Assembly (NCBI GenBank): GCA_002104935.1
Contig: MCGT01000026.1
Coordinates: 186,001-250,000 of the forward strand
Reading direction: 5' to 3'
Length of the DNA: 64,000 nt
Origin: Hesseltinella vesiculosa
Taxonomy: Eukaryota > Mucoromycota > Mucoromycetes > Mucorales > Cunninghamellaceae
Shown: positions 1 through 64,000 of the stretch, piece by piece
Layout of the letters: each line of letters begins with the position of its first letter
Position numbering within the stretch: position 1 is the stretch's first letter
The notes under the pieces: generated by a model
Databases searched by the model: none
What the model saw: the letters and a program-made list of their open reading frames with translations, nothing else
Told to the model about the DNA's origin: nothing
Program-made: the position numbers and the translations under genes

Positions 1-453
1 TTGCAAATAAATAAATAGCAAGCTGAAACTTACTATCCATCCACAAGCTGCCCAACGGCACGGAGCGTCATTCTGTCCCCACGCCCCCCCCCTTTTTTTT
101 TTTGAGGGACTCGCTTGGCTGCTATTTTTTCTTTCTGTTCTATTTTTCAGAGTCAAAAACTGGGTTGTTGGGGGGTGGAGGAGTGAGATGCGGGTGGACC
201 ATGAAAGAAAGCTCGGGAGCATTTCCTAAAACGAATGACAATGGACTCCGGCGATTGGGTTCGGACGGAAAGCTCCCAAAAACTGCAAGACCTCCTCTGC
301 TCTTGTCAAATGTCCCAACCTTTTCCAGCCAAAGCCGATCGTTCCGAGATCTCTTTTTGTTTTTTCACTGAAACAAGATTACGAAATAAATAAAGAAAGC
401 AGACCCTACTTCCTTTCCTCTCTTTACATTACATTTCTCCTATTTTTTTACTC
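1..453. other. Spacer upstream of the thioesterase gene; no gene supported
   Basis: There are AATAAATAAATAG-type A/T-rich words at the left edge and homopolymer C and T runs near 84-105. One short open frame on the + strand (about 102-371) starts with a run of Phe codons made by the T tract and has no recognisable domain, so it is not called. The right part is probably the promoter and 5' leader of the gene starting at 454. Confidence 0.5.
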
Positions 454-2083
454 ATGTTTCGATTACCGTCTCGCTTTATGTCTCGGCACCTTGCCACAAG
501 CACAAGACATGTCCGTGGTGCCCAACCCTCCATCCTTCAGGACTTTCAACCACACACAGGTAAGCGATGGTCAAGGCAAAAAAAAAAAAAAAAAAAAAAA
601 AACAGGGCCGACGCTCATCGACAATTTTTCAGCCAGTAAAACCTACACAGTCCGACCGGTGGCGTTTTGGATGGACAAAATTCTAGCAAAGGAAAACAAG
701 AAGCAGCTCTTTGAACATACGCAGCCTCGCAAGCTTGTGTTGAAAAGCATGAATGAGTCATACATGGAAGAGTTCCTGCCCTTCAAATCTTCACCTGCTC
801 TCCTTGATGAATATGTCACCAAGAACGGCGCCATTCGCCATGGCAAGATTCTAGAAGGTAGGCTTACACTGAAGAATTTATAAACCCCGCCACCCACTCA
901 CCTTTGATCGCCCTTTTTTAGACCTTGATGCCTTGGCAGGAGCGATTGCGTATAAGCATGTGGACAATTTCACCGATGGCCCTCCAGTGACACTAGTGAC
1001 AGCATCCGTTGACCGCATGGATATCTTAATGCCCAGTAAAATCGAGAACATGAAGATATCGGGCCATGTAAGCTATGTGGGCAGTAGCAGCATGGAAGTG
1101 TTTGTCAAGATTGACACCATGCCCAACTATGACCCAGCTGTTGTTGACACCACACCTTTTCCTCCAACTGACTTTTTGGCCAAGCCCAACAGCAACACCG
1201 TGATCTACGCCAATTTCACCATGGTTGCACTGGACTCTGTGACTAACAAGTCCGTCAGAGTCAACCCGCTTCGTTTGGCCAACGCAGAAGAAAAGAGTCT
1301 GTTCATGTTTGCTGAAGATGCCAAGCACCGCAAACGCCTGGCATCCGAGGCTGACCTCAGCAAAAAGCCTCCCACCGAAGAAGAGCGTGTCACACTCCAT
1401 GAGCTTTATATGAAATACACCGATGCTGAAAGTAAGTGACCTGTTACTTTATTTTTTCAGGCCATTGACGATTTTTTTCTTAAAGAAAACGTCCGAGCCC
1501 CAGCTGGTACGTTGTGGATGGAAGACACTCGTTTGCAGAGCGTGATTTTGATGCAACCCCAAGATCGAAACATTCACAATAAGGTGTTTGGTGGCTACGT
1601 AAGTGAGCCCACGAGATGGCGATGACTTGATAAAAAAAAAAAAAGAGAGAAAACTGGAAGCTGATTCCTCCCGCTTTTTTTTAACAGTTACTACGATGTG
1701 CTTTGGAGTTGGCGCATGCGACCGGATCTACGCTGGCGCAGAACAATCTGAGTTTGGTGTCCTTGGATGAAAGCTCGTTCCGCAAACCTGTGCCGGTCGG
1801 CTCTGTGCTGAAACTGCAATCACAGGTCACCTATACCCAAGAAAGCGATAAGACCTTGCAAGTCAGCGTGGTGGCTCAGGTGCAAGACATTGAAAAAGGC
1901 ACGTGCGACGTGACAAACACCTTCCATTTTACTTTTGCCAGCCCCGCCAACTCGGTGCCTCGCATTCTACCAAAGACCTATGCCGAAAGCATCCTATACC
2001 TCGAGGGCAAACGTCGCAATGAAAAACGTGGCCAAGCCAAGGAATCTTTGTTGAGACTCATGAGCCCATCTACCGCACTGTAA
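454..2083 (+). CDS. Mitochondrial acyl-CoA thioesterase, ACOT9-like, two HotDog domains
   Basis: Predicted to hydrolyse acyl-CoA to free acid and CoA in the mitochondrion. Exons: 454-559, 606-857, 922-1431, 1486-1598, 1688-2083, which give an uninterrupted 458-residue protein. The N-terminus is basic and rich in Ser/Arg/Thr with few acids, as expected of a matrix-targeting presequence. Two HotDog halves are visible: the first lies around GAIAYKHVDN and the second around HNKVFGGYLLRCALELA, the typical ACOT9/10 pattern, followed by a loop with SLDESSFRKPVPVG. The 3' acceptor of intron 1 is ambiguous: AG at 605 or at 632 are both in frame and differ by 27 nt. Intron 1 has about 24 consecutive A. 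The family assignment is firm; substrate chain length cannot be read from the sequence. Confidence 0.88.
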
Positions 2084-2313
2084 ATGCGTCTCTTTCCCAG
2101 GTTACCCATTCCCCATGCACCGTGGCCTTTTGCACATACACTTCTATATCTTTATTAGCATCTTCATTTTACATATTTACCAGTAATCTAATCATTCATC
2201 GAGAACAATTTAATAATAAACGGCATAAATACCGTGAAGATACGGTGGGGCTGGAGAATGGTGACAGCGTACGAAGATGGACAAATAAAAAAAAAATAAG
2301 CGACTGACTGCGG

Positions 2314-3615
2314 CTAGTAGAATTGGTTGGGTTGAACTCCCCAAGAGGTTTGCATTTCATCACAGTAGGGTGTAGCCATCTGCAGCACTTGTTGATACCG
2401 CTGTTCGTCACGACCAATGCCAAAGATCGAGCCACGGGCTTGCTGCAGCTGGAAAGCGCGTTGTCGTCGCTCCCATTGACACCGTTGCATTAGGTTATCC
2501 AGATACTCTTGCTCGACCTGCTGTTCGATTCGGCGCAGGGCATGGTCGGACTTCTGCATACGCTGGTTCAACTGTTCTGGGTTGACGTAGTAGAGCACGT
2601 TATGCTGCGGCGTGGTGCGGCCCTGGGTGTAGATACTGGAGGGCGTAAAGGTATATGCAGGCGAGGGTTCTGTGGCCATGAATCCAGCAAGCACAGCGTA
2701 CAGGACTAGCAGTAGCACAGGAATTATCTGGACGAAACCAAGGGCTTCCTGTCGCCCATGCTGCTGTTGCTGCTGGGCAAAGGGGTGTTGGCGAGCTTGG
2801 TGGAAGGGGTGCTGTCTGCGGAAGCGCACACGTGTGCCGCCACCAAAGAACATATCAAACAAATCCTCCGCATTGACATCGTTGCCTCCAAACTGGTGTT
2901 GATGATAGTAATGTGTGGAGGATGGACGGCTGTTGGTAGCTCGGTTATCTGGGTCACCTCCACTGGCGTCATGAATGGCTCGTTTCTGAGGATCTGATAG
3001 CACCGTGAACGCCTTGGAGATCACTATGTAATAAAAATGGAAGAGTCAGCCTTTTTCCCCCTCTCCTTTGCGTTTGCCAGAGACAGTCCATGCTTACACT
3101 TGAAAGCTTCATCGGCGCCTGGCGCAGAATTCTTGTCAGGATGGAATTGCAAGGCGAGCTAGAAAAGGGGATGGAAACGAAAAATGAATATACAAAGACA
3201 CATTCTTTACCATTGCACCACTGTGCCTGTTCTGTGCTACCTTTCGATACGATTTTTTGATGTGGGCATCTGTGCACGACTTCTCCAGCGAAAGGATCTT
3301 GTAGTAATCATGACCACAGGACAGGATGGTCTTGACAGCAGTGACTTGTTCGGTCGTGTATTTCTTTTCCGGAGGTGTAGGTGGATTAACAGTGGAGCGA
3401 TTACGGAGACCGGAGGAAGGGGACGGTGAGGGAGTGGACGATGGCTGTTTTTGAGATGAGGTTTGAATACGCTGTAGCAATGATTCAGCTTGATCTGTTG
3501 GGTATAGGCTCATTGATTTCTTGGCAAACTTGAGTGCCGCATCAATGTTGAGGTTAGAAAAGTGCTTCTCAGCAATGGAAATGCAACGAAGGGCTTCATC
3601 TTTGTTGACTTCCAT
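2314..3615 (-). CDS. J-domain co-chaperone of the ER membrane, DNAJB12/14 type
   Basis: An Hsp40 co-chaperone that would stimulate Hsp70 at the cytosolic face of the ER, a role known for DNAJB12/14 in quality control of membrane proteins. Exons (reading right to left): 3615-3241, 3158-3098, 3023-2314, giving 381 residues. The N-terminal segment MEVNKDEALRCISIAEKHF is the DNAJB12-type leader before the J domain. The J domain runs from about residue 108 and has the HPD motif in LALQFHPDKN, split by two introns. A Gly/Phe-poor His/Gln-rich linker follows, then one membrane helix (GFVQIIPVLLLVLYAVLAGF) and a C-terminal DUF1977-like region. It is divergent from the INTS2-like gene, with a repeat copy between them. 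The start is the only Met giving the conserved leader. Confidence 0.88.
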
Positions 3616-4137
3616 TGCATGTAAAACAACAGAAAAAAAAAAAGAGAGAGAGAGAGAGAAAAAGAAGGGGGAGAAATGAGCCAGAAACGTTTTTTTTTTT
3701 TTTTGAACCCTGTTTTTTTAATCGCCGCGTGGGGCTCAAAGAAAAAAAAACGACACGGCCTCACCTCCGAGTGGCCACAGGTGGTTGATACAGTACTAGT
3801 GCGGTGATGGACTCTTATAAGCCTTCTTACCTTGGTCTTGTGAGATTGCACCCAAGGCTTTTGCTCACGTTGATTTAGCGATGACATGGTGTAAGGCTTA
3901 CCAAAGGCGATTTTGATTTTGGCGAGGTTTCTAGGCCGTAACTTGGCTAACGGCACTAACCTCTCGCTTCGAGCTGCTTGCAGTATGTCTGACAGCCTGG
4001 GATTTTAACGTTGTTCGCTCCTCTTGAGGTAGTTTGGCGTGTATAGAGTGAGGCTGCGAAAAAGAAAAAATAGGAGGAGACGCCAAATTTGGCTGGAGGT
4101 TTTTTTTTTTTTAATTTTTGAAAAAAAAATAATAACC
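3616..4137. other. Leader/spacer with GA repeat and T runs; no gene supported
   Basis: A (GA)n stretch near 3643-3660 and long A/T runs lie just upstream of the J-protein start. On the minus strand a short open frame (3956 leftward, inner Met near 3888) ends at a good donor (AAG|GTAAGA at about 3829). It could be a 5' leader exon of the J-protein gene or a micro-gene, but no continuation could be found. Confidence 0.35.
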
Positions 4138-4385
4138 AAAGGTTCCACATCACTCTTGAGCTAATGAATCTGCATGATATTTTGCATGGGGTCAGTAAAT
4201 CATAAGCGAGGATGATGCTGAAAAACCAGGTGGATTGGTGAAGGTCACCCAGCCAACTTGGGCGAGCTTCGTTTTGACCCGCCCGACTCGCCAGCCAAAA
4301 TATGGCTATTTTCCAAGGAACCCACGCCCAGGAGATCCGATCAAAACGTTCACGGCAAAATCATCCTAAATGGATTTGCACTGAA
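4138..4385 (-). repeat. Copy A of a dispersed non-coding repeat
   Basis: Read on the minus strand, this stretch lines up with copies at 20.57-20.80, 25.80-26.01 and 58.21-58.45 kb. Shared words in order: GATC.GATC.CCTGGGG, a block rich in GGCCGAT/GCCATATTTT, AGTTGGCTGGG, ACCTTCACCAATC, TTTTTCAGCA.CATCATC, CCATGCAAAAT, TTAGCTCAAGAGTG, then a T run followed by CAAAA. No coding capacity. It lies immediately upstream of the INTS2-like gene and may overlap its promoter. Confidence 0.7.
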
Positions 4386-4565
4386 TTTGCCATACGAGTA
4401 TAGAATGAAAAGAAATGAGCCCAAATGAAAGTACTAGCCTTTCTGACGCCTTGGTACGGAAAGGTCTGGCAAATCTTAAACGTCCACAAGCCTGGTTATT
4501 TTTACCGATCCCGCTCTTTTTTTTTTTTTTTTATTTCATTCACATTTCTTGACAAGCTTTGCGGC

Positions 4566-6912
4566 ATGGCGACAACGTCAAATACGATCGACATTTTATA
4601 CGAATTACTGAACAATGGTGTGTTTCGCTCAATTGATTACAAGACAAAGATTTTCGACTGCCTGACCAAGTCGACGCTGCCACTTCACTCACAACTGATA
4701 CCCATGCTGAAAGAATACGTGAAAAAGTAAGCTTTCATGGAGACGCGTGTATGACTTCGGTTACTTACGTTTATTGATTCTGTAACGTAGCTGCTTGCTT
4801 GACCGCACCGATCACATTCCAGAGTCTTGGATCATTCCACTGGTCAGAATGAAAGAAGGATCGTCCTGGCAGGTATCACAGGTCTTGTTGACGCTGTACA
4901 TGCTACAGTATAATGCTAGTATCATTGCGATGCGTATGGATCCAAACTTCAAACTTATTGTTCTGGATGGCCCTCCCATAACTCAACACTCATCGTATTT
5001 GGCTCTTGATATTGGTCAGGTTATTCCTCTCCGCGCCATGCTGACCTTCATCGAACACCATCCAGCCTACCAGCTTATCTATCCCGAATTCGTCTCCCTC
5101 ATTGCCGCCGCCTACCCCGAAATCCTGGACGTTACCAGCTTTTTGTTACGAGAAGGGAGAGATCCTGTGCCATCAAGGCAAGCTAGTCAACACAAAAGAC
5201 TGATTTGGAGCAGTAACCAGTCTGACTTTTTTTTTTTTTTTTTTTTTTTTTTAGCAACTATACCCTGAAGTCTGCGTCGATCAACAAATTATTACTGTCC
5301 CTTGCTAGCCACGATAGCAACCCGGAGGAGACCGTGTTTGGTAAAGCATGCAAGGAGAGCGAGGAAACGTACCCACATTTTTTTTCTTGAAATCTTAGCT
5401 CTCAAGCAGCTCGAGCGCATGGATCTATTTCAAGCCAGCACGCATGCCCAAACCGTCATTGATAGCCTTCTTGTCCCTTGCCTTGAGCCGTAAGCGACAC
5501 ACGAGTCGTTGCCCACTCTAAAAAAAAAGCATGCTCTCTTATTAACCCTTAGGTCGATGGACAAGCGTGTGGTGAATGCATTCGTGTCGGCGTGGGAGAC
5601 GTTTCACCAATGGATACCCAATCAGGTCTGGCTGGCTACCATCAATTGTCTCTTGCCAAAAAATCAACACGTCATTTTCCACGATCTCATCAAAACACCC
5701 ATCATCCTCTTCCAATGCGATCCTCGGATCTTCAATTCCACTCAGTTACTTCCGCTGTGGTTATTGGTAAGAGACAAAGAACTGCCCTCAGTTCTCAGCA
5801 CTCACAGGCTCCTGATTTTTTTGATTTTTGTGCAACACTTAGATTTTGCAATGTATCCGCACAAGCTACAGGCACCGCATCTGGCAGAAATACCACATCG
5901 ACTATCCCAAAAGTAACGTAGGTGCTCTTTTCTCACCCAGCGTTGATTTGGCAAACACTTCATTTTTTTTTTTAGATTTCTTTTAATAATCGAAACGTCA
6001 TGGCCTTGATCAATGGCCAAGATTCCGAAATCCTTCAGCTTCTGCTTGAAAAGTGCAAGGCCCTACCAGGCGACAGTGAAGGTAAGGAAAGAGGGTGCGG
6101 CAAATTTGTACTCAGCGATCGCTTATATACTTTGGCTCCAGACATGTTGAGCAATCGGCGCAAGCTGTTTTGTAGATTTATGCATGGCGTATTTGTGGAT
6201 GATAGAGAAGGCTTGCTTATCAAGGCCCTTCATTTTCAAACGTATGCAATTGATCTTATTCCAATGATGGTCAAACTCGTGCCGTCGATGTGTAAGCGAG
6301 AGCAGATGGAATTCTTGGAAAGAACTGACCCTTCTTTGTGTTCCATACATATCCACTCTAGTTACCATGTGCAATCATCTACCAGAGCTGATCCGCCAGC
6401 CTTACATCGAGAAGCAAGTCTTTGGCACGCTCTTGGGCTGTTATTTATGTGAAAAGTATCCAATGGACTCAACGTATGCCCTGAATAGCCTAAAAAAAAG
6501 GAGACTGCCGCTTTAACCCACCACTTCATTTTTGCCCGTAACCAGACTTGTCTTGGCCGAAAGAGTCGTTTTACCTCGCGTTTTGAAGATTGCTATGTCA
6601 CCAACCAATGCCGAATCCAACTCACTCCAGCCTCCAAATGAATGTGTACCCTCCGAATACCTCAACCAAACCCTCCCTGGTCTAGCTCACTTGGCTCACG
6701 CGTTTCCTCATATTAGCCAACAAATCATCGACTTGCTACGTGATATCCAGGCATGCCTGCCACCTCCCAACAGTTTTTTCGAAAAACAAGGAAGCAGCCG
6801 CATCATCATCCTCCTCCAGTTACACAAGATCCTCCAGGACGCCTTGAATGATGTTTCGGCCGAGTTGAGGAATGCCGCCAATGTGAACAAGGCATGCGAG
6901 CCTATTGATTAA
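4566..6912 (+). CDS. Integrator complex subunit 2 (INTS2)-like protein, short form
   Basis: Ten exons: 4566-4726, 4791-5177, 5255-5340, 5399-5489, 5553-5766, 5843-5917, 5976-6081, 6142-6291, 6362-6473, 6546-6912, giving 582 residues. The most telling region is residues about 380-520, where the order KALHFQTYAIDLIP, LVPSM, NHLPELIRQPYIEKQVFGTL, RLVLAERVVLPRVL and PGLAHLAHAFP follows the C-terminal part of animal INTS2 almost segment by segment. Animal INTS2 is about 1,200 residues, so this protein corresponds to roughly its C-terminal half. It is all alpha-helical with no catalytic motif. Integrator cleaves nascent RNA at snRNA and other RNA polymerase II genes; INTS2 is a scaffold of its core. 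Intron 2 uses a GC donor (AG|GCAAGC) and holds about 26 T. The start at 4566 is preferred over an in-frame upstream ATG at 4425, which would translate a T run. Confidence 0.8.
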
Positions 6913-7135
6913 TGCTTTTTTTCTTGGGAATAAAGTTCGAATCAGGCACCCTCTTTCCCACCGTTTAAAACAATTGTCACCATTGTATGTGGCGCAGGGC
7001 AAAGGAAAAGAAACCTCATCCCTGTAATTTTCAGCCTCACTTTTCAGCCTTCCTGATCCGTTGCTTATGTAAGAGGGTCTAAATTACGTTAGCATTGGCC
7101 CTGTACGCTGAGCAGTCCCTTTTGTATTGGGCACA

Positions 7136-7141
7136 TATAAA
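7136..7141 (+). promoter_or_regulatory. TATA box of the small secreted protein gene
   Basis: TATAAA lies 46 bp upstream of the ATG at 7188, with a very short leader. This fits a strongly or conditionally expressed secreted-protein gene. Confidence 0.5.
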
Positions 7142-7187
7142 GCAATGGCCTGAGGACTTCTTTCACTCGAGTCTTCAAAAAAAAAAC

Positions 7188-7454
7188 ATGAACGCAAGGT
7201 TGGGTTTGGTGCTTGCTTGCATAGTCGCCCTCATGGCCTTGGTGTCCGCTGAATACCTGAACATGCAAGTGAAGTATGGCAATAAAAAGCTGTGCCAAGG
7301 TGTAGCTTCGTATGGTGATGCCGATACCTACTGCTTGAACTGTATCCTGATGTGGGAGCAACCGGGTGTCGTCACTCTACGTGGTCAAGACTATGCCATG
7401 GCCAAGAAATGTTGCCAAGCCATTGGCAACCTCACCCTCGCAGACTTTAAGTAA
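7188..7454 (+). CDS. Small secreted cysteine-rich protein
   Basis: An 88-residue single-exon protein. Residues 1-21 form a clear signal peptide (basic start, hydrophobic core, cleavage after LVSA). The mature chain of about 67 residues has Cys at 36, 49, 52, 75 and 76, an odd number, and ends ADFK. No known domain is recognised. The start at 7188 is chosen because it gives the signal peptide and sits right behind a TATA box; an upstream in-frame ATG would bury the signal. The size and pattern fit fungal small secreted proteins (possible surface or effector-like roles), but function is unknown. Confidence 0.7.
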   Translation: MNARLGLVLACIVALMALVSAEYLNMQVKYGNKKLCQGVASYGDADTYCLNCILMWEQPGVVTLRGQDYAMAKKCCQAIGNLTLADFK

Positions 7455-7585
7455 CCTCAATTTGGAATAAACCATCATACCAACAGCGTGTTTGCGTGTG
7501 TCCTTGCCATATGGATTGCAGCTGCCCACGCGGCTATATGGATCTTGATGTCTGGCATTATTATTCCTCTAATTTTATTCAATTT

Positions 7586-8179
7586 TCAGCGATGAACCGA
7601 GTACTCAATGAAGGATATGTTGTTGTTGGTATTGACGGCGGCATCGGTTGGGGCTGACGCCAACAAAATGATCTGGTCAGGCTTCTCCACGACCAGTCTT
7701 ATTGAAGATTCCATCACTTGTGTGTGCATGCCTGTAATTTCCAGCCAGTTGTCTTTGTGGTATCCTGTAGAAATAGCATTTGGTTAAACTTTGATGGAAC
7801 ACGTTACGACGCTTTTTTATTCTGTTTGCTTACGTGTGGGTGAGGTGACACGAAGCATCACACAGCCTGAGTGATCAGCAACCAGGTACTCACTAACAAC
7901 CTGCTTGGTTCCTACGAAAAAGAAAAAGAAAAAAAAGGAGGTAAGACACTATCACTTGAGAATAATGAATCAAGGTGTAGGGTAATGTGCAATGTGGGAC
8001 TTGATGCTTGCCTTCAACCGTCGCATCCACGGAGACCATCCAGTCGATGACTTTTACTTGCAGGTGGACATTGTGCTGGTTTGGTCGTAATTGACTGATG
8101 CATTGCTCAACTATAAACGAAAAGAAAATGCCAATGAGCTGTATGTCTAGCGCACCAGCAATGATCTACCTGCCGGCAT
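7586..8179 (-). CDS. Small OB-fold single-strand nucleic-acid-binding protein (SOSS-B/hSSB-like)
   Basis: Four exons on the minus strand: 8179-8170, 8110-8012, 7911-7834, 7764-7586, giving 121 residues. The first exon encodes only MPA plus one base. The body reads as an OB fold: ISQLRPNQHNVHLQVKVIDW (strand 1 with the LRP..H.V.L.VKV signature), SEYLVADHSGCVMLRVTS (strands with the AD.SG turn) and WLEITGMHTQVMESSIRLVV (last strands). This is the pattern of SOSS-B/hSSB1 and the plant OB-fold DNA-binding homologues. The known role of that family is ssDNA binding in DNA-damage signalling together with INTS3. Intron 2 has a GC donor (AG|GCAAGC). Its tail is convergent with the secreted protein gene (131 bp between the stops). 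Confidence 0.72.
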
Positions 8180-8989
8180 TGCTGGAATAAACGGTGCACA
8201 AAAGCGAAGAAAAAGGAAAAATTGCCCTTCGCTACGGGAAAAAATGGTGTGAAAAAAATAGCGGAAGACAGACGCAAACCAAAAGACAACTCGAAATCAG
8301 ACACAAGGCATTTTAAATGAGGACAACACCAATTTGAGAAGCTTGAAGTTAACCTTGCTTTTATTCTTACGAGAGCCTTGACCCACAAATTGATTTATGG
8401 AGTCACGAGTCTTGCACCTTGGCTGTCCCTTACTTCTTTTCCTACTTTTTTTACTGCTTTTTTTTTTATTATCAAGGTTAAGCACCGAACGGATTCGATA
8501 GGTTGCTTGTTTAACATCTTTCACTTTGTCTCAATTTACTCATTATCATTTTTACCATGAATAAAAGTGACATATTTACGTTTTAGCAGCCATACAACAG
8601 CAGCAACAAACAAAAAAAAACAAAAAGAAAACCTGTCATTTTCGCCAGGCGTGATCAAAAACCACAGTGCGAGGACAAAGTGTTGAGAAATGGCTGTTTT
8701 TGGGATCATCGCCCTCTCATGCAGTGGATGGAAGAGGTTGAAGGCTGACAAACATGCACTAAAAAATGATCAGCACGCCCTTGATCTGAAAATGATTTAG
8801 CGATCCGCCAAAAAGCTATTGACGACCCAATATTAGCGACAATGGACTCTGGCCTGTTTGTGTCAATTTGCTAAAATGCTGTTGTTTATCTACAGAAAAC
8901 TTAGCTATTGCTGGTCTTTTCTAGCTGGTACAGGTACAAATTTTGATAGCATTTTGATTTCTGTTTCTCGATCCACGTGAAAATATTAA
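8180..8989. other. Spacer; no gene supported
   Basis: A/T-rich. On the minus strand there is a lysine-rich open frame (about 8524-8297) without a homologue that I recognise, ending in a stop before any good splice donor. It may be leader sequence of the OB-fold gene. Nothing else is evident. Confidence 0.4.
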
Positions 8990-9632
8990 TTAAATGAAAT
9001 CTGGGGCAGGAGGTGCGGAATTTATTGTGCCACTCACTGCGTGTTGACGCCTTGGATGCTCAGCAATGTAACCGTGAGAGTGGCTGTCGCCAAGCGATTT
9101 TCGTCGAGGAATACGATGCAATAGACCATAACCCAGATCACAGCCTAAAGAGCCATGTCTGCCCCAATCGCAATTAGGCACAATGATGACCTTCTAGGAA
9201 GCATAAAAAAAAAAGAAAATCAGTCGACGTTTACGCATTCGATTTTTTTTTTTTTTTTTACCTCGCGACAGATATCCCATTCATAAAATTATCTTCGTTG
9301 TAACACTGTTTGAGGACTGTTTCCGATCATATATATAGTTGGTATGAGGTATAATGCCAGCCATCTCTGCTGGAGGATTGGGTGATACATTCAATATATG
9401 CCATACATATTCGCCAACTTTTCCTTTGTGCAATACCGTTTGGAGCATCCTACCACGAAAGAGGCAGAGAGGAAAGGTTGAATAAAGACAAAAAAAAAAG
9501 AGAGAGACGCGAGACCCAGCCTTTACCTAGAAGACTGTGTTCATCGGATTGGGAAGACCAGCCTTGGCTAGGTACAATGTCATCGAAAAATTGCTGAATA
9601 CCAGCATGCACGGCAGGTGAATTTTCCTTGAC
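8990..9632 (-). pseudogene. Decayed GRASP (GORASP/Grh1) Golgi/secretion gene
   Basis: Three exon-like blocks with usable splice sites remain: 9632-9527, 9449-9262 and 9190-8990. Block 1 encodes VKENSPAVHAGIQQFFDDIV, matching the start of the first GRASP PDZ, then jumps directly to PSQGW...SLLG, so about 45 residues of the domain are missing. Block 2 starts GCSKRYC and then needs a frame change to reach VWHILNVSPNPPAEMAG, another at a TATATATA run to reach IGNSPQTVL, and meets TAA before FYEWDICRE. Block 3 ([10 protein letters not shown], then [16 protein letters not shown]) is open to a stop at 8990. The N-terminus is absent because the histidine-kinase gene ends at 9686. Introns are retained, so this is a DNA-level relic and not a processed copy. 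Confidence 0.8.
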
Positions 9633-9685
9633 CTAAAAAGTCCATCAAGATCAGAATCGTGTCATCAGGATCGTTTACCTACAAA

Positions 9686-12600
9686 TCAAGGGGATGCTGG
9701 AGATGTTGGAGAGGACGGTTCATCAGGATGTGATGCAGAAGTTGGGCAGATGACAGCATCATCCTCGAAGCTGGTAGAAATGGTGACAACAGGAACGTTT
9801 GAAGTTCTATCCACGGGAGCAGTCGATGGCTTGGCCTGAGCATCGTTTGTAGGCGACAGAGGAGGGGAACACATCACTCGCTCGGTAAAAGTATGCACAG
9901 CCATTTCCAATTCATGCTTTCGCACAGGCTTGCCAACAAAACCGTTCATACCTAACGAGTAGCACGACAGAAAGAGAACGGGGTGAGGCATGACAGCTTC
10001 CTTGTGGCGACCTACTTACCGGCTTGGAAGCACTTGTCACGATCGCCTGGCATGACGCAAGCTGTCATGGCAATGATGTAGGGCTTTGTCTTGGTAAAGG
10101 AGTACTTGCGGCGAATAAGCTCGGTAGCCTCAAGGCCATTCATTTTGGGCATCCAGACGTCCATGAAGATCAAGTCAATGGGCCATGCTTTGTCTCTAGC
10201 TTCTTTTACCATGTCGCAGGCTACTTCGCCATTGTTGGCTATCTTGCATTTGAGACCCATGCGACTCAGCATCCTGGAGAGCACCTTTTGGTTGACTGGG
10301 TTGTCGTCCACCAGTAAGCAATTCAGCCTGGCCAGGACTTCATCATAACTGCCACGATGCGTATTGGCATCTGTCGCGTCCCTATGGATGGAGCTCCCAG
10401 AAACCGTGGAATCCACGGTAGCCATGGAGATGGAAGAGTCAAAGGTAGAGCCGATGGAGGATCGAGGCGAGGCCAGGGTGAAGTCGGAAGAAGCGATTGA
10501 ATGGTGACGCTCGCTGGTGGGGCTGTGTGGACCAAAACTTGAGCCAGACAGCCGGTTTTGGTTTTTTTGGGCGTCATCACTTGCAGATCGGTGAGGAAAT
10601 TGTAATACCATGGGTGGTGCACGACTGGCGATGGCGGCAGCCAGAGCTGGGTTTGCATGGGGCAGGATGTGGTTGGGTGCGAAGGTGGGTGTCTTCAAGC
10701 CGGCTCGCATCAGGGTATCTATAAGGGTGGAAGTCCGGAACGGTCGGTACATCATGAGAGGAACAGCATCAAATGGATCAACCGCATCGATCATGGGTGT
10801 CTGAGGTAAACTGTCAACGTTGAAAAAGAGTTCGCGGTGGCTGACCAATGGCTGAATGGGGTCCTGCTTTGCTGGGTCCTCAGATGGAGGCTGCTGGGGT
10901 GGGTCTGTTGGGTGCTGCGGAGACGGCTCATTTGGCTGGTTCATTTGGCGCTGATCGGTCGTAAGAGACTGTTTTCTCTTGCGGCTCATAGCAAGGTTTC
11001 GGTGAGTAGAAGCCGGGGAGGAATTGGATCGCTTGAGGCGGAAGTCGTTGATACAAACGGTAGGTACATCATACAAAACAGGAAAAAGTTTGCGCAGGTA
11101 CTCCAGGGCCAGAATACTAGCAAGAAAAGAGAAGACGTTGTGAGTTTGTTCTTGGATTGGTAGAAGGGCGACCAGATGCTGCATTACCTTGTTGCCTTGC
11201 GATCCTTGTCAATGTTGCTGATAAGAACACCATCGACATCGACCACAAGAATGGGGGGGTTGGGTGACTTTTTGAGTTGCAGATCTTGGAAGATAGATTC
11301 TGCTTGTTCCATATTCACGATTTTTACCGAGATACCAAAACATTTGAAGGTCCGGGTCCATGCCAGCTGCATGTTGTGCTTTTCTGCAACGACGATCATG
11401 TTGCTGCATACGCTAGCCATTTTCTCAAGATGCTGCTGCTCGCCAAAGGTCAAGGTCTTGGGTTGCTTCTCGATCTCGATTCTGAACGTAAATGTAGATC
11501 CTTTGCCGTAAACTGATTCAACAGACTAAGAAGATGAGGTGGAAAGAGAAGATAGGGGGGTGAGGCCTATTTATCACGAGGGGGGGGGGGGCTCTTCATT
11601 TACCATATCTCCATTCATCATTCGGCAGAGTTGACGAGAAATGGCTAGGCCAAGGCCAGTGCCACCAAAATTCCTTGTGGTTGAGGCATCGACTTGTGTG
11701 AATGACTGGAAGAGCGAGTCGACTTTGTCCTTTGGGATACCAATGCCAGAGTCGGTCACGGAGAAATCCAAAAGCACTTTTTGGGGATCTTCAGCCTTCA
11801 CGGTCTCCGATGGCTTGACCAAGCTAACATGAGCATACACATAGCCTCCAGTTGGAGTGAATTTAAACCCATTTGATAACCTGGCGCCATGAAGTAAAAT
11901 AAAATGCGTGAATAAAGGGCGGGCTACCAAGGCATCCATCTACGTTGGGCAACTCACAAATTCAAAATGACTTGCCGTAGTCGCACCAAATCACCAACGA
12001 CCTTCACAGGCACATCAGCTTCCATCTCGTACCACAGAGCGACATCTTTTTCCAAAAAGTGAGGGTAAACAAGTTTCAGTGCACTCTCCACAGCAAACGT
12101 CTACACGAAGAAAAGAGGTTGAGCAAAGAAATGAGGATGAGCAGGCTGGTTTACCAAATCAAGGCCATTGTGTTCCAAAAGAAGCTTCCCGGATTCAATC
12201 TTTGAGAAGTCCAATATATCATCGATGATCGCCATGAGGTGGTTGCCTGAGGATTCGATGGTTTCTGCACAATCATACAGATCCTGGGGTAGATCGCTTT
12301 CCATCAAAATTCGAGACATACCAATCACAGCATTCATCGGTGTGCGAATCTCTGCAGTCAAAAGAGGAGGAGGAAAAAAAAAAGTTAGGCAGGTCTGGCG
12401 CGGGGCCGTTTCTCCTTACCATGCGACATGTTGGCTAAAAAATTTTGTTTGGCTATCGCGCCAGCTTCGGCCTTTTCTTTGGAAGCTTGCAGATCTGCAT
12501 AACAGATAAAAATGTGAGATTTTGAGAATCATACTAGTTAGCACCACTAGCAAATAAAAGGTACCTATCAACAAGGTTTGTGTCCTCTTTCGTTCTTCTT

Positions 12601-15600
12601 CCAGCTCCTGCGTACGCTGCTGTAGGTTGTTCGTTCGCTCGTAAACCAGACGTTCCATGTCCGTTGCATAGGCTTCCAGCTACGTGATGAGAGGGGTCAA
12701 CGGATCAGTCTCTAGGAGAGCTGCTTGTTTAAAATAAATTACCAACACAGCCATATTGTCAACCACCGACATGGTTGAAGAAAGGGAATGGTCGAGAGAC
12801 TTCATTCGGTCCTGTGGTTATTAGATAGAGAGATTAACCACATATTCAAAAAAAAAAAAAAAAAAAAAAAAAGCTTACGCAGATCTCATTGAGGGTTGGA
12901 CGACGGTGTGGCTCTTTGTCCCAGCAGTAAGAGATCAAGCTGTTGAGCTTGCTATAGCAGCTACGAAGGGTGCTATCGGAAACACTCTCCAAATCCACGA
13001 GTCGAGGTCGAAGATGTTCCCTGATGATGCGCTGGAAGAGAAGGTTTTCCTGCGCTCCATTGTTGAGCTCGTTGCTGTATTCTTGGTACGGTTTCTGGCG
13101 CGTCACAATTTCACACATTACAATGCCAACGCTAGAATGAAAAGAGTGGGTCAGCGATAGTCTCTATCGCCTTGAAGCCTTCTTGCCTGTAAATATCGGC
13201 CTTTTTTGAGGGCATGGTGATGTCCAACCCAGATGCTACGTTGACGATAGACTCAGGGGCCATCCAGCGCATGGTGACGGTATTGGGCAATATGATCCCG
13301 TTGCTGCAGCCTTGCTTCTGGAGCCGTTGAATGACGGCTTGGTCATACATGGATTGTCGCACCTTGTGCAGCCCAAAGTCGCAAATCTTCAGCTCCCATT
13401 TGTTGGTCACATAGCAAGAGGCGGAGGTCAGCAAGCCATGGAGACTGATCTTGGAGCGGTGGATGAAACGCATGCCTTCTACTAGGTCGTTTATCATCGA
13501 GAATTGGAAGATCCAAGTGAGACAGTAGTCATCGTTGGCCAGTATGTCGAACAGGGTCCCTTTGTTGCAGTATTCTATTAGGCAAGGTTTGGGAAGGATA
13601 GAAAATCGGTGAGCTCTATACACCTCCTTTTTCCTTTGCGCTTACCTTCGACAATGTAGGTGCCTCGGGTTTCAATGCAGACACCAATAAATTCGACCAA
13701 ATTGGCCGATCGACAATGCTTTAAGAGTCCGATTTCCTTGCGAATATCATCTTTCAGGTGAAGCTGCTTGAAACCGATTTGTCTGATGAACACCTTCAAA
13801 TTGCGACTGACAAAAAGCTACAATGAGACACGTCCTTTTACACCTCTGGTTTTTCTCGTCACTCACTGAATCCCTATGGCATTGTGAAAGGATTCGGTAT
13901 GGGGAGCTCGGCTTCTTGTGATCAACATGGATAGGCGGTTGTTGTTAGCATTTCTACAAAGACAACATTACAGCAATCGTTCAGTTTTTTTTTTTTTTAA
14001 CTTTACAATTGATTGGCCCTGGCAACTTCGGTTTGCGTTTGGTTATTCTTGGTATCCTGAAGGGCCCAATGGGGAACCTCTTCTTTGAGATTTTCATAGG
14101 CGGAGTCTTGCTGGTCAGCTATCTCATTGCAGAGGGAAATGGACCGAGTTGATCCTGGCTTATCAGTCATGCTGTTTGGGTGGTCGAGCATCATGTAGCG
14201 CATGGAAGGATGAGTGAGGTGGCTGTAGGAGAGGAGCCAGTTGTCGCTGTCGTTGCCGCCTGTCAAGTCAGCTTTATGCTGACGCCGCCAGTAACGCCAT
14301 AAAAAGTAAAACGATATGACGGCCAACAAACCAAAGACGATGGGGAGCACAATGGAGAGTATCACGCGATTTTTCCGGTCGTGGTCCTCGGTTAGGAATT
14401 GCTGGCAATAGCTATCCTGGTACACACGTTGGTCATTACAGGAGAGGCATTCGGTTCGAAGGGCGTTGGCAAGGGTGCCTGGTGAGCATGGAAGGCAGGA
14501 AGGTTGGTCGCTGGAGGCAGAGATGAAATTGTCCGAACAGGGAATGCACTGGATGGAGCGGATGGCATCGTGGCTCGGGGTCATGCAGTACGAAGAGGAT
14601 GCAAGGATGCTGTAATGCGTGCCAGGAGGACACATAAAGGGTTGAGGGTCGGCACGTACCCCGACAGAATTCCAAGGCTGGACAGACAGAGAGTTAGACA
14701 AAAGGATATTAAACAACGACAAGAAGCCAAGCTCATAAGAATCCAGCGACCTAGTGAGAAGAAAGTTAACAACACAGTACTTTTGATAGGGTATCCACTC
14801 CACTTGCCATGACATTTGGACGCGGTTCAGCATCAATGACCGCTGCTGTTGAAACAGATCCGAGGCAGTATAGAATGCTGTCTCGCCTGCCTGTTTTGGG
14901 TCTACGACGGAGTCCTATTGGTAATAATAAAAAAAGGGGGGAAAATAAAGCGGGAAAGCTTCTCACAACCAGTGCAAGTTCAAGAATCATACCAGGATAA
15001 TGGCGTTAAAGATGTATTCTGAGAAGGTGACAACAGAATCAACGTCGTAGCTGCCGTTGGACAGGTTGGACATGATGGAATTGACCATTCCGTTCACGTT
15101 GCTTTGGCTGCTGATATCGATAGTGTTGACAACGAGCTGCTCCGGCGGTATTGGTCCAGGAAAAGTCTGCAAGAGTGTTCTATAGAGTATGTCGCAGAAG
15201 GTTGTGTTTTTCCAGGGTCGCCCGTCTCCGAAGCAGACAGGGTTTTTAAAGCCGTTGTCCAGCAACATCTGTGCAGTCATCGCGGCCAAATCCATTGTGT
15301 CCAAATAGGGGTTGAATATACGCCTAAGGAAACGTCAGGCAAGACTATGGCATAGGCAACGCCACTTACGAGCTGTTTTCAGGGATGATGAGCTCTTCGA
15401 AAAAGGTACCAATGATCGAGACAGGGACGTTCTCTTCGGTGCTTTTGGTGATTGTATAGTTGTTGACATAGGGATGGCTGGAGAGCAAGACGATGCCATC
15501 TACATTAGGGTTCGACAGAAAATTGGTCACACTTGACATCAGTTTTTCTGGATAGCCGATGTAGTCTCCCTATTGAAAGAGTGAGTTCACAAGAGTCAGA

Positions 15601-16912
15601 TGCGCTCCAACGTCCTACCGAGGTATTCGTAAAAATGTTCCAGCTGATCTTGTTTGCTAACTGCTGGATCCCGGAGAGGATGTTGCGTCCGTAGGAGTCG
15701 CCTAAAGAATTAGGAATGATCACACCGACGGTGTTGTTGCGACGATTAGGGTGAAGCAGGAAGCCTTGTCGATCTCTGCCGCTTTCAGTGGTATTAAGGT
15801 TGCTGTTGGTTATTACGATTGGTCCGGTGGGGATGGTTTGGTTTCCATATACGTCAAAACTGGTGAGGTACTAAAAAAAAAAAAAAAAAAAGTGAGCTTT
15901 CAGCTGGCCACCTGCTAATTTAATACGCGCGACTGACCTGCAGATAGAGATACACCACTGGCAATGCAGATTGGTAATAAGGTAGCTGACTGATCCCCAC
16001 CGTTGTGTCAGGGAAGCTGTTGAAAACTACGTCAAGATCCTCACCATCGAGGTCAACAAAACCCGCACCGATTCTTTTGCCATTGTGTACACCACTCATA
16101 TTCATGAGAGCCCCTGCAACACTATTGCTTGCAGCCTACGATATATTAGATAAAGAAACTGAGAGATCAAAAAAAAATAGTTTGGAAATGCCTACCACAC
16201 CACCGATGGCAATCATGCTGTCATAAGCGCCTTTGCTGAAGTTGTGAACGACATCATCGACAGCAGAGGTAGAGTTTGATACTTGCAAAAACCCATGGAG
16301 TGGATTTCTAATGGTCGTGCGGATGGCAGCGTAGCGTCCTTCAGCATTGACATTGCCGAGAGGAGAGGGTGAGATGACCAAGGGATGAGAATAGCCACGT
16401 TCGAGCAATTGCTGAGCAATAGCTTTGCCAAGGATTTCGTCTGATGTCAACACGCGAGCGAGACCCAGTTCGGATGCATACGATTCGCCCAATTCAAATA
16501 TAATTACAGGAAGGCGTAATGCTCGTACGGATGCAATGGCATTGGCGACTTGTAGGTTTGGAATAGTGGTGATAATCCCATCGACATTCTACGGAAATAG
16601 GAAAGAAGTGAGAGGGGCGACAAGCGGAGAAGCGAAGTGGGCATGATTTTTTTTTTTTACTCCGTAGGTAACAGCGTCAAGTATGCTCTGCGCCATGAGG
16701 TCTGTTTGGTCTTCTTCAAAGCGTTTCCAAATGAGATTAATGTTGAGCAAAGAGGCAGTATCAATGGCCCCTTTTCTTGTGTCGCCGCCTTGGTGGGTAT
16801 GAATAGCATTGCTCTGATAAATAAAGGAAAATGTGGGCTTCGTGTTATTGAACCTGGTGAGGTTGCAGTTTGGCACCGAGATTTCCGTTGCTATCAACGA
16901 AATTGGCTTCAT
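9686..16912 (-). CDS. Receptor hybrid histidine kinase: PBP x2 - Cys-rich - TM - kinase homology - signalling helix - HisKA - ATPase - receiver
   Basis: Twenty exons from 16912 down: 16912-16661, 16588-16196, 16135-15938, 15870-15619, 15569-15370, 15323-14993, 14914-14007, 13953-13867, 13806-13646, 13574-13187, 13131-12879, 12811-12743, 12679-12565, 12494-12420, 12351-12155, 12100-11958, 11880-11604, 11525-11188, 11116-10020, 9951-9686; 1,999 residues, all phases agree. Residues about 25-300 and 320-560 are two periplasmic-binding-protein-like folds (DGIITTIPN; NNTVGVIIPNSLGDSYG). A Cys-rich stalk follows (about 637-712), then a membrane helix (about 726-748). Residues 873-1141 are a pseudokinase: Arg882 in place of the VAIK lysine, HGLLTSASC at 973-981 in place of HRD, DFG intact at 993-995. 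A helix (LEAYATDMERLVYERT) precedes HisKA with His1227 (MSHEIRTP). The ATPase has N, G1 (DSGIGIP) and G2 (GGTGLGL) boxes. The receiver has Asp1865, Thr1897 and Lys1919. No signal peptide is visible, so a 5' exon may be missing. Exon 10 ends in a GC donor. Confidence 0.85.
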
Positions 16913-17659
16913 AGGTGTGATTTAAGAGCATGCACTTTGAAAATACTAAATCCAAAAAAAAAAACTGATATAATGGGCTGTAGCAAAAAAAAAAAAAAAA
17001 AACGAAAGAAGAACTGTTTCGCAGGTTTCATACAGAAAAGGTGGAAACCCATCCCTTCGCATGGATCGATTGGCTCAAAATCATTGATGTTTGACGATTT
17101 TCCCTCAAACTGGAACTCTGGCTTTTCTAAATGTCTTCCATTCCTACCTCAACCATTGGCCCCCATTGCTTCTTGATCTTTCCATTTCATTTCCCTTTTC
17201 GTCCTTCTTCAGCTCTCGTCGCCACTTCTAAGCACTCTCCTCACCAAGCCAATACAGCGTGTCCGTGTAGCCAAACGGACGGTAGCTGATCCATGGCAAG
17301 TATAACCAACATGTTTTTTATTTATTGCATGCAGGCCGTCCAACCGGAAGGAGCCAAAAGGAAAGACCTTTCCCTCGTCCCAGCTTCAGCAAAAATAAAT
17401 CGGGCAAGCGTAGGTTTCGGTTTTTTTTTTTTTTTTTCTGTTCGCTTTTTTGCAACATGATTCCTTTATACCAGCAAGCCATGATGAGAACATCAAGATC
17501 GCGGCTTATGTCATGCAGCCGATGGCGTACGGTAACGACCTTGCATTGTGTTCTTCTTTAGCGTTGCTCATCACTGCTTCTTTTGTGGACGGGTAGATCC
17601 AAATCAAGAAAGCTGATCTTGTCATTCGATCTTTATCTAACAAATCACCACCAAGAAAC
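16913..17659. other. Spacer between the receptor kinase and the zinc-finger gene
   Basis: It contains A runs (about 16955-16965 and 16986-17002). On the minus strand a Met near 17032 starts a very hydrophobic Phe-rich frame (MKPAKQFFFRFFFFFLLQ) that could be a missing signal-peptide exon of the receptor kinase, but it depends on a homopolymer and cannot be joined with confidence. Confidence 0.35.
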
Positions 17660-17890
17660 ATGCCCGAGATAAAACCGCGGTTTCGCCCTGGCGATTGGAC
17701 ATGTCCTCAATGTCAATTCATCAATCACGCCCACCGAACCCAATGCCGAGAATGCGATCATACCCTCGATGGACAATCGCGAACACCCAGTCTTGGTGAT
17801 TGGATCTGCCCCGAGTGCCAATATTACAACTTTAGACGGCAACTTGTTTGCCGGAAATGCACCACCCTCAAACCGATCCCAACAGCCTGA
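17660..17890 (+). CDS. Small protein with two RanBP2-type zinc fingers
   Basis: A 76-residue single-exon protein made almost only of two RanBP2-type fingers: GDWTCPQC...CREC and GDWICPEC...CRKC, each with the W-C-x2-C-x10-C-x2-C spacing and the conserved GDW. Such fingers bind single-stranded RNA (ZRANB2 type) or ubiquitin. The Asn between the Cys pairs (QFIN, YYNF) is the RNA-binding kind of residue. The partner is unknown. It could be the end of a longer gene, but no upstream exon was found. Confidence 0.7.
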   Translation: MPEIKPRFRPGDWTCPQCQFINHAHRTQCRECDHTLDGQSRTPSLGDWICPECQYYNFRRQLVCRKCTTLKPIPTA

Positions 17891-18209
17891 CGCCTTTTTG
17901 CATACCCCCCCTCCCCAACTTCTGAATGAAGTGAATGTCGTCGTTCACTTCTTTTTTACCGACCCTATCTCGATGCACACATAAGTAAATTCAAAGGACG
18001 TTCATACGACTGAAATCAATACATCGTGTTGTTTTATTCATGCACAAGGTGGATATGGTGAGTGAAAGAGGGGGAATGGCTTGGTATGGAAATATGAATG
18101 AAAGGATCTGCCACCGGTGGCAAAAAAAAAAAAAAAAAAAAAAAAAAGAGATCGGGGGTGCAGAAATGCTCAGTAAAAAAAAAGAATGACCTGCATATTC
18201 TATTTTTTC
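17891..18209. other. Short spacer, 3' ends of two convergent genes
   Basis: It holds the 3' ends of the zinc-finger gene and the barrel-protein gene, a C-rich run, and about 27 A at 18121-18147. No gene is seen. Confidence 0.5.
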
Positions 18210-18569
18210 TTAAGCAAACGTCCAAGAAACAGGACTGATGACACCCACAGCCAAGTTGGCCAGTTTCTTGAAGGCAGCAGGCGAGAGATCAATACTACCA
18301 GAGGCACAGCCAGGGCAGGTATCGACGACGGTGGCGGTCACGGATTTGCTGCCAGACGTGACCTTTATGCTTTTGCCACAGTAGCTCTTGCTCATGTCAG
18401 CAGCACTCAGAGCCACCACCAATTCATTGTCATTGTTTGTTTCGCCGCAAGAACCGAGGCCAGTGTTGTAGTAGGTGGCCTTGCCAGTGTTACGTTTTTC
18501 GATGGGAGCAGCTTGCACAGCAAGCAAAGTGGTCAAAGTTAGAGTAATCAAGCCAGCAGAGAACTTCAT
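18210..18569 (-). CDS. Secreted double-psi beta-barrel (RlpA-like) protein
   Basis: A 119-residue single-exon protein. Residues 1-20 are a signal peptide (MKFSAGLITLTLTTLLAVQA). A PIEKR sequence follows that looks like a Kex2-type processing site. The mature domain has the DPBB layout: GKATYYNTGLGSCG at the start, then ALSAADM, CGKSIKV, and VVDTCPGCASGSIDLSPAAF, the last being the hallmark segment with the catalytic-site-like Asp. In fungi this family includes expansin-like, barwin-like and protease-inhibitor proteins; wall or plant-surface binding is likely, but the activity cannot be assigned. Confidence 0.85.
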   Translation of the reverse strand: MKFSAGLITLTLTTLLAVQAAPIEKRNTGKATYYNTGLGSCGETNNDNELVVALSAADMSKSYCGKSIKVTSGSKSVTATVVDTCPGCASGSIDLSPAAFKKLANLAVGVISPVSWTFA

Positions 18570-18630
18570 GATGAGATGGATGAAAGGTGGAGAAGAGATG
18601 GAGATAAAAAAATTTTTGATGGTGAAGTGC

Positions 18631-18639
18631 CTATTTATA
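18631..18639 (-). promoter_or_regulatory. TATA box of the barrel-protein gene
   Basis: On the minus strand the sequence reads TATAAATAG, about 62 bp upstream of the ATG at 18569. Confidence 0.5.
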
Positions 18640-20014
18640 CACCTGTCTTTTTTCGTGGTGATGAAACGAGGATATCTAATGATCTGGCCAATAACAATAG
18701 CTCAGCCAGGTCCCTTTCTCGTTTTTTTTTGGTGCCCATCTTTTTTTCCATTGATTGTTCGTTGATGCCCAATAACGTTGTTGCCAAGAAAACAGTCTAG
18801 CTTGTGCAACCTCAAAGCGCCATATGCCCCCCCTCTTTCTTCGACCAAGTATTAAAAGGCAAGGGATAACGGACAGCTATTTTTTTCGGGGAAAGATCTC
18901 CGTCAATACATTTCTGTCAGCTGAAGATCAAAAAGCCTATGGGGTATACACTTTTATTTGTTTGTTTATACCCCTTTTCCCCCGTGAGTTGGCCATAGCT
19001 TTTTTCTAAAACCTCTTCCGAGCCAGCTTAGTTTTTTTTTGACAGAAACCCGATCTGTGCAACCCCCCATCATGCATCTACGTCACTCCGAAGTCAACAA
19101 AAAAAAAAAACGGAGAAACAATCAATTCCGCCACCTTCGTCGGCGAGAACAAAAAATCCAGATGGGCAGGAACAGCTGCCAAAATAAACAATCACAAAAG
19201 AGTTTTCCTTAAATATCAACCTCTCATTAGAAGCACACCAATACCATTGGCTGACTCGTTTAATTGGCCAACAATGAATTCTGCATCACATTTGAGCCTT
19301 CTTTTATTCTTTGGCGCTTTCACGTGGTTGCCGCAAGGCTTTTTTATTCTTCCAGGCAAAAATAAACTGAGAACAGCGCCAGAGCCCTGAAACGGGGCTG
19401 CTGACATTTTCAGCTAGCAGCAAAAATAAAAAATTTAATATAAAAATGAAGTAAAAGCTCTTCATCAACGGATACTACTTCAAAATGAAAAGCTTTATCG
19501 CCCATGTCTTTTGAGCTCGATTCTCCGGTCCGGCCATCAACCTACTTTGTAGATGATATATCGTTCCATCGTTTTATTCTTTTTTGCGTCATTGGCTTGA
19601 CGGTTTCAACGAAAAAGGAAACCCAGCCAAAAAAAAAGGCAGGGTGCAAAAAAGATTCAGAGTCAGCATGACGTGTCGCATCTCATTTTGAAAATGGTTC
19701 CACGCAAGAGCAATGACCGTTGCCATGCAGTTTTAGAATTCCTGGTTGACCAAACGGTCTAAAGCTATCCAGTGGCACTCTATTCCTATACAAAAATATC
19801 GGAAATAGGATAGGCCCAACTCATAGCACCGGCCCATCCATCCACCCTCGACTGTGTTGCCAGCAAGGAAGGAATAGCTGACACCATAAATGTGCTACCT
19901 CGGCAGCCAGCCGAACGTCCTGCCGAAACAAATGCTCGCTCTACCAGGTTGTCAGGGAGGAGAGTCTGTGGAAACCACAGCCAACCGACGAGGATATGCG
20001 GGATTTGAATGATA
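18640..20014. other. Gene-poor start of the repeat island
   Basis: A/T-rich sequence without a convincing coding frame on either strand. Several poly-T and poly-A runs of 8-12 bases are present. Faint echoes of the dispersed repeat begin around 19970. Confidence 0.45.
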
Positions 20015-20800
20015 TGGTTGGGTGCCAGGCAACTACCAGCAATCAACTTGTTATTTCTAGCATCGTCATGATTTATTATCTCCGTGCAAAATTTGGGACT
20101 GATCCCATAGCTCAAAATTTCTGCGCACTTCACTTTTTTTTTTTATTAGGGATATCGCCTGATAGGTCCATGAAAAAAATGGCTAGACGTTAAACATAAT
20201 CGATAAAATTTTTGCTGGGCAATCCTTACCAGCTTGATTTTTTCAGAATCAACCTCAATCGCACGTTCGCTCATCCATGCAAAATTTCACGTTGACCTTT
20301 TACTATCAAAACAAAAAAATATAAACACTCCGTCATTTGGCACCATCTCTGCCAGGTATTTCTTGGCCAATCGGACGAACGGCTGAATCGTTTTGAAGTC
20401 CGCGAGAACGACATGTCAAGTGAATTTCAGTGTATGCTTGCCAGCAATCTAGGTCTTTCCCCAGTGCCCGAGAGAGTTATTATTTTAATCATAATCATTT
20501 CCTATCATTTTTGTACATGTATGCAAAATTTGGGATGAATATCTTTAGAGCAATTTTGCACTGTGATTTTTGATCAGATCGCCTTGGGGTCCACTGGCGA
20601 AAATGGTCGATTTTTCATTTTTTTTTAGCTGGGCAATCGGAGGTCTCCAAACGCAAGTGATCAAGAATTGACTGGACGATCTTCACCGATCGCCCTGATA
20701 TTTTCAATACCATCATCATTCACGCATTTGAGCACCCATACAAAATTTCAAGTGGATCTGATTACCCAAAAGTTCTGTGTAGCGACTGGTTTTTTTTTCA
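20015..20800 (+). repeat. Cluster of degraded copies of the dispersed repeat
   Basis: At least three to four partial or full copies in the same orientation: about 20015-20130, 20205-20325, 20380-20560 and a near-complete copy at 20570-20800. Each carries some of the ordered words GATCAGATCGCC, GGCGAAAATGGTCGATTTTT, AGCTGGGCAATC, a TCACCAATC-like word, TTTTCA..ACCATCATC, CATGCAAAATTTCA and CAAAAGTT.TG. The last copy runs into a T tract followed by CAAAA, the same end as at the other loci. No open frame. Confidence 0.65.
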
Positions 20801-20814
20801 AAAGGTTTTTTTTT

Positions 20815-21492
20815 TTTTTAAGAGACCGAGGCGATCAGAAATTTTATTTGGCAGTGATGTAACTATGTAAGAGGTCAAGGCAAAGAGGGAGCGAGGAATA
20901 TGTTTAAAGGGTAGCGGGGTAGAAGAGACGGGATTCATCACGCAGGAGCTGGATGGTCTTGTTCACGGAAATAAGGACATTGGGAGCGGAGAAGGGGATG
21001 TCATCGTAAACGTGTCGCCAGTGGGCTGACCAGATGGCTGCCAGAATGGTGCCGAGGACGAGAGGTGCGGAGAGGGACGGGGTGCCAGGACGTAATGGAG
21101 GCCAAGACCAGGATGTGAAAGAGGATACGACGTTCTGGATTGAGTCGAAAGGAGTGGCAAAGTGTCTTTGCCAAGCCAGGCGCCATACCCGCATCTTGAA
21201 AGGGCATGCGAGAAGTAAATGGGCACTCACTCGACTCGTCATGGTATCGACAGATCGAACATTTTGGCGAAGTCACAAGGGTGGGGACGATGCAGTAAAG
21301 TAGTAAGCGTGAGGTGAGCTTGCCAGTTAGGAACCGGAACAAGACGGTGTGTGAGGAATGAGGAAGGGACGTACGCCAAAAGGGTTCCCATTTGGCAGCA
21401 GACCACTCTTTTTCAAAAGGAAGAGAAAAAAATTGGTGGTCAAATTCAATTTCCGCACCACAGCGTCTTCCATTCCTGGCTAGTGCGCGCAC
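20815..21492 (-). mobile_element. 3' remnant of a LINE (non-LTR) retrotransposon
   Basis: On the minus strand two overlapping frames (21492-21001 and 21242-20904) share parts of one decayed reading frame. They encode a WEPFWRTSLPHSSHTVLFR segment followed by CSIC and further Cys/His residues, which is the arrangement of the zinc-binding region at the C-terminus of LINE reverse transcriptases (W..FW....P......R...G.L..R...C..C). The remnant is truncated and frameshifted, so it is not active. The same 3' sequence recurs at 28430-28625. Confidence 0.6.
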
Positions 21493-21708
21493 GGCAGTTG
21501 GTCATCACCACGCCTCGAAGAAACATCGAACGGAGCTATTGGCAGATACGAAGCGTCACTCAATTGGCTCATTTCAACCACTCCTCGTTCTGTTATTCCA
21601 CTTTCCCTTTATTTTATGATTCGCTAAACAAGGTACATGGTGGAACAGCTGGATTTTTTATCACCACCGATTGCTGAATCTGAATTCATGGTCATTTTTG
21701 CAGTACAA

Positions 21709-21893
21709 CAGTATCATTTTTTTTTACTGCTTCAAGCAAAGACATTTTTATCATTTTTTTTTACTGCTTCAAGCAAAGACATTTTTATCATTTTTTTTTA
21801 CTGCTTCAAGCAAAGACATTTTTATCAATTTTTTTTACTGCTTCAAGCAAAGACATTTTTATCATTTTTTTTTACTGCTTCAAGCAAAGACAC
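21709..21893 (+). repeat. Tandem array, about five units of 37-38 bp
   Basis: The unit ACTGCTTCAAGCAAAGACAT followed by TTTTATCA and a run of 8-9 T is repeated five times with only single-base and T-run length changes (one unit has AATTTTTTTT). The last unit breaks off at CACTGAAAGG. Nearly identical units suggest recent slippage or unequal exchange. Confidence 0.9.
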
Positions 21894-21998
21894 TGAAAGG
21901 AAACGGTTGTTTTCTCTTTTTTCTTCATATTTTCTTCATACTCTAGCATATTATTAAATGGCCAGATTAGAGCACTATTTTTCAGCCTCACTCATTCA

Positions 21999-23774
21999 TG
22001 ACTAAGTCCATCAGACCGCTTTTCACAATCTCCACCAGCACGTACATGTATGAATCTGACTTGATTGACATTGGCAACCTTCTATGCGCGTTGGACAGCG
22101 TCTGAACCTATATCCGCAAATCGTCAAACATCGTTCATGGAGTGTGGCTGGAACGATATATTGATGCCTACAACGACATGAATCATTCAGCTTGCAAGTA
22201 TGGAAGCTTATCATACTACATTATACTTTCTGTAATACTAACACGCGTCTCATTATAGAAGACGGTCGAAGCGATATGATCGACGTCTTTGGGATGGTAT
22301 CTTGGGAAGCTTTTCACGACGAGTAAGTTTTTGTTTTTTTTTCTCTTGCTTATTCACTTGCTGACTCTTCTTTCTTATTGTTAAATTGCAGAAGCAACTC
22401 GTTCATGCATTACAAGAAGCTATATCTAGCCTTGCAGTCGCAGTTCCGTTCACTGGTCAGACAGCCAATCGACTTCTGCTCCATTCTCAAGACACCGTGA
22501 ATGAAATTGATTCATCTGAGAGCCGTGGTACAGGTGTTGCCAAACAACTGCCGCCGAGAGGAGCCTGCAAGCTTCACGTGACTTCCAACAGGATGAGTTA
22601 GCAATGACAACTTCGTCCTCGCAAAATCACCCACGTCATCTTACTGTCCATATCCAAGTGCCTGTGTCTGATCGTTTGTGGATTGACGATGTTGATGTGT
22701 CCCAGCGATTTTATGAGTTTCAACGCGTTGCCTATGATGCCGCTAGTTCGTCTTCTCGCTTGAAGATGGAATCCGATGCCTATTTGATCCTTGCTCTCTC
22801 ATCAGTGCTGCTCATACTAAGGAATAACCGCATCCACCCATCTATGAAACCCTATTTTGGTGGCCAACTGTATCAAAGTATACTCAAGGACTGCCATAGT
22901 GTCCATGTTGCGTACCCCAAGCTTCAAGGAACTGGTTTTGGTGACTTCAAATTTCCTCAATGAGGCGATCAAGTCCGACATCGATGATGATATCCTGGCG
23001 ACCCAAATCATGGTGACCCTGTGAGTCATAGAAGAAAGCAGTGTGTAAAATCCAGACGTAGACTGATTTTTTTTTTTTTTTTGCTCAGCTGTCCCCGACT
23101 GATCCGTGCAATGGACAGTTCACTTGAAGATACATTCGTTCACGCTTGCATTGATCCAATTATTGACTCTATATTTTCGCACCCATTATTACAACAACGA
23201 TGGTAAGGATTGGGAGAAGTTCAGGGTGTGCAAGTCGCGTTCGCTCATCGAGACTTCACTTCTCAGGGCAAATGGAAAACTTCAAACCACTTCCCACAAA
23301 CCTGACTTTGTTCTCTACTTCAAACCTTGGATCACAACTTATGAAATCATGACCATGGAAGTCAAAAGCTATGGAAAGCGTAACACCAGCCCACCATCTG
23401 ATTTTGTAAAACTTGGCCTTGAAATGAAGCACATGTTGGCAACCATGGCTGATATTGAAAACAATGCCAGAGCTTATGGTATCTTGGTCGAGGGAAGGAT
23501 ACTGCGAACATTTATGATGGACCATCACACGCCTAATGTCTACCGCCTTATTGAACTTGGGTCAACAAATTTGATCATGAACTTGAACCAGTTTGCGGTG
23601 TTCCCAGCATTGTTTCAACAACTCAAACAAGTGCGGGACATGGCCATCGACACAGCAATGCACCTGGAGGCAAGTGATCTTGAAAAAGCAAAAGGAGCCG
23701 GCAAGCGACAATTGACGTTAGACGACAACAACACCCCTCGATACTCCAGAAAAAAACGTTCGTCCACTGAATGA
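21999..23774 (+). pseudogene. Decaying gene for a PD-(D/E)XK-like protein
   Basis: From Met 21999 the frame reads through one TGA (about 22104). It continues via plausible introns (22207-22257 and about 22324-22391) into KQLVHALQEAISSLAVAVPF, then changes frame before 22604, again near 22917, and again near 23203. The C-terminal block (about 23212-23774, 180 residues) is intact and holds KPDF followed 20 residues later by EIMTMEVKS, the Asp and Glu-x-Lys of a PD-(D/E)XK nuclease-like core, and ends with a basic KRQL...SRKKR tail (possible nuclear signal). The overall look fits a lineage-expanded family of zygomycete proteins of unknown role. An in-frame stop plus at least two frame changes without introns argue for a pseudogene; sequencing error or unusual splicing are alternatives. 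Confidence 0.55.
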
Positions 23775-24485
23775 GCTCGCGATACTCTTTTTTTTTCACC
23801 ACGCGCGTCGCAGGTACCATTCTCGTAGCAAATAAACATTTTTCAGTGGAACCGTACTGATTGTCACCAGGGAGTATATACTGTTTGTGATACACTCTAC
23901 TGGGCTAAAACAAACATGTAATTATCAAGCATCTACGGCAAGCACCCAAGGAAAACCAAGCATCTAGACCCACTGATAGGTCAGCAATCTCCCTGTGAAG
24001 GTTAGCTGTATCAGGATTTTTTTTTGAAAAACACAAGGCTTATTATTTCAATCGTATGCTCTGAGTAGGAGACTGAGCAATAAGTAAACGTAAAGAAGGG
24101 AAATGTTGCGCTGCAGGATATGCATGCAGGAGGTAGAGGCATTGGGGTGGAAGCGGTTGTTGAGGATGGAGGAATTGGGCCACGCTGTGTTCGAGAATGT
24201 TGCCAAAGAGAAAGGAAGTAGGGATGCAAGTAATGCCTGGGCAGCGGTTAGCCAAGACCATTGAACTACACACTCATGACTGTGCTGAAGAAGGATAGAT
24301 ACACATACGTTGACGGCAGTAAATCACCAACCGTGCGTCGCCATCATTCCAAGCCATCATCCTAGTAATGTCTTCTTTGTTGCAAGTATACGCTCCTTGG
24401 GTCCGCTGAACTCATCAACTTGATACGCTTTCATATTCAAAATCAGAGACCACCGCTTGGAACAACTTTATAATAAAAAAAAAAA
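23775..24485. other. Repeat-island spacer
   Basis: No coding frame is supported. The sequence is A/T-rich with short A and T runs. A poly-A run (24474-24485) directly precedes the first copy of the 401-bp duplication. Confidence 0.4.
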
Positions 24486-24886
24486 GTGAGTATCATGCTT
24501 GATTGTCTATTGATGAGGTTCATTCCGAATCGTGACCAACTTCAGTACACCACTGCTTCACTGAGATAACGACGCACGTGAAGGTGCTCTACCATCTTCT
24601 GGAATGTAGGATGTCCCACTTGGTCGGTAGTTTCAACAACCAAGTGTCAACCGCCAAGCGCCAAGACAGTTGACCAGGGCCACTGACACACAAACGATGG
24701 CTTCATCAACAGCCCATAACAAAATCCAGAGGCAATCCGTTGATGACCGTCCTGTCAAACGCCATTTGGCTTTGACTTATCCCCATTCACAACCGGATAC
24801 TTTCACCGCCTGAAAGTAATTCAACAGTTGATCAGTTCGGGTTCACAGTACCCAGGCGATAGCCACCGCATTCAGCTCTTATCTTC
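24486..24886. repeat. Direct repeat, copy 1 (401 bp)
   Basis: Nearly identical to 24995-25395, offset 509 bp. The differences I can see are few (for example GTATCATGC against GTGCCATGC, CTTCAGTAC against CTTCAATAC, ACTGAGAT against ACTGCGAT). Both copies start with GTGAGT right after a long A run and end at CTCTTATCTTC. No open frame of note. Confidence 0.95.
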
Positions 24887-24994
24887 CTTCAGGAAGCAGC
24901 AGTAATATTGAAGGTAGGCAGCATGGAAACAGAATGAACCTCTGTACTTCCCTATTTCGTTCAGACGAGAGAGACCTAAAAAAAAAAAAAAAAA

Positions 24995-25395
24995 GTGAGT
25001 GCCATGCTTGATTGTCTATTGATGAGGTTCATTCCGAATCGTGACCAACTTCAATACACCACTGCTTCACTGCGATAACGACGCACGTGAAGGTGCTCTA
25101 CCATCTTCTGGAATGTAGGATGTCCCACTTGGTCGGTAGTTTCAACAACCAAGTGTCAACCGCCAAGCGCCAAGACAGTTGACCAGGGCCACTGACACAC
25201 AAACGATGGCTTCATCAACAGCCCATAACAAAATCCAGAGGCAATCCGTTGATGACCGTCCTGTCAAACGCCATTTGGCTTTGACTTATCCCCATTCACA
25301 ACCGGATACTTTCACCGCCTGAAAGTAATTCAACAGTTGATCAGTTCGGGTTCACAGTACCCAGGCGATAGCCACCGCATTCAGCTCTTATCTTC
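24995..25395. repeat. Direct repeat, copy 2 (401 bp)
   Basis: Second copy of the block at 24486-24886, same orientation, again preceded by an A run (24978-24994). The flanks beyond each end are unrelated, so the duplicated unit is sharply bounded. The A run at the left edge suggests a poly-A-associated retroposition or a replication-slippage origin. Confidence 0.95.
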
Positions 25396-25775
25396 GTTCA
25401 CAGTGACATATGATTCATCCTCTAAATGTTGTCATAGAAAAAAAAAAGGCATTCATAGGAAATGTCCGAGTTTTTATTTATTTGTTTATTTTTTTTGCTG
25501 ATCAAAAGTTGGCTGCGGCAGCGTTGTTTGGTTTTCTTTTTTTTTCAGAAGAAAAATATGACTGGATGGCCACACTCTGTCTCCGCACAGTACTTTCGCT
25601 TCTTGGCTTGCTAACTCGAGAACGAGAAATCAGTGAAGGCTGTTGTCATCGTCAAATGCGACATGATCAAGGTAAAGGTGGTATTTCTCCTTGAAATTGA
25701 AACTCTGGAGTTTTGGATTTGCCCGAGGACTGTGCGGAGGCTGAATATGGCCAGCCAATTTATTCTTCATTTTGA

Positions 25776-26015
25776 AAAAAAAAAAAAAAAAAAAAAAAGC
25801 CATGGTTGCCCAGCACTTTTGAGTAACTAGATCGACGTGGCACTTTGCATGGGTGCGCAAATGCATGATGGATGATGGTACTGAAAAAAATCAAAGCAAC
25901 TGGGAAAGGTCGCCCTCCAATTGCCCAGCTAAAAAAAATGAAAGATCGGCCACTTTCGCCAGGGGACCCCCCAGGCGACCAGATCAACTAAATAAATTTC
26001 CCCAACTTTGCATGG
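25776..26015 (-). repeat. Copy C of the dispersed repeat
   Basis: Read on the minus strand: GATCTGGTCGCCTGGGGGG, then GGCGAAAGTGGCCGATC, AGCTGGGCAATTGGAGG, TTTTTTTCAGTACCATCATC, CCATGCAAAGTGCCACG, GATCTAGTTACTCAAAAGTG, CTGGGCAACC, and a run of about 24 T ending in CAAAA. This is the most complete minus-strand copy. Confidence 0.8.
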
Positions 26016-26074
26016 CTAAAGGAAATCACAAATAATGATGATGCTGCAAATAGAGTTATGCAATGACAAATCAG

Positions 26075-26235
26075 AGAGCAAAAATGTCATTCAGCACTTG
26101 CCAGTCGACTCCTCCGATTCACCAGCTTAAAAGATGAAAAAATCGGCCATTTTCATCAGGGGGTCCCCAAGCGATCAGAGCAACAACCGCAGTTCGCTTT
26201 CTACCCATGCGTAATTTTACGCCGGTTCATTGATA
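26075..26235 (-). repeat. Copy D of the dispersed repeat, partial
   Basis: The minus strand reads GATCGCTTGGGGACCCCC, then AAAATGGCCGATTTTTTCAT, followed by an AGCTGGTGAATCGGAGG-like word, matching the 5' half of the consensus. The 3' half is lost. Confidence 0.6.
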
Positions 26236-28367
26236 TTGAAGTGCTCTGCAGAAAATGACTTTTTCAGATTGGCAAAGAGAAAAAGAGAACATGAATAGGA
26301 AAACAGAGCGCCTTTGCTGACGCTACTCCACTTTCAAAAAGTGGTCGAGTCAGTAGGCTGCTGCTATTGGTTACAGGCTTTGGATGACGACGGTTACACA
26401 AAAAGCGAGAGCATGACTTGGCTGTTTTTTTTTTTCTTCACTCATGGCAGAACAAGCGGCAGACCTTACCCTCTTCGAATTGCCAGTGCATCACTTACCT
26501 GGTAATGATCTAATGTTGTTAAAAAAAAAGAACCAAGTGCGCATGACATCTTCCAGCCATGGCCAACGAAGACAAGAACGGGAAAGATCGCAGATGTGAT
26601 CTACAAGCCCATGAAGTCCGTACCTGACGTCCTGATCATCGTTATATCCAGCATTACGTACAACATCTCTTCACATTGCAAGCCATCTCGACGCCATCCC
26701 TTTATGCTCGATCACCGAAAAGAGGTTTGGGCAGAAATGGGCTATATCATCGACGCCAAATCTGTCAGCAGCAGCCTTGAGGCTCTCCCTTTGCCGCCGC
26801 TTGCGACCCTGTCTGCTTTTTTATCTAGGCGTCATCGATCGCTTGCTGCTCTTCCTCTGAATCAAGGCCTGCCAATACTGCCTCCGTTGTCTAACGCAGG
26901 ACGTGCGTGACGGCACTGCGAGGTAGTGAGTGGAAGAAGAGCTCAATGCTGCACGGTCTATTTCATGACACTCCAAGAAAGGCAAAGAGAATCTGCATCG
27001 CTAAACCTGCCGCACCCATACACCACGTCACCATCACTGGCTCCCCACGGCAGCCAGCCCCTCCAGCATGACCAATGGGCTTTTGTCAGCGAGCGTGTTC
27101 AGCTTCACAAGGAAACCACTGGGTAGGCAAGGGCGTCTATACCATGGGCAGCAATTTACTCGTCAGGGAAAGAGCACGGACTTTTCCCAAGCATTCAAGA
27201 ATGGAAACGCGATGCGCACCGCATGAGCACATTAAAATCCTTTACATTCGTCGTCTAGTGCACTTGCCACTTCTTCACTCTCTTTCTGTTACAATTTAGC
27301 CTGAGACAAATTTCTGATCTGCACCTTTTGCGCTACTTTTCACCAATAATCGGCAGACGCAGTGTCATTTCTCCTCATCCATCAAATGGTTCATCACCAC
27401 CTACCGGCATTGACCTCAGAGATGTCACTGATCCCCATTTGTCTCGAGATGTGCCTTTCACACTTGGTCATATCGTAGTACTGCTTATCTCGCTTGAAGC
27501 AGTAAGGGGAGAAAAGGAAGGAAAGGGGAAGGGTGATGGCAAAGAGAACTGTAAAAGTGGCAACGAGGCAACAGGGCAATCAGGATGGCAACGAGGCAAC
27601 AAGCGTGCTTCTCTTTCTTTCCTTTTTTTTTTGATCATGAAGGGTGGGAAGGGAAAAGGGATGATGTGGGCAATGAGAGTTTTTTTTTTCTTGTTTCTTA
27701 CCCTTCACACCAACCAAACAAGCACCACCACTGGCTACGAGGCGAGGGTAGTACGCCAGAAGTCAGTAAAGGATCCACTGCCAGCTTGCCTATGCCCTCT
27801 TGGTGGGGACTTTATCCTCTTGACAGGGCTTTCTCCACAATGTTGTCTCGCTCTAGACCACCTATTCCCTCTTTTTCTTGATGATGGGGCTATCATCTTG
27901 CTACCTTGCTTACTTCTGTATCCCAGACCCTCGCCTACTTGCTAGGACTTTCTTCGTAGTCGTACCTCTCGCTTGGGACTTGACTAGCGGCTATCAACAG
28001 GCCAAATTTGCCAGTGAGCGTTGGTTGGATCCATGCGCACAGCCAATTACCGACACCAACGTCCCCCTCCATCCAAAGTTAGCAGTTTCATGGGGTGGGG
28101 GTTTCATTTTTTTTTTTTACTTGACCTTGCCCGCCCACGCCAACCTTATCCCTTCCCTGATACTGATTCTCCCATATCACCCTCAATATTTCTCCTTTTT
28201 TCATGATCTTTGGTTCTAAAGATAGCTGGGAAGGGTAGCTTTCTAATGGTGCCATCTGAAGAGGGAAAAAAAGTGATATTTTGACTTTTTTTCCAGGCCA
28301 AGAGAAGAGATACTTCCAAAAAAAAATGCTGGGAGAACGCCCATACATTTTCCTACCTTCACTTCAT
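26236..28367. other. Repeat-island sequence without a supported gene
   Basis: Several open stretches exist (for example 26596-26910 and 27328-27945 on +) but they contain homopolymer-coded Phe or Lys runs and low-complexity Gly/Lys text, and show no domain. Block 26550-27240 has a more coding-like base pattern, with fragments in two frames, and may be a mobile-element relic, but I cannot name it. Confidence 0.4.
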
Positions 28368-28625
28368 GTCAGATTGATATGATAGCTCAAAAGTGCTGTG
28401 CAGCATTTGTTTTTTTGTTTTGAAAACGATTTTTTTTTTTTGAGATCGAGGCGATCAGAAATTTTATTTGGCAGTGACGGTAACTATGTAAGAGGTCAAG
28501 GCAAAGATGGGGCGAGGAGTATGATTAGAGGGTAGCGGGGTAAAGGAGACGGGATTCATCACGCAGGTGCTGGATGGACTTGTTTATTTTCAAAACGAAA
28601 AAGAAAAACGGGTGGTCAAATTCAA
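28368..28625. mobile_element. Dispersed-repeat end joined to a second LINE 3' end
   Basis: The 28368-28412 part carries the 3' words of the dispersed repeat (TAGCTCAAAAGTGCTGTGCAG). After a T-rich bridge, 28430-28585 repeats the LINE 3' sequence of 20815-20965 almost base for base (CGAGGCGATCAGAAATTTTA, TTGGCAGTGA, GTAAGAGGTCAAGGCAAAGA, GACGGGATTCATCACGCAGG). It then jumps at CTTGTTTATTTT to GGGTGGTCAAATTCAA, a word also found near 21435 in the first copy, so about 480 bp are deleted between. Confidence 0.75.
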
Positions 28626-28748
28626 CCTCTCTCACGGCACCCTTCCGCAGCATTGTTCAGCCACTCCCTTGCTTGATTTCATTCAGCTCTGGCATGGTTT
28701 CATCTGACCTAACTTGATGAGGAACAGAGAGAAATTGAATTTATTCAA

Positions 28749-29764
28749 TTATTTTTCAACAGGCTGGATCACAAAGGCGACAAGAGGGAAGTGTGTGTAG
28801 ACCGTGCCGACTTGATCATCTTGGCGCTTCAAGGTGACACGCTTGTCAGTAAGTTGCACAAGCTCACCAACGACCGGGATTCGGGCGTAGTCAGTGGGGG
28901 CGACGGTCACTTGTTGCCCAAGGGTGAAGACCGTTTGATCGTTCTGCATGCTTGGTTCCAACGGGTATTGCTCTTGCTTAGCCACCGCCAAAGCTTCGTC
29001 TGCAGTCAAAGTGGGCAAGGTGGCGGTGAGGGGATGCTTACCAGCAACAGCGATCTGGGCAAAATGGGCGTCCAGCACAGGGAACTTTTCTTCAATGTAG
29101 CCGGGCATCATGGCTTTGGCAAACATGGTGACCATGGCCAACGAGAAATCAGCTTCGGTGGGCAATTCCGTGTCCAGCACCCAGGAGGCTGTGCCATCAG
29201 GAGCAGAAGGGGGCATGCCATCGGCTAAGCGAGTAAATTGGGCATGCAGTTCCACAGCACGGAAGGGCTTCATGAGTGGGTGCATCACCGGATCAAACGT
29301 GTCGACGATTTGTCGGCGGTCCTTGAGAAAGGCCTCGGGCAGCATAGTGATGTCGGGCTGTGTGGTGATGGCTGGAAAGGTGTTTGTATCAACAAACCAG
29401 CAGAGTCCTTGGGCCATGCCTTTGGATGGGAATCCACTGCGTGTCGCCGGATACAAGGAAGGCGTAGGGAACCTTTCTTCCAGCTCAGCAACAATGGCCT
29501 TTGTATCACAGTAAGCATGATTGCCAATTTGAAGAATAGGCGTTTTGCGATATCTGGATAGCAATGAAGAAAAATGAGTGCCTTGCTGCCAATTTTTCAT
29601 TTGACATACCCGCCATCCAAAGGACGACGTTGAGGACGAGGTTCGGCCATGTCGATATACACGGTTTTGTAAGGCACTTGCTTGTAGTTCAAGATCCAGG
29701 CAATCTTGTTTGCAAAAGGTGATTGAGGATACCAGTGGAGAATGATGGTTGGTTGATTTGTCAT
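28749..29764 (-). CDS. Glutathione S-transferase-like protein, copy 1
   Basis: Exons 29764-29610 and 29553-28749, 319 residues. The N-terminal thioredoxin-like GST fold is visible: a strand before WYPQSPFANKIAWIL, with Ser of SPF at the usual catalytic position, and KTPILQIG..AYCDTKAI with the cis-Pro turn and the Asp-Thr in place of the E/D-S glutathione contact. The C-terminal half is helical (DFSLAMVTMFAKAMMPGYIE), and a further beta-like domain of about 80 residues ends TVYTHFPLVAFVI. It forms a head-to-tail pair with the next gene; both have the intron at exactly the same codon (after LDGG/LDAG). Likely cytosolic detoxification or redox role; substrate unknown. Confidence 0.8.
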
Positions 29765-30033
29765 ATTGAGTGAAAGAAAATATTCAAGAGAAAAAAAAAA
29801 AGAAACGGCGCTAGACTGACGTCTTTTTAAAGAAGTTGCCCATTTTGGGAAGGCGGGAACTCTTGTTGTTGAGGTTCAAGGTTTTACTTTTTCAACTCGC
29901 GTTCAGACCCCACTTCGCATTTGTCATCTTCCAAGAGTGCAAAATGGAGAAGATTGATTTATATAATTTTTATTACAAAATAAATCAAGGCGTGGCAAAA
30001 AAAGGGTAAAGAGACAGCTTCCTTTTTTTTTTT

Positions 30034-31087
30034 TTACAGGCGGGCGCCAGGTTCAGCAGGAGTGATGACAAACCCGATCAGCGGGAAATGTGTGTAGACG
30101 ACCCCGGCTAACTTTGATTGATTCTTGATGACAACACGGTCAGTCGCCAAGGCAACGAGTTCGCCCTCGGAAGGCTGACGACCAGTGTCAAGGGGGGTCA
30201 CAGCCACCTTTTGCCCAATTTGGAATTGACCGCTGACCAGGCCAGGTTCAACCACGGAAGGCTCCTGGCTGGCAATGGCCAGGGCGTCCTCCGCAGTAAG
30301 GTCGGGTTGTTGGGCGGTGAGATGATGTTGTCCCAGGCTTGCCATTTGCGTAAAATGGGACGCCAATAGAGGGTAACGGCTCTTGATTAAATCAGCGCCA
30401 AGGATGCCGCGCAAGAAGAAGGTGATCATTGCCAGGGAAAAGTCGGCTTCGGAGGCCGTGTCGGTGTCCAGCACAAAGCTGGTCGAGCCATCAGCTCTGG
30501 TGGTCAGGCCCTGGTAGATTCGGTCGACCTGAGCATCCAGCTCGATACGTAGGTATGGCTTGAGGGAGTTGTATTTCTCGACATTAAACGTCTTGGCGCC
30601 ATTAAACGAGGCACGGTCCTGCATGAATGCAGCTCCCAGCCGACTGATGTCGAACTGGGTCGTCACGGCCAAGAAGACAGGCCCGCTCAAGTAGGAGCTG
30701 AGGCCGAGAGCCATGGTTTTGGTAGGAATGCCGGCCCTGGTCAGTGGGTACACTGAGGGCACAGGAAACCTTGCTTCCAGCTCGTCAATGATCAGTCTTG
30801 TGTCTGCAAAGACTTGGTTCCCGATTTGTAAGATGGGCGTTTTGCGATAGCTGCGGAGAAAAAAAAAAGACAAAATCAATTTTTCATCTGCTTCACATGC
30901 CTCTGGTCTTTTTTTTTTTTTTTTTTTTTTACCCAGCATCCAAAGGTCGGCGCAGAGGTCTTGGCTCGGTCTTATCATTTAGCACCGTCTTGTACTTGAT
31001 TTGTTTGTAGTTCAGGATCCATGCAATTTTATTGGCAAAAGGAGAGGGTGGATACCAATGAAGAATAACCGTTGGCTGGCTGGTCAT
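30034..31087 (-). CDS. Glutathione S-transferase-like protein, copy 2
   Basis: Exons 31087-30933 and 30850-30034, 323 residues. Same layout as copy 1: WYPPSPFANKIAWIL with the SPF Ser, KTPILQIG then ADTRLII, a helical C-terminal half and a closing beta-like segment (GVVYTHFPLIGFVI). The intron sits at the same codon and holds a run of about 22 T. Protein similarity to copy 1 is clear, but many positions differ throughout, so the tandem duplication is not recent. The extra C-terminal domain is shared, so it predates the duplication. Confidence 0.8.
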
Positions 31088-31490
31088 GACGATGGAGAGT
31101 TACAAGGAAAAAAAACGAGAAATAAAAGGGAAGACGCAGCAAAAAAAAAAAAAAAGGTTTCGTGGACATTGCCATCGCGGGAATATGCGATTACAAATCA
31201 GGCAGGAAGACACTACAGACCTCCGGTGCATGCTTGGCCGGCCATCATGGTGCCGGCTCTGATGCCGGACGACGATGTCCGAGCAGTCCGATGCAGTGCC
31301 CAGTATTCAAACGCCGACTCCAACAATGGGGCACTTTTTTTTTTTCCACGTTTGTGGCCAAGCTTCAAATCAAGGCGCTGATCTGCAAACTCCCAAGACA
31401 CAACTCTATCAGATGGGACGATGCATATCTACATGAACTATTTTGTTTTAATTCTAAGTAAATGAGGCAATGGGATGGGGGGAAGCGAGT
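31088..31490. other. Spacer between GST copy 2 and RPL10A
   Basis: About 400 bp. It should hold the GST promoter on its left side and the RPL10A 3' end on its right. Open stretches on + and - have no domain and contain homopolymer tracts. No gene is called. Confidence 0.4.
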
Positions 31491-32236
31491 TTAGTAGAGG
31501 CGGTAAGGCTTGCCCATGGTAGACTTCAAGTACAAAGACTTGACGTTTTGCCAGTTCTTCTTGAGCAAGGAGACGAGGAAGTTGACGGACAACAAGATGT
31601 TGGCAATCAATTGGTCTTCGGTCATTTCAACGTGACCAACGGCGACACCCAAACAGAGGACCTTCTTCAATTGGAACTTGATGGTGGCACGGATTTCGTT
31701 GGCCTTGTCGGTCAAGGATTCGGCGTGGGACACAGGGGTGGGGAACTTACCGACCTTGTGGAGACCAGGACCCAAGAGACGAGGGATTTGCTTGATCAAG
31801 GCTTCGGAGGCAAGGAAAGCATCGTACTTCTTGGCGAGCTTCTTGATCAACTTCTTGTTCTTGTTCAACTTCTTCAAGTCATCAACGGATTGGAATTCCA
31901 TACCGGCAGCCTTGGCTTGGTCACAGTGGAAAGCATCACCGAGAACGCAGACGGACAAGTTGGGACGGGGAACGTGGGGCAACTTGATGGTACCAGAGAA
32001 ACGCTTATCACGTTGGGGATCGTAGTTCTTCAAACCAATTTGGAGTTCGATGGTTTCAACGAAGTTACGCTTCTTTTCAGGAGCGGTGATGGCAGCAATA
32101 GCTTCACGGACGGCGGAGGCGTTGACCTTGCTATGAAAGGAAACGATCAAAATAGCCAGTGAGTATTATCCTGTTGTTAGATGGATGGATGGAGTGGGTT
32201 TTTTAAATGGATGGATGGATCCGATGCGTACCTCAT
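31491..32236 (-). CDS. 60S ribosomal protein L10a (uL1)
   Basis: Exons 32236-32232 and 32130-31491, 214 residues. The first exon encodes only Met plus two bases, joining to give [13 protein letters not shown]. The uL1 hallmarks are present: [17 protein letters not shown], a Lys-rich [40 protein letters not shown] and GKFPTPVSH. It forms the ribosomal L1 stalk that moves deacylated tRNA out of the E site. Codon use is strongly biased to C/G-ending codons, as expected of a highly expressed gene. The micro-exon with an intron right after the ATG is typical of ribosomal protein genes. Confidence 0.97.
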
Positions 32237-32510
32237 ATTTAAATGTAAAGGAAGAGAGGAAGAGCTAAAAAAAAAAAGCCTGGCTTGCTTCACCTAACTT
32301 TTATTCTCAGTTTTCCATTCCCCGCTTGAAATGGCGCGCTAGGAGACCCAATGGATACAGTACAAAGCGAGTGGATGGTAAAGATATGTATTGAAAGAAT
32401 GAAAGAAAGAGCTATCCTCGGGAGAAAAACTTTGAGAGGATGTGATGCATGTCTGGAACGCCTAATTCTGCCTGGAAAAATGGTGGGGCATGGTCATACA
32501 AACAATGAGG

Positions 32511-33903
32511 TCACCTTCTTTTTTTTTGTTTTACCTTGGCTTCTGATGTTTTGTCTGGTTGTTGTGTCAAACCCAAAGTGGCACACTTGTAGAAACCACA
32601 TTTCTAAAAAAAGGAATGTCATGTTGGTCAGTGTGGGGTTTATCTTGCGAGGCTGGCATTACCTCGGACCAAGAGGAGCAGCAGAGCCAACAGAAAGCGT
32701 GACCACAAAACGAACAGTCGACCTTGTTACAGCCTTCATCTCTGGTGATGAGGATCGAGCAACTAGGGCATCGTTTACTGCATAACAAAAAAAAAAAGAA
32801 GGGTAGGCGTTTCTTCTGTTTTTGGCAAGAGTTACCTGTGCTCAAGTTTCCATTTGATTGGATCCATGTCGGTTGACCCGGTCAGCGTCATTCTTTGCTG
32901 CATATTGGCTTCACATGTTCGACCCAAATGTTTCTCATAACCACATTGGAGGCAAAATGGAGTGCAGCAGGCCGAGTTTGGGCTGTGAAACACAAAAACG
33001 TCAATGCCGCGCCAAGTTTGAATGAGATGTTTACCATTCCACATTTGGGAAAAAGGAGATATGCGAGAATTGAAGGCGTTTCCAGGTTTCCGATTTCATG
33101 TCCAAAAGCAAGATCTGGCGGGAGATGGAATAGACTTTGGAGATTTGGCTTGGGTCATGCAGATCGTGGTCAACAAAATCCATGAGGGTGACCATGGTTC
33201 GTTTGTGCAGGGAGTGCAGGGTGGAATTCCGCCAGTCTTGCTGTTCAAAGGTCGTGGCCAGTTGGTGGATATCTGAATGGCGGTGGAGCCTGCTGTTGCA
33301 GACAGCCAACAGTTCCAAGATCATTTTTTGGATCAGTTTGGACCGATGGCCATCACTAATTTTTTTTTTTTAAAAAAAAAAAAAAAAATACGTGGTCAGT
33401 GTGTCACGCGCAGACGAAGATAAAAAGGTACCTGTGATGGAAAAACGGCCTGGGTTTTGTGTATTCGCAGGCAACCGTTTCTGTCTCACACCGAGGGCAG
33501 TGCCTCGAGAAACTCCGATAGGGTCGATTGTGTTTGTTGTAGAGTTCGACGGTGTCTTCTGGGACGTACTTGCTCCATTCACTCTGGGCTATGTGGATCT
33601 GGCAAACAGGACAGCGAATCTTTTTCACAGACAGGCCCCAAGACGACGTCACCACTTCTTTGACGTACCTAGAGGTCAGCATGATCCGCCGGAGTGGGAA
33701 TAGCCGAAGGCGGTAAAAATTAAAAAAAATTCTAACCAACCTTTTTGTCACAGACACTTTTCACGAGTTCTTTACTTTTGAAAGCAGTCCAGGCAGAATT
33801 GGTCACGGCAATAATCAAGGCACAAGTCTAGTCTCGCATCAAAGCAGATGGAGCATCGTTCAACCCAGTAGGAGAGGTCTTGCTGCGGTGAAAGGTGGTC
33901 CAT
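32511..33903 (-). CDS. RBR-type E3 ubiquitin ligase
   Basis: Six exons: 33903-33776, 33668-33432, 33355-33035, 32982-32836, 32777-32663, 32603-32511, 346 residues, all phases agree. The order RING1 - IBR - RING2 is visible: CSICFD...[14 protein letters not shown] and later IRCPVC (RING1), [20 protein letters not shown] (IBR), then [30 protein letters not shown] (RING2, positions about 275-305; the Cys of NKVDC is the expected thioester Cys). RBR ligases accept ubiquitin from E2 on that Cys before transfer. No UBA-like or RWD domain is seen. The Met at 33903 follows a good acceptor (TTTTAG), so an upstream exon with more N-terminus may exist. Confidence 0.85.
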
Positions 33904-34217
33904 GAATGGGGAGCAAAATCTAAAAGCAACGAGAGGATTAAAAGGGATGGGAGGAGGATGTCTGTAGGGTGGAGAAAGGTGAGGGGATGAGAAAAGAAAA
34001 AGGTGATAAAAGAAAAATGTCGGCCAGTGGAAGTGGGGTGAATGACCCTGTCCATGTGACCTACAAAAAATAAAAACATGACGGACCATCTCTTCCTAAA
34101 AAGTCACAAGCTGCCCGTGACCCCACCAAAGATCAAGGCATGTGTTCACTGCCATGACAGCGGATGGCGACGAGGCTGTTTATTCTGTTGAGGGGAAAAG
34201 TACAACGGCATTTCAGA
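33904..34217. other. Spacer between RBR ligase and NF-YA
   Basis: It may contain 5' exons of the ligase: the minus strand has acceptor-like TTTTTAG and TTTTTTGTAG sites near 34099 and 34062, but no convincing coding exon. Otherwise T/C-rich. Confidence 0.35.
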
Positions 34218-34907
34218 CTATTGATCTCGATTTTCTTTGTTGCTGGCTTGCACAGGCGAGTCGTCCATCGAAGGATCCAGTTGACCGTTTTTCTGTTCCA
34301 TTTCAGCAATCTCGGCAGCCGCTAAAAAGAAATGCACAGACAGAAAAATGAGCCATCTGGTCCATCGAAGAAAAAAAAGACGCTTACTTAAAAACCGGCC
34401 GCCTGGACCACGAGGACGTCTCATTGCGTGTCGGTGGCGGCTTTCGTGAAGATAAGGTTTCCGTGATCGCGCGGCTGCCTTGTTCATTTCTTCTAGTTTC
34501 AAACGGGCTTCACGTCGTCGAAGGATGCGGTGATACTGCTTGGCATTGACGTACAGAGGCTCTTCTTCTTGCATGGCAGGAGTGGGTGCCACTGTCACGA
34601 GGCCACCACTGGCAGGACGGTAGATACCTGGGTCCAAGGCTTGTACAGCCGTTGGTAGAGCAGTGCTGCTTGCCTATGAACACGAGAAAAAAGAGTCATT
34701 AACGAAGGATTCTGACATTCATTGGCCACTTGCTACCGATTGAGAAAAGGCAGCTGGGGTATTGCCATCGAATTTCTGCAAGTACACATTCAAGAAAAAA
34801 AAAAAAAAACATCAGACCATGTTGAAAGTAAGTTTCCCTTGTGCTATCGTCAGGTCAAACGCGAATTGAATTCACCCCCCCCCCCTTACAGCTTCAGATG
34901 TATTCAT
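34218..34907 (-). CDS. CCAAT-binding factor subunit A (NF-YA/HAP2)
   Basis: Four exons: 34907-34890, 34775-34737, 34673-34388, 34321-34218, 148 residues. The conserved core is complete: [20 protein letters not shown] (NF-YB/NF-YC interaction helix) and, after a short linker, [20 protein letters not shown] followed by GPGGRFLTAAEI (CCAAT-box contact). As NF-YA it would bind the CCAAT box as a trimer with histone-fold subunits B and C. The protein is short: flanking Gln-rich activation regions of animal NF-YA are missing. The first two exons are tiny (6 and 13 codons). Confidence 0.95.
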
Positions 34908-35217
34908 GGTGGACCTAGAATAAAAGAAAAAAACGTAGGGTGTTAAAGAGACAGGGATGGGCATGGGGATCGTTTGCAGCAGCATTGGGTGATAAAATAA
35001 GAAAGGGCTGGACAAGGATTACCTTTCAGATTCTTTACAAGAGGCTAATTGAAAAGGAGAGGAAATACGCGTTGGCCAATAGAGGTTGTTGAAAAGAAAG
35101 AAAACGGAAAAAGGTGATAGGGCAACACTGAGTGAACACAACAAACGAAAAATGATGGGGCGGGGATTCAAAAGCGCTTTAGCTCTTGTGTCACCTTTCT
35201 CGTCTCTGTAAGGAATG

Positions 35218-35248
<31 letters not shown>

Positions 35249-35424
35249 GGCGGCACTGAAGAATGTGTCCGAGCGCATAACAAAAAAAAGACGGGAATTT
35301 TTATTTGAAATGGATGATCTAGCAACTTAAATGGAAGCAACCGGAGCATTTTGTAAATGACAACATGAATAGGGTTGAATGAGACTCGTATGGTTTATAA
35401 TTTTTTATGGGTCAACTAAAAAAA
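34908..35424. other. Spacer between NF-YA and the acidic secreted protein
   Basis: About 500 bp. It contains about 24 consecutive A at 35218-35241 and A/T-rich text. Probably the NF-YA leader and promoter on the left and the 3' end of the acidic protein gene on the right. No gene is seen. Confidence 0.45.
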
Positions 35425-36825
35425 TTAGTAAGCGATCTTTCTGCCACGGGCAGCGCTCTTCTTGCCATGACGGCCTCGGACACCCTTTGTGCTCTTGTGG
35501 CTACCGCCCATGTGACCTTCCGATTTGTGGTGAGGAGCTTGGCCTTCGGAAGCCTTGTGTTCAGCACCAGCATGGCCTTGGTGCATGCTACCAGAGTGAC
35601 CAGCCTTGCTTTCGTGGTGTTGGGGTTGGGCATGGGATTCGGGTTGGTGGTGTTGAGGTGGTTGTTGTTCGTGTTGCATGCCGTGCCAGCCAGGTTCTTC
35701 AGAGTCCTTGACGTCAAGGTGGTCCATGTGCTTGTAGCCTTCCTGGTGCCAGCCTTGGTGGTTGGGCACATCGATGGTAGCAACGGGGCTGACAAAAAAA
35801 AAATCAGGAATGCGAGGTCGGAATTTTTTTTTTTTTTTTTTTTACCTTCCAGTAGCCTTGACAACGGTCCATTGGGTCTTGGTGACGGTCAAGGTGTGAG
35901 CAGTGTCACGAGCAGGAGCCATAGGCAATTCTTCGTGCCAGTCCCAGTGACCATGGCCACCGCGGTGGGAGCTCTTGAAGTCTTCTTCTTCATCATCATC
36001 GTCGTCGTCATCCTCTTCTTCTTGTTGGCGGCTGCCCTTGGTCTTGTTGCCACCCTTGCTGGAGCCCTTGCTGGAACCCTTGCTGGAACCCTTGCTGGAG
36101 CCCTTGTTGGAGCTCATGCTATCGCCCTTGCCGTAGCCCTTGCTCATGCTGTTGCCCTTCATGTCTTCGTTGTCGGAATCGTCGTCGGAGTCGCCGTCGC
36201 TATCCGAGTCGCCATCGCTGTCGTCGTCGGACTCGTAGTCCTTGCCCTTGCCCTTGCCCCAGATCTTGGACTTGCCCTTCTTTTCATCCTTGGACTTCTT
36301 CTTGCCACCCTTGGCCAGCACAAGGTTGCTACGTTGGATCAGACGGAGAGCGGCGGTGCCGGCGTCGTAGGGGCTGTGAGCCTTGATGGAGATGTCGTGG
36401 GCTCCCTTGTCCAGAGGGAAGGTACCCTTGCTGAAGCGGTCGTCTTGCAATGCTTCTTGAGGGGTGTTGGCGAAGATTTCAGCATCTTCGTTGTAGTCCA
36501 CATCAGAGGTAGAGCCGATCAATTCACCGTTGTCGAACACTTCAAAGACATCGCCGTGATGCTTGAAGTCGGTCACCTGCAGACGCACAGGTTCATCCAA
36601 GTTGAACTTGAAGGATTCTCTGGCCAAGGCATCCTTGCCCTTCCAGCGGAACAGGGAGAATTCTTCGGCCAATTCTTGAGCCACCTTGTCACCGATGGCA
36701 ACAGGCGTCAAGTCATCCAAAACTTGTTCAACAGCTTGCTTGGAGTCGCCAGCAACTTCGGTTTCAGCGCGCACAGTTTGCAACAGCAAAGCAATGGCAA
36801 TAGCAATGGTCGTTTTCATCACCAT
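35425..36825 (-). CDS. Secreted acidic protein with Ser-Lys-Gly repeats and a His-rich tail
   Basis: Exons 36825-35846 and 35788-35425, 447 residues. Signal peptide MVMKTTIAIAIALLLQTVRA. Residues about 60-165 look like a small beta-sandwich (FKFNLDEPVRLQVTDFKH, GDVFEVFDNGELIGSTSDVD). Then come a Lys/Gly-rich patch, a Ser/Asp-rich acidic patch, a run of GSSK units, a stretch of about 14 Asp/Glu and a C-terminal His/Gln-rich region ending KKSAARGRKIAY. The beta-rich part resembles a domain common in secreted zygomycete proteins, but I cannot name it. The charge pattern suggests wall or metal/calcium association; that is inference. The GSSK units are also a 15-bp DNA repeat at about 36056-36110. 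Confidence 0.75.
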
Positions 36826-37218
36826 GTTGGAAAGTAGTGTGTAAAAAAAAAAAAAAGTGTTTTGAGAGAAAAAACAAAAACTAAAAAAAAAAAACAGAAG
36901 AAGAAAGAGAAGTGAAAAAAAATTCGCCCTGCTTTTCTCTCTTTTTTCATTGCAAGCAAACATCGCGAACAGCGTCCAGATTAAAACGATGGCTCATACC
37001 AAATGAAAAATTATTTTAAATCAAACCTCAAGGAAAAATATTGGATTCCCATTGTGCAAACACCTCTAAAAGAAATAAGAACAAGTCACCGACACGTTCC
37101 AATGCCATCTCTCATTGACCGTGCCTGGCGGACCTTGCCGTCGGAGCTGTGCCTTAATGATGAAAAAAAAAAAAAAGTCTCGGCCAGCTCTTTTTCTTTG
37201 ATTGCTTTTTACTGCTCC
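36826..37218. other. Divergent promoter region
   Basis: It separates the acidic secreted gene (-) and the SmgGDS gene (+). It has several A and T runs (36843-36856, 36882-36894, 37160-37175). No gene is seen. Confidence 0.45.
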
Positions 37219-39612
37219 ATGACCGAATCCTCATCCATTGTATTGTTACAACAGCAAGTACAAGATATTATCACCACAGGTACATCCCTCTCCTTTTTTT
37301 TTTTTTTTTTTTTTTTTTTATTTTGCCAAACCCAATCGCTGATCTGGATGGCTTGTCCTTTTTTAGATGATGTCGCCCAGCTGGCACCTGCTGTTCATGC
37401 CGTGTTCGAGCAAATGCTGACCATCGACCATCCGTGGCCCCAAGCGACTGAACTTGCTGAATACATCGGTAACGCTGTGCGCATTCGTAAGTATGGACCA
37501 ACACGATGCTCGTCGCTTCATGTTTTTTCTTTTCAGCCGCTCGTAGAGGGCCATTGGCCGAAGCAGATGTGATTGCAGCTGTGGCTGCCCTGATGAAACA
37601 ACCTGATGCGCCCGTGCCATTCTTGATTCAAGCCTTGCGCATACTTGGCAACATCTGCATTGACCGCGGTAAAAGGACACGCTGAAAAAAAGTGCCAAAG
37701 TCTGACATTGTTTCCTGAGTAGACGAGATTCGGCAACGCGTGCTTGCTTCTGACATCATACCCACGGTTGTAACATTATTCAAAAAGGATAGCAAGATGG
37801 ATATGTTCCTGGCTGGCTTTTGCATGAACACCAGCATGGATTATGGTAGGAGGAAATCATGAAGGAAAGAGAGGCTGACTCAGCATCACCGTAGAACCTA
37901 TTCAGCAGGCTCTCGTGGACCATGGTGTCATCCCAGCCCTCGGCCCATTTTTAAAAACCACCTCCATCGACACAACCGAGACCATGGTTCTCAAGACGCT
38001 CGACAATCTTACCAACATCGAGCAAGCGCGCACTCTTTTCGCTGACACGCCGGATTTGATCCAGGACACCCTTGCCTTGTTTGTTCACGCATGGAAAGAG
38101 GACGACATGGACGACTTGGATGCGATGGGAACGCTGGCTGACATTGTGCTGCAGGTGATTTTGGAGAACGACACAGCCCAAGCCTTGGTGGCCCGGTCAG
38201 GCTATCTGGAGGTCCTCATACCCTTTTTGGACGACGCAGTGTCGGTGGACGACAAGGAGGACGAAGACAAGCTCAAAGAGCTGAAGAACACGGTGGGCAA
38301 GATCATTGTCTATGCAACATCCGGCGGTAAAGTCGGAGGGTCCGAAAAAAAATACCTATTCACTGATCCCCCTCCCCCTTTGTAGATGAACTGCTGGAGG
38401 TGCTTTACAAGGATGAGACATTCATGAACACACTCTTCAGTATGCTGTCCGGAAATGAACGCATGACTGAAACGTCTGTGTATATCATTGGCAACTTGGC
38501 TCGAACAGGTCAGACTACAGAATCGGGTCAAACAAGAGCTCATACCTTATTTTAGACGATCACTGCGTGGAATTGGTGCAGCGCTATGCTCTACACGAAC
38601 GGCTCCTAGCCATGTTCAACGAAACCGAAAATGCATTGACTCAGAGCGGCATGCTTGGCTGTCTGCGCCATCTATGCATACCCAAGCAGAACCGGGGCGT
38701 GCTTGGTGAAGCTGGCCTGATCGACTTGGCCTCTCCCTTTTTGGCCCCAACCAAGGACTTGGTCAAACGCAATCAATTCATTGCCGTCACCATCTTGAAG
38801 CTGCTTGCTTCGGAATTTGCCAATGCCCAGCGCATGCTGCATCACCACGACACCTCCATCCTCGATGCCCTGGTCGCCTTCTTCAACCGTATCGACGACG
38901 TTGGTGCCAAGAGCGAAACAACCCGCGTTTATATCCAACTCATCAAGACAGTCTGGCTGGAGAGTAGGTGCCTGGAAAAAAAAAAAAACCAATAATGCCT
39001 CGACCGTGTGCCTGATCTTCTTTTTTTTACAAGACGACACCCACGACCTGCGTCTCCAGCTAGTACAGCCTCTCATCATCCGGTCCATCACTGAGCTTAT
39101 CCGCACCTCCAAATTCCCTGTCCTGAAGAACGATGGCTATATCGCTTTGACAGTGATCTTTGCTGACCATGAATCCGATGCGTCCAAGCAACTGTTGATG
39201 CCAGGTAAGCCCCAGCTCTGAACATCGGTACAACTCCATTGGTAAATACTCATCTTTTTTTAAAATAGTTGTTCCTCTGCTGATAGCGAGCCCCTCAGCC
39301 CAAGAAGAGGCGGACAAGGCGGAGCAGGTGGGAGAGGAACAGATCGCTGAAGAAGAACAAGAAACACGATCATTTTTGCAAGTGGCTAGTGACGATTTGG
39401 TGAATGATAAACTGCCCAAAGAAATCCGTGGCAATGTGGCAACGTTTTTCGATATGGCTATCCGAGCCGCTTATCTTGGTAAGTCGAGAAGCTGTGCTGA
39501 TAATTCTACTGCCTTCCGACTCACCAGTCTCCTTTTTTTTTTTTTTTTTTTCCTGCCAGTGAATGACAATGACGCTGTCCTAGCTTTGAAGGAGGCTGCT
39601 TCCACCAACTGA
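37219..39612 (+). CDS. SmgGDS/RAP1GDS1-type armadillo GTPase chaperone/exchange factor
   Basis: Ten exons: 37219-37279, 37367-37486, 37537-37668, 37723-37845, 37895-38326, 38386-38508, 38556-38963, 39034-39204, 39269-39478, 39560-39612, 610 residues, about the length of human SmgGDS-607. Armadillo repeats are clear: ALRILGNICIDR, MVLKTLDNLTNIEQ, SVYIIGNLARTDDHCVELVQ, GMLGCLRHLCIPKQNRGVLG and DGYIALTVIFADHES follow the SmgGDS repeat register. SmgGDS binds prenylatable small GTPases with polybasic tails (RhoA, Rap1) and acts as exchange factor or escort in the cytosol. Introns interrupt at phase 1 almost throughout. It lies 188 bp upstream of the helicase gene on the same strand. Confidence 0.85.
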
Positions 39613-39799
39613 TGATCTTGATAGGTGCCTGGTTTTTTGTATTTATTTTTCATATGTATTTGTAATAAGGTGGATGGATTTGTAGCGTTCAATAGAAAAC
39701 TAAATGCCAGAGATTTATGCATCCGAAAAGGAAAGTTTGTGTCTTTCCTGCCACTCTTTATTATTATATTTTTTTTTTTTTTGATTGTTTGCTAAAATA

Positions 39800-42324
39800 A
39801 TGGTAGATGCCAAGCTGATCGAGCAACGAGAATCACTTCCTGTGTTTGAATACAAACAAGATCTGATTGATGCTGTTCGTGAATATAGCATCCTTGTGGT
39901 GATTGGTGAGACGGGTTCTGGCAAAACGACACAAATCCCCCAGTATTTGCTGGAGGCTCTGGATGATAATCAACGGATTGGAGTCACTCAACCACGGCGC
40001 ATTGCTGCCATCACTGGTAATGATAGAGTGGGGTTTTTTTTTCTTATTGGCACAGACGAGCTCATCAATGATCTCCAAATAGTGGCGAAGCGAGTCAGCG
40101 AAGAACAAGGTGTAAAGCTCGGCGATGCTGTGGGCTATTCGATTCGATTCGATGATTGCACCAGCAACAAAACCCGCCTGAAATACATGACCGATGGTGT
40201 TCTGCTACGAGAAGCAACGCTAGATCCGCTACTAAGCCAGTACTCTGTGGTGGTGATCGACGAAGCTCATGAACGGACGCTAGAAACAGATGTCCTCCTT
40301 GGCCTGCTGAAACAAACCCACCGACTGCGGCCCGAGCTCAAGATCCTTATCATGTCCGCCACCCTACAAGTTGAAAAGTTCTCGGACTTTTTCGATGGCT
40401 GCCCATTGTTCTCCATCCCTGGCCGCACCTTCCCCGTCGACGTCCACTATGTGCCGGAGGCCCGCAAACTGTCGGCCCTCAAGACCTCCTTTGTTGACCT
40501 GGCCGTCGATACCGCCTGGCATATCCACCAAGTACACCGTAGCACGTCCGGCGACGTGCTCGTCTTCCTCACCGGCCAGCATGATATCGAGCGCGCGTGC
40601 AAGCTGTTCCGCAAGCTGGCCACCAAACATCAACAGCTAGACCACGTCAGCATCTGTCCTCTCTATGCCAGTATGGAAACCTGGGACCAGAAATCCGTCT
40701 TTGCCCCTCCACCTGCAGGCGTGCGCAAAATCGTCTTTTCCACAAACGTAGCCCAGGTATGCCCAAAAAAAAAAAAAAAAATGCGGATGACTTGGCTGAC
40801 TCGCCTACGTAGACTTCCGTGACCATCCCAGGTATTCGCTACGTCGTGGACTCTGGCTTTATCAAGGAGAAATCGTATGACCCAGTGACAGGGATGGATG
40901 CACTGTTGGTGACGGAAATCAGCCAAGCGACAGCCATTCAGCGCGCAGGACGAGCTGGTCGCACCGATGCTGGTAAGGTGTATCGCCTTTATACCGAGGA
41001 CTGCTTTGACAAGATGCGCACCGACCGGATTCCTGAAATCCAACGAAGCAGTCTGATGACCACCGTTCTTGGCCTGAAAAAACGCAACATCATCGACGTC
41101 TTGCACTTTCCGTTTCTGGACCCACCTGACCCACACTTGGTCAAGACCGCACTCAAACATCTGTTTTTACTGGGCGCCATCGACGACGTGGGCCGCCTAA
41201 CAACCCTGGGCGACCAAATGAGTCACTTCCCTCTGCACCCATCGTTGGCCCGTGTGCTAGTGGCCTCAGCCACCGACTACCACTGCAGCCACGAAGTAGC
41301 CACCATTGCCAGTATGATGGCCGGTGAACTGGACCTGTTCCGCACACCCACGCCTCCTCGACACCACCACAAGCACCAACGTGGCGCACCCATGGCCGAC
41401 CCAGAGGTTCAACAAGCCACGGACGACGAAGCCATGGCCCGCGCCATGGTCGAGGCAGAGGAATGCAAACTACGCCTAGCGCATCATAGTGGCGACCATA
41501 TGACGTATCTCAATGTTTGGTATCAATGGCGCAAACGACGGTCTGACCCAAAGCAACAACGGCAATGGTGCCGCGACAATTATGTTCAAAGCAAGGTGCT
41601 TGAGACAGCTGTGAATGTACGAGATCAGCTGATGGATGTTCTAGAAAAACTGCGGCTGCCTCTGAACCATGCACCTCTGCTCGACAGCAGCACCACTTCT
41701 GACAAAGACAGCGATCGTGACACCGGCAAAAGGAAAAAATCAACTCGCCGCCACCAAGTCGACGCCGTCCCGATCCTGCAATCTTTTGTGACCGGCTACT
41801 TTAGCAACGTTGCCAACAAGCAGAAGCATCGTCATGTGTTTTCGCACTATTCCCCCGATTCGCACCTGTTGGATGACGGCGGCGTTGCTGCGCTGGAACT
41901 GCCAGCTTCGTCTGCCGCCGCCTCATCCGCAGCTCTGATGGCCCTGCATCTTCACCCGCTCTGCTCGCTCTCGGATATGATTGACCGTCACCGGCTACGG
42001 TACAGTGACCTGTCCTGGGTCATTTATACGCATGTCACCTATACCCACCGTGCTGTCATGAAAGGCGTCAGCAAGATCGTCTGGGACTGGGTCAAAGCCA
42101 GTGATGGGCTGGCCCGTGTGCACCGGCTAGCCAAGACTCGATTGAATGGTGAAGACCGGCCCGATGTGGAAGAGATGGAGGACGAAAAGACAGAGCAAGA
42201 AATCCAGCAACTGGAAATGCAGCAACAAGCCGAGGAACAGCGCCGGCTAGACCAAGTCAAGCGACGAGCGCAAGAAATCGAGCAAATCCGCCAGCGTGCC
42301 TTAACCCGACGTCGTGTGCAATAA
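39800..42324 (+). CDS. DEAH-box RNA helicase, DHX40-like
   Basis: Exons 39800-40016, 40083-40756, 40813-42324, 800 residues. All motifs are present: I GETGSGKTT (from residue 36), Ia TQPRR, II DEAH (132-135, in VVVIDEAHERT), III SAT (IMSATLQ), IV VFLTGQHDIE, V STNVAQTSVTI and VI QRAGRAGRT. The winged-helix/HA2 region (LKKRNIIDVLHFPFLDPP) and the OB fold follow. The C-terminus adds a Glu/Gln-rich coiled tail ending QRALTRRRVQ. The helicase core best fits the DHX40/Prp22 branch; a splicing or ribosome-assembly role is likely but not fixed. There is an insert of low-complexity His/Arg text near residue 510. Confidence 0.9.
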
Positions 42325-43166
42325 AACATCCTCGCTTGTACGAACCCTTTTCTTGGGTTGGTCCTCCCATCCTTTTGCATCTTCTCTCTCCAAGGTTGGA
42401 TTGTCTTGGTATACTTATTTTTTAGACCTGCATCTCTGCTGGCTGCCACAGAACGGACATAAAAAGATGCATAGACCACCAGAAAACATCAGGAGCCAAG
42501 CATGTTTGAGAAAATGTGTAATTTTGGTCCTCAATGATTGCAATCCGAATATCAGAGTGTTGAGTGTCAGGTTGCGACCTCGGGTGATTTTGTTAAACGG
42601 GCGCTTTTTTTTTTTTTTTTTTTTTGAATAGCCGGCTTATGCTGAACAAATTTATACGCGCACGCCCAATGCGTCTTAGGCGTACGTATGAAAAGCATAA
42701 ATGTCACCAACCTATGCTATGACTAGAGCATACCTAATTTCCTCATTCGAAAAATAGGAGTGTTCAAAAAAAAAAAAAAAAAAAGCAACCGAGCAAGACT
42801 TTGGCTGTCTTCCTTGGAAGCGGAAGAATAAGGAGAAACATCGAGAACTCCCCCTCTCCGTCGACCAATACCTCGGTTGCAGCTTTCTTTTCATATTTCT
42901 GGCTCTCCCTGATCATCAAACTGCAACAAATGTAACAACAAAAAAAAAAAAAAAAAAAAGTCGAGTGCCGCTCTCTGGTCTTGCTCTTTCCTTGGTTCTT
43001 TTCTTTCTTTCTCCTTGCATTCTTTCTCGTCTCCTTCATTCACCCACTCTCATACTTTCTTTCTGTGCTCCAGTGAACGTGCATATATTTTAATTTTTGG
43101 CCTTCCACTTATTGTTTTGCAGCTCATTGATTCATCTGTCACTTTTCGACGAACGAAGCAACAAGA
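42325..43166. other. Spacer upstream of 43167 gene
   Basis: 840 bp with T runs (42605-42625), A runs (42766-42784, 42941-42959) and a pyrimidine-rich CTTTC leader just before the ATG. No coding frame is supported. Confidence 0.45.
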
Positions 43167-44622
43167 ATGCCATCGACAACCATGCTCTTACGCGGGCCCG
43201 ATGACATTGCATTGTCTCCAGTGCAGACATCGTGGGTGTTTGATGAATTTGATACCACTCCCGTTGAACCCTCCATGGACAGCGAAGATGAAAGCCAGGG
43301 CCATGATCCTCTCATGACCGACCCTTCCTTGCCGCCAGCCGCTTCCTACACCACCAACGATCCTTTGCCTCCCCACTTGCAAACATTACCGCTACCATCC
43401 ACCACCATTCTGCATCGCCCCATTCGTGCCATTCCTCGCTTTACGCGCCGCCGCCGCCTGCTATCTGCCAACACTAGCACTATCCCCCCTTCTTCCATCG
43501 GTGTCCATTGGTCACCAACTCCGCATGCTCAATGTTTCATGGATGCCGCTGACTCGCCTGACTCTCCCCTCTCACCCTCGACGGTCTCTAGCTCTCCTAT
43601 GGCCTATTACCCTCTTGGCTTCAAAATCCTCACTCATGATGGCGGTTGCTACAGGTAAAACAAACTGCCAAAAAATAGGAGAAACCACCTCCTTTTTTTG
43701 TTATTTGTTTGCTTTGGTGTTCCACGGTCATTCATGCAACCGCAAGTCTGACACCGACATTTTTTTTTATTACATGCCTTAGTACAACGTACAATATTGA
43801 AAATGTGCTGAGGAATGATCCAACTGTCTACTGGTAAAATCTCTACATCCAAAGCCTCCTTTTTTTTTTTTTACCAGGTTTTTTTTTTCTAGTTCTGGAC
43901 GGGTAGGGGCGGTCAACATCCATTTTTGTTATCGAGGAGGAAAAACCCTGACAGACACCAGCTGTGTATTCACAAGAATCATCATAAAATCACCACAACA
44001 AGGGTAAAGTTGCCATGCCAACCACTTTTTTTTTACTCATCCATCTTTCCTAACAGGTTCACTGCTCCATGTAAAGATCGAGATGAGAGCAGGTGGATAG
44101 GGCGGAAAAGAAAAAAAAGGGAGACTGATCTTTTTTTAAAAAAAATTGCTTGGCAGGCAAAGAAGGACTCGTCTTCATATCACATCAACCAATAGACATT
44201 GATAGTAAGCATGCGTTTTGGAGTACAAGAAAAATGAGGATTCCTCGGAACTGATTTTTTTTTCCCTTGTCCACCATGGCAGAAACACGGCGATTTGATC
44301 AGTACACGCGGGATGACTTTGATCAATACGTTCGATCGACGGATGCCTGTGAAATGGGAAATGACAATCCCGTTGCCTGGTTCACTATCCAAAACAAAAA
44401 GCAGGACGTCATTAATATCGAAGAAAGGTAAAAAAAAAAAAAAAAATTGGAACGCCAGATTGGTAGCTGACCCGCTTTCGTGTTTGGCGCAGGTCGGGCA
44501 AGTACGTGCTGATTAAATTACTTCGGTCCGATCGAGAGGACGACAACATTGACATCCAGTATATTGGGTTTGTTGGCTACGCCGGGCCAAGGTCCTTTGC
44601 AAGCTCTCCCAAACTTCTGTAA
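43167..44622 (+). CDS. Conserved protein with a possible galactose-binding-like C-terminal fold
   Basis: Seven exons: 43167-43654, 43783-43833, 43893-44003, 44057-44070, 44157-44204, 44283-44427, 44493-44622, 328 residues, all phases agree. Exon 4 is only 14 nt. The first 130 residues are Pro/Ser/Thr-rich and acidic (disordered). From about 140 the chain is beta-rich: GRVGAVNIHFCYRGGKTLTD, IIIKSPQQGFTAPCKEGLVF, AWFTIQNKKQDVI, then SGKYVLIKLLRSDRED and NIDIQYIGFVGYAG. The last part resembles F5/8-type or APC10/DOC-like modules, where KYVLIKLL is the strand carrying the fold. No catalytic motif, no signal peptide. Function unknown; a substrate- or ubiquitin-ligase adaptor is one possibility. 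Confidence 0.7.
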
Positions 44623-44751
44623 TATTCATCCTTCAATAAAGAGCTTTACAAAGAATAGACAGAGTGGTTTTTTATTCGGTGTGTAGAGAAAGTCATTTAC
44701 AAAGTGAGAAGAGGAGGTTGCATTCTATTGCCATATCTTGCTTTGCAATGA

Positions 44752-45789
44752 TCATCTTCGAGCTGGTTTAGTTGTTTTGCCTGACAAAAAAAAAAGGCGT
44801 GAGAGACTTGGTCATCAAACTCTGCTCTTTTCTCTTTGGACCCTTACTGGCAATCGCTTTCGCTATTTCTATTTGCTCCACATTGCCAGAGTTGATCATG
44901 GAATTGAGCAGACCTTGAACGATATTGTCGCTGGAAAAATATCGATGGTCAGGGAATCAAAGGTTGTACACAAATCTATCGAAGCTTACTGTAGCGCCTT
45001 GTCCTCGGGAGTTTCTTCTTGTTCACGGAGGTTGATGTGGTCGTTCATAAAAGGAGGAGGGGAGCCAAGGCCGAAATGATGCAGTTCAAAACCGCCTAGA
45101 AATTGATTGTCGCTAGGATCACGGAACTGAAGCGTGCCGAATTCGTCCATGTCTTCGTCCTCGTCTAACACAAAATCCTCGTCATCCTCGTCGTCGTCCT
45201 CATCTATCACATGCAGTTGCCCCAGCAGTTCTATCGAGCTAAACCAAACAAAGAAACGTGAGCGTGCCTGTGCAAGACCCAGCAGCTCCAAATCGACCGG
45301 GTTTTATCTTACTTGGACCCTGTGACAACCAATTCACAGGCCTGGTCTTCTGGAGAAAAATACATATTCAGCGACTGCGATTCGACCTGGAAAAAAAAAT
45401 GGTGAGCTTTGAGCATGATCGTTGGTATTGCCCCTTCTCCTTTTTTCTTTTTCATTTCATCCATTGGCCACCACTTACTTTGCCACGAGTCAAGGTGCAA
45501 AGAGCAAATTCTTCGCCTCGTGATTTGACTTTGAGTGTTGATCTTGCGGGTTGATCGTGTGTTGGAGCGAGCGTAGCCTAGCGAATAAATAAAAAAAAAA
45601 ACTGGGTATGAGTTCTCGTGCATTGGGTTCAATGACCACACCCACTTGTGTGATATGCAGTAAACTGTCACATAGAATGGTATGCCGCTGACTAGGCTGT
45701 AATGTTAAACCTGTTGCAACAAAATGCGAAAAATTAACCAGCTAGATCAGATAAACAAAAACACACCTACACCATAGTGACGATGACAT
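44752..45789 (-). CDS. Nucleoplasmin-like histone chaperone
   Basis: Seven exons: 45789-45771, 45710-45646, 45577-45479, 45386-45313, 45238-44990, 44930-44848, 44780-44752, 205 residues. The N-terminal nucleoplasmin core is visible: SLWCLTLQPSQ, STLKVKSRGEEFALCTL (the EEF.LCTL strand), LNMYFSPEDQACELVVTGS and IELLGQLHV. It is followed by an acidic tract (DEDDDEDDEDFVLDEDEDMD) and a short helix, and ends SKTTKPARR, a basic nuclear-signal-like tail. This N-terminal domain occurs in nucleoplasmins and in nuclear FKBPs (Fpr3/4 type); no FKBP domain follows here. Role: histone storage or delivery (family knowledge). It is convergent with the 43167 gene (129 bp between the stops). Confidence 0.8.
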
Positions 45790-46588
45790 GCTGAGAGTGA
45801 GAACAATTTTGATTAATATGCAATGAGTTAAAGGACTGGCCCTTTTGGTATATCAACTAAAAAATGAGAATGAGAGGAAAAAAAAAAAAAGAGAGAGAGA
45901 GAGAGAGAAGAAAAAAAAGAAAACAAACAATTCAACACGCGCTGGTACCTTTCTCATCAGCCAGCATACGAGCTGCTCTGAACCTCCTTGTTTTAAAACA
46001 AATCACATATTTGACACTTCATATTACTTTGGAAAGAGAAGTAGGTTTGTTTAAAACAGTGGCTACTTTTTAGATTTGATGTGACAAAGAGAAGCTCCAA
46101 GGAGGTGGACAGTGTATCATGTGATCATCTTGACGGACTTTTTTTTTCACAACAAAAAAAAAAAAAAAAAAAAGTGGGACACCTTGTTTCTTCTCTCTGT
46201 CTTATTTTGAAGCGATTTCCCAGCTCTTTCACAAGGTAGGTATTCTCTAGATTCACACCAGGCCAATGCAGGAAATGGATGGAGATGGCGGTGATAGTGG
46301 AGGGATTGAAAAAAAGGACACTTGGATGATGCTCAGGGGCTGGAGGATTACAAATGGAAATTTGTCCATTACACACAGTTCAAGCTGAAAAAAGTAAAAG
46401 AGTACAAAGAAAACGCGTACGGAAGGTGATTATGATTATAAAAAAACCAGCAGCTTTTTATTGAACTGTTCATGGATCAAATCAAGAAAAATAAAATAAC
46501 AAAAAAAGGAGAGATTGTGAACACTTTTTATTTTGACGGCTGGCTCACGGATATTTTCTTTTAATGTCTAGTCAACACAACGAAAACG
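45790..46588. other. Divergent promoter region
   Basis: It separates the nucleoplasmin-like gene (-) and the BRPF-like gene (+). It has a (GA)n stretch within A runs near 45880-45920 and about 19 A at 46155-46173. Open stretches here contain homopolymer-coded residues and no domain. Confidence 0.45.
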
Positions 46589-49500
46589 ATGCCTTTTAGA
46601 CCACGTGGCCGTGGGGGACGCCGCGGACGGCCACCAAAGCGAAATGGCCATCCGCCTCAAGAAACAACACCTCCGATCAAACCCACAGAACCCAACCTGA
46701 CATCAACCTCGGCGCCATCGTACAAACCCAGAGAAGAGCGCTCATTCAAGGACTTCTTTCCTGATCTCAATGTCCACGATGCACTGATTATCCAGCAAGA
46801 AACTACAGAACAGCCGCCGCTCCATATGCCCATGACTGTTGCCCTGGCTGAGCAGCATCCGCTCAACACTGACCCCGTTCCTTCCGGCGCCCAGGCTGCT
46901 ACAACACCTACGCCAGACTTATCATCACTCCCGGCTCATCCAACTGTAAATGCAGACGATGACAAAGTCAGCGTTCCTTCCCCATCGCCGTCTGTTCAGC
47001 CTGATGCACCTGTTTTGACTACCTGGCCCACGTCTCGTCCACTCCACCCAAAAGAAGGTGACAGCCATCAAGCACTGTCCACCCGTCCTCAAGCCCATTT
47101 GACCTCGGCCGCCGGCTCCGTCAACCTCGATACCTTGCCCAAACCCAAGTTCTCAAAAGTCATCGAACGCCCCAAGCAACGTCGAGGCTCCCGCCGGTCG
47201 TCACGCCATCAAGACGACCAACCAGCTCCCGCCGATCCCGCCGACTCCCCAGTCGATGATACCTTGCAAATGGCTGTTTACGAACGCCCCGATAACCATT
47301 ACATCCGCTACATCGAGCCCACTGAACAAGATCTTTATGAAATGGTCGAATACGACATGGACGAACAAGGTAAAGCTGCCTAGAAGAAGAAGAAAAACAA
47401 TGAAATCTGATACCCCCTTTTTTTTTTCCCAGATGAAATTTGGTTGCATTTGTTGAATGTGGAGCGAAAGGCAGATAACACCGGCGAAGTGCCCAGCAGT
47501 CTGTTTGAAAATGTCATGGACAAGCTGGAAAAGGAATGGTTTGATTTGGTAAGTCTCCAGAGCAAATGAAAAAAGTAAGACTCAGCCTTTCTCTAGGTCA
47601 AGCACTTGCCAAAGCATACAGATGATGAACCTGTCTTACCCGAGGACTCCACTTGTGCAATCTGTGACGACGGTGAATGTGAAAATAGCAACGCCATTGT
47701 ATTCTGTGACGGTTGCAACTTGGCTGTGCATCAAGGTGAAAAAAAAAAAAAAATCGAGACACCGGCCGATGTCTAACCGACTCTCGCCTTTTTTTATTTT
47801 TATTATCTTGTGGACTAGATTGTTACGGCGTGCCATACATTCCAGAAGGCCAATGGCTATGCCGCAAATGCATGGTATCACCGGACAAACCAGTGTCATG
47901 TGTGTTTTGTCCAAACGAGGGCGGTGCCTTTAAGCAGACAAATACCAACAAGTGGGGCCATTTACTTTGTGCCATCTGGATTCCCGAAGTCGGGGTCAGC
48001 AACAGCGTGTACATGGAGCCCATCGACAATATTGAAGCAGTGCCCAAGAGTCGCTGGCGCCTGACCTGCTACATCTGCCGCAAGAAACATGGCGCTTGTA
48101 TCCAATGCGATAACAAACACTGCTTCACCGCCTTTCATGTGACATGTGCTCGCTGGGCTCGCCTGTGTATGCGCATGAAATCGCTTGGCACCCATTATGA
48201 CAGCGTAGTGCTCAAGGCCTATTGCGATCGCCACACCCCCCGCGAATACCAAGACGAAGTCGATGTCGAAAAATGCGTCGTTGCTGCCCAACGGCTGCTG
48301 GACCCCAAAGCCGCACGCAACCGTGACCGTGCCGCTGCTGGGACCCTGATTCCCCGCCGTCGCCATGTCGACGAGTATTTGCAAACCAGTGCTTTTGACG
48401 ACAACCCAAACGACTGGGTAGCCGGAGATCAGGCCGCCCATCGCAAACCTGGCCGTCCGCCTCGTGGCCGCCCTGGCCGCCCGCCCAAACGCAAACTGCA
48501 CGACTTGCAAGCAGCCTCCAGTCAGCTACCGTCTTCTTCCTTGACACCTCTATCGCCCAGTGTCAAGGCCGCTCGTGCTCACCAACACCATTACTCGGCG
48601 GGCGCTCCCATCGCGCCCGACGTGATTCTCAGCCGGCTGGAAACAACTTGTTTCCGCCAGTACTCCCAGCTGCGCAAGAAACCCCAGCTTTTGGCTACCA
48701 TATGCCGCTACTGGTCACTTAAACGTGAATCACGCCGTGGTGCTCCTCTTCTCAAACGTCTTCATCTCGAGGTAAGAATGAATCAACGAAAAAAAAAAAA
48801 ACCGCTCACTGACATGGTTCACTGCGTTCTAGCCATGGACTGCCTCATCCACACAGCTGAAGCAAACAGAAGTGGAAAGAGCACACCGGGCCTCAGTAAG
48901 AACAGAAGCTTAAGCGACCTTCTCCAAAACTCACAGAACTCTCTTTTCCCCTGTCAGGCAATCATGACCCTGCGATCAGATTTGGAACGCATTCGATTGC
49001 TGTCGGAGCAAGTTCAGAAACGTGAAAAGCAAAAACTGGATCGCATCCGTCGTCAAAAAGAATATTTGGAATTGATATTATATCCTTTGGAATACATTGT
49101 CAAACCCATTATCAATGATTTGATCGAGTATGTAGATTGCATAGGACACTCTAGTGCATATCGCCCATGGACAAAGATCTAACGCTTTTTTTTTGTATAA
49201 AGCATGGACAAGAAAGAATACTTCATGTACCCAGTCACACCCGACGTTGCGCCTGATTACCACCAGGTTATTGACAAACCCATGTGTTTTACTGATGTCA
49301 TCAACAAATTCCATGCCCATCAGTATGATACTCTGGAGGCCATCGAGGTAAGCAATCAAAAAGTAGACCAAACCTCGTTGTCGACTGCCTACTTTAAAAT
49401 ATCATTTTCCGTAGATGGACCTGGACCTGATTTGGAACAACAGCATGACCTACAACCGAAGTGAAACTGTGTATTACAAATTGGCCAAAAGGATGAAAGA

Positions 49501-50978
49501 AGAAGCCAAGTTGCTCTTGGATCGTGCTCGCATGGAATTCGACATGCTTGATATCGCCAAGGAGACCGGCACCTTGGCTGCCGGAATCGACGCGAATATT
49601 TTCGACTACGCGTTGATAGAAACAAGCTCTTCGACAGAAACCCGTGCTTCAGCTGCCTCCACGCTGTCCACGTCATCCGTCACCACCGTCTCCAGTCCAG
49701 TCATGAAGCGCAAATACCAGAAGCGAACATCCGTGCCATCCTCAAGCCCGGCTCGTATAACCCGCTCGCTTGCGCCGACAGCTGTTGCTGAGAAGGCGCT
49801 GCCCACCGAAACTGAGCCTCTGGAGCCACCAAGGAAACGACTACGACGCTCATCACATGCTCCTGACATGACAAAAGAAGCTCCAGCCCAAGGCCGTCGA
49901 CCTTCTACGACAAAAGCATCGACCACGCCGCCTGACCTTGACACCGCATCGGTTTCGTCTCCTGCCACCTCGACCTCCTCCACCACGTCATCATCTGGAG
50001 CTCAACGCCGCCATACTCGTAGCTCAGGCAGCGGCAATCTGGCAGTGCCGACAGAGGAAGGGCTCAAGACTCTGAAGAGCCGCAAGCTTTCCCAGGAACT
50101 ACGCAAGCTGATCTCCCCGAACACATTGACGATACCCCAAGCTTATGCACCTGGCTCGTACAAGGAAAGCAAGACCCACAAATCGATCCGTGGCTATGTG
50201 TATATCTCGGAATCCGAAAGCGATGCAGATGGCCCTGGCGACGATGGCCCAGCAACAGATGATCTTGTGACCGACAGCGCCAACCACCTACCGGCAGGAC
50301 ATTCCCCTGCGTCGCCATCCTCGTCAGCTCCCATCAAACGCAAAGGTAGGGGTCCTAGACTCCATTTCCCTACGCCCTCCACCTCGATCCCTGTAACTGC
50401 AAAGAATCCTGGGAAACATCCTGAAGCCAAGCCCAAGAAAAAGAAGAAGTCGGCCCTCAGGGCAAATGACGTGCATCTCAACCCCAAATTGCACACCACC
50501 GAGATCAATCAAATTGTTTGGGCTCGTGTCATTGGCTTCCCCTTTCATCCTGCAAAGGTAAACCAAGGGGGCAGGGAAAGGAGTCGGCCTATTGTTCCTC
50601 ACCCATTCTTTTCTTAATATAGATCGTCGATATCAAGGATGGCAATGTTCCCAATGCCATTTTGAAAGCCAAACACAATCCTAATGCCGTGCTTGTGGAA
50701 TTCTTCAAAGTCCCACAGAATCATCGATGGTAAAAAAAAAAAAGGAATGATCTGACGTGTTTTTATTTCTCCGACGCTGATCCTTTTTTACTTTTTTTGG
50801 TGGGTTTGTTGCTAGGGGATGGATCCGTAGGGGACATTTGTACAAGATTGGAGATGCAGAAATGGATGCTCAGATATTACACTCGGTCAAGCTCACCAAG
50901 CCCAATAAACTGGAGGAAGTGTGTGAAGGATATCTTCATGCCTGTAAACTACTCGATATCCCACCTCAGCAATTCTGA
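46589..50978 (+). CDS. BRPF/Nto1-type chromatin scaffold: EPL - PHD - ePHD - bromodomain - PWWP
   Basis: Ten exons: 46589-47369, 47433-47548, 47597-47735, 47819-48771, 48833-48895, 48958-49127, 49203-49347, 49415-50557, 50623-50729, 50816-50978, 1,259 residues. The N-terminus has an AT-hook ([13 protein letters not shown]). Residues about 260-300 are an EPL segment. PHD1 follows ([20 protein letters not shown]), then the Cys/His-rich extended PHD ([28 protein letters not shown]). The bromodomain spans about 685-815 ([12 protein letters not shown] and the Asn of [11 protein letters not shown]). A PWWP domain closes the protein ([22 protein letters not shown]). In animals BRPF proteins assemble MOZ/MORF or HBO1 acetyltransferases for histone H3; yeast Nto1 does this in NuA3. 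A second AT-hook lies near 545-560. Confidence 0.93.
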
Positions 50979-52688
50979 TTTCTCTGGCTTCCATCCTGAT
51001 CCTATCATTCCTTCTCCTTGTCAGCGTGTACAGTTATATCTCTATGAAGAATATAAAAAATTTGAATCATAATAAAAAAAAAAAGGTTGCCAAGTGTTGT
51101 TTCATTAGACGCTGGGTCGGTTAGCCATGGTGGCGAAAAAAAAAAAAAAAAAAAGGCTTGGAATGCTTTCATCATCCCCTCATATCTTTTACGACGATCT
51201 TATTCATTTTCGAAACCATTCGTAATAATAATAAAAAAAAGAGTTCGACGGCCTTAGCTCTTCGGTACATTTGACAGCTTTTGAACAAGATCAAAACCTG
51301 CTTTCATATTCTGTGTTTCCCGTGTTTCTGTCGCCAGGAAATGCAGCTCTGGCGTGCCATGTTGCAGCCACAGGTGACATGTCTCCCTTTCTCAATGACT
51401 TTTTGATAGAGATCGACATCCATTTCTGCTTTTCCCTTTTGAAGTCGCCCCTGAAGACACTGTCGTACAAAAAAATATGGAGTTCGTGTTTAAAGCAAGT
51501 CTCCTTTGGAAATACAGCTGTGGAGCCCTGTGCACGACATGAGAGTGCTCCCTTTTTCATTTGCAAATATTTATAGCCTTGTTTCTTTGGAAGTCTGTCT
51601 CAAGCCGAAGCTTGACTCTAAGAAAAAAATGTTTCTCGATAAAGAAAAAAATGAAATGACACCTCGATAATCCCGAGGGAGAACAGAGGGGGAAAGGAAA
51701 AGGGACGGTCTCAGTTTTTTTACACTTTAAGCTCTTTAGAAATCAGTTGTTGTCCCTCGAGAAAAACGCATTTTGTCATTTGTCAGGCCTCCTATCTTTT
51801 TTTTTTTTTTTTTTTGATTATATTAGATCTTCACCTTCGTAGAACAAGAGAAAGTGAAAGGGAAGCCCTCCTGACCCAATCGAATCAATTTCCTTTTTTG
51901 ACCTACGGTCGTTTATTTTTGTCGAGACAAAGGTTCATGACAAAATATTCTTTGTTTCAAACTTGTATTGTTTGATAGTGGCTGGTGGTTTGTCAATGAC
52001 TTGGAAGCAGTGACTCCTCTTTTTTCCTCCTTTTTTTTTCTTGGCTTTTTACCATAATCCAAACAAAAATCCTCAGACGATGGATCAGAAAACGAAAAAA
52101 GCTTTTGGATTTTCATATCTTTGCTTGGGCTCGATGCGCTTCTCCTTGATTCATTTATGAGTTTTTATTATGAACTTGAGATAGTATTTTTATACCGTTG
52201 TGATTTTTTTAAATTTTCTTTTTTTTCTTTTCTCTCTTTTTTTTTATTTTCCAAATCCTTTGTTATTTGCCTTTTAAGCTAATCTGTGGGTTCATCCTTG
52301 GTTCCGTCAATCAGCTTCGAGGTAAAAAAAAAACGCCTTTTTAAAAAAGGATCGACGCTCAACCCCTTTATTTAGTAGTGCGCGATCTTTCTTTTTTATA
52401 ACTTGTTTTGTACACCTCTGGAGTCATTTGATCTGGCATATCCCATTCTCTCATCACGTTGTGTAATAATCATTGGGAACGAAAAAATAGGAAAGAACCC
52501 TTGGTAAGGGCTCGTCATTTTTTAATGCGTATTTAGGCGGAGCATCCTTTTTTTGGAATGGCGGCAACTGAATTCTTTTTTTTTTTCTCGATCCACGCCC
52601 TTTTTGTTCCCTTTTTTTTCCCCCTTTTTCCTCTTTATAATTTTTTTTTTTTTACCTTTTTGTTATCCCTATTCATCTCCTTAGATCC
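50979..52688. other. Long T-rich spacer between BRPF-like and transporter genes
   Basis: 1.7 kb without a supported gene. T runs are frequent (51798-51817, 52583-52592, 52640-52652), and so are pyrimidine tracts near the transporter ATG. Short open stretches (51271-51576 and its antisense) have no domain. Confidence 0.5.
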
Positions 52689-54661
52689 ATGGTTAAAAGA
52701 AAGACTTCCGACAGCTTGACCAAAGTCTCTTGGTCTTCTTCTTCTCTGTTTATCAGCCTCTTCAGATTGTTCATGAGTGAATCTCGGTTCAAGTCCCACT
52801 CATCTTTTGCCAGCGATACCACTATACCACCCCAGAGCCACAGCACTGACAGCGACGACGAGCTCGCAAAAGAACGATCTATATCCTTCAGCGAAAAATC
52901 CAGCACCATTACTTCACAAAAACATGCCGATCTACCTGACCCTTGGTACATCCGAGCCAAAAACAGAACCTCTCAACTTTTGAAAAAATACTGGTTCTTA
53001 CTTGGTCTTGCCATCGTCATCTTACTCGCCTGTCAATTCCCTAATGTTGCACGAAAAGAAGGTTACATTCATGCAGAATGGTCGATCAAATGGGGTAAGT
53101 TTATTCCCTGTTTTTAGCTCACATCAATGCTTCTTGCATTTCTGTAAAAAAAAAATGCATGCTCGGCCCTTTCAGCCATGTGTCTGTGATACACAAGAAA
53201 ACAACCATGCAATCACTCACTGACCTTTTTTTTTATTGACTAGGTGCTGTCATCATCATCTTTCTGATATCTGGCATGTCATTACGAACGAGGATCTTGG
53301 CCCAAACCATCTTGCGAGTGCGATTGCATTTCCTAATTCAGTTCATCAACCTGGTCATCATCCCCTTCTTTGTCTTTGGTTTGGTTTTGCTGCTCTTCAA
53401 GGCTCAAGTCCCTCTCAGTTCTCTCTTGTTGATTGGTGTCGTCATTGCTGCAAGCACACCCACAACTGTCTCCTCCAATGTGGTCATGACCAAGAACGCC
53501 CAAGGAAACGAAGCCTCGGGTAAGGCTTGGAAAAAATAGAAATACACCATTCTCACTCTCCCTTCCTATACTTCTCTATAGCCTTAATGAACGCTGCTCT
53601 TGGAAATGCTCTAGGTAAGACACTCACCTCCTTTTTGACAATGGGCTGTCGCTGCCCCCCCCTTCCCGTCTCTCTCATTTTTTGACCCATTACCCCTTAT
53701 TCCAGTCTCTCTCTTTTTTCTCTCCCTCCTATCCAGTCTCTTTGTTCATCTGTGTTTCACCCCGATACCCTCCTTTTCTCACCCCTCTCCTTCACCTCTC
53801 TGTCTCCTTCAAGCGTACCCCTGAAAAAAAAACGAGGCCGCTCACCCTTTTTTTTTTTTTTTTAATAGGCATCTTTGTGTCACCTGCCTTGGTGTCGACT
53901 TTCCAAGGCCCATTGCTGGATGCCACGCCTGAAGATGAAAGTCAGAACCAAGTAGGCGGCGTGGTTGATTTTGTCTCGGTGCTCAAGCAGTTGGGTATCA
54001 CCGTCATGATCCCTCTTGCCGTCGGCCAAGGCTTCCAGTGGATGTTCCCGGAGCAAGTGGCCAAAATCAAAGATAAGTGGCGGCTGTCTGATGTCAGTAG
54101 CGTGTGTTTGTTGCTGATGGTGTGGTCTGTATTCTCCGACGCTGTCTACTCGGGATCATTCTCCTCTGTCACAGCAAAAGACATTGTCGTGGTCGCCGTC
54201 ATGAACGCCACTTTCTACATTGGTTTTTCCTTGTTTTGCCTGTTGCTTGCCCGCTTGCCTCTCCCCTCTTTCATCAACACGCCCCCATGGGTCAAACGGC
54301 TACGTTATTCTCGGGAAGACACCGTCGCCGTCATGGTAAGAAAACAAAAAATACGCCAGCCTCCGATGTTTACATTCTTTTCGTTATTTAGTACTGCGGT
54401 GCCACCAAGACCGTCGCCATGGGCGTGCCTCTGATCAATGTGCTGTATCAAAATGCCAATGCTGGTATTGTTGGCGTGTTATCCACCCCTCTGCTCCTTT
54501 ACCATGTTGAACAGCTGATCCTTGGTAACTTGGAAGTCGAGCTGCTGAAGAAATGGGTCCTGGCTGGGCGACAAGAAGAAGAAGAAGTCCTCCCAACCAC
54601 CACCACTGTGCCCTGTCGTGAGTCTGTCTCTACCTCCTCCAACAAATATTTAGACGAATAG
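52689..54661 (+). CDS. SLC10A7/Rch1-like membrane transporter (bile acid:Na+ symporter family)
   Basis: Exons 52689-53094, 53244-53519, 53582-53614, 53869-54335, 54392-54661, 483 residues. A Ser-rich cytosolic N-terminus of about 95 residues precedes about ten hydrophobic helices, the first being YWFLLGLAIVILLACQFP. Family features are seen: FLISGMSLRTRIL, the ASTPTTVSSNVVMTKNAQGN stretch that lines the cation site, EASALMNAALGN, and the mirror repeat YCGATKTVAMGVPL. Yeast Rch1 and human SLC10A7 limit calcium entry at the plasma membrane; a similar role is likely. The C-terminus is an acidic, Thr/Ser-rich tail. Exon 3 is only 33 nt. Confidence 0.9.
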
Positions 54662-55479
54662 ATCTCTTGTGCTTTTTTTTTTCTCTTCTTTCTGAACCCA
54701 CCCCTCGCTTATATTTTTTTCCTTGACACCTCGTGTCATGCATACCATTTTTTTCTCCCCTTTCATCTTTCGTCATCTTCCATTATCCCTACTACCCCGC
54801 TTCTTCAATGGACTTATTTTTCACAATTAATTTTTTTTTTTGTTGATTCCTACTTGGACGATGAGTCACAGCCTTTCCTGCATCTTGTTTTTGTCTTCGC
54901 ACCCCACTACCACTACCTGAAAAAATAACCCCCCCCCCACCAAAAAAAAAAAAAGAAAAAAAAAAAAAAAACTAGCCCTGCCAATGCCTAGAAAAAATAA
55001 AAATGCCGACAATCACTTTTTTTGAGTAAATTTGTATTTTCAGTGGACGGCTCACAAATGGATGCACCCGCACTGTTCCATTGTCATTGTTCCATTGTTC
55101 TAAAAAAAAACGAGACGCAAATATCAAACTGGGCCAAAGGAGGCGATCGACAATTAAAGTCATACCTGCCAAGATTTTTTACTGTAAAAAAAAATTGCGT
55201 TTTGCACTTTTGGAAAAAAAAAGTCTTGGCTTCGCTGGATCCGAAGGAAGGCTTTTCACCTTGGTGTTTTTCTCATAGCATCAAACCATGTCCTCTGCTC
55301 TGTGACCAAGGCAATTTTGACCCAAAGAAAGCTCGTTTGCTAGACAATACCAAGGATTCAAGATACCCAGGTCAGGCAATTTTTATTTTGGCTGAGGAAT
55401 CGGAGTCCGAAAATATACTATCAAGCTGCTGGCGAGGCAGCCATCTCCATTACAGTAGCCGTACTTTGATGCACTAGCT
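54662..55479. other. Spacer with homopolymer tracts
   Basis: It includes C runs (54930-54939) and A runs (54942-54971). No gene is supported. Confidence 0.45.
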
Positions 55480-55740
55480 CCAAATGGCAGAGTGGTATAG
55501 GGCTGAGCTTTCGTCATCAAACGTCGGGTCTTCACCGATACCCTCAAATTTAGCAGTCAGTACTTCAAGGAGGTGACGTTCGTTGTGGTGGCAAGCATAC
55601 AAGTCATGCATTTGTGCACAGAGGCGACAAGCTAAAAGCACTGTTGGCAGTGGCTACCCATCCGTTTTTGCCAGGATCATCCAATTTTTTTGCTGGCGGC
55701 CATCGGCTTACGGTATTTTGACGAGTCTTACGCTATTGCC
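55480..55740 (+). other. tRNA-like internal promoter words followed by a short coding relic
   Basis: TGGCAGAGTGG at about 55488 fits a pol III A box (TGGCnnAGTGG), and GGGTCTTCACC about 40 bp later is a poor B box (GGTTCGAnnCC expected). No cloverleaf with paired acceptor ends could be drawn. From about 55578 a 48-codon stretch beginning RCGGKHTSHAFVHRGDK is open to a TGA near 55720 and looks coding, but is not recognised. Confidence 0.3.
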
Positions 55741-55789
55741 TGTCAACATATCTCATTATCGGTAATTTTCTGCAAAGGTTGGCGGCAAG

Positions 55790-56000
55790 CTTGTCGTCAT
55801 TTTGCATCAACGATGGGGCAGGTGAGGCGGAGATGAATCGTGGCTTGAGTTTTTTGACCATTTTTTGGCGGTCAAACAGCCAAGAAGTTGGCTGGGTGGT
55901 CATCATTGATCAACTTGTTTTTTTTCAGTATCCATGTCTGTCATAAGAAACCGAATCTATGGAAAAATCCACTGCGATACACCTGATAGAGAAGGGGCAT
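55790..56000 (+). repeat. Copy G of the dispersed repeat, degraded
   Basis: It contains the ordered words TTTTTTGGCGGTCAAACAGC, AGTTGGCTGGGTGGTCATCA, TTGATCAACTTG and TTTTTTTTCAGTATCCATG. These match the middle of the consensus. Both ends are unclear. Confidence 0.45.
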
Positions 56001-56124
56001 CGTTTTTTTTTTTTTTTTTTTTTTTTTTTTGAAAAAACTGGGAACGCCCTTTGATTTAGTCCACATCTGGCTTTTTTTTTTTGCTGTTATTTTTTTTTCA
56101 GTCGTTTTTCTTCCCAATAAAAGC

Positions 56125-56466
56125 ATGTCGCCTCCTCCATCAGATAAACCTCCATCACGCGAAGAACGAAAGAAATGCTGGAAAGTACGAGACGAGTATT
56201 TTGCATGTCTTGATCAATTGAAAATCCTCGATCCAACCGTGGTCGATAAATCGCCCGATCGAGCCTCGTCGTGCTTGGGGAAGAAAAAGCAATATGAAGA
56301 TGCCTGCATGGCAAGCTGGGTATGTGCTACGACAACGTAGATCGCTCAGTCTAACAATGACCTTTATATTTTGTAGGTGGAATATTTTAACAAACGACGA
56401 GTGTTGGACGAACGACAAAAACAATACCTCAAACTGTCTGAACAGCAATCTGGCAAGCAGGCCTAA
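56125..56466 (+). CDS. Cytochrome c oxidase assembly factor 6 (COA6)
   Basis: Exons 56125-56319 and 56377-56466, 94 residues. The twin Cys motif is C18-x9-C28 and C49-x10-C60, the exact COA6 spacing, within RKKCWKVRDEYFACLD and CLGKKKQYEDAC, followed by SWVEYFNKRR. COA6 acts in the mitochondrial intermembrane space in copper delivery to the Cox2 CuA site (family knowledge). No presequence is needed; import would use the Mia40 disulfide relay. Confidence 0.93.
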
Positions 56467-56605
56467 AAAGCAAATAACAACCCCCCCCCTCTCCCTTCAT
56501 TTGTACTCTACCTAGACAAATAAACTCTACGTCGATGATATATGATTCTTTATTTGAGCTATTTAAAATTGAAAATGAGAAAAAGTGCCATTGAATCGGG
56601 AGGCT

Positions 56606-57828
56606 TTACGGTGTAGGGCTCATGGATCGTCTGGGTGAAACGGAGCGATCTTGGACAGGGGACCCAGAAGAGAAATGGTCATAGTTGGGACGAGGGGGGG
56701 ATACGGATCGAGAAGAGCGACGAGGGTTCGATAAAGGTCTGTCAGAGGGAGGAGGTGGGTAATCGTCTGGAGGGCCAGGGCGGTGCTGGTGATGCTGAGG
56801 AGGGGGAGGGGGAGGGGGAGAGCGTGAGCGTGATCGGCCGCGGTCGTACAGATGATGAGGTGGCGATCTTCCACGACGAGGTGAAGGAGGGCCATGATGG
56901 TAATGAGGGGGAGGATGGTGGTGGTGGTGGTGATGTGGAGGCGGTGGGGGGAGGGGAGGACCACGATGGTGTCGTCCACCATACGGAGAACGGCTGCGGC
57001 TTCGGCCATGTGCGGCTGGGCGACGAAAACCGGGGCTTGGCGATCTGTAACGACGAGGAGGCGAACGGTCGGATCGACCTAGACGCCAACTAGGACTGGG
57101 TGCACTTTTTGCCCACTAAAAAAAAAAATGGTGAGACAACTGAACAGAGTCCGAAGCTTGGTGGTGTTCTCCATACTTGGACACTGATTCTACAACCATC
57201 GATTTCGAACCCGTGCATATCATTAAAAGCATCGACGGCATCACGTGGGTCTTCAAATTCTACAAAAGCAAATCTAGTTGATGGTCGAAATGAAGAAAAG
57301 GAGAAGGGTCAGTTTCCATTGCGTCATTGTTGTTCAGCTAGGACTTACGGGACAGACTTTGGGTTTTTGGGAGCAGGGATATCACATCGCACGAGTGGGC
57401 CAAATCTAATCCAAATTCACAAAAGGATGAGTCATCAAGATAGATAAACACATCAGCAATCAACTGAGCACCCCATAAACACAAAGTGTAACAGACGAAA
57501 AGCGATCCAGAAGCCCAATCCCCCCCCCTTTTTTTCCTTCGCGTAAACAAGAGATGGATGATGCATCGCTGCTTTTGATGCTGCCACAAATCATGCACAA
57601 ATAAATGTTGACAGAGGACAACTTTTATCCGTCAGTGTCAACAGCCTTAAACAATAACGCAGGTTGTTGATGGCGAGGATCGACAAGAGGATGAAGGATG
57701 TTTGGTGGGTGATAGAGTGTCTGTTCCAAGAGAGGGAGGGAGTAGCCTTACCGTTCAAATTCATAAGCTAGATCCCTGGCTCGAATATGCGAACTAAAGC
57801 CAGCAACATGAAGCGTCGATGGTGGCAT
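56606..57828 (-). CDS. SR-type splicing factor, one RRM plus RS/Pro/His-rich tail
   Basis: Exons 57828-57752, 57405-57349, 57273-57177, 57115-56606, 246 residues. The RRM is complete: RNP2 LHVAGFS near the start, RNP1 PFAFVEFE, then DPRDAVDAFNDMHGFEIDG and ISVQWA. From about residue 80 the tail has RS/SR and SPR repeats (RRYRSPSPGF, GRSRSRSPYGG, RGRSRSRSPPPP) and a Pro/His-rich stretch. Expected role: pre-mRNA splicing and mRNA export in the nucleus, with the RS part as phosphorylation target. Because the tail is repetitive, its DNA is open in several frames; this frame is fixed by the RRM exons. Intron 1 (57406-57751) is long for this window. Confidence 0.88.
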
Positions 57829-58200
57829 TGTTATTGTTGGTGAAAAAAGAGAACGGAAAAGAAAGCCTCTGAAAAAAAAAATGTTAGTGTCTTTTTTTTT
57901 CTCGTTTTGGAAAGACAGTTCGCTTGGCCCTGCAGTCTTGTTTTTTGTTTTAATTTTATTATTTCATAGCGGTGCCGTTGAAGTCTCTTTTTGTCGAGGG
58001 CAGTGGTTTCTTCGCACCCCCAAACGCTTTGACCAAGACGTGACTGAGACAATCTCCCCCCAGCCTCGAGGTAAAAGCCTTTTTGTGTGGTCTCGCATCC
58101 CATTGGCCGATATGGATGGCGCCATTTCTGTTCACTCTCATTTTCGCCTACTGTATTCAATCATCATTGTCGTGAATCTAGCCACAATCGGACGAACTGC
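57829..58200. other. Spacer upstream of the SR gene
   Basis: Likely SR promoter on the minus strand. T and A runs are present. No gene is supported. Confidence 0.4.
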
Positions 58201-58460
58201 AAGTTCACGCTGTGAATTTTTGATCAGATAGCTGGGGTCAGTCCCCTCGCGAAAATGGCCGATTTTTCATTTTTTTAGCAGAGGAAGCGGAGTTGTGAAA
58301 CGAAACTGATCAAATGTTGGCTGGACAAACTTTGCCAATCGACCTGGGGCTTTCAGAACCATCATCCTTTTTGTTTTTGCGTACAGTATCCTTGCAAAGT
58401 TTCGCTTCTATCCAGTCACTCAAAAGCGCTGCGCAGCGTTTGCTTTTTGTAAAAAAATGG
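58201..58460 (+). repeat. Copy F of the dispersed repeat, nearly complete
   Basis: Ordered words: TTTTTGATCAGATAGC, CTGGGGTCAGTCCCC, GCGAAAATGGCCGATTTTTC, AACTGATCAAATGTTGGCTG, ACTTTGCCAATCGACCTGG, AACCATCATC, CTTGCAAAGTTTCGC, CCAGTCACTCAAAAGCGCTG, GCAGCG. Same orientation as the 20-kb cluster. No open frame. Confidence 0.8.
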
Positions 58461-58793
58461 AGTGACATATTCAGTCTCCGCGCAGTACCTTCCATGCAAG
58501 GTCAGAGCACGCTGGGAAATTGTTTGAAAATCGCCAAGTCCAAAGTCCAACTCTTGATTTACGAAACGTTCCAATGTCCATGCTTCTTCTTTTGATGTTG
58601 TGTCTGCTCCAAAGCTAGCGAATTCTTGTTTCAATGTTGCCCTCCTCCACTTGTCATTTGAAGAAAGCCCACCCCCCCTCTTTTTTTTTTTCGCACGCAC
58701 AAGAAATGAATTCGCGTGTACTGGATTGTTGCTTTTGAAAATGATTTGGCGGATCACCTGATAGGTTTGACGGATAAAAAATTTATTCAAGGC
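58461..58793. other. Spacer downstream of the small membrane protein gene
   Basis: Contains C and T runs (58671-58692) and, at 58738-58775, another short echo of the dispersed repeat (TTTGGCGGATCACCTGATAG). No gene is supported. Confidence 0.4.
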
Positions 58794-59099
58794 TCAAATA
58801 TATGGCTGGCTCTGTCCAGTGTAGTAGGATAGACTGTAATCGGCACATTGCTCCCCCATGTACTTGAGCACTAGCTCATCATTGTAGACGTTATAGGATG
58901 AATTGGCTTCAAACAACGAGGTTATCCGTGCTTGCACGAGTGAGTCGCAGACGCCAGCCTTGATGTCGCCTTTGAAAATGATCGTCTTATTGTTGCTGCT
59001 CATGGTTCCTGTTAAGACGAGCACGTAGATGGCGACTGCCGTGTTAAACAGCGTCAAAATGGCCAATATCGATAAAATCCCCTGTGTTCTGTCGATCAT
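58794..59099 (-). CDS. Small membrane-anchored or secreted protein, unknown
   Basis: A 101-residue single-exon protein. A basic-flanked hydrophobic segment (residues about 7-29, ILSILAILTLFNTAVAIYVL) is either a signal anchor or an uncleaved signal. The rest is extracellular-like: NNKTI and NSS sites for N-glycosylation, two Cys in GVCDSL and GEQCADYSL, and a Tyr-rich end (YSLSYYTGQSQPYI). No domain is recognised. The Met at 59099 is chosen because upstream codons are Lys/Phe/Arg text from A/T runs. Confidence 0.6.
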   Translation of the reverse strand: MIDRTQGILSILAILTLFNTAVAIYVLVLTGTMSSNNKTIIFKGDIKAGVCDSLVQARITSLFEANSSYNVYNDELVLKYMGEQCADYSLSYYTGQSQPYI

Positions 59100-59392
59100 T
59101 TTTTTCCTAAATAAAATTCTCAAGAAGAAGAAGAACAAACAAAAAGTGCCTGAACGAGCTGCGCCTGCTTTTCGTTTGACTGCATGACACAAGATATCCT
59201 AAAAATACCGAACGGGCGCCCATCTCTGAAAATGGAAAAGGATTTTGATTGGCCTGTGATTTTTCATTCTCTTCAGTTTTGATTGGCTGCGATACTGCTT
59301 GTCGAAGCATACATTTTGCCGCATCTCTCACTTTTTTTTTTTTTTCTCTCTTTTCTCTTTTCTTCCTTCACGCTTCATTTAATATAAACATC

Positions 59393-60934
59393 ATGTTCAC
59401 TGCTAGCCGTGTCCGTCTCGCTAATCAATTCAAGGTGCGTACCTTTGCTACTCAAGCCAACAAGAACTTCCGCGTTGTGGTCGTCGGTGCTGGCCCTGGG
59501 GGTCTTTCTGGTAAGTGATACAAAAAAGGTGTGGAGCAGACCAGGGTTGACAGCTTTTCGGTTTGTTCAGTGTCTTCTACCCTTTCCGAGCTGCTGGGCA
59601 AGGACCAGGTGGCTGTGATTGAACCCTCTGATAAGCATTATGTAAGTACATTCCACGAGATGGCAGCGCCAGAGCATGAATGCTTACGCCATTTCCCCTC
59701 GTTGTAGTACCAGCCTTTGTGGACGTATGTCGGGGGTGGTCTGAAGGATTTCAACGAATCTGTTAAGCCTATGGGTTCAGTGATGCCAAGCGAAGCCGAA
59801 TGGATCCAAGACCGTGTGACCAAGTTGGACCCTGATAACAACCAAGTGGAACTGAGCAATGGTGAGCGTGTAGGTTATGACTACCTGGTGGTGGCTGCTG
59901 GCATCCAGATCAACTGGGATCAAGTCAAGGGCTTGAAGGAAGCCTTGGGCAAGGATGGCGTGACCTCCAACTATTCGGTCGACAGTGTCAAGAAGACATA
60001 CCCATTCATTCAAGATTTCAAGGGAGGCAATGCCGTTTTCACGTTTCCCAACACTCCACTCAAGTGCCCTGGTGCCCCCACCAAGATCACGTTCTTGGCT
60101 GAAGAAGCCTTCCGTCTGAATGGTGTGCGCGACAAGACCAATGTCATCTACAACACCAGCCTTGGCAAGATCTTTGGGGTTGACCATTACGGCAAGGTCC
60201 TTCAACGCCTGGCGGATGAGCGTGGCATCCAAATGAACTTCCAAACTGAATTGATTGAAATTGACGCTGCCAACAAGGAAGCCACTTTCCGTAACAATGC
60301 CAATCAAGCTATCACCAAGCAACCCTATGACTTCTTGCATGTTGCTCCTCCTCAAGGTCCTCCCTCCTTCATCAAAGAATCCAAGCTGGCTGACGCTGCC
60401 GGCTGGGTGGATGTCAACAAGGAAACTCTGCGCCACAACAAGTATGCCAATGTCTATGCCCTGGGCGATTGTTCCTCCCTGCCCACCTCCAAGACCGCTG
60501 CTGCCATCACTGGCGAATCGGGTGTCCTGAAGGTAACCAAAGGGTTGAAAGGGCCAGGGTTGAGAAAAAGTGGGATGATGAAAGATGACGTGGATGATTG
60601 ACCTTCCGCTCTTTTTTTTTTTTTTTTCATGTAGACCAACTTGATCGCCGATTTGAAAGGTGAAAAAATTGAAGCTGCTACCTACGATGGCTATACCTCC
60701 TGTCCCTTGATTGTGGGTCGTCAACAATTGATCCTTGCTGAATTCTCTGGCTACACTGGTCAACCTTTGGAAACCTTCCCTGTCGATCAACGTCAAATCT
60801 CCAATGTTTCCCAATACATCAACAAGGAAATCATCCCTAGCCTTTACTGGGGTGGTCTTTTGAACGGCACCTGGACCGGTCCTTCCAAGGTCCGTAACGC
60901 TTTGAAGTGTTTCCGTCCTGCCAACCTTGCCTAA
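59393..60934 (+). CDS. Mitochondrial sulfide:quinone oxidoreductase
   Basis: Exons 59393-59510, 59571-59641, 59708-60532, 60635-60934, 437 residues. It oxidises sulfide and passes electrons to ubiquinone at the inner membrane. A short presequence (FTASRVRLANQFKVRTFATQ) precedes the FAD motif VVVGAGPGGLS. YQPLWTYVGGG is typical for SQR. The two redox Cys of the mitochondrial type are Cys183 (TPLKCPGAP) and Cys361 (GYTSCPLIVG). The second FAD contact is NVYALGDCSS. Codon use is strongly biased to C-ending codons, suggesting high expression. The gene is divergent from the small membrane protein gene, 293 bp apart. Confidence 0.95.
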
Positions 60935-61114
60935 ACCACCTCCCTGTATTGCCCCTTTCTCCTATCCCTCATTTTATGCCTTTGTTAGATTATGACTTTT
61001 TTGTCCTCCCCCCATCTTGTAATAAAAAGAAAAATGCCATTTCAAAATTTCATCTAATCAACGCAAAATGGAATATTTTATTAAAAATGCATGCAAAGAA
61101 AGAGGCCATAGATA

Positions 61115-62895
61115 TCAACGACGTTTGTACAAACACGGTTTGAGGAGCTTTTGGGATTGTTTGCGCAGCGCATTGACGTTGGTACGCACACCTGCGCCTT
61201 CGAGCATCTTGCGTTTTTGTCGTTTGTTCAGGCCTTCGAAGGATTCCCCATCCATGCCTTCCATCGTATGCTCCGGTCGTTTCGTAAAGTAGAACATGAT
61301 AAACATCTTGTTCTTGTCATCCTGGATTTTGCATTCGCATCAAAAAAAAGGTCAGTGCACGACGCCATCATGTCAACCTTATTTCATTACCTTGTCCACG
61401 AAATCAAAGCCGAGGTCTTCCACCAATTGGATAAACGAGTCGACATCAGGGAATCGGCTCACTACTTCGGCAATTTTCAGCTCGCCACTACAAAAAATAG
61501 GTTGGTCCAATGCGGTTTTAGCTACACCCCATCCGTTGGTGATCAGTAACGACTTACCCATCTTTCAATATACGATGGGCTTCCTTGAGGAAGTCAATGT
61601 AGTTTGTGCCCATCAAGGACAGTGAGAACACAGCAATGTCAACTTTGTTTGCACCCAAAGGTAACTAAAAAAAAAAAAAAAAAAAGTCAAATCAAAATGA
61701 GCTTGCGCGTCGCCTTGGATCCCACGCGGAAGCTACCAACCTTTGTGATGTCACAAGCAATGACCTTGTCATTCTTAGCGATCAAATCGTAACTGAGGAT
61801 CTTTTGTTTGGTCAAAGTATGGCCAATGACAGCGTCACCGCAACCCAAATCAGCCACGACCGTGCCAGCAGGCGTCTTGCGCAATTGATCCAGGATCACG
61901 TCCACAGGGTTCTCTGGCCAAGATTCCACTTGATGACGGAATCCTTCGTGGTACTAATCAAATGATACACGGATGAAAGAGGAGAGCACTGGTGAGTGAA
62001 GAAAAGGCAGGCTTGCTGCTCCTACCTCGTCAAACAATTCAGGCTTTTCTTGGAAGAGACCAAACGCCTCGTTGCCTTCGGTTGTGTAGAGCTTTTCGTT
62101 CAACCACCGGAATCGTGCACCCGACAGTTTTTCCTTCATCTTCATTTGAAGTTTGGTCAAGCCCGCTGCCTTGCCAGAAGGCACCTTGGGCTCTTCGACT
62201 TTGGGCTGTTCTTTGGGTGTGCTGCGCTTTTCCTGCTGCTTGGGCTGGGGCTGTTTCTTCTCGACTTTGTTGCCTTTTTGCTTCGCCAGGAGCTGTAGTG
62301 CAAAACATAAATAATAGCAAAAAAAAAAAAAAAAAAAACCAGCGTGAGTGACGCTGCCGCGCTTGTCGTTTCCTCATACCGCTTTCAATTGGTCTTTCTT
62401 GCTGGCATCAGGCTTTGCTTTTTTGGCCGTGGGTTGCTGCTTCACAGGCTGCTTGCTGTTTGGCTGTTTCTGATTGTTGGGCAACACGTCATTCTTTTTC
62501 GACGTCTGCTGTTGTTGTTTCTCTTTGGGCTGGTCCTTTTTCTTGTTCGATTGCTTGGGCCGATCGTCCTGCTTCTTGGGTGGGGTGGCTTGCTTGGGTG
62601 TGGCCATCGGTTGCTGCTTTTCAGAAGGCTGATCCTTCTTGATCTTCTTGTTCTTGGATGCATTGTCTTTGTCCAAGGTTCGCTTTCTGTTGCTCTTCTT
62701 GTCACCATCCTGTTGCCGCTGCTTCTTACTCTGTTTGGGCGTGATCTGTTGAAGCTGAGCTTGCAGTTTGTCGGCTTCTTTGGTGGCCTGGGCGGCAGAA
62801 ACATCGTCAGACGCAGGCTTACGTTTCTTTGTAGTAGACTCGGCAGCAACGTGGGTAGGTAATGACCATCCTGGTGTTTGGAATAGCGGCTGCAT
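61115..62895 (-). CDS. Ribosomal RNA-processing protein 8 (rRNA m1A methyltransferase)
   Basis: Six exons: 62895-62380, 62292-62026, 61953-61741, 61664-61558, 61487-61391, 61321-61115, 468 residues. The N-terminal 230 residues are Lys/Gln/Pro-rich and disordered. The catalytic part is clearly RRP8: [40 protein letters not shown] motif [41 protein letters not shown] and a tail with FTKRPEH. RRP8 makes an m1A in 25S/28S rRNA in the nucleolus (family knowledge). The end LKPCLYKRR matches the usual C-terminus. Confidence 0.95.
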
Positions 62896-63018
62896 GGTAG
62901 TGAAGATCAAAACTAGCAAGCGAAATGAGGAAAAGAAAAAAAAAAAAAAGAAAAAAAAATCAGCCTTTTTTTTTTTTTTCTTCACCTAATTCTTCTTTTT
63001 CTTTCCCCGTTAAAGATC

Positions 63019-63966
63019 ATGTCTGATCTTGTCGATCAAGTTGCTGAAGCATTGAAGGCCATTCAACTCAAAGGTAAATCATGAAGATCATTCACACAGC
63101 CCGAGATGCATCACCTATAAAAAAATGTCACGCCCTTCTCACCCTCAACATGCTACTGCTCCCGGTCCTCGGTGTCCATCATAGACGATGATATTGCTGA
63201 ATACATTGCTGGCATTGTAGAAGACAGCACTATGGATGACGATGAAAAACGAGACGTCATTCGAGAATTCCTATCGGAAACGACAGTAAGGGTCAACCCT
63301 CTAGACTAGCCCCGCTTTGCTCACGACCTATTTTTTTTATGGCACCCTCTAGGACCGGCCAACGGACGATCTGATCGAATCCATTCTGATCAAATCAAAG
63401 GAGCTGCAACAAAAAGAGCTGAAGGAGGCACAAGAGCGCAAGGGGAAAGAATTGCAAAAGGCCCATGGTAAGAAATGCACCCTGAAGCTGCCTGAAACCT
63501 GAGTTGGCATGGCAACGCGAGACTGACGGAGATCGCCTCGCACTCTTTGATTAGAGCTGGAAAAGCAGCGCCTGCTGGAATCTGAGAAAGAACGTGAAGC
63601 ACTTGCCAAGGAGGCTGCTGATCGAGTGGCTGCCAAAGAGCTCTCTGCCGAGGATCGCCGCCGACGCGAACAACTAAGGAAGCAATACGAGAACGTCGAT
63701 GACCGTGGCCACGATGGCAAGTGTCGTCTTTCTTTACGTACCTAGCTAACAACCCATGTCATTCTGCCACAGGCGACCTGGAACAAAATCTAAACGCTTC
63801 AAAGGTCAAGGAAAAGGAACGGCTGCGACTAGCAGAGTCGAAACAAAAGAGCGAAATGGAAAAGGAACGCAACAAGATGCTTCTAGAAAAGCAGCGCCAA
63901 CAGAAAACCGACAAGGATGCCGAGAACAAGAAGAAAACAGCCAAGAAGGAGCGCAGACGTGTTTAG
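63019..63966 (+). CDS. CCDC43-like coiled-coil protein
   Basis: Five exons: 63019-63073, 63185-63285, 63353-63467, 63555-63716, 63773-63966, 208 residues, all phases agree. The N-terminus (DDDIAEYIAGIVEDSTMDDD) forms a small helical domain as in CCDC43. The middle has ADRVAAKELSAEDRRRREQL. The C-terminal half is a charged Lys/Glu helix with NLNASKVKEKERLRL near its start and KKTAKKERRRV at the end. Cell role is not established. Intron 4 has a GC donor (G|GCAAGT). It is divergent from RRP8 across 123 bp. Confidence 0.8.
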
Positions 63967-64000
63967 ACGTTAGAATATCATAAAACTCACCAAGACCTAT

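Follow-up and report, generated by a model that had tools for sequence, protein, structure and literature searches.

Does the minus-strand gene at 9686..16912 of the window (the whole 64,000-nucleotide stretch of Hesseltinella vesiculosa DNA analysed here) encode a single receptor through which an outside ligand could act on a phosphorelay, and to which known proteins is its design related? A preliminary description had seen there a receptor with the layout of a guanylyl-cyclase receptor and the output of a histidine kinase, and this observation as a whole was confirmed at these coordinates, far beyond chance. In the reading that we consider fairly likely, the product is a type I membrane receptor that is also a hybrid histidine kinase, in which a ligand signal would pass through an inactive kinase-homology domain (KHD) and a helix to the phosphorelay. 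All features given below lie on the minus strand.

Domain order and distribution of the family

The predicted protein carries two binding modules, a stalk, one membrane helix, a KHD, a signalling helix, HisKA, HATPase, a probable degenerate receiver and a receiver. Its family comprises at least nine sequences, some of them partial models, from seven Mucorales species (five Cunninghamellaceae, one Lichtheimiaceae and one Mucoraceae), including a paralogue of 2,043 aa with a leader peptide that forms a second copy in the same genome (contig C45, locus L018). When relatives were searched for the same order, it was found in six other Mucorales species and in the paralogue. The models that extend all the way from the ectodomain to the receiver are the window protein, the paralogue, P0001, P0002, P0003, P0112 (with a piece missing at the end of module 2) and P0111 (which nevertheless starts within module 1); P0110 starts within module 1 and stops in the HATPase, and P0113 starts within the KHD. 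The first protein search (109 proteins, the best 8,000 candidates being scored) contained three proteins with a binding module, kinase, HisKA and receiver, the second (27 proteins) five family members, one of them found before, and the third (25 proteins) the public protein of the window gene itself; these searches lean toward close relatives of the window protein, and the species spread is a lower bound.

Compared with six sequences, the paralogue and five homologues, the window protein was most alike in HisKA, the most conserved part (87-94% identity), and identity reached 62-68% in the receiver, 60-70% in the signalling helix, 58-65% in the HATPase and 43-52% in the KHD. The stalk (26-43%), binding modules (27-34%) and degenerate receiver (22-32%) were more variable, and the linkers lowest (11-31%). 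Rapid change in the outer part combined with a slowly changing output would be in keeping with ligands that diverge.

Ectodomain, stalk and membrane helix

Periplasmic-binding module 1 (aa 25-315; 15769..16840) was assigned to the CUT2 sugar-binding type from Pfam matches in homologues and from PDB profile comparison. Peripla_BP_4 was present in five of six homologue ectodomains (15 Pfam families tried), and a profile of homologues matched PDB 4ru1 with an E-value of 4e-23; against window module 1 alone, Peripla_BP_4 gave 4.6e-5, below the cut-off. Module 2 (aa 327-610; 14654..15735) has a LacI/ribose-binding fold, with XylFII at rank 2 in its fold list. The Cys-rich stalk (aa 629-697; 14393..14599), of Ephrin_rec_like/NCD3G type, was recognized in homologues and placed in the window by alignment. 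In the window protein itself the modules and stalk gave no Pfam match at E 0.1 (1,968-aa model), their identification coming from homologues, profile and fold. A Kyte-Doolittle scan gave a single transmembrane helix (aa 707-725; 14309..14365), the only membrane segment found in the window protein by hydropathy alone; the same scan marked further weak hydrophobic segments within the ectodomains of P0003 and P0110. The two sugar-binding-protein-like outer modules, the Cys-rich stalk and the one membrane helix claimed at the outset are borne out by these data.

ANF_receptor was found neither in the window Pfam scan nor among the 15 families tried on six homologue ectodomains, a negative to be read with the fact that HMMER filters can lose weak matches. 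By profile and fold, the ectodomain is of the sugar-type periplasmic-binding kind (CUT2/LacI-like) and not of the ANF-receptor family. Peripla_BP_4 was not found in an exon-by-exon search of the genome, which is a weak search because the known modules at the two receptor loci escaped it.

Kinship of the kinase-homology domain and signalling helix

The KHD (aa 856-1124; 12806..13805) was delimited by Pfam, PDB searches and the family alignment, and the signalling helix (aa 1136-1196; 12457..12772) by PDB searches and alignment. Pfam matched PK_Tyr_Ser-Thr at 7.5e-32, an E-value that, like the others for the spliced window protein, comes from the first, 1,968-aa model. As a single-protein query against the PDB, the region scored 120 bits with natriuretic peptide receptor 1, 72 with guanylyl cyclase C and at most 65 with other kinases, and a profile of four family members over KHD and helix raised the values to 189 and 117, with RIPK1 at 95. 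For the P0110 helix alone (69 aa), the PDB search with an E limit of 10 gave three sequences, each of them natriuretic peptide receptor 1 and each a weak match (E 0.018), and Pfam gave weak matches only in the helix region, including HNOBA at 0.01 and 0.13. Both parts had been proposed in the preliminary description, and the Pfam and PDB matches uphold them.

The catalytic Asp is lost in the window protein (HGLLT) and replaced in all nine family KHDs, all of which also carry Thr in place of the Lys two positions further along; because these catalytic residues are replaced, the KHD is predicted to be inactive. The DFG Asp is retained in eight of the nine sequences, and at the beta-3 Lys position the window protein has Arg and all seven others reaching that site have Lys.

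Trees of 20 and of 25 kinase domains placed the family with both cyclase receptors at supports of 88/91 and 93/94, neither of which reaches the tool's mark of 95/80, in trees that include two cyclase receptors only and contain long branches. The diatom cyclase P0128, left out of the 20-row tree (only 123 aa caught), fell outside the two cyclase receptors when used in cut form in the 25-row tree. Sequence comparison gives good support for a KHD and signalling helix of receptor-guanylyl-cyclase type, and the trees give less.

The sub-threshold support and the position of P0128 would also suit a different origin, in which the kinase-like domain derives from the soluble Ser/Thr-kinase domain of group X and its guanylyl-cyclase likeness is convergent. 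Fungal group X hybrid kinases likewise place a kinase-like domain ahead of HisKA, HATPase and receiver, thereby coupling it to HisKA, and the genome contains a GAF-HisKA frame. However, a topology uniting the family with four bacterial kinase-HK fusions, which represented group X in the tree in place of fungal group X domains, was rejected (p-AU 0.017, in a data set that includes long branches), and the family groups with the cyclase receptors instead, so that its KHD appears to be of other kinship as far as these bacterial stand-ins can tell. The passages available of two papers, together with general background, describe group X kinases as soluble and GAF-containing (PMC4965123, PMC6944256), whereas the window protein has a membrane helix and gave no GAF match in its Pfam scan. 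We regard a group X origin as unlikely.

Under the preferred reading, the closest counterparts are receptor guanylyl cyclases such as natriuretic peptide receptor 1 and guanylyl cyclase C, which share the KHD and helix and are related by sequence. It is thus the inner coupling part that resembles the cyclic-GMP-producing hormone receptors of animals. Like them, the window protein has one membrane helix (by hydropathy scan) and a KHD that has lost the catalytic Asp and leads on to a signalling helix. The outer binding module of receptor guanylyl cyclases has a periplasmic-binding fold, whereas the window ectodomain consists of two tandem sugar-type modules and a Cys-rich stalk. The outputs also differ, HisKA-HATPase-receiver standing in the place of a class III cyclase; Guanylate_cyc was absent from the Pfam scan of the whole window protein, and HisKA comes after the helix. 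Since the ectodomain represents a different branch of binding proteins, what is shared is the chassis and not the whole receptor. Of the guanylyl-cyclase layout first proposed, the type of KHD and helix and the position of HisKA where the cyclase would be are retained, and an ANF-type ectodomain is not.

Histidine-kinase half

The sequence elements that define a hybrid histidine kinase are present: HisKA with its phospho-acceptor His1208 (12188..12453), HATPase_c with conserved boxes (aa 1310-1432; 11472..11995) and a receiver with Asp1846 (aa 1794-1911; 9896..10317), each identified by Pfam and the family alignment. The Pfam E-values in the window protein (1,968-aa model) were 3.9e-20 for HisKA, 4.5e-26 for HATPase_c and 1.9e-22 for Response_reg. 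The ATPase boxes had been claimed correctly, and the residues first numbered His1227 and Asp1865 exist under the new numbers. Of the profiles named in the preliminary description, kinase, HisKA, HATPase_c and Response_reg were found in the window protein itself, and Peripla_BP in homologues but not in the window protein.

A probable degenerate receiver (aa 1454-1672; 10681..11408), interrupted by a long insert that looks disordered, precedes the true receiver, and was absent from the preliminary description. Profile comparison with the true receiver of the family gave a local match of 60% probability (E 8e-5) and a global one of 34%, and strands and helices alternate over the region in the model of a homologue; the corresponding stretch of P0001 had no Pfam match at E 10.

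The helix motif lies 71 residues before the phospho-acceptor His in seven of nine sequences by pattern search; in the other two the pattern picked an earlier site, and the alignment from motif to His is gap-free in all nine. In the model of a homologue, one predicted helix of 89 residues spans this interval at low confidence, the inner-half model (P0113) being poor overall (mean pLDDT 48). Together, the low-confidence helix and the gap-free spacing suggest that the signalling helix may continue into HisKA.

A further possibility is a vestigial or constitutive kinase half in a receptor that serves mainly as a scaffold or decoy. The predicted death of the KHD would fit this, and the degenerate receiver may keep the kinase off; against it, the key residues of histidine kinase and receiver are conserved in the family wherever the models reach, and HisKA changes least of all parts. 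Such a role seems quite improbable to us, and a signalling histidine kinase remains the preferred reading.

Gene model, splicing and public annotation

The final spliced model has 21 exons from 16912 to 9686 and 1,980 codons, its first codon being uncertain, and is based on homologue alignments and paralogue introns. Its introns measure 46-78 nt, 18 of them GT-AG and two GC-AG. The in-phase single gene first described stands, and its counts of 20 exons and 1,999 codons give way to the new ones; the older codon number is probably the present model plus the 57-nt intron 14807-14751 read as 19 codons.

Splicing was examined by protein-to-genome alignment, with the genome and a single homologue as inputs each time (P0001, P0002, P0003, P0110 and P0111, of which P0001 and P0110 come from the same species, so that these are not five species). 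The joins 13867/13806, 14808/14750 and 13187/13131 were recovered with all five homologues, and most remaining joins inside domains were also confirmed. The alignment with P0003 puts two joins elsewhere (16140/16073 and 11201/11150), that with P0002 differs at one exon start (14890), and three of the five start the exon after 14007 at 13911 or 13914, not at 13953, in a variable linker. Extra gaps show up in linkers, and additional introns called in low-complexity linkers were counted as alignment gaps and left out of the model.

Seventeen of the 20 window introns have a paralogue counterpart of equal phase, with a position within one alignment column, and where the window gene has its two GC-AG introns, the paralogue carries GT-AG introns of matching place and phase; this agreement is strong evidence for one gene. 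The intron of join 13867/13806 (13807..13866) has such a counterpart in the paralogue, and the break that might have lain between these positions is not there. A GC-AG intron of 57 nt (14751..14807; GCAAGT..CACTAG), supported by homologues and paralogue, was probably taken as coding in the preliminary description. For intron 7, a 93-nt version in the by-eye 1,968-aa model was discarded, the homologue alignments giving a 57-nt intron and making most of the 93 nt coding. Chance splicing is disfavoured by the homologue alignments and the paralogue introns.

The public protein DM01DRAFT_357356 (H. vesiculosa; 1,046 aa; named guanylate cyclase in UniRef) is 100% identical to the window protein over the aligned part and differs in its first exon. 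It terminates by reading into GC-AG intron 11 (13132..13186), 18 residues past KKADIY of the kinase fold; because the public model ends in this intron, the record lacks the histidine-kinase half and the fusion is hidden. That the locus comprises two adjacent genes, one coding for a truncated KHD receptor and the other for a histidine kinase, as this annotation implies, is very improbable, because the public end lies in an intron within the kinase fold that the paralogue has as GT-AG at the same place and phase, all five homologues tried span the boundary, and models of other species hold both halves in one protein.

Position 16912 is probably not the true start, because a signal peptide is absent at this first Met while homologues and paralogue begin with hydrophobic leaders. 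Such leaders were judged by eye in P0001, P0002, P0003, P0112 and the paralogue; at its threshold, the hydropathy scan flagged that of P0001 only. A candidate leader exon (16947..17052), proposed because homologues have leaders, would begin with a Met at 17052 or further in, use the donor at 16946 and a 56-nt GT-AG intron, and continue in an exon from 16890; it sits in a low-complexity poly-T stretch.

Proposed mechanism and comparison with known systems

Given the architecture and its recurrence in related moulds, it is plausible that an external ligand could control a two-component pathway via a dead kinase. The receptor would act as a dimer, and one or both modules would close on a small ligand, which might be a sugar or a polyol. 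The change might then travel via stalk and membrane to the KHD, which as an allosteric hinge would alter the rotation or packing of the helix entering the first HisKA helix and thereby switch phosphorylation of His1208, from which phosphate would pass to Asp1846, an HPt protein and response regulators.

Related designs are found among other histidine kinases. XylFII-LytS, a bacterial pair of binding protein and histidine kinase, likewise couples a sugar-type fold to a kinase. There the binding protein is separate from the kinase, whereas the window protein fuses two modules to it, with a KHD in between. ShkA of Caulobacter, at rank 4 in a fold list of the inner half that bears on HisKA and ATPase only, is also a hybrid kinase with a degenerate first receiver, but is soluble and lacks a KHD. 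Group VI osmosensors and CHASE-domain kinases are, like the window protein, membrane hybrid kinases with an outside sensor. In the available parts of PMC6944256 and PMC5285503 these kinases carry an outer loop, a Cache or a CHASE domain enclosed by two membrane helices, whereas the window protein has one helix after its putative leader (a cleaved leader being assumed for homologues) and gave no CHASE match in its Pfam scan.

No receptor of such form was described in the open-access literature searched, which did not extend to the drawings in PMC5285503 Fig. 2 or an older classification, nor is the form among the groups listed in the table of PMC6944256, as far as available. According to the accessible part of a 2016 review, surface localization is not predicted for most fungal histidine kinases outside group VI (PMC4965123), and that of a 2017 survey states that most unprecedented early-fungal histidine kinases have membrane helices (PMC5285503). 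The initial claim that no such fungal receptor had been described holds for the open-access literature searched, and an earlier drawing in the figure of the 2017 survey is possible.

There is perhaps an even chance that KHD and helix constitute a portable cassette for signal transmission that either predates its two outputs or was exchanged between them, the outputs being a cyclase in animals and, at the same helix, a phosphorelay in Mucorales; the Mucorales family would then be a distinct cell-surface receptor class, and possibly no other class among the six histidine-kinase loci found in this genome is membrane-bound. The way in which receptor guanylyl cyclases relay a signal through their inactive kinase part is a matter of debate. 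A KHD-helix cassette driving a histidine kinase would couple the same chassis to an independent output that is easy to assay, and fungi would gain a predicted receptor for outside ligands feeding a phosphorelay.

Cyclases and phosphorelay partners in the genome

The genome searched, in which the window is C19:186001-250000, comprises 27.05 Mb in 85 contigs, and the exon-wise counts are lower bounds that include some fragments. Two class III cyclase places were found, with no KHD in the scanned frames. At the first, LRR and PP2C lie beside the cyclase in one frame, which we take to be the fungal adenylyl-cyclase layout; at the second, where only the cyclase frame was scanned, this frame is closely similar to the first by eye. 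Judged by layout, the search for a guanylyl cyclase in the genome led to one gene with LRR, PP2C and cyclase and to another whose cyclase frame closely resembles the first. Phosphorelay components were found at no fewer than six HisKA places, one HPt place and 15 receiver places. Of the four HisKA places other than the two receptor loci, two adjoin HAMP repeats, one a GAF and one a PAS domain, as judged from nearby frames only, and their layouts appear to be those of known fungal groups.

Paralogous receptor and class III cyclases

A second receptor of the same type as that of the window is encoded on contig C45 of the Hesseltinella vesiculosa genome (locus L018, positions 1751 to about 9334); it comprises 2,043 aa, including a leader peptide. 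In a tree of 20 kinase domains, the kinase-homology domain of this paralogue clusters with that of P0003, the Cunninghamella blakesleeana homologue of the window receptor. The genome also carries two class III cyclase genes (L019 and L020), whose similar cyclase frames, together with the LRR-PP2C layout of one of them, suggest adenylyl cyclases arisen by duplication.

Genomic context of the window receptor

Upstream, the receptor gene is adjoined on the opposite strand by a frame encoding RanBP-type zinc ribbons (17597-17890, plus strand), which delimits it on the 5' side, and a small, secreted-looking double-psi beta-barrel protein with a weak barwin match is encoded at 18210-18701 (minus strand). 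Also on the minus strand, two adjacent frames at 28749-30978, alike by eye, look like a tandem pair, the first having a glutathione-transferase N-terminal match slightly below the cut-off, and a frame at 35842-36993 with GSSKGSSK repeats and acidic Asp/Ser-rich stretches returned no match in a Pfam scan at E 0.001. The plus strand encodes a protein with DEAD/DEAH-type helicase and HA2 domains, split over two frames (39785-42324), and an extended PHD-finger protein (47740-49182), which may be a subunit of a histone-acetylation complex.
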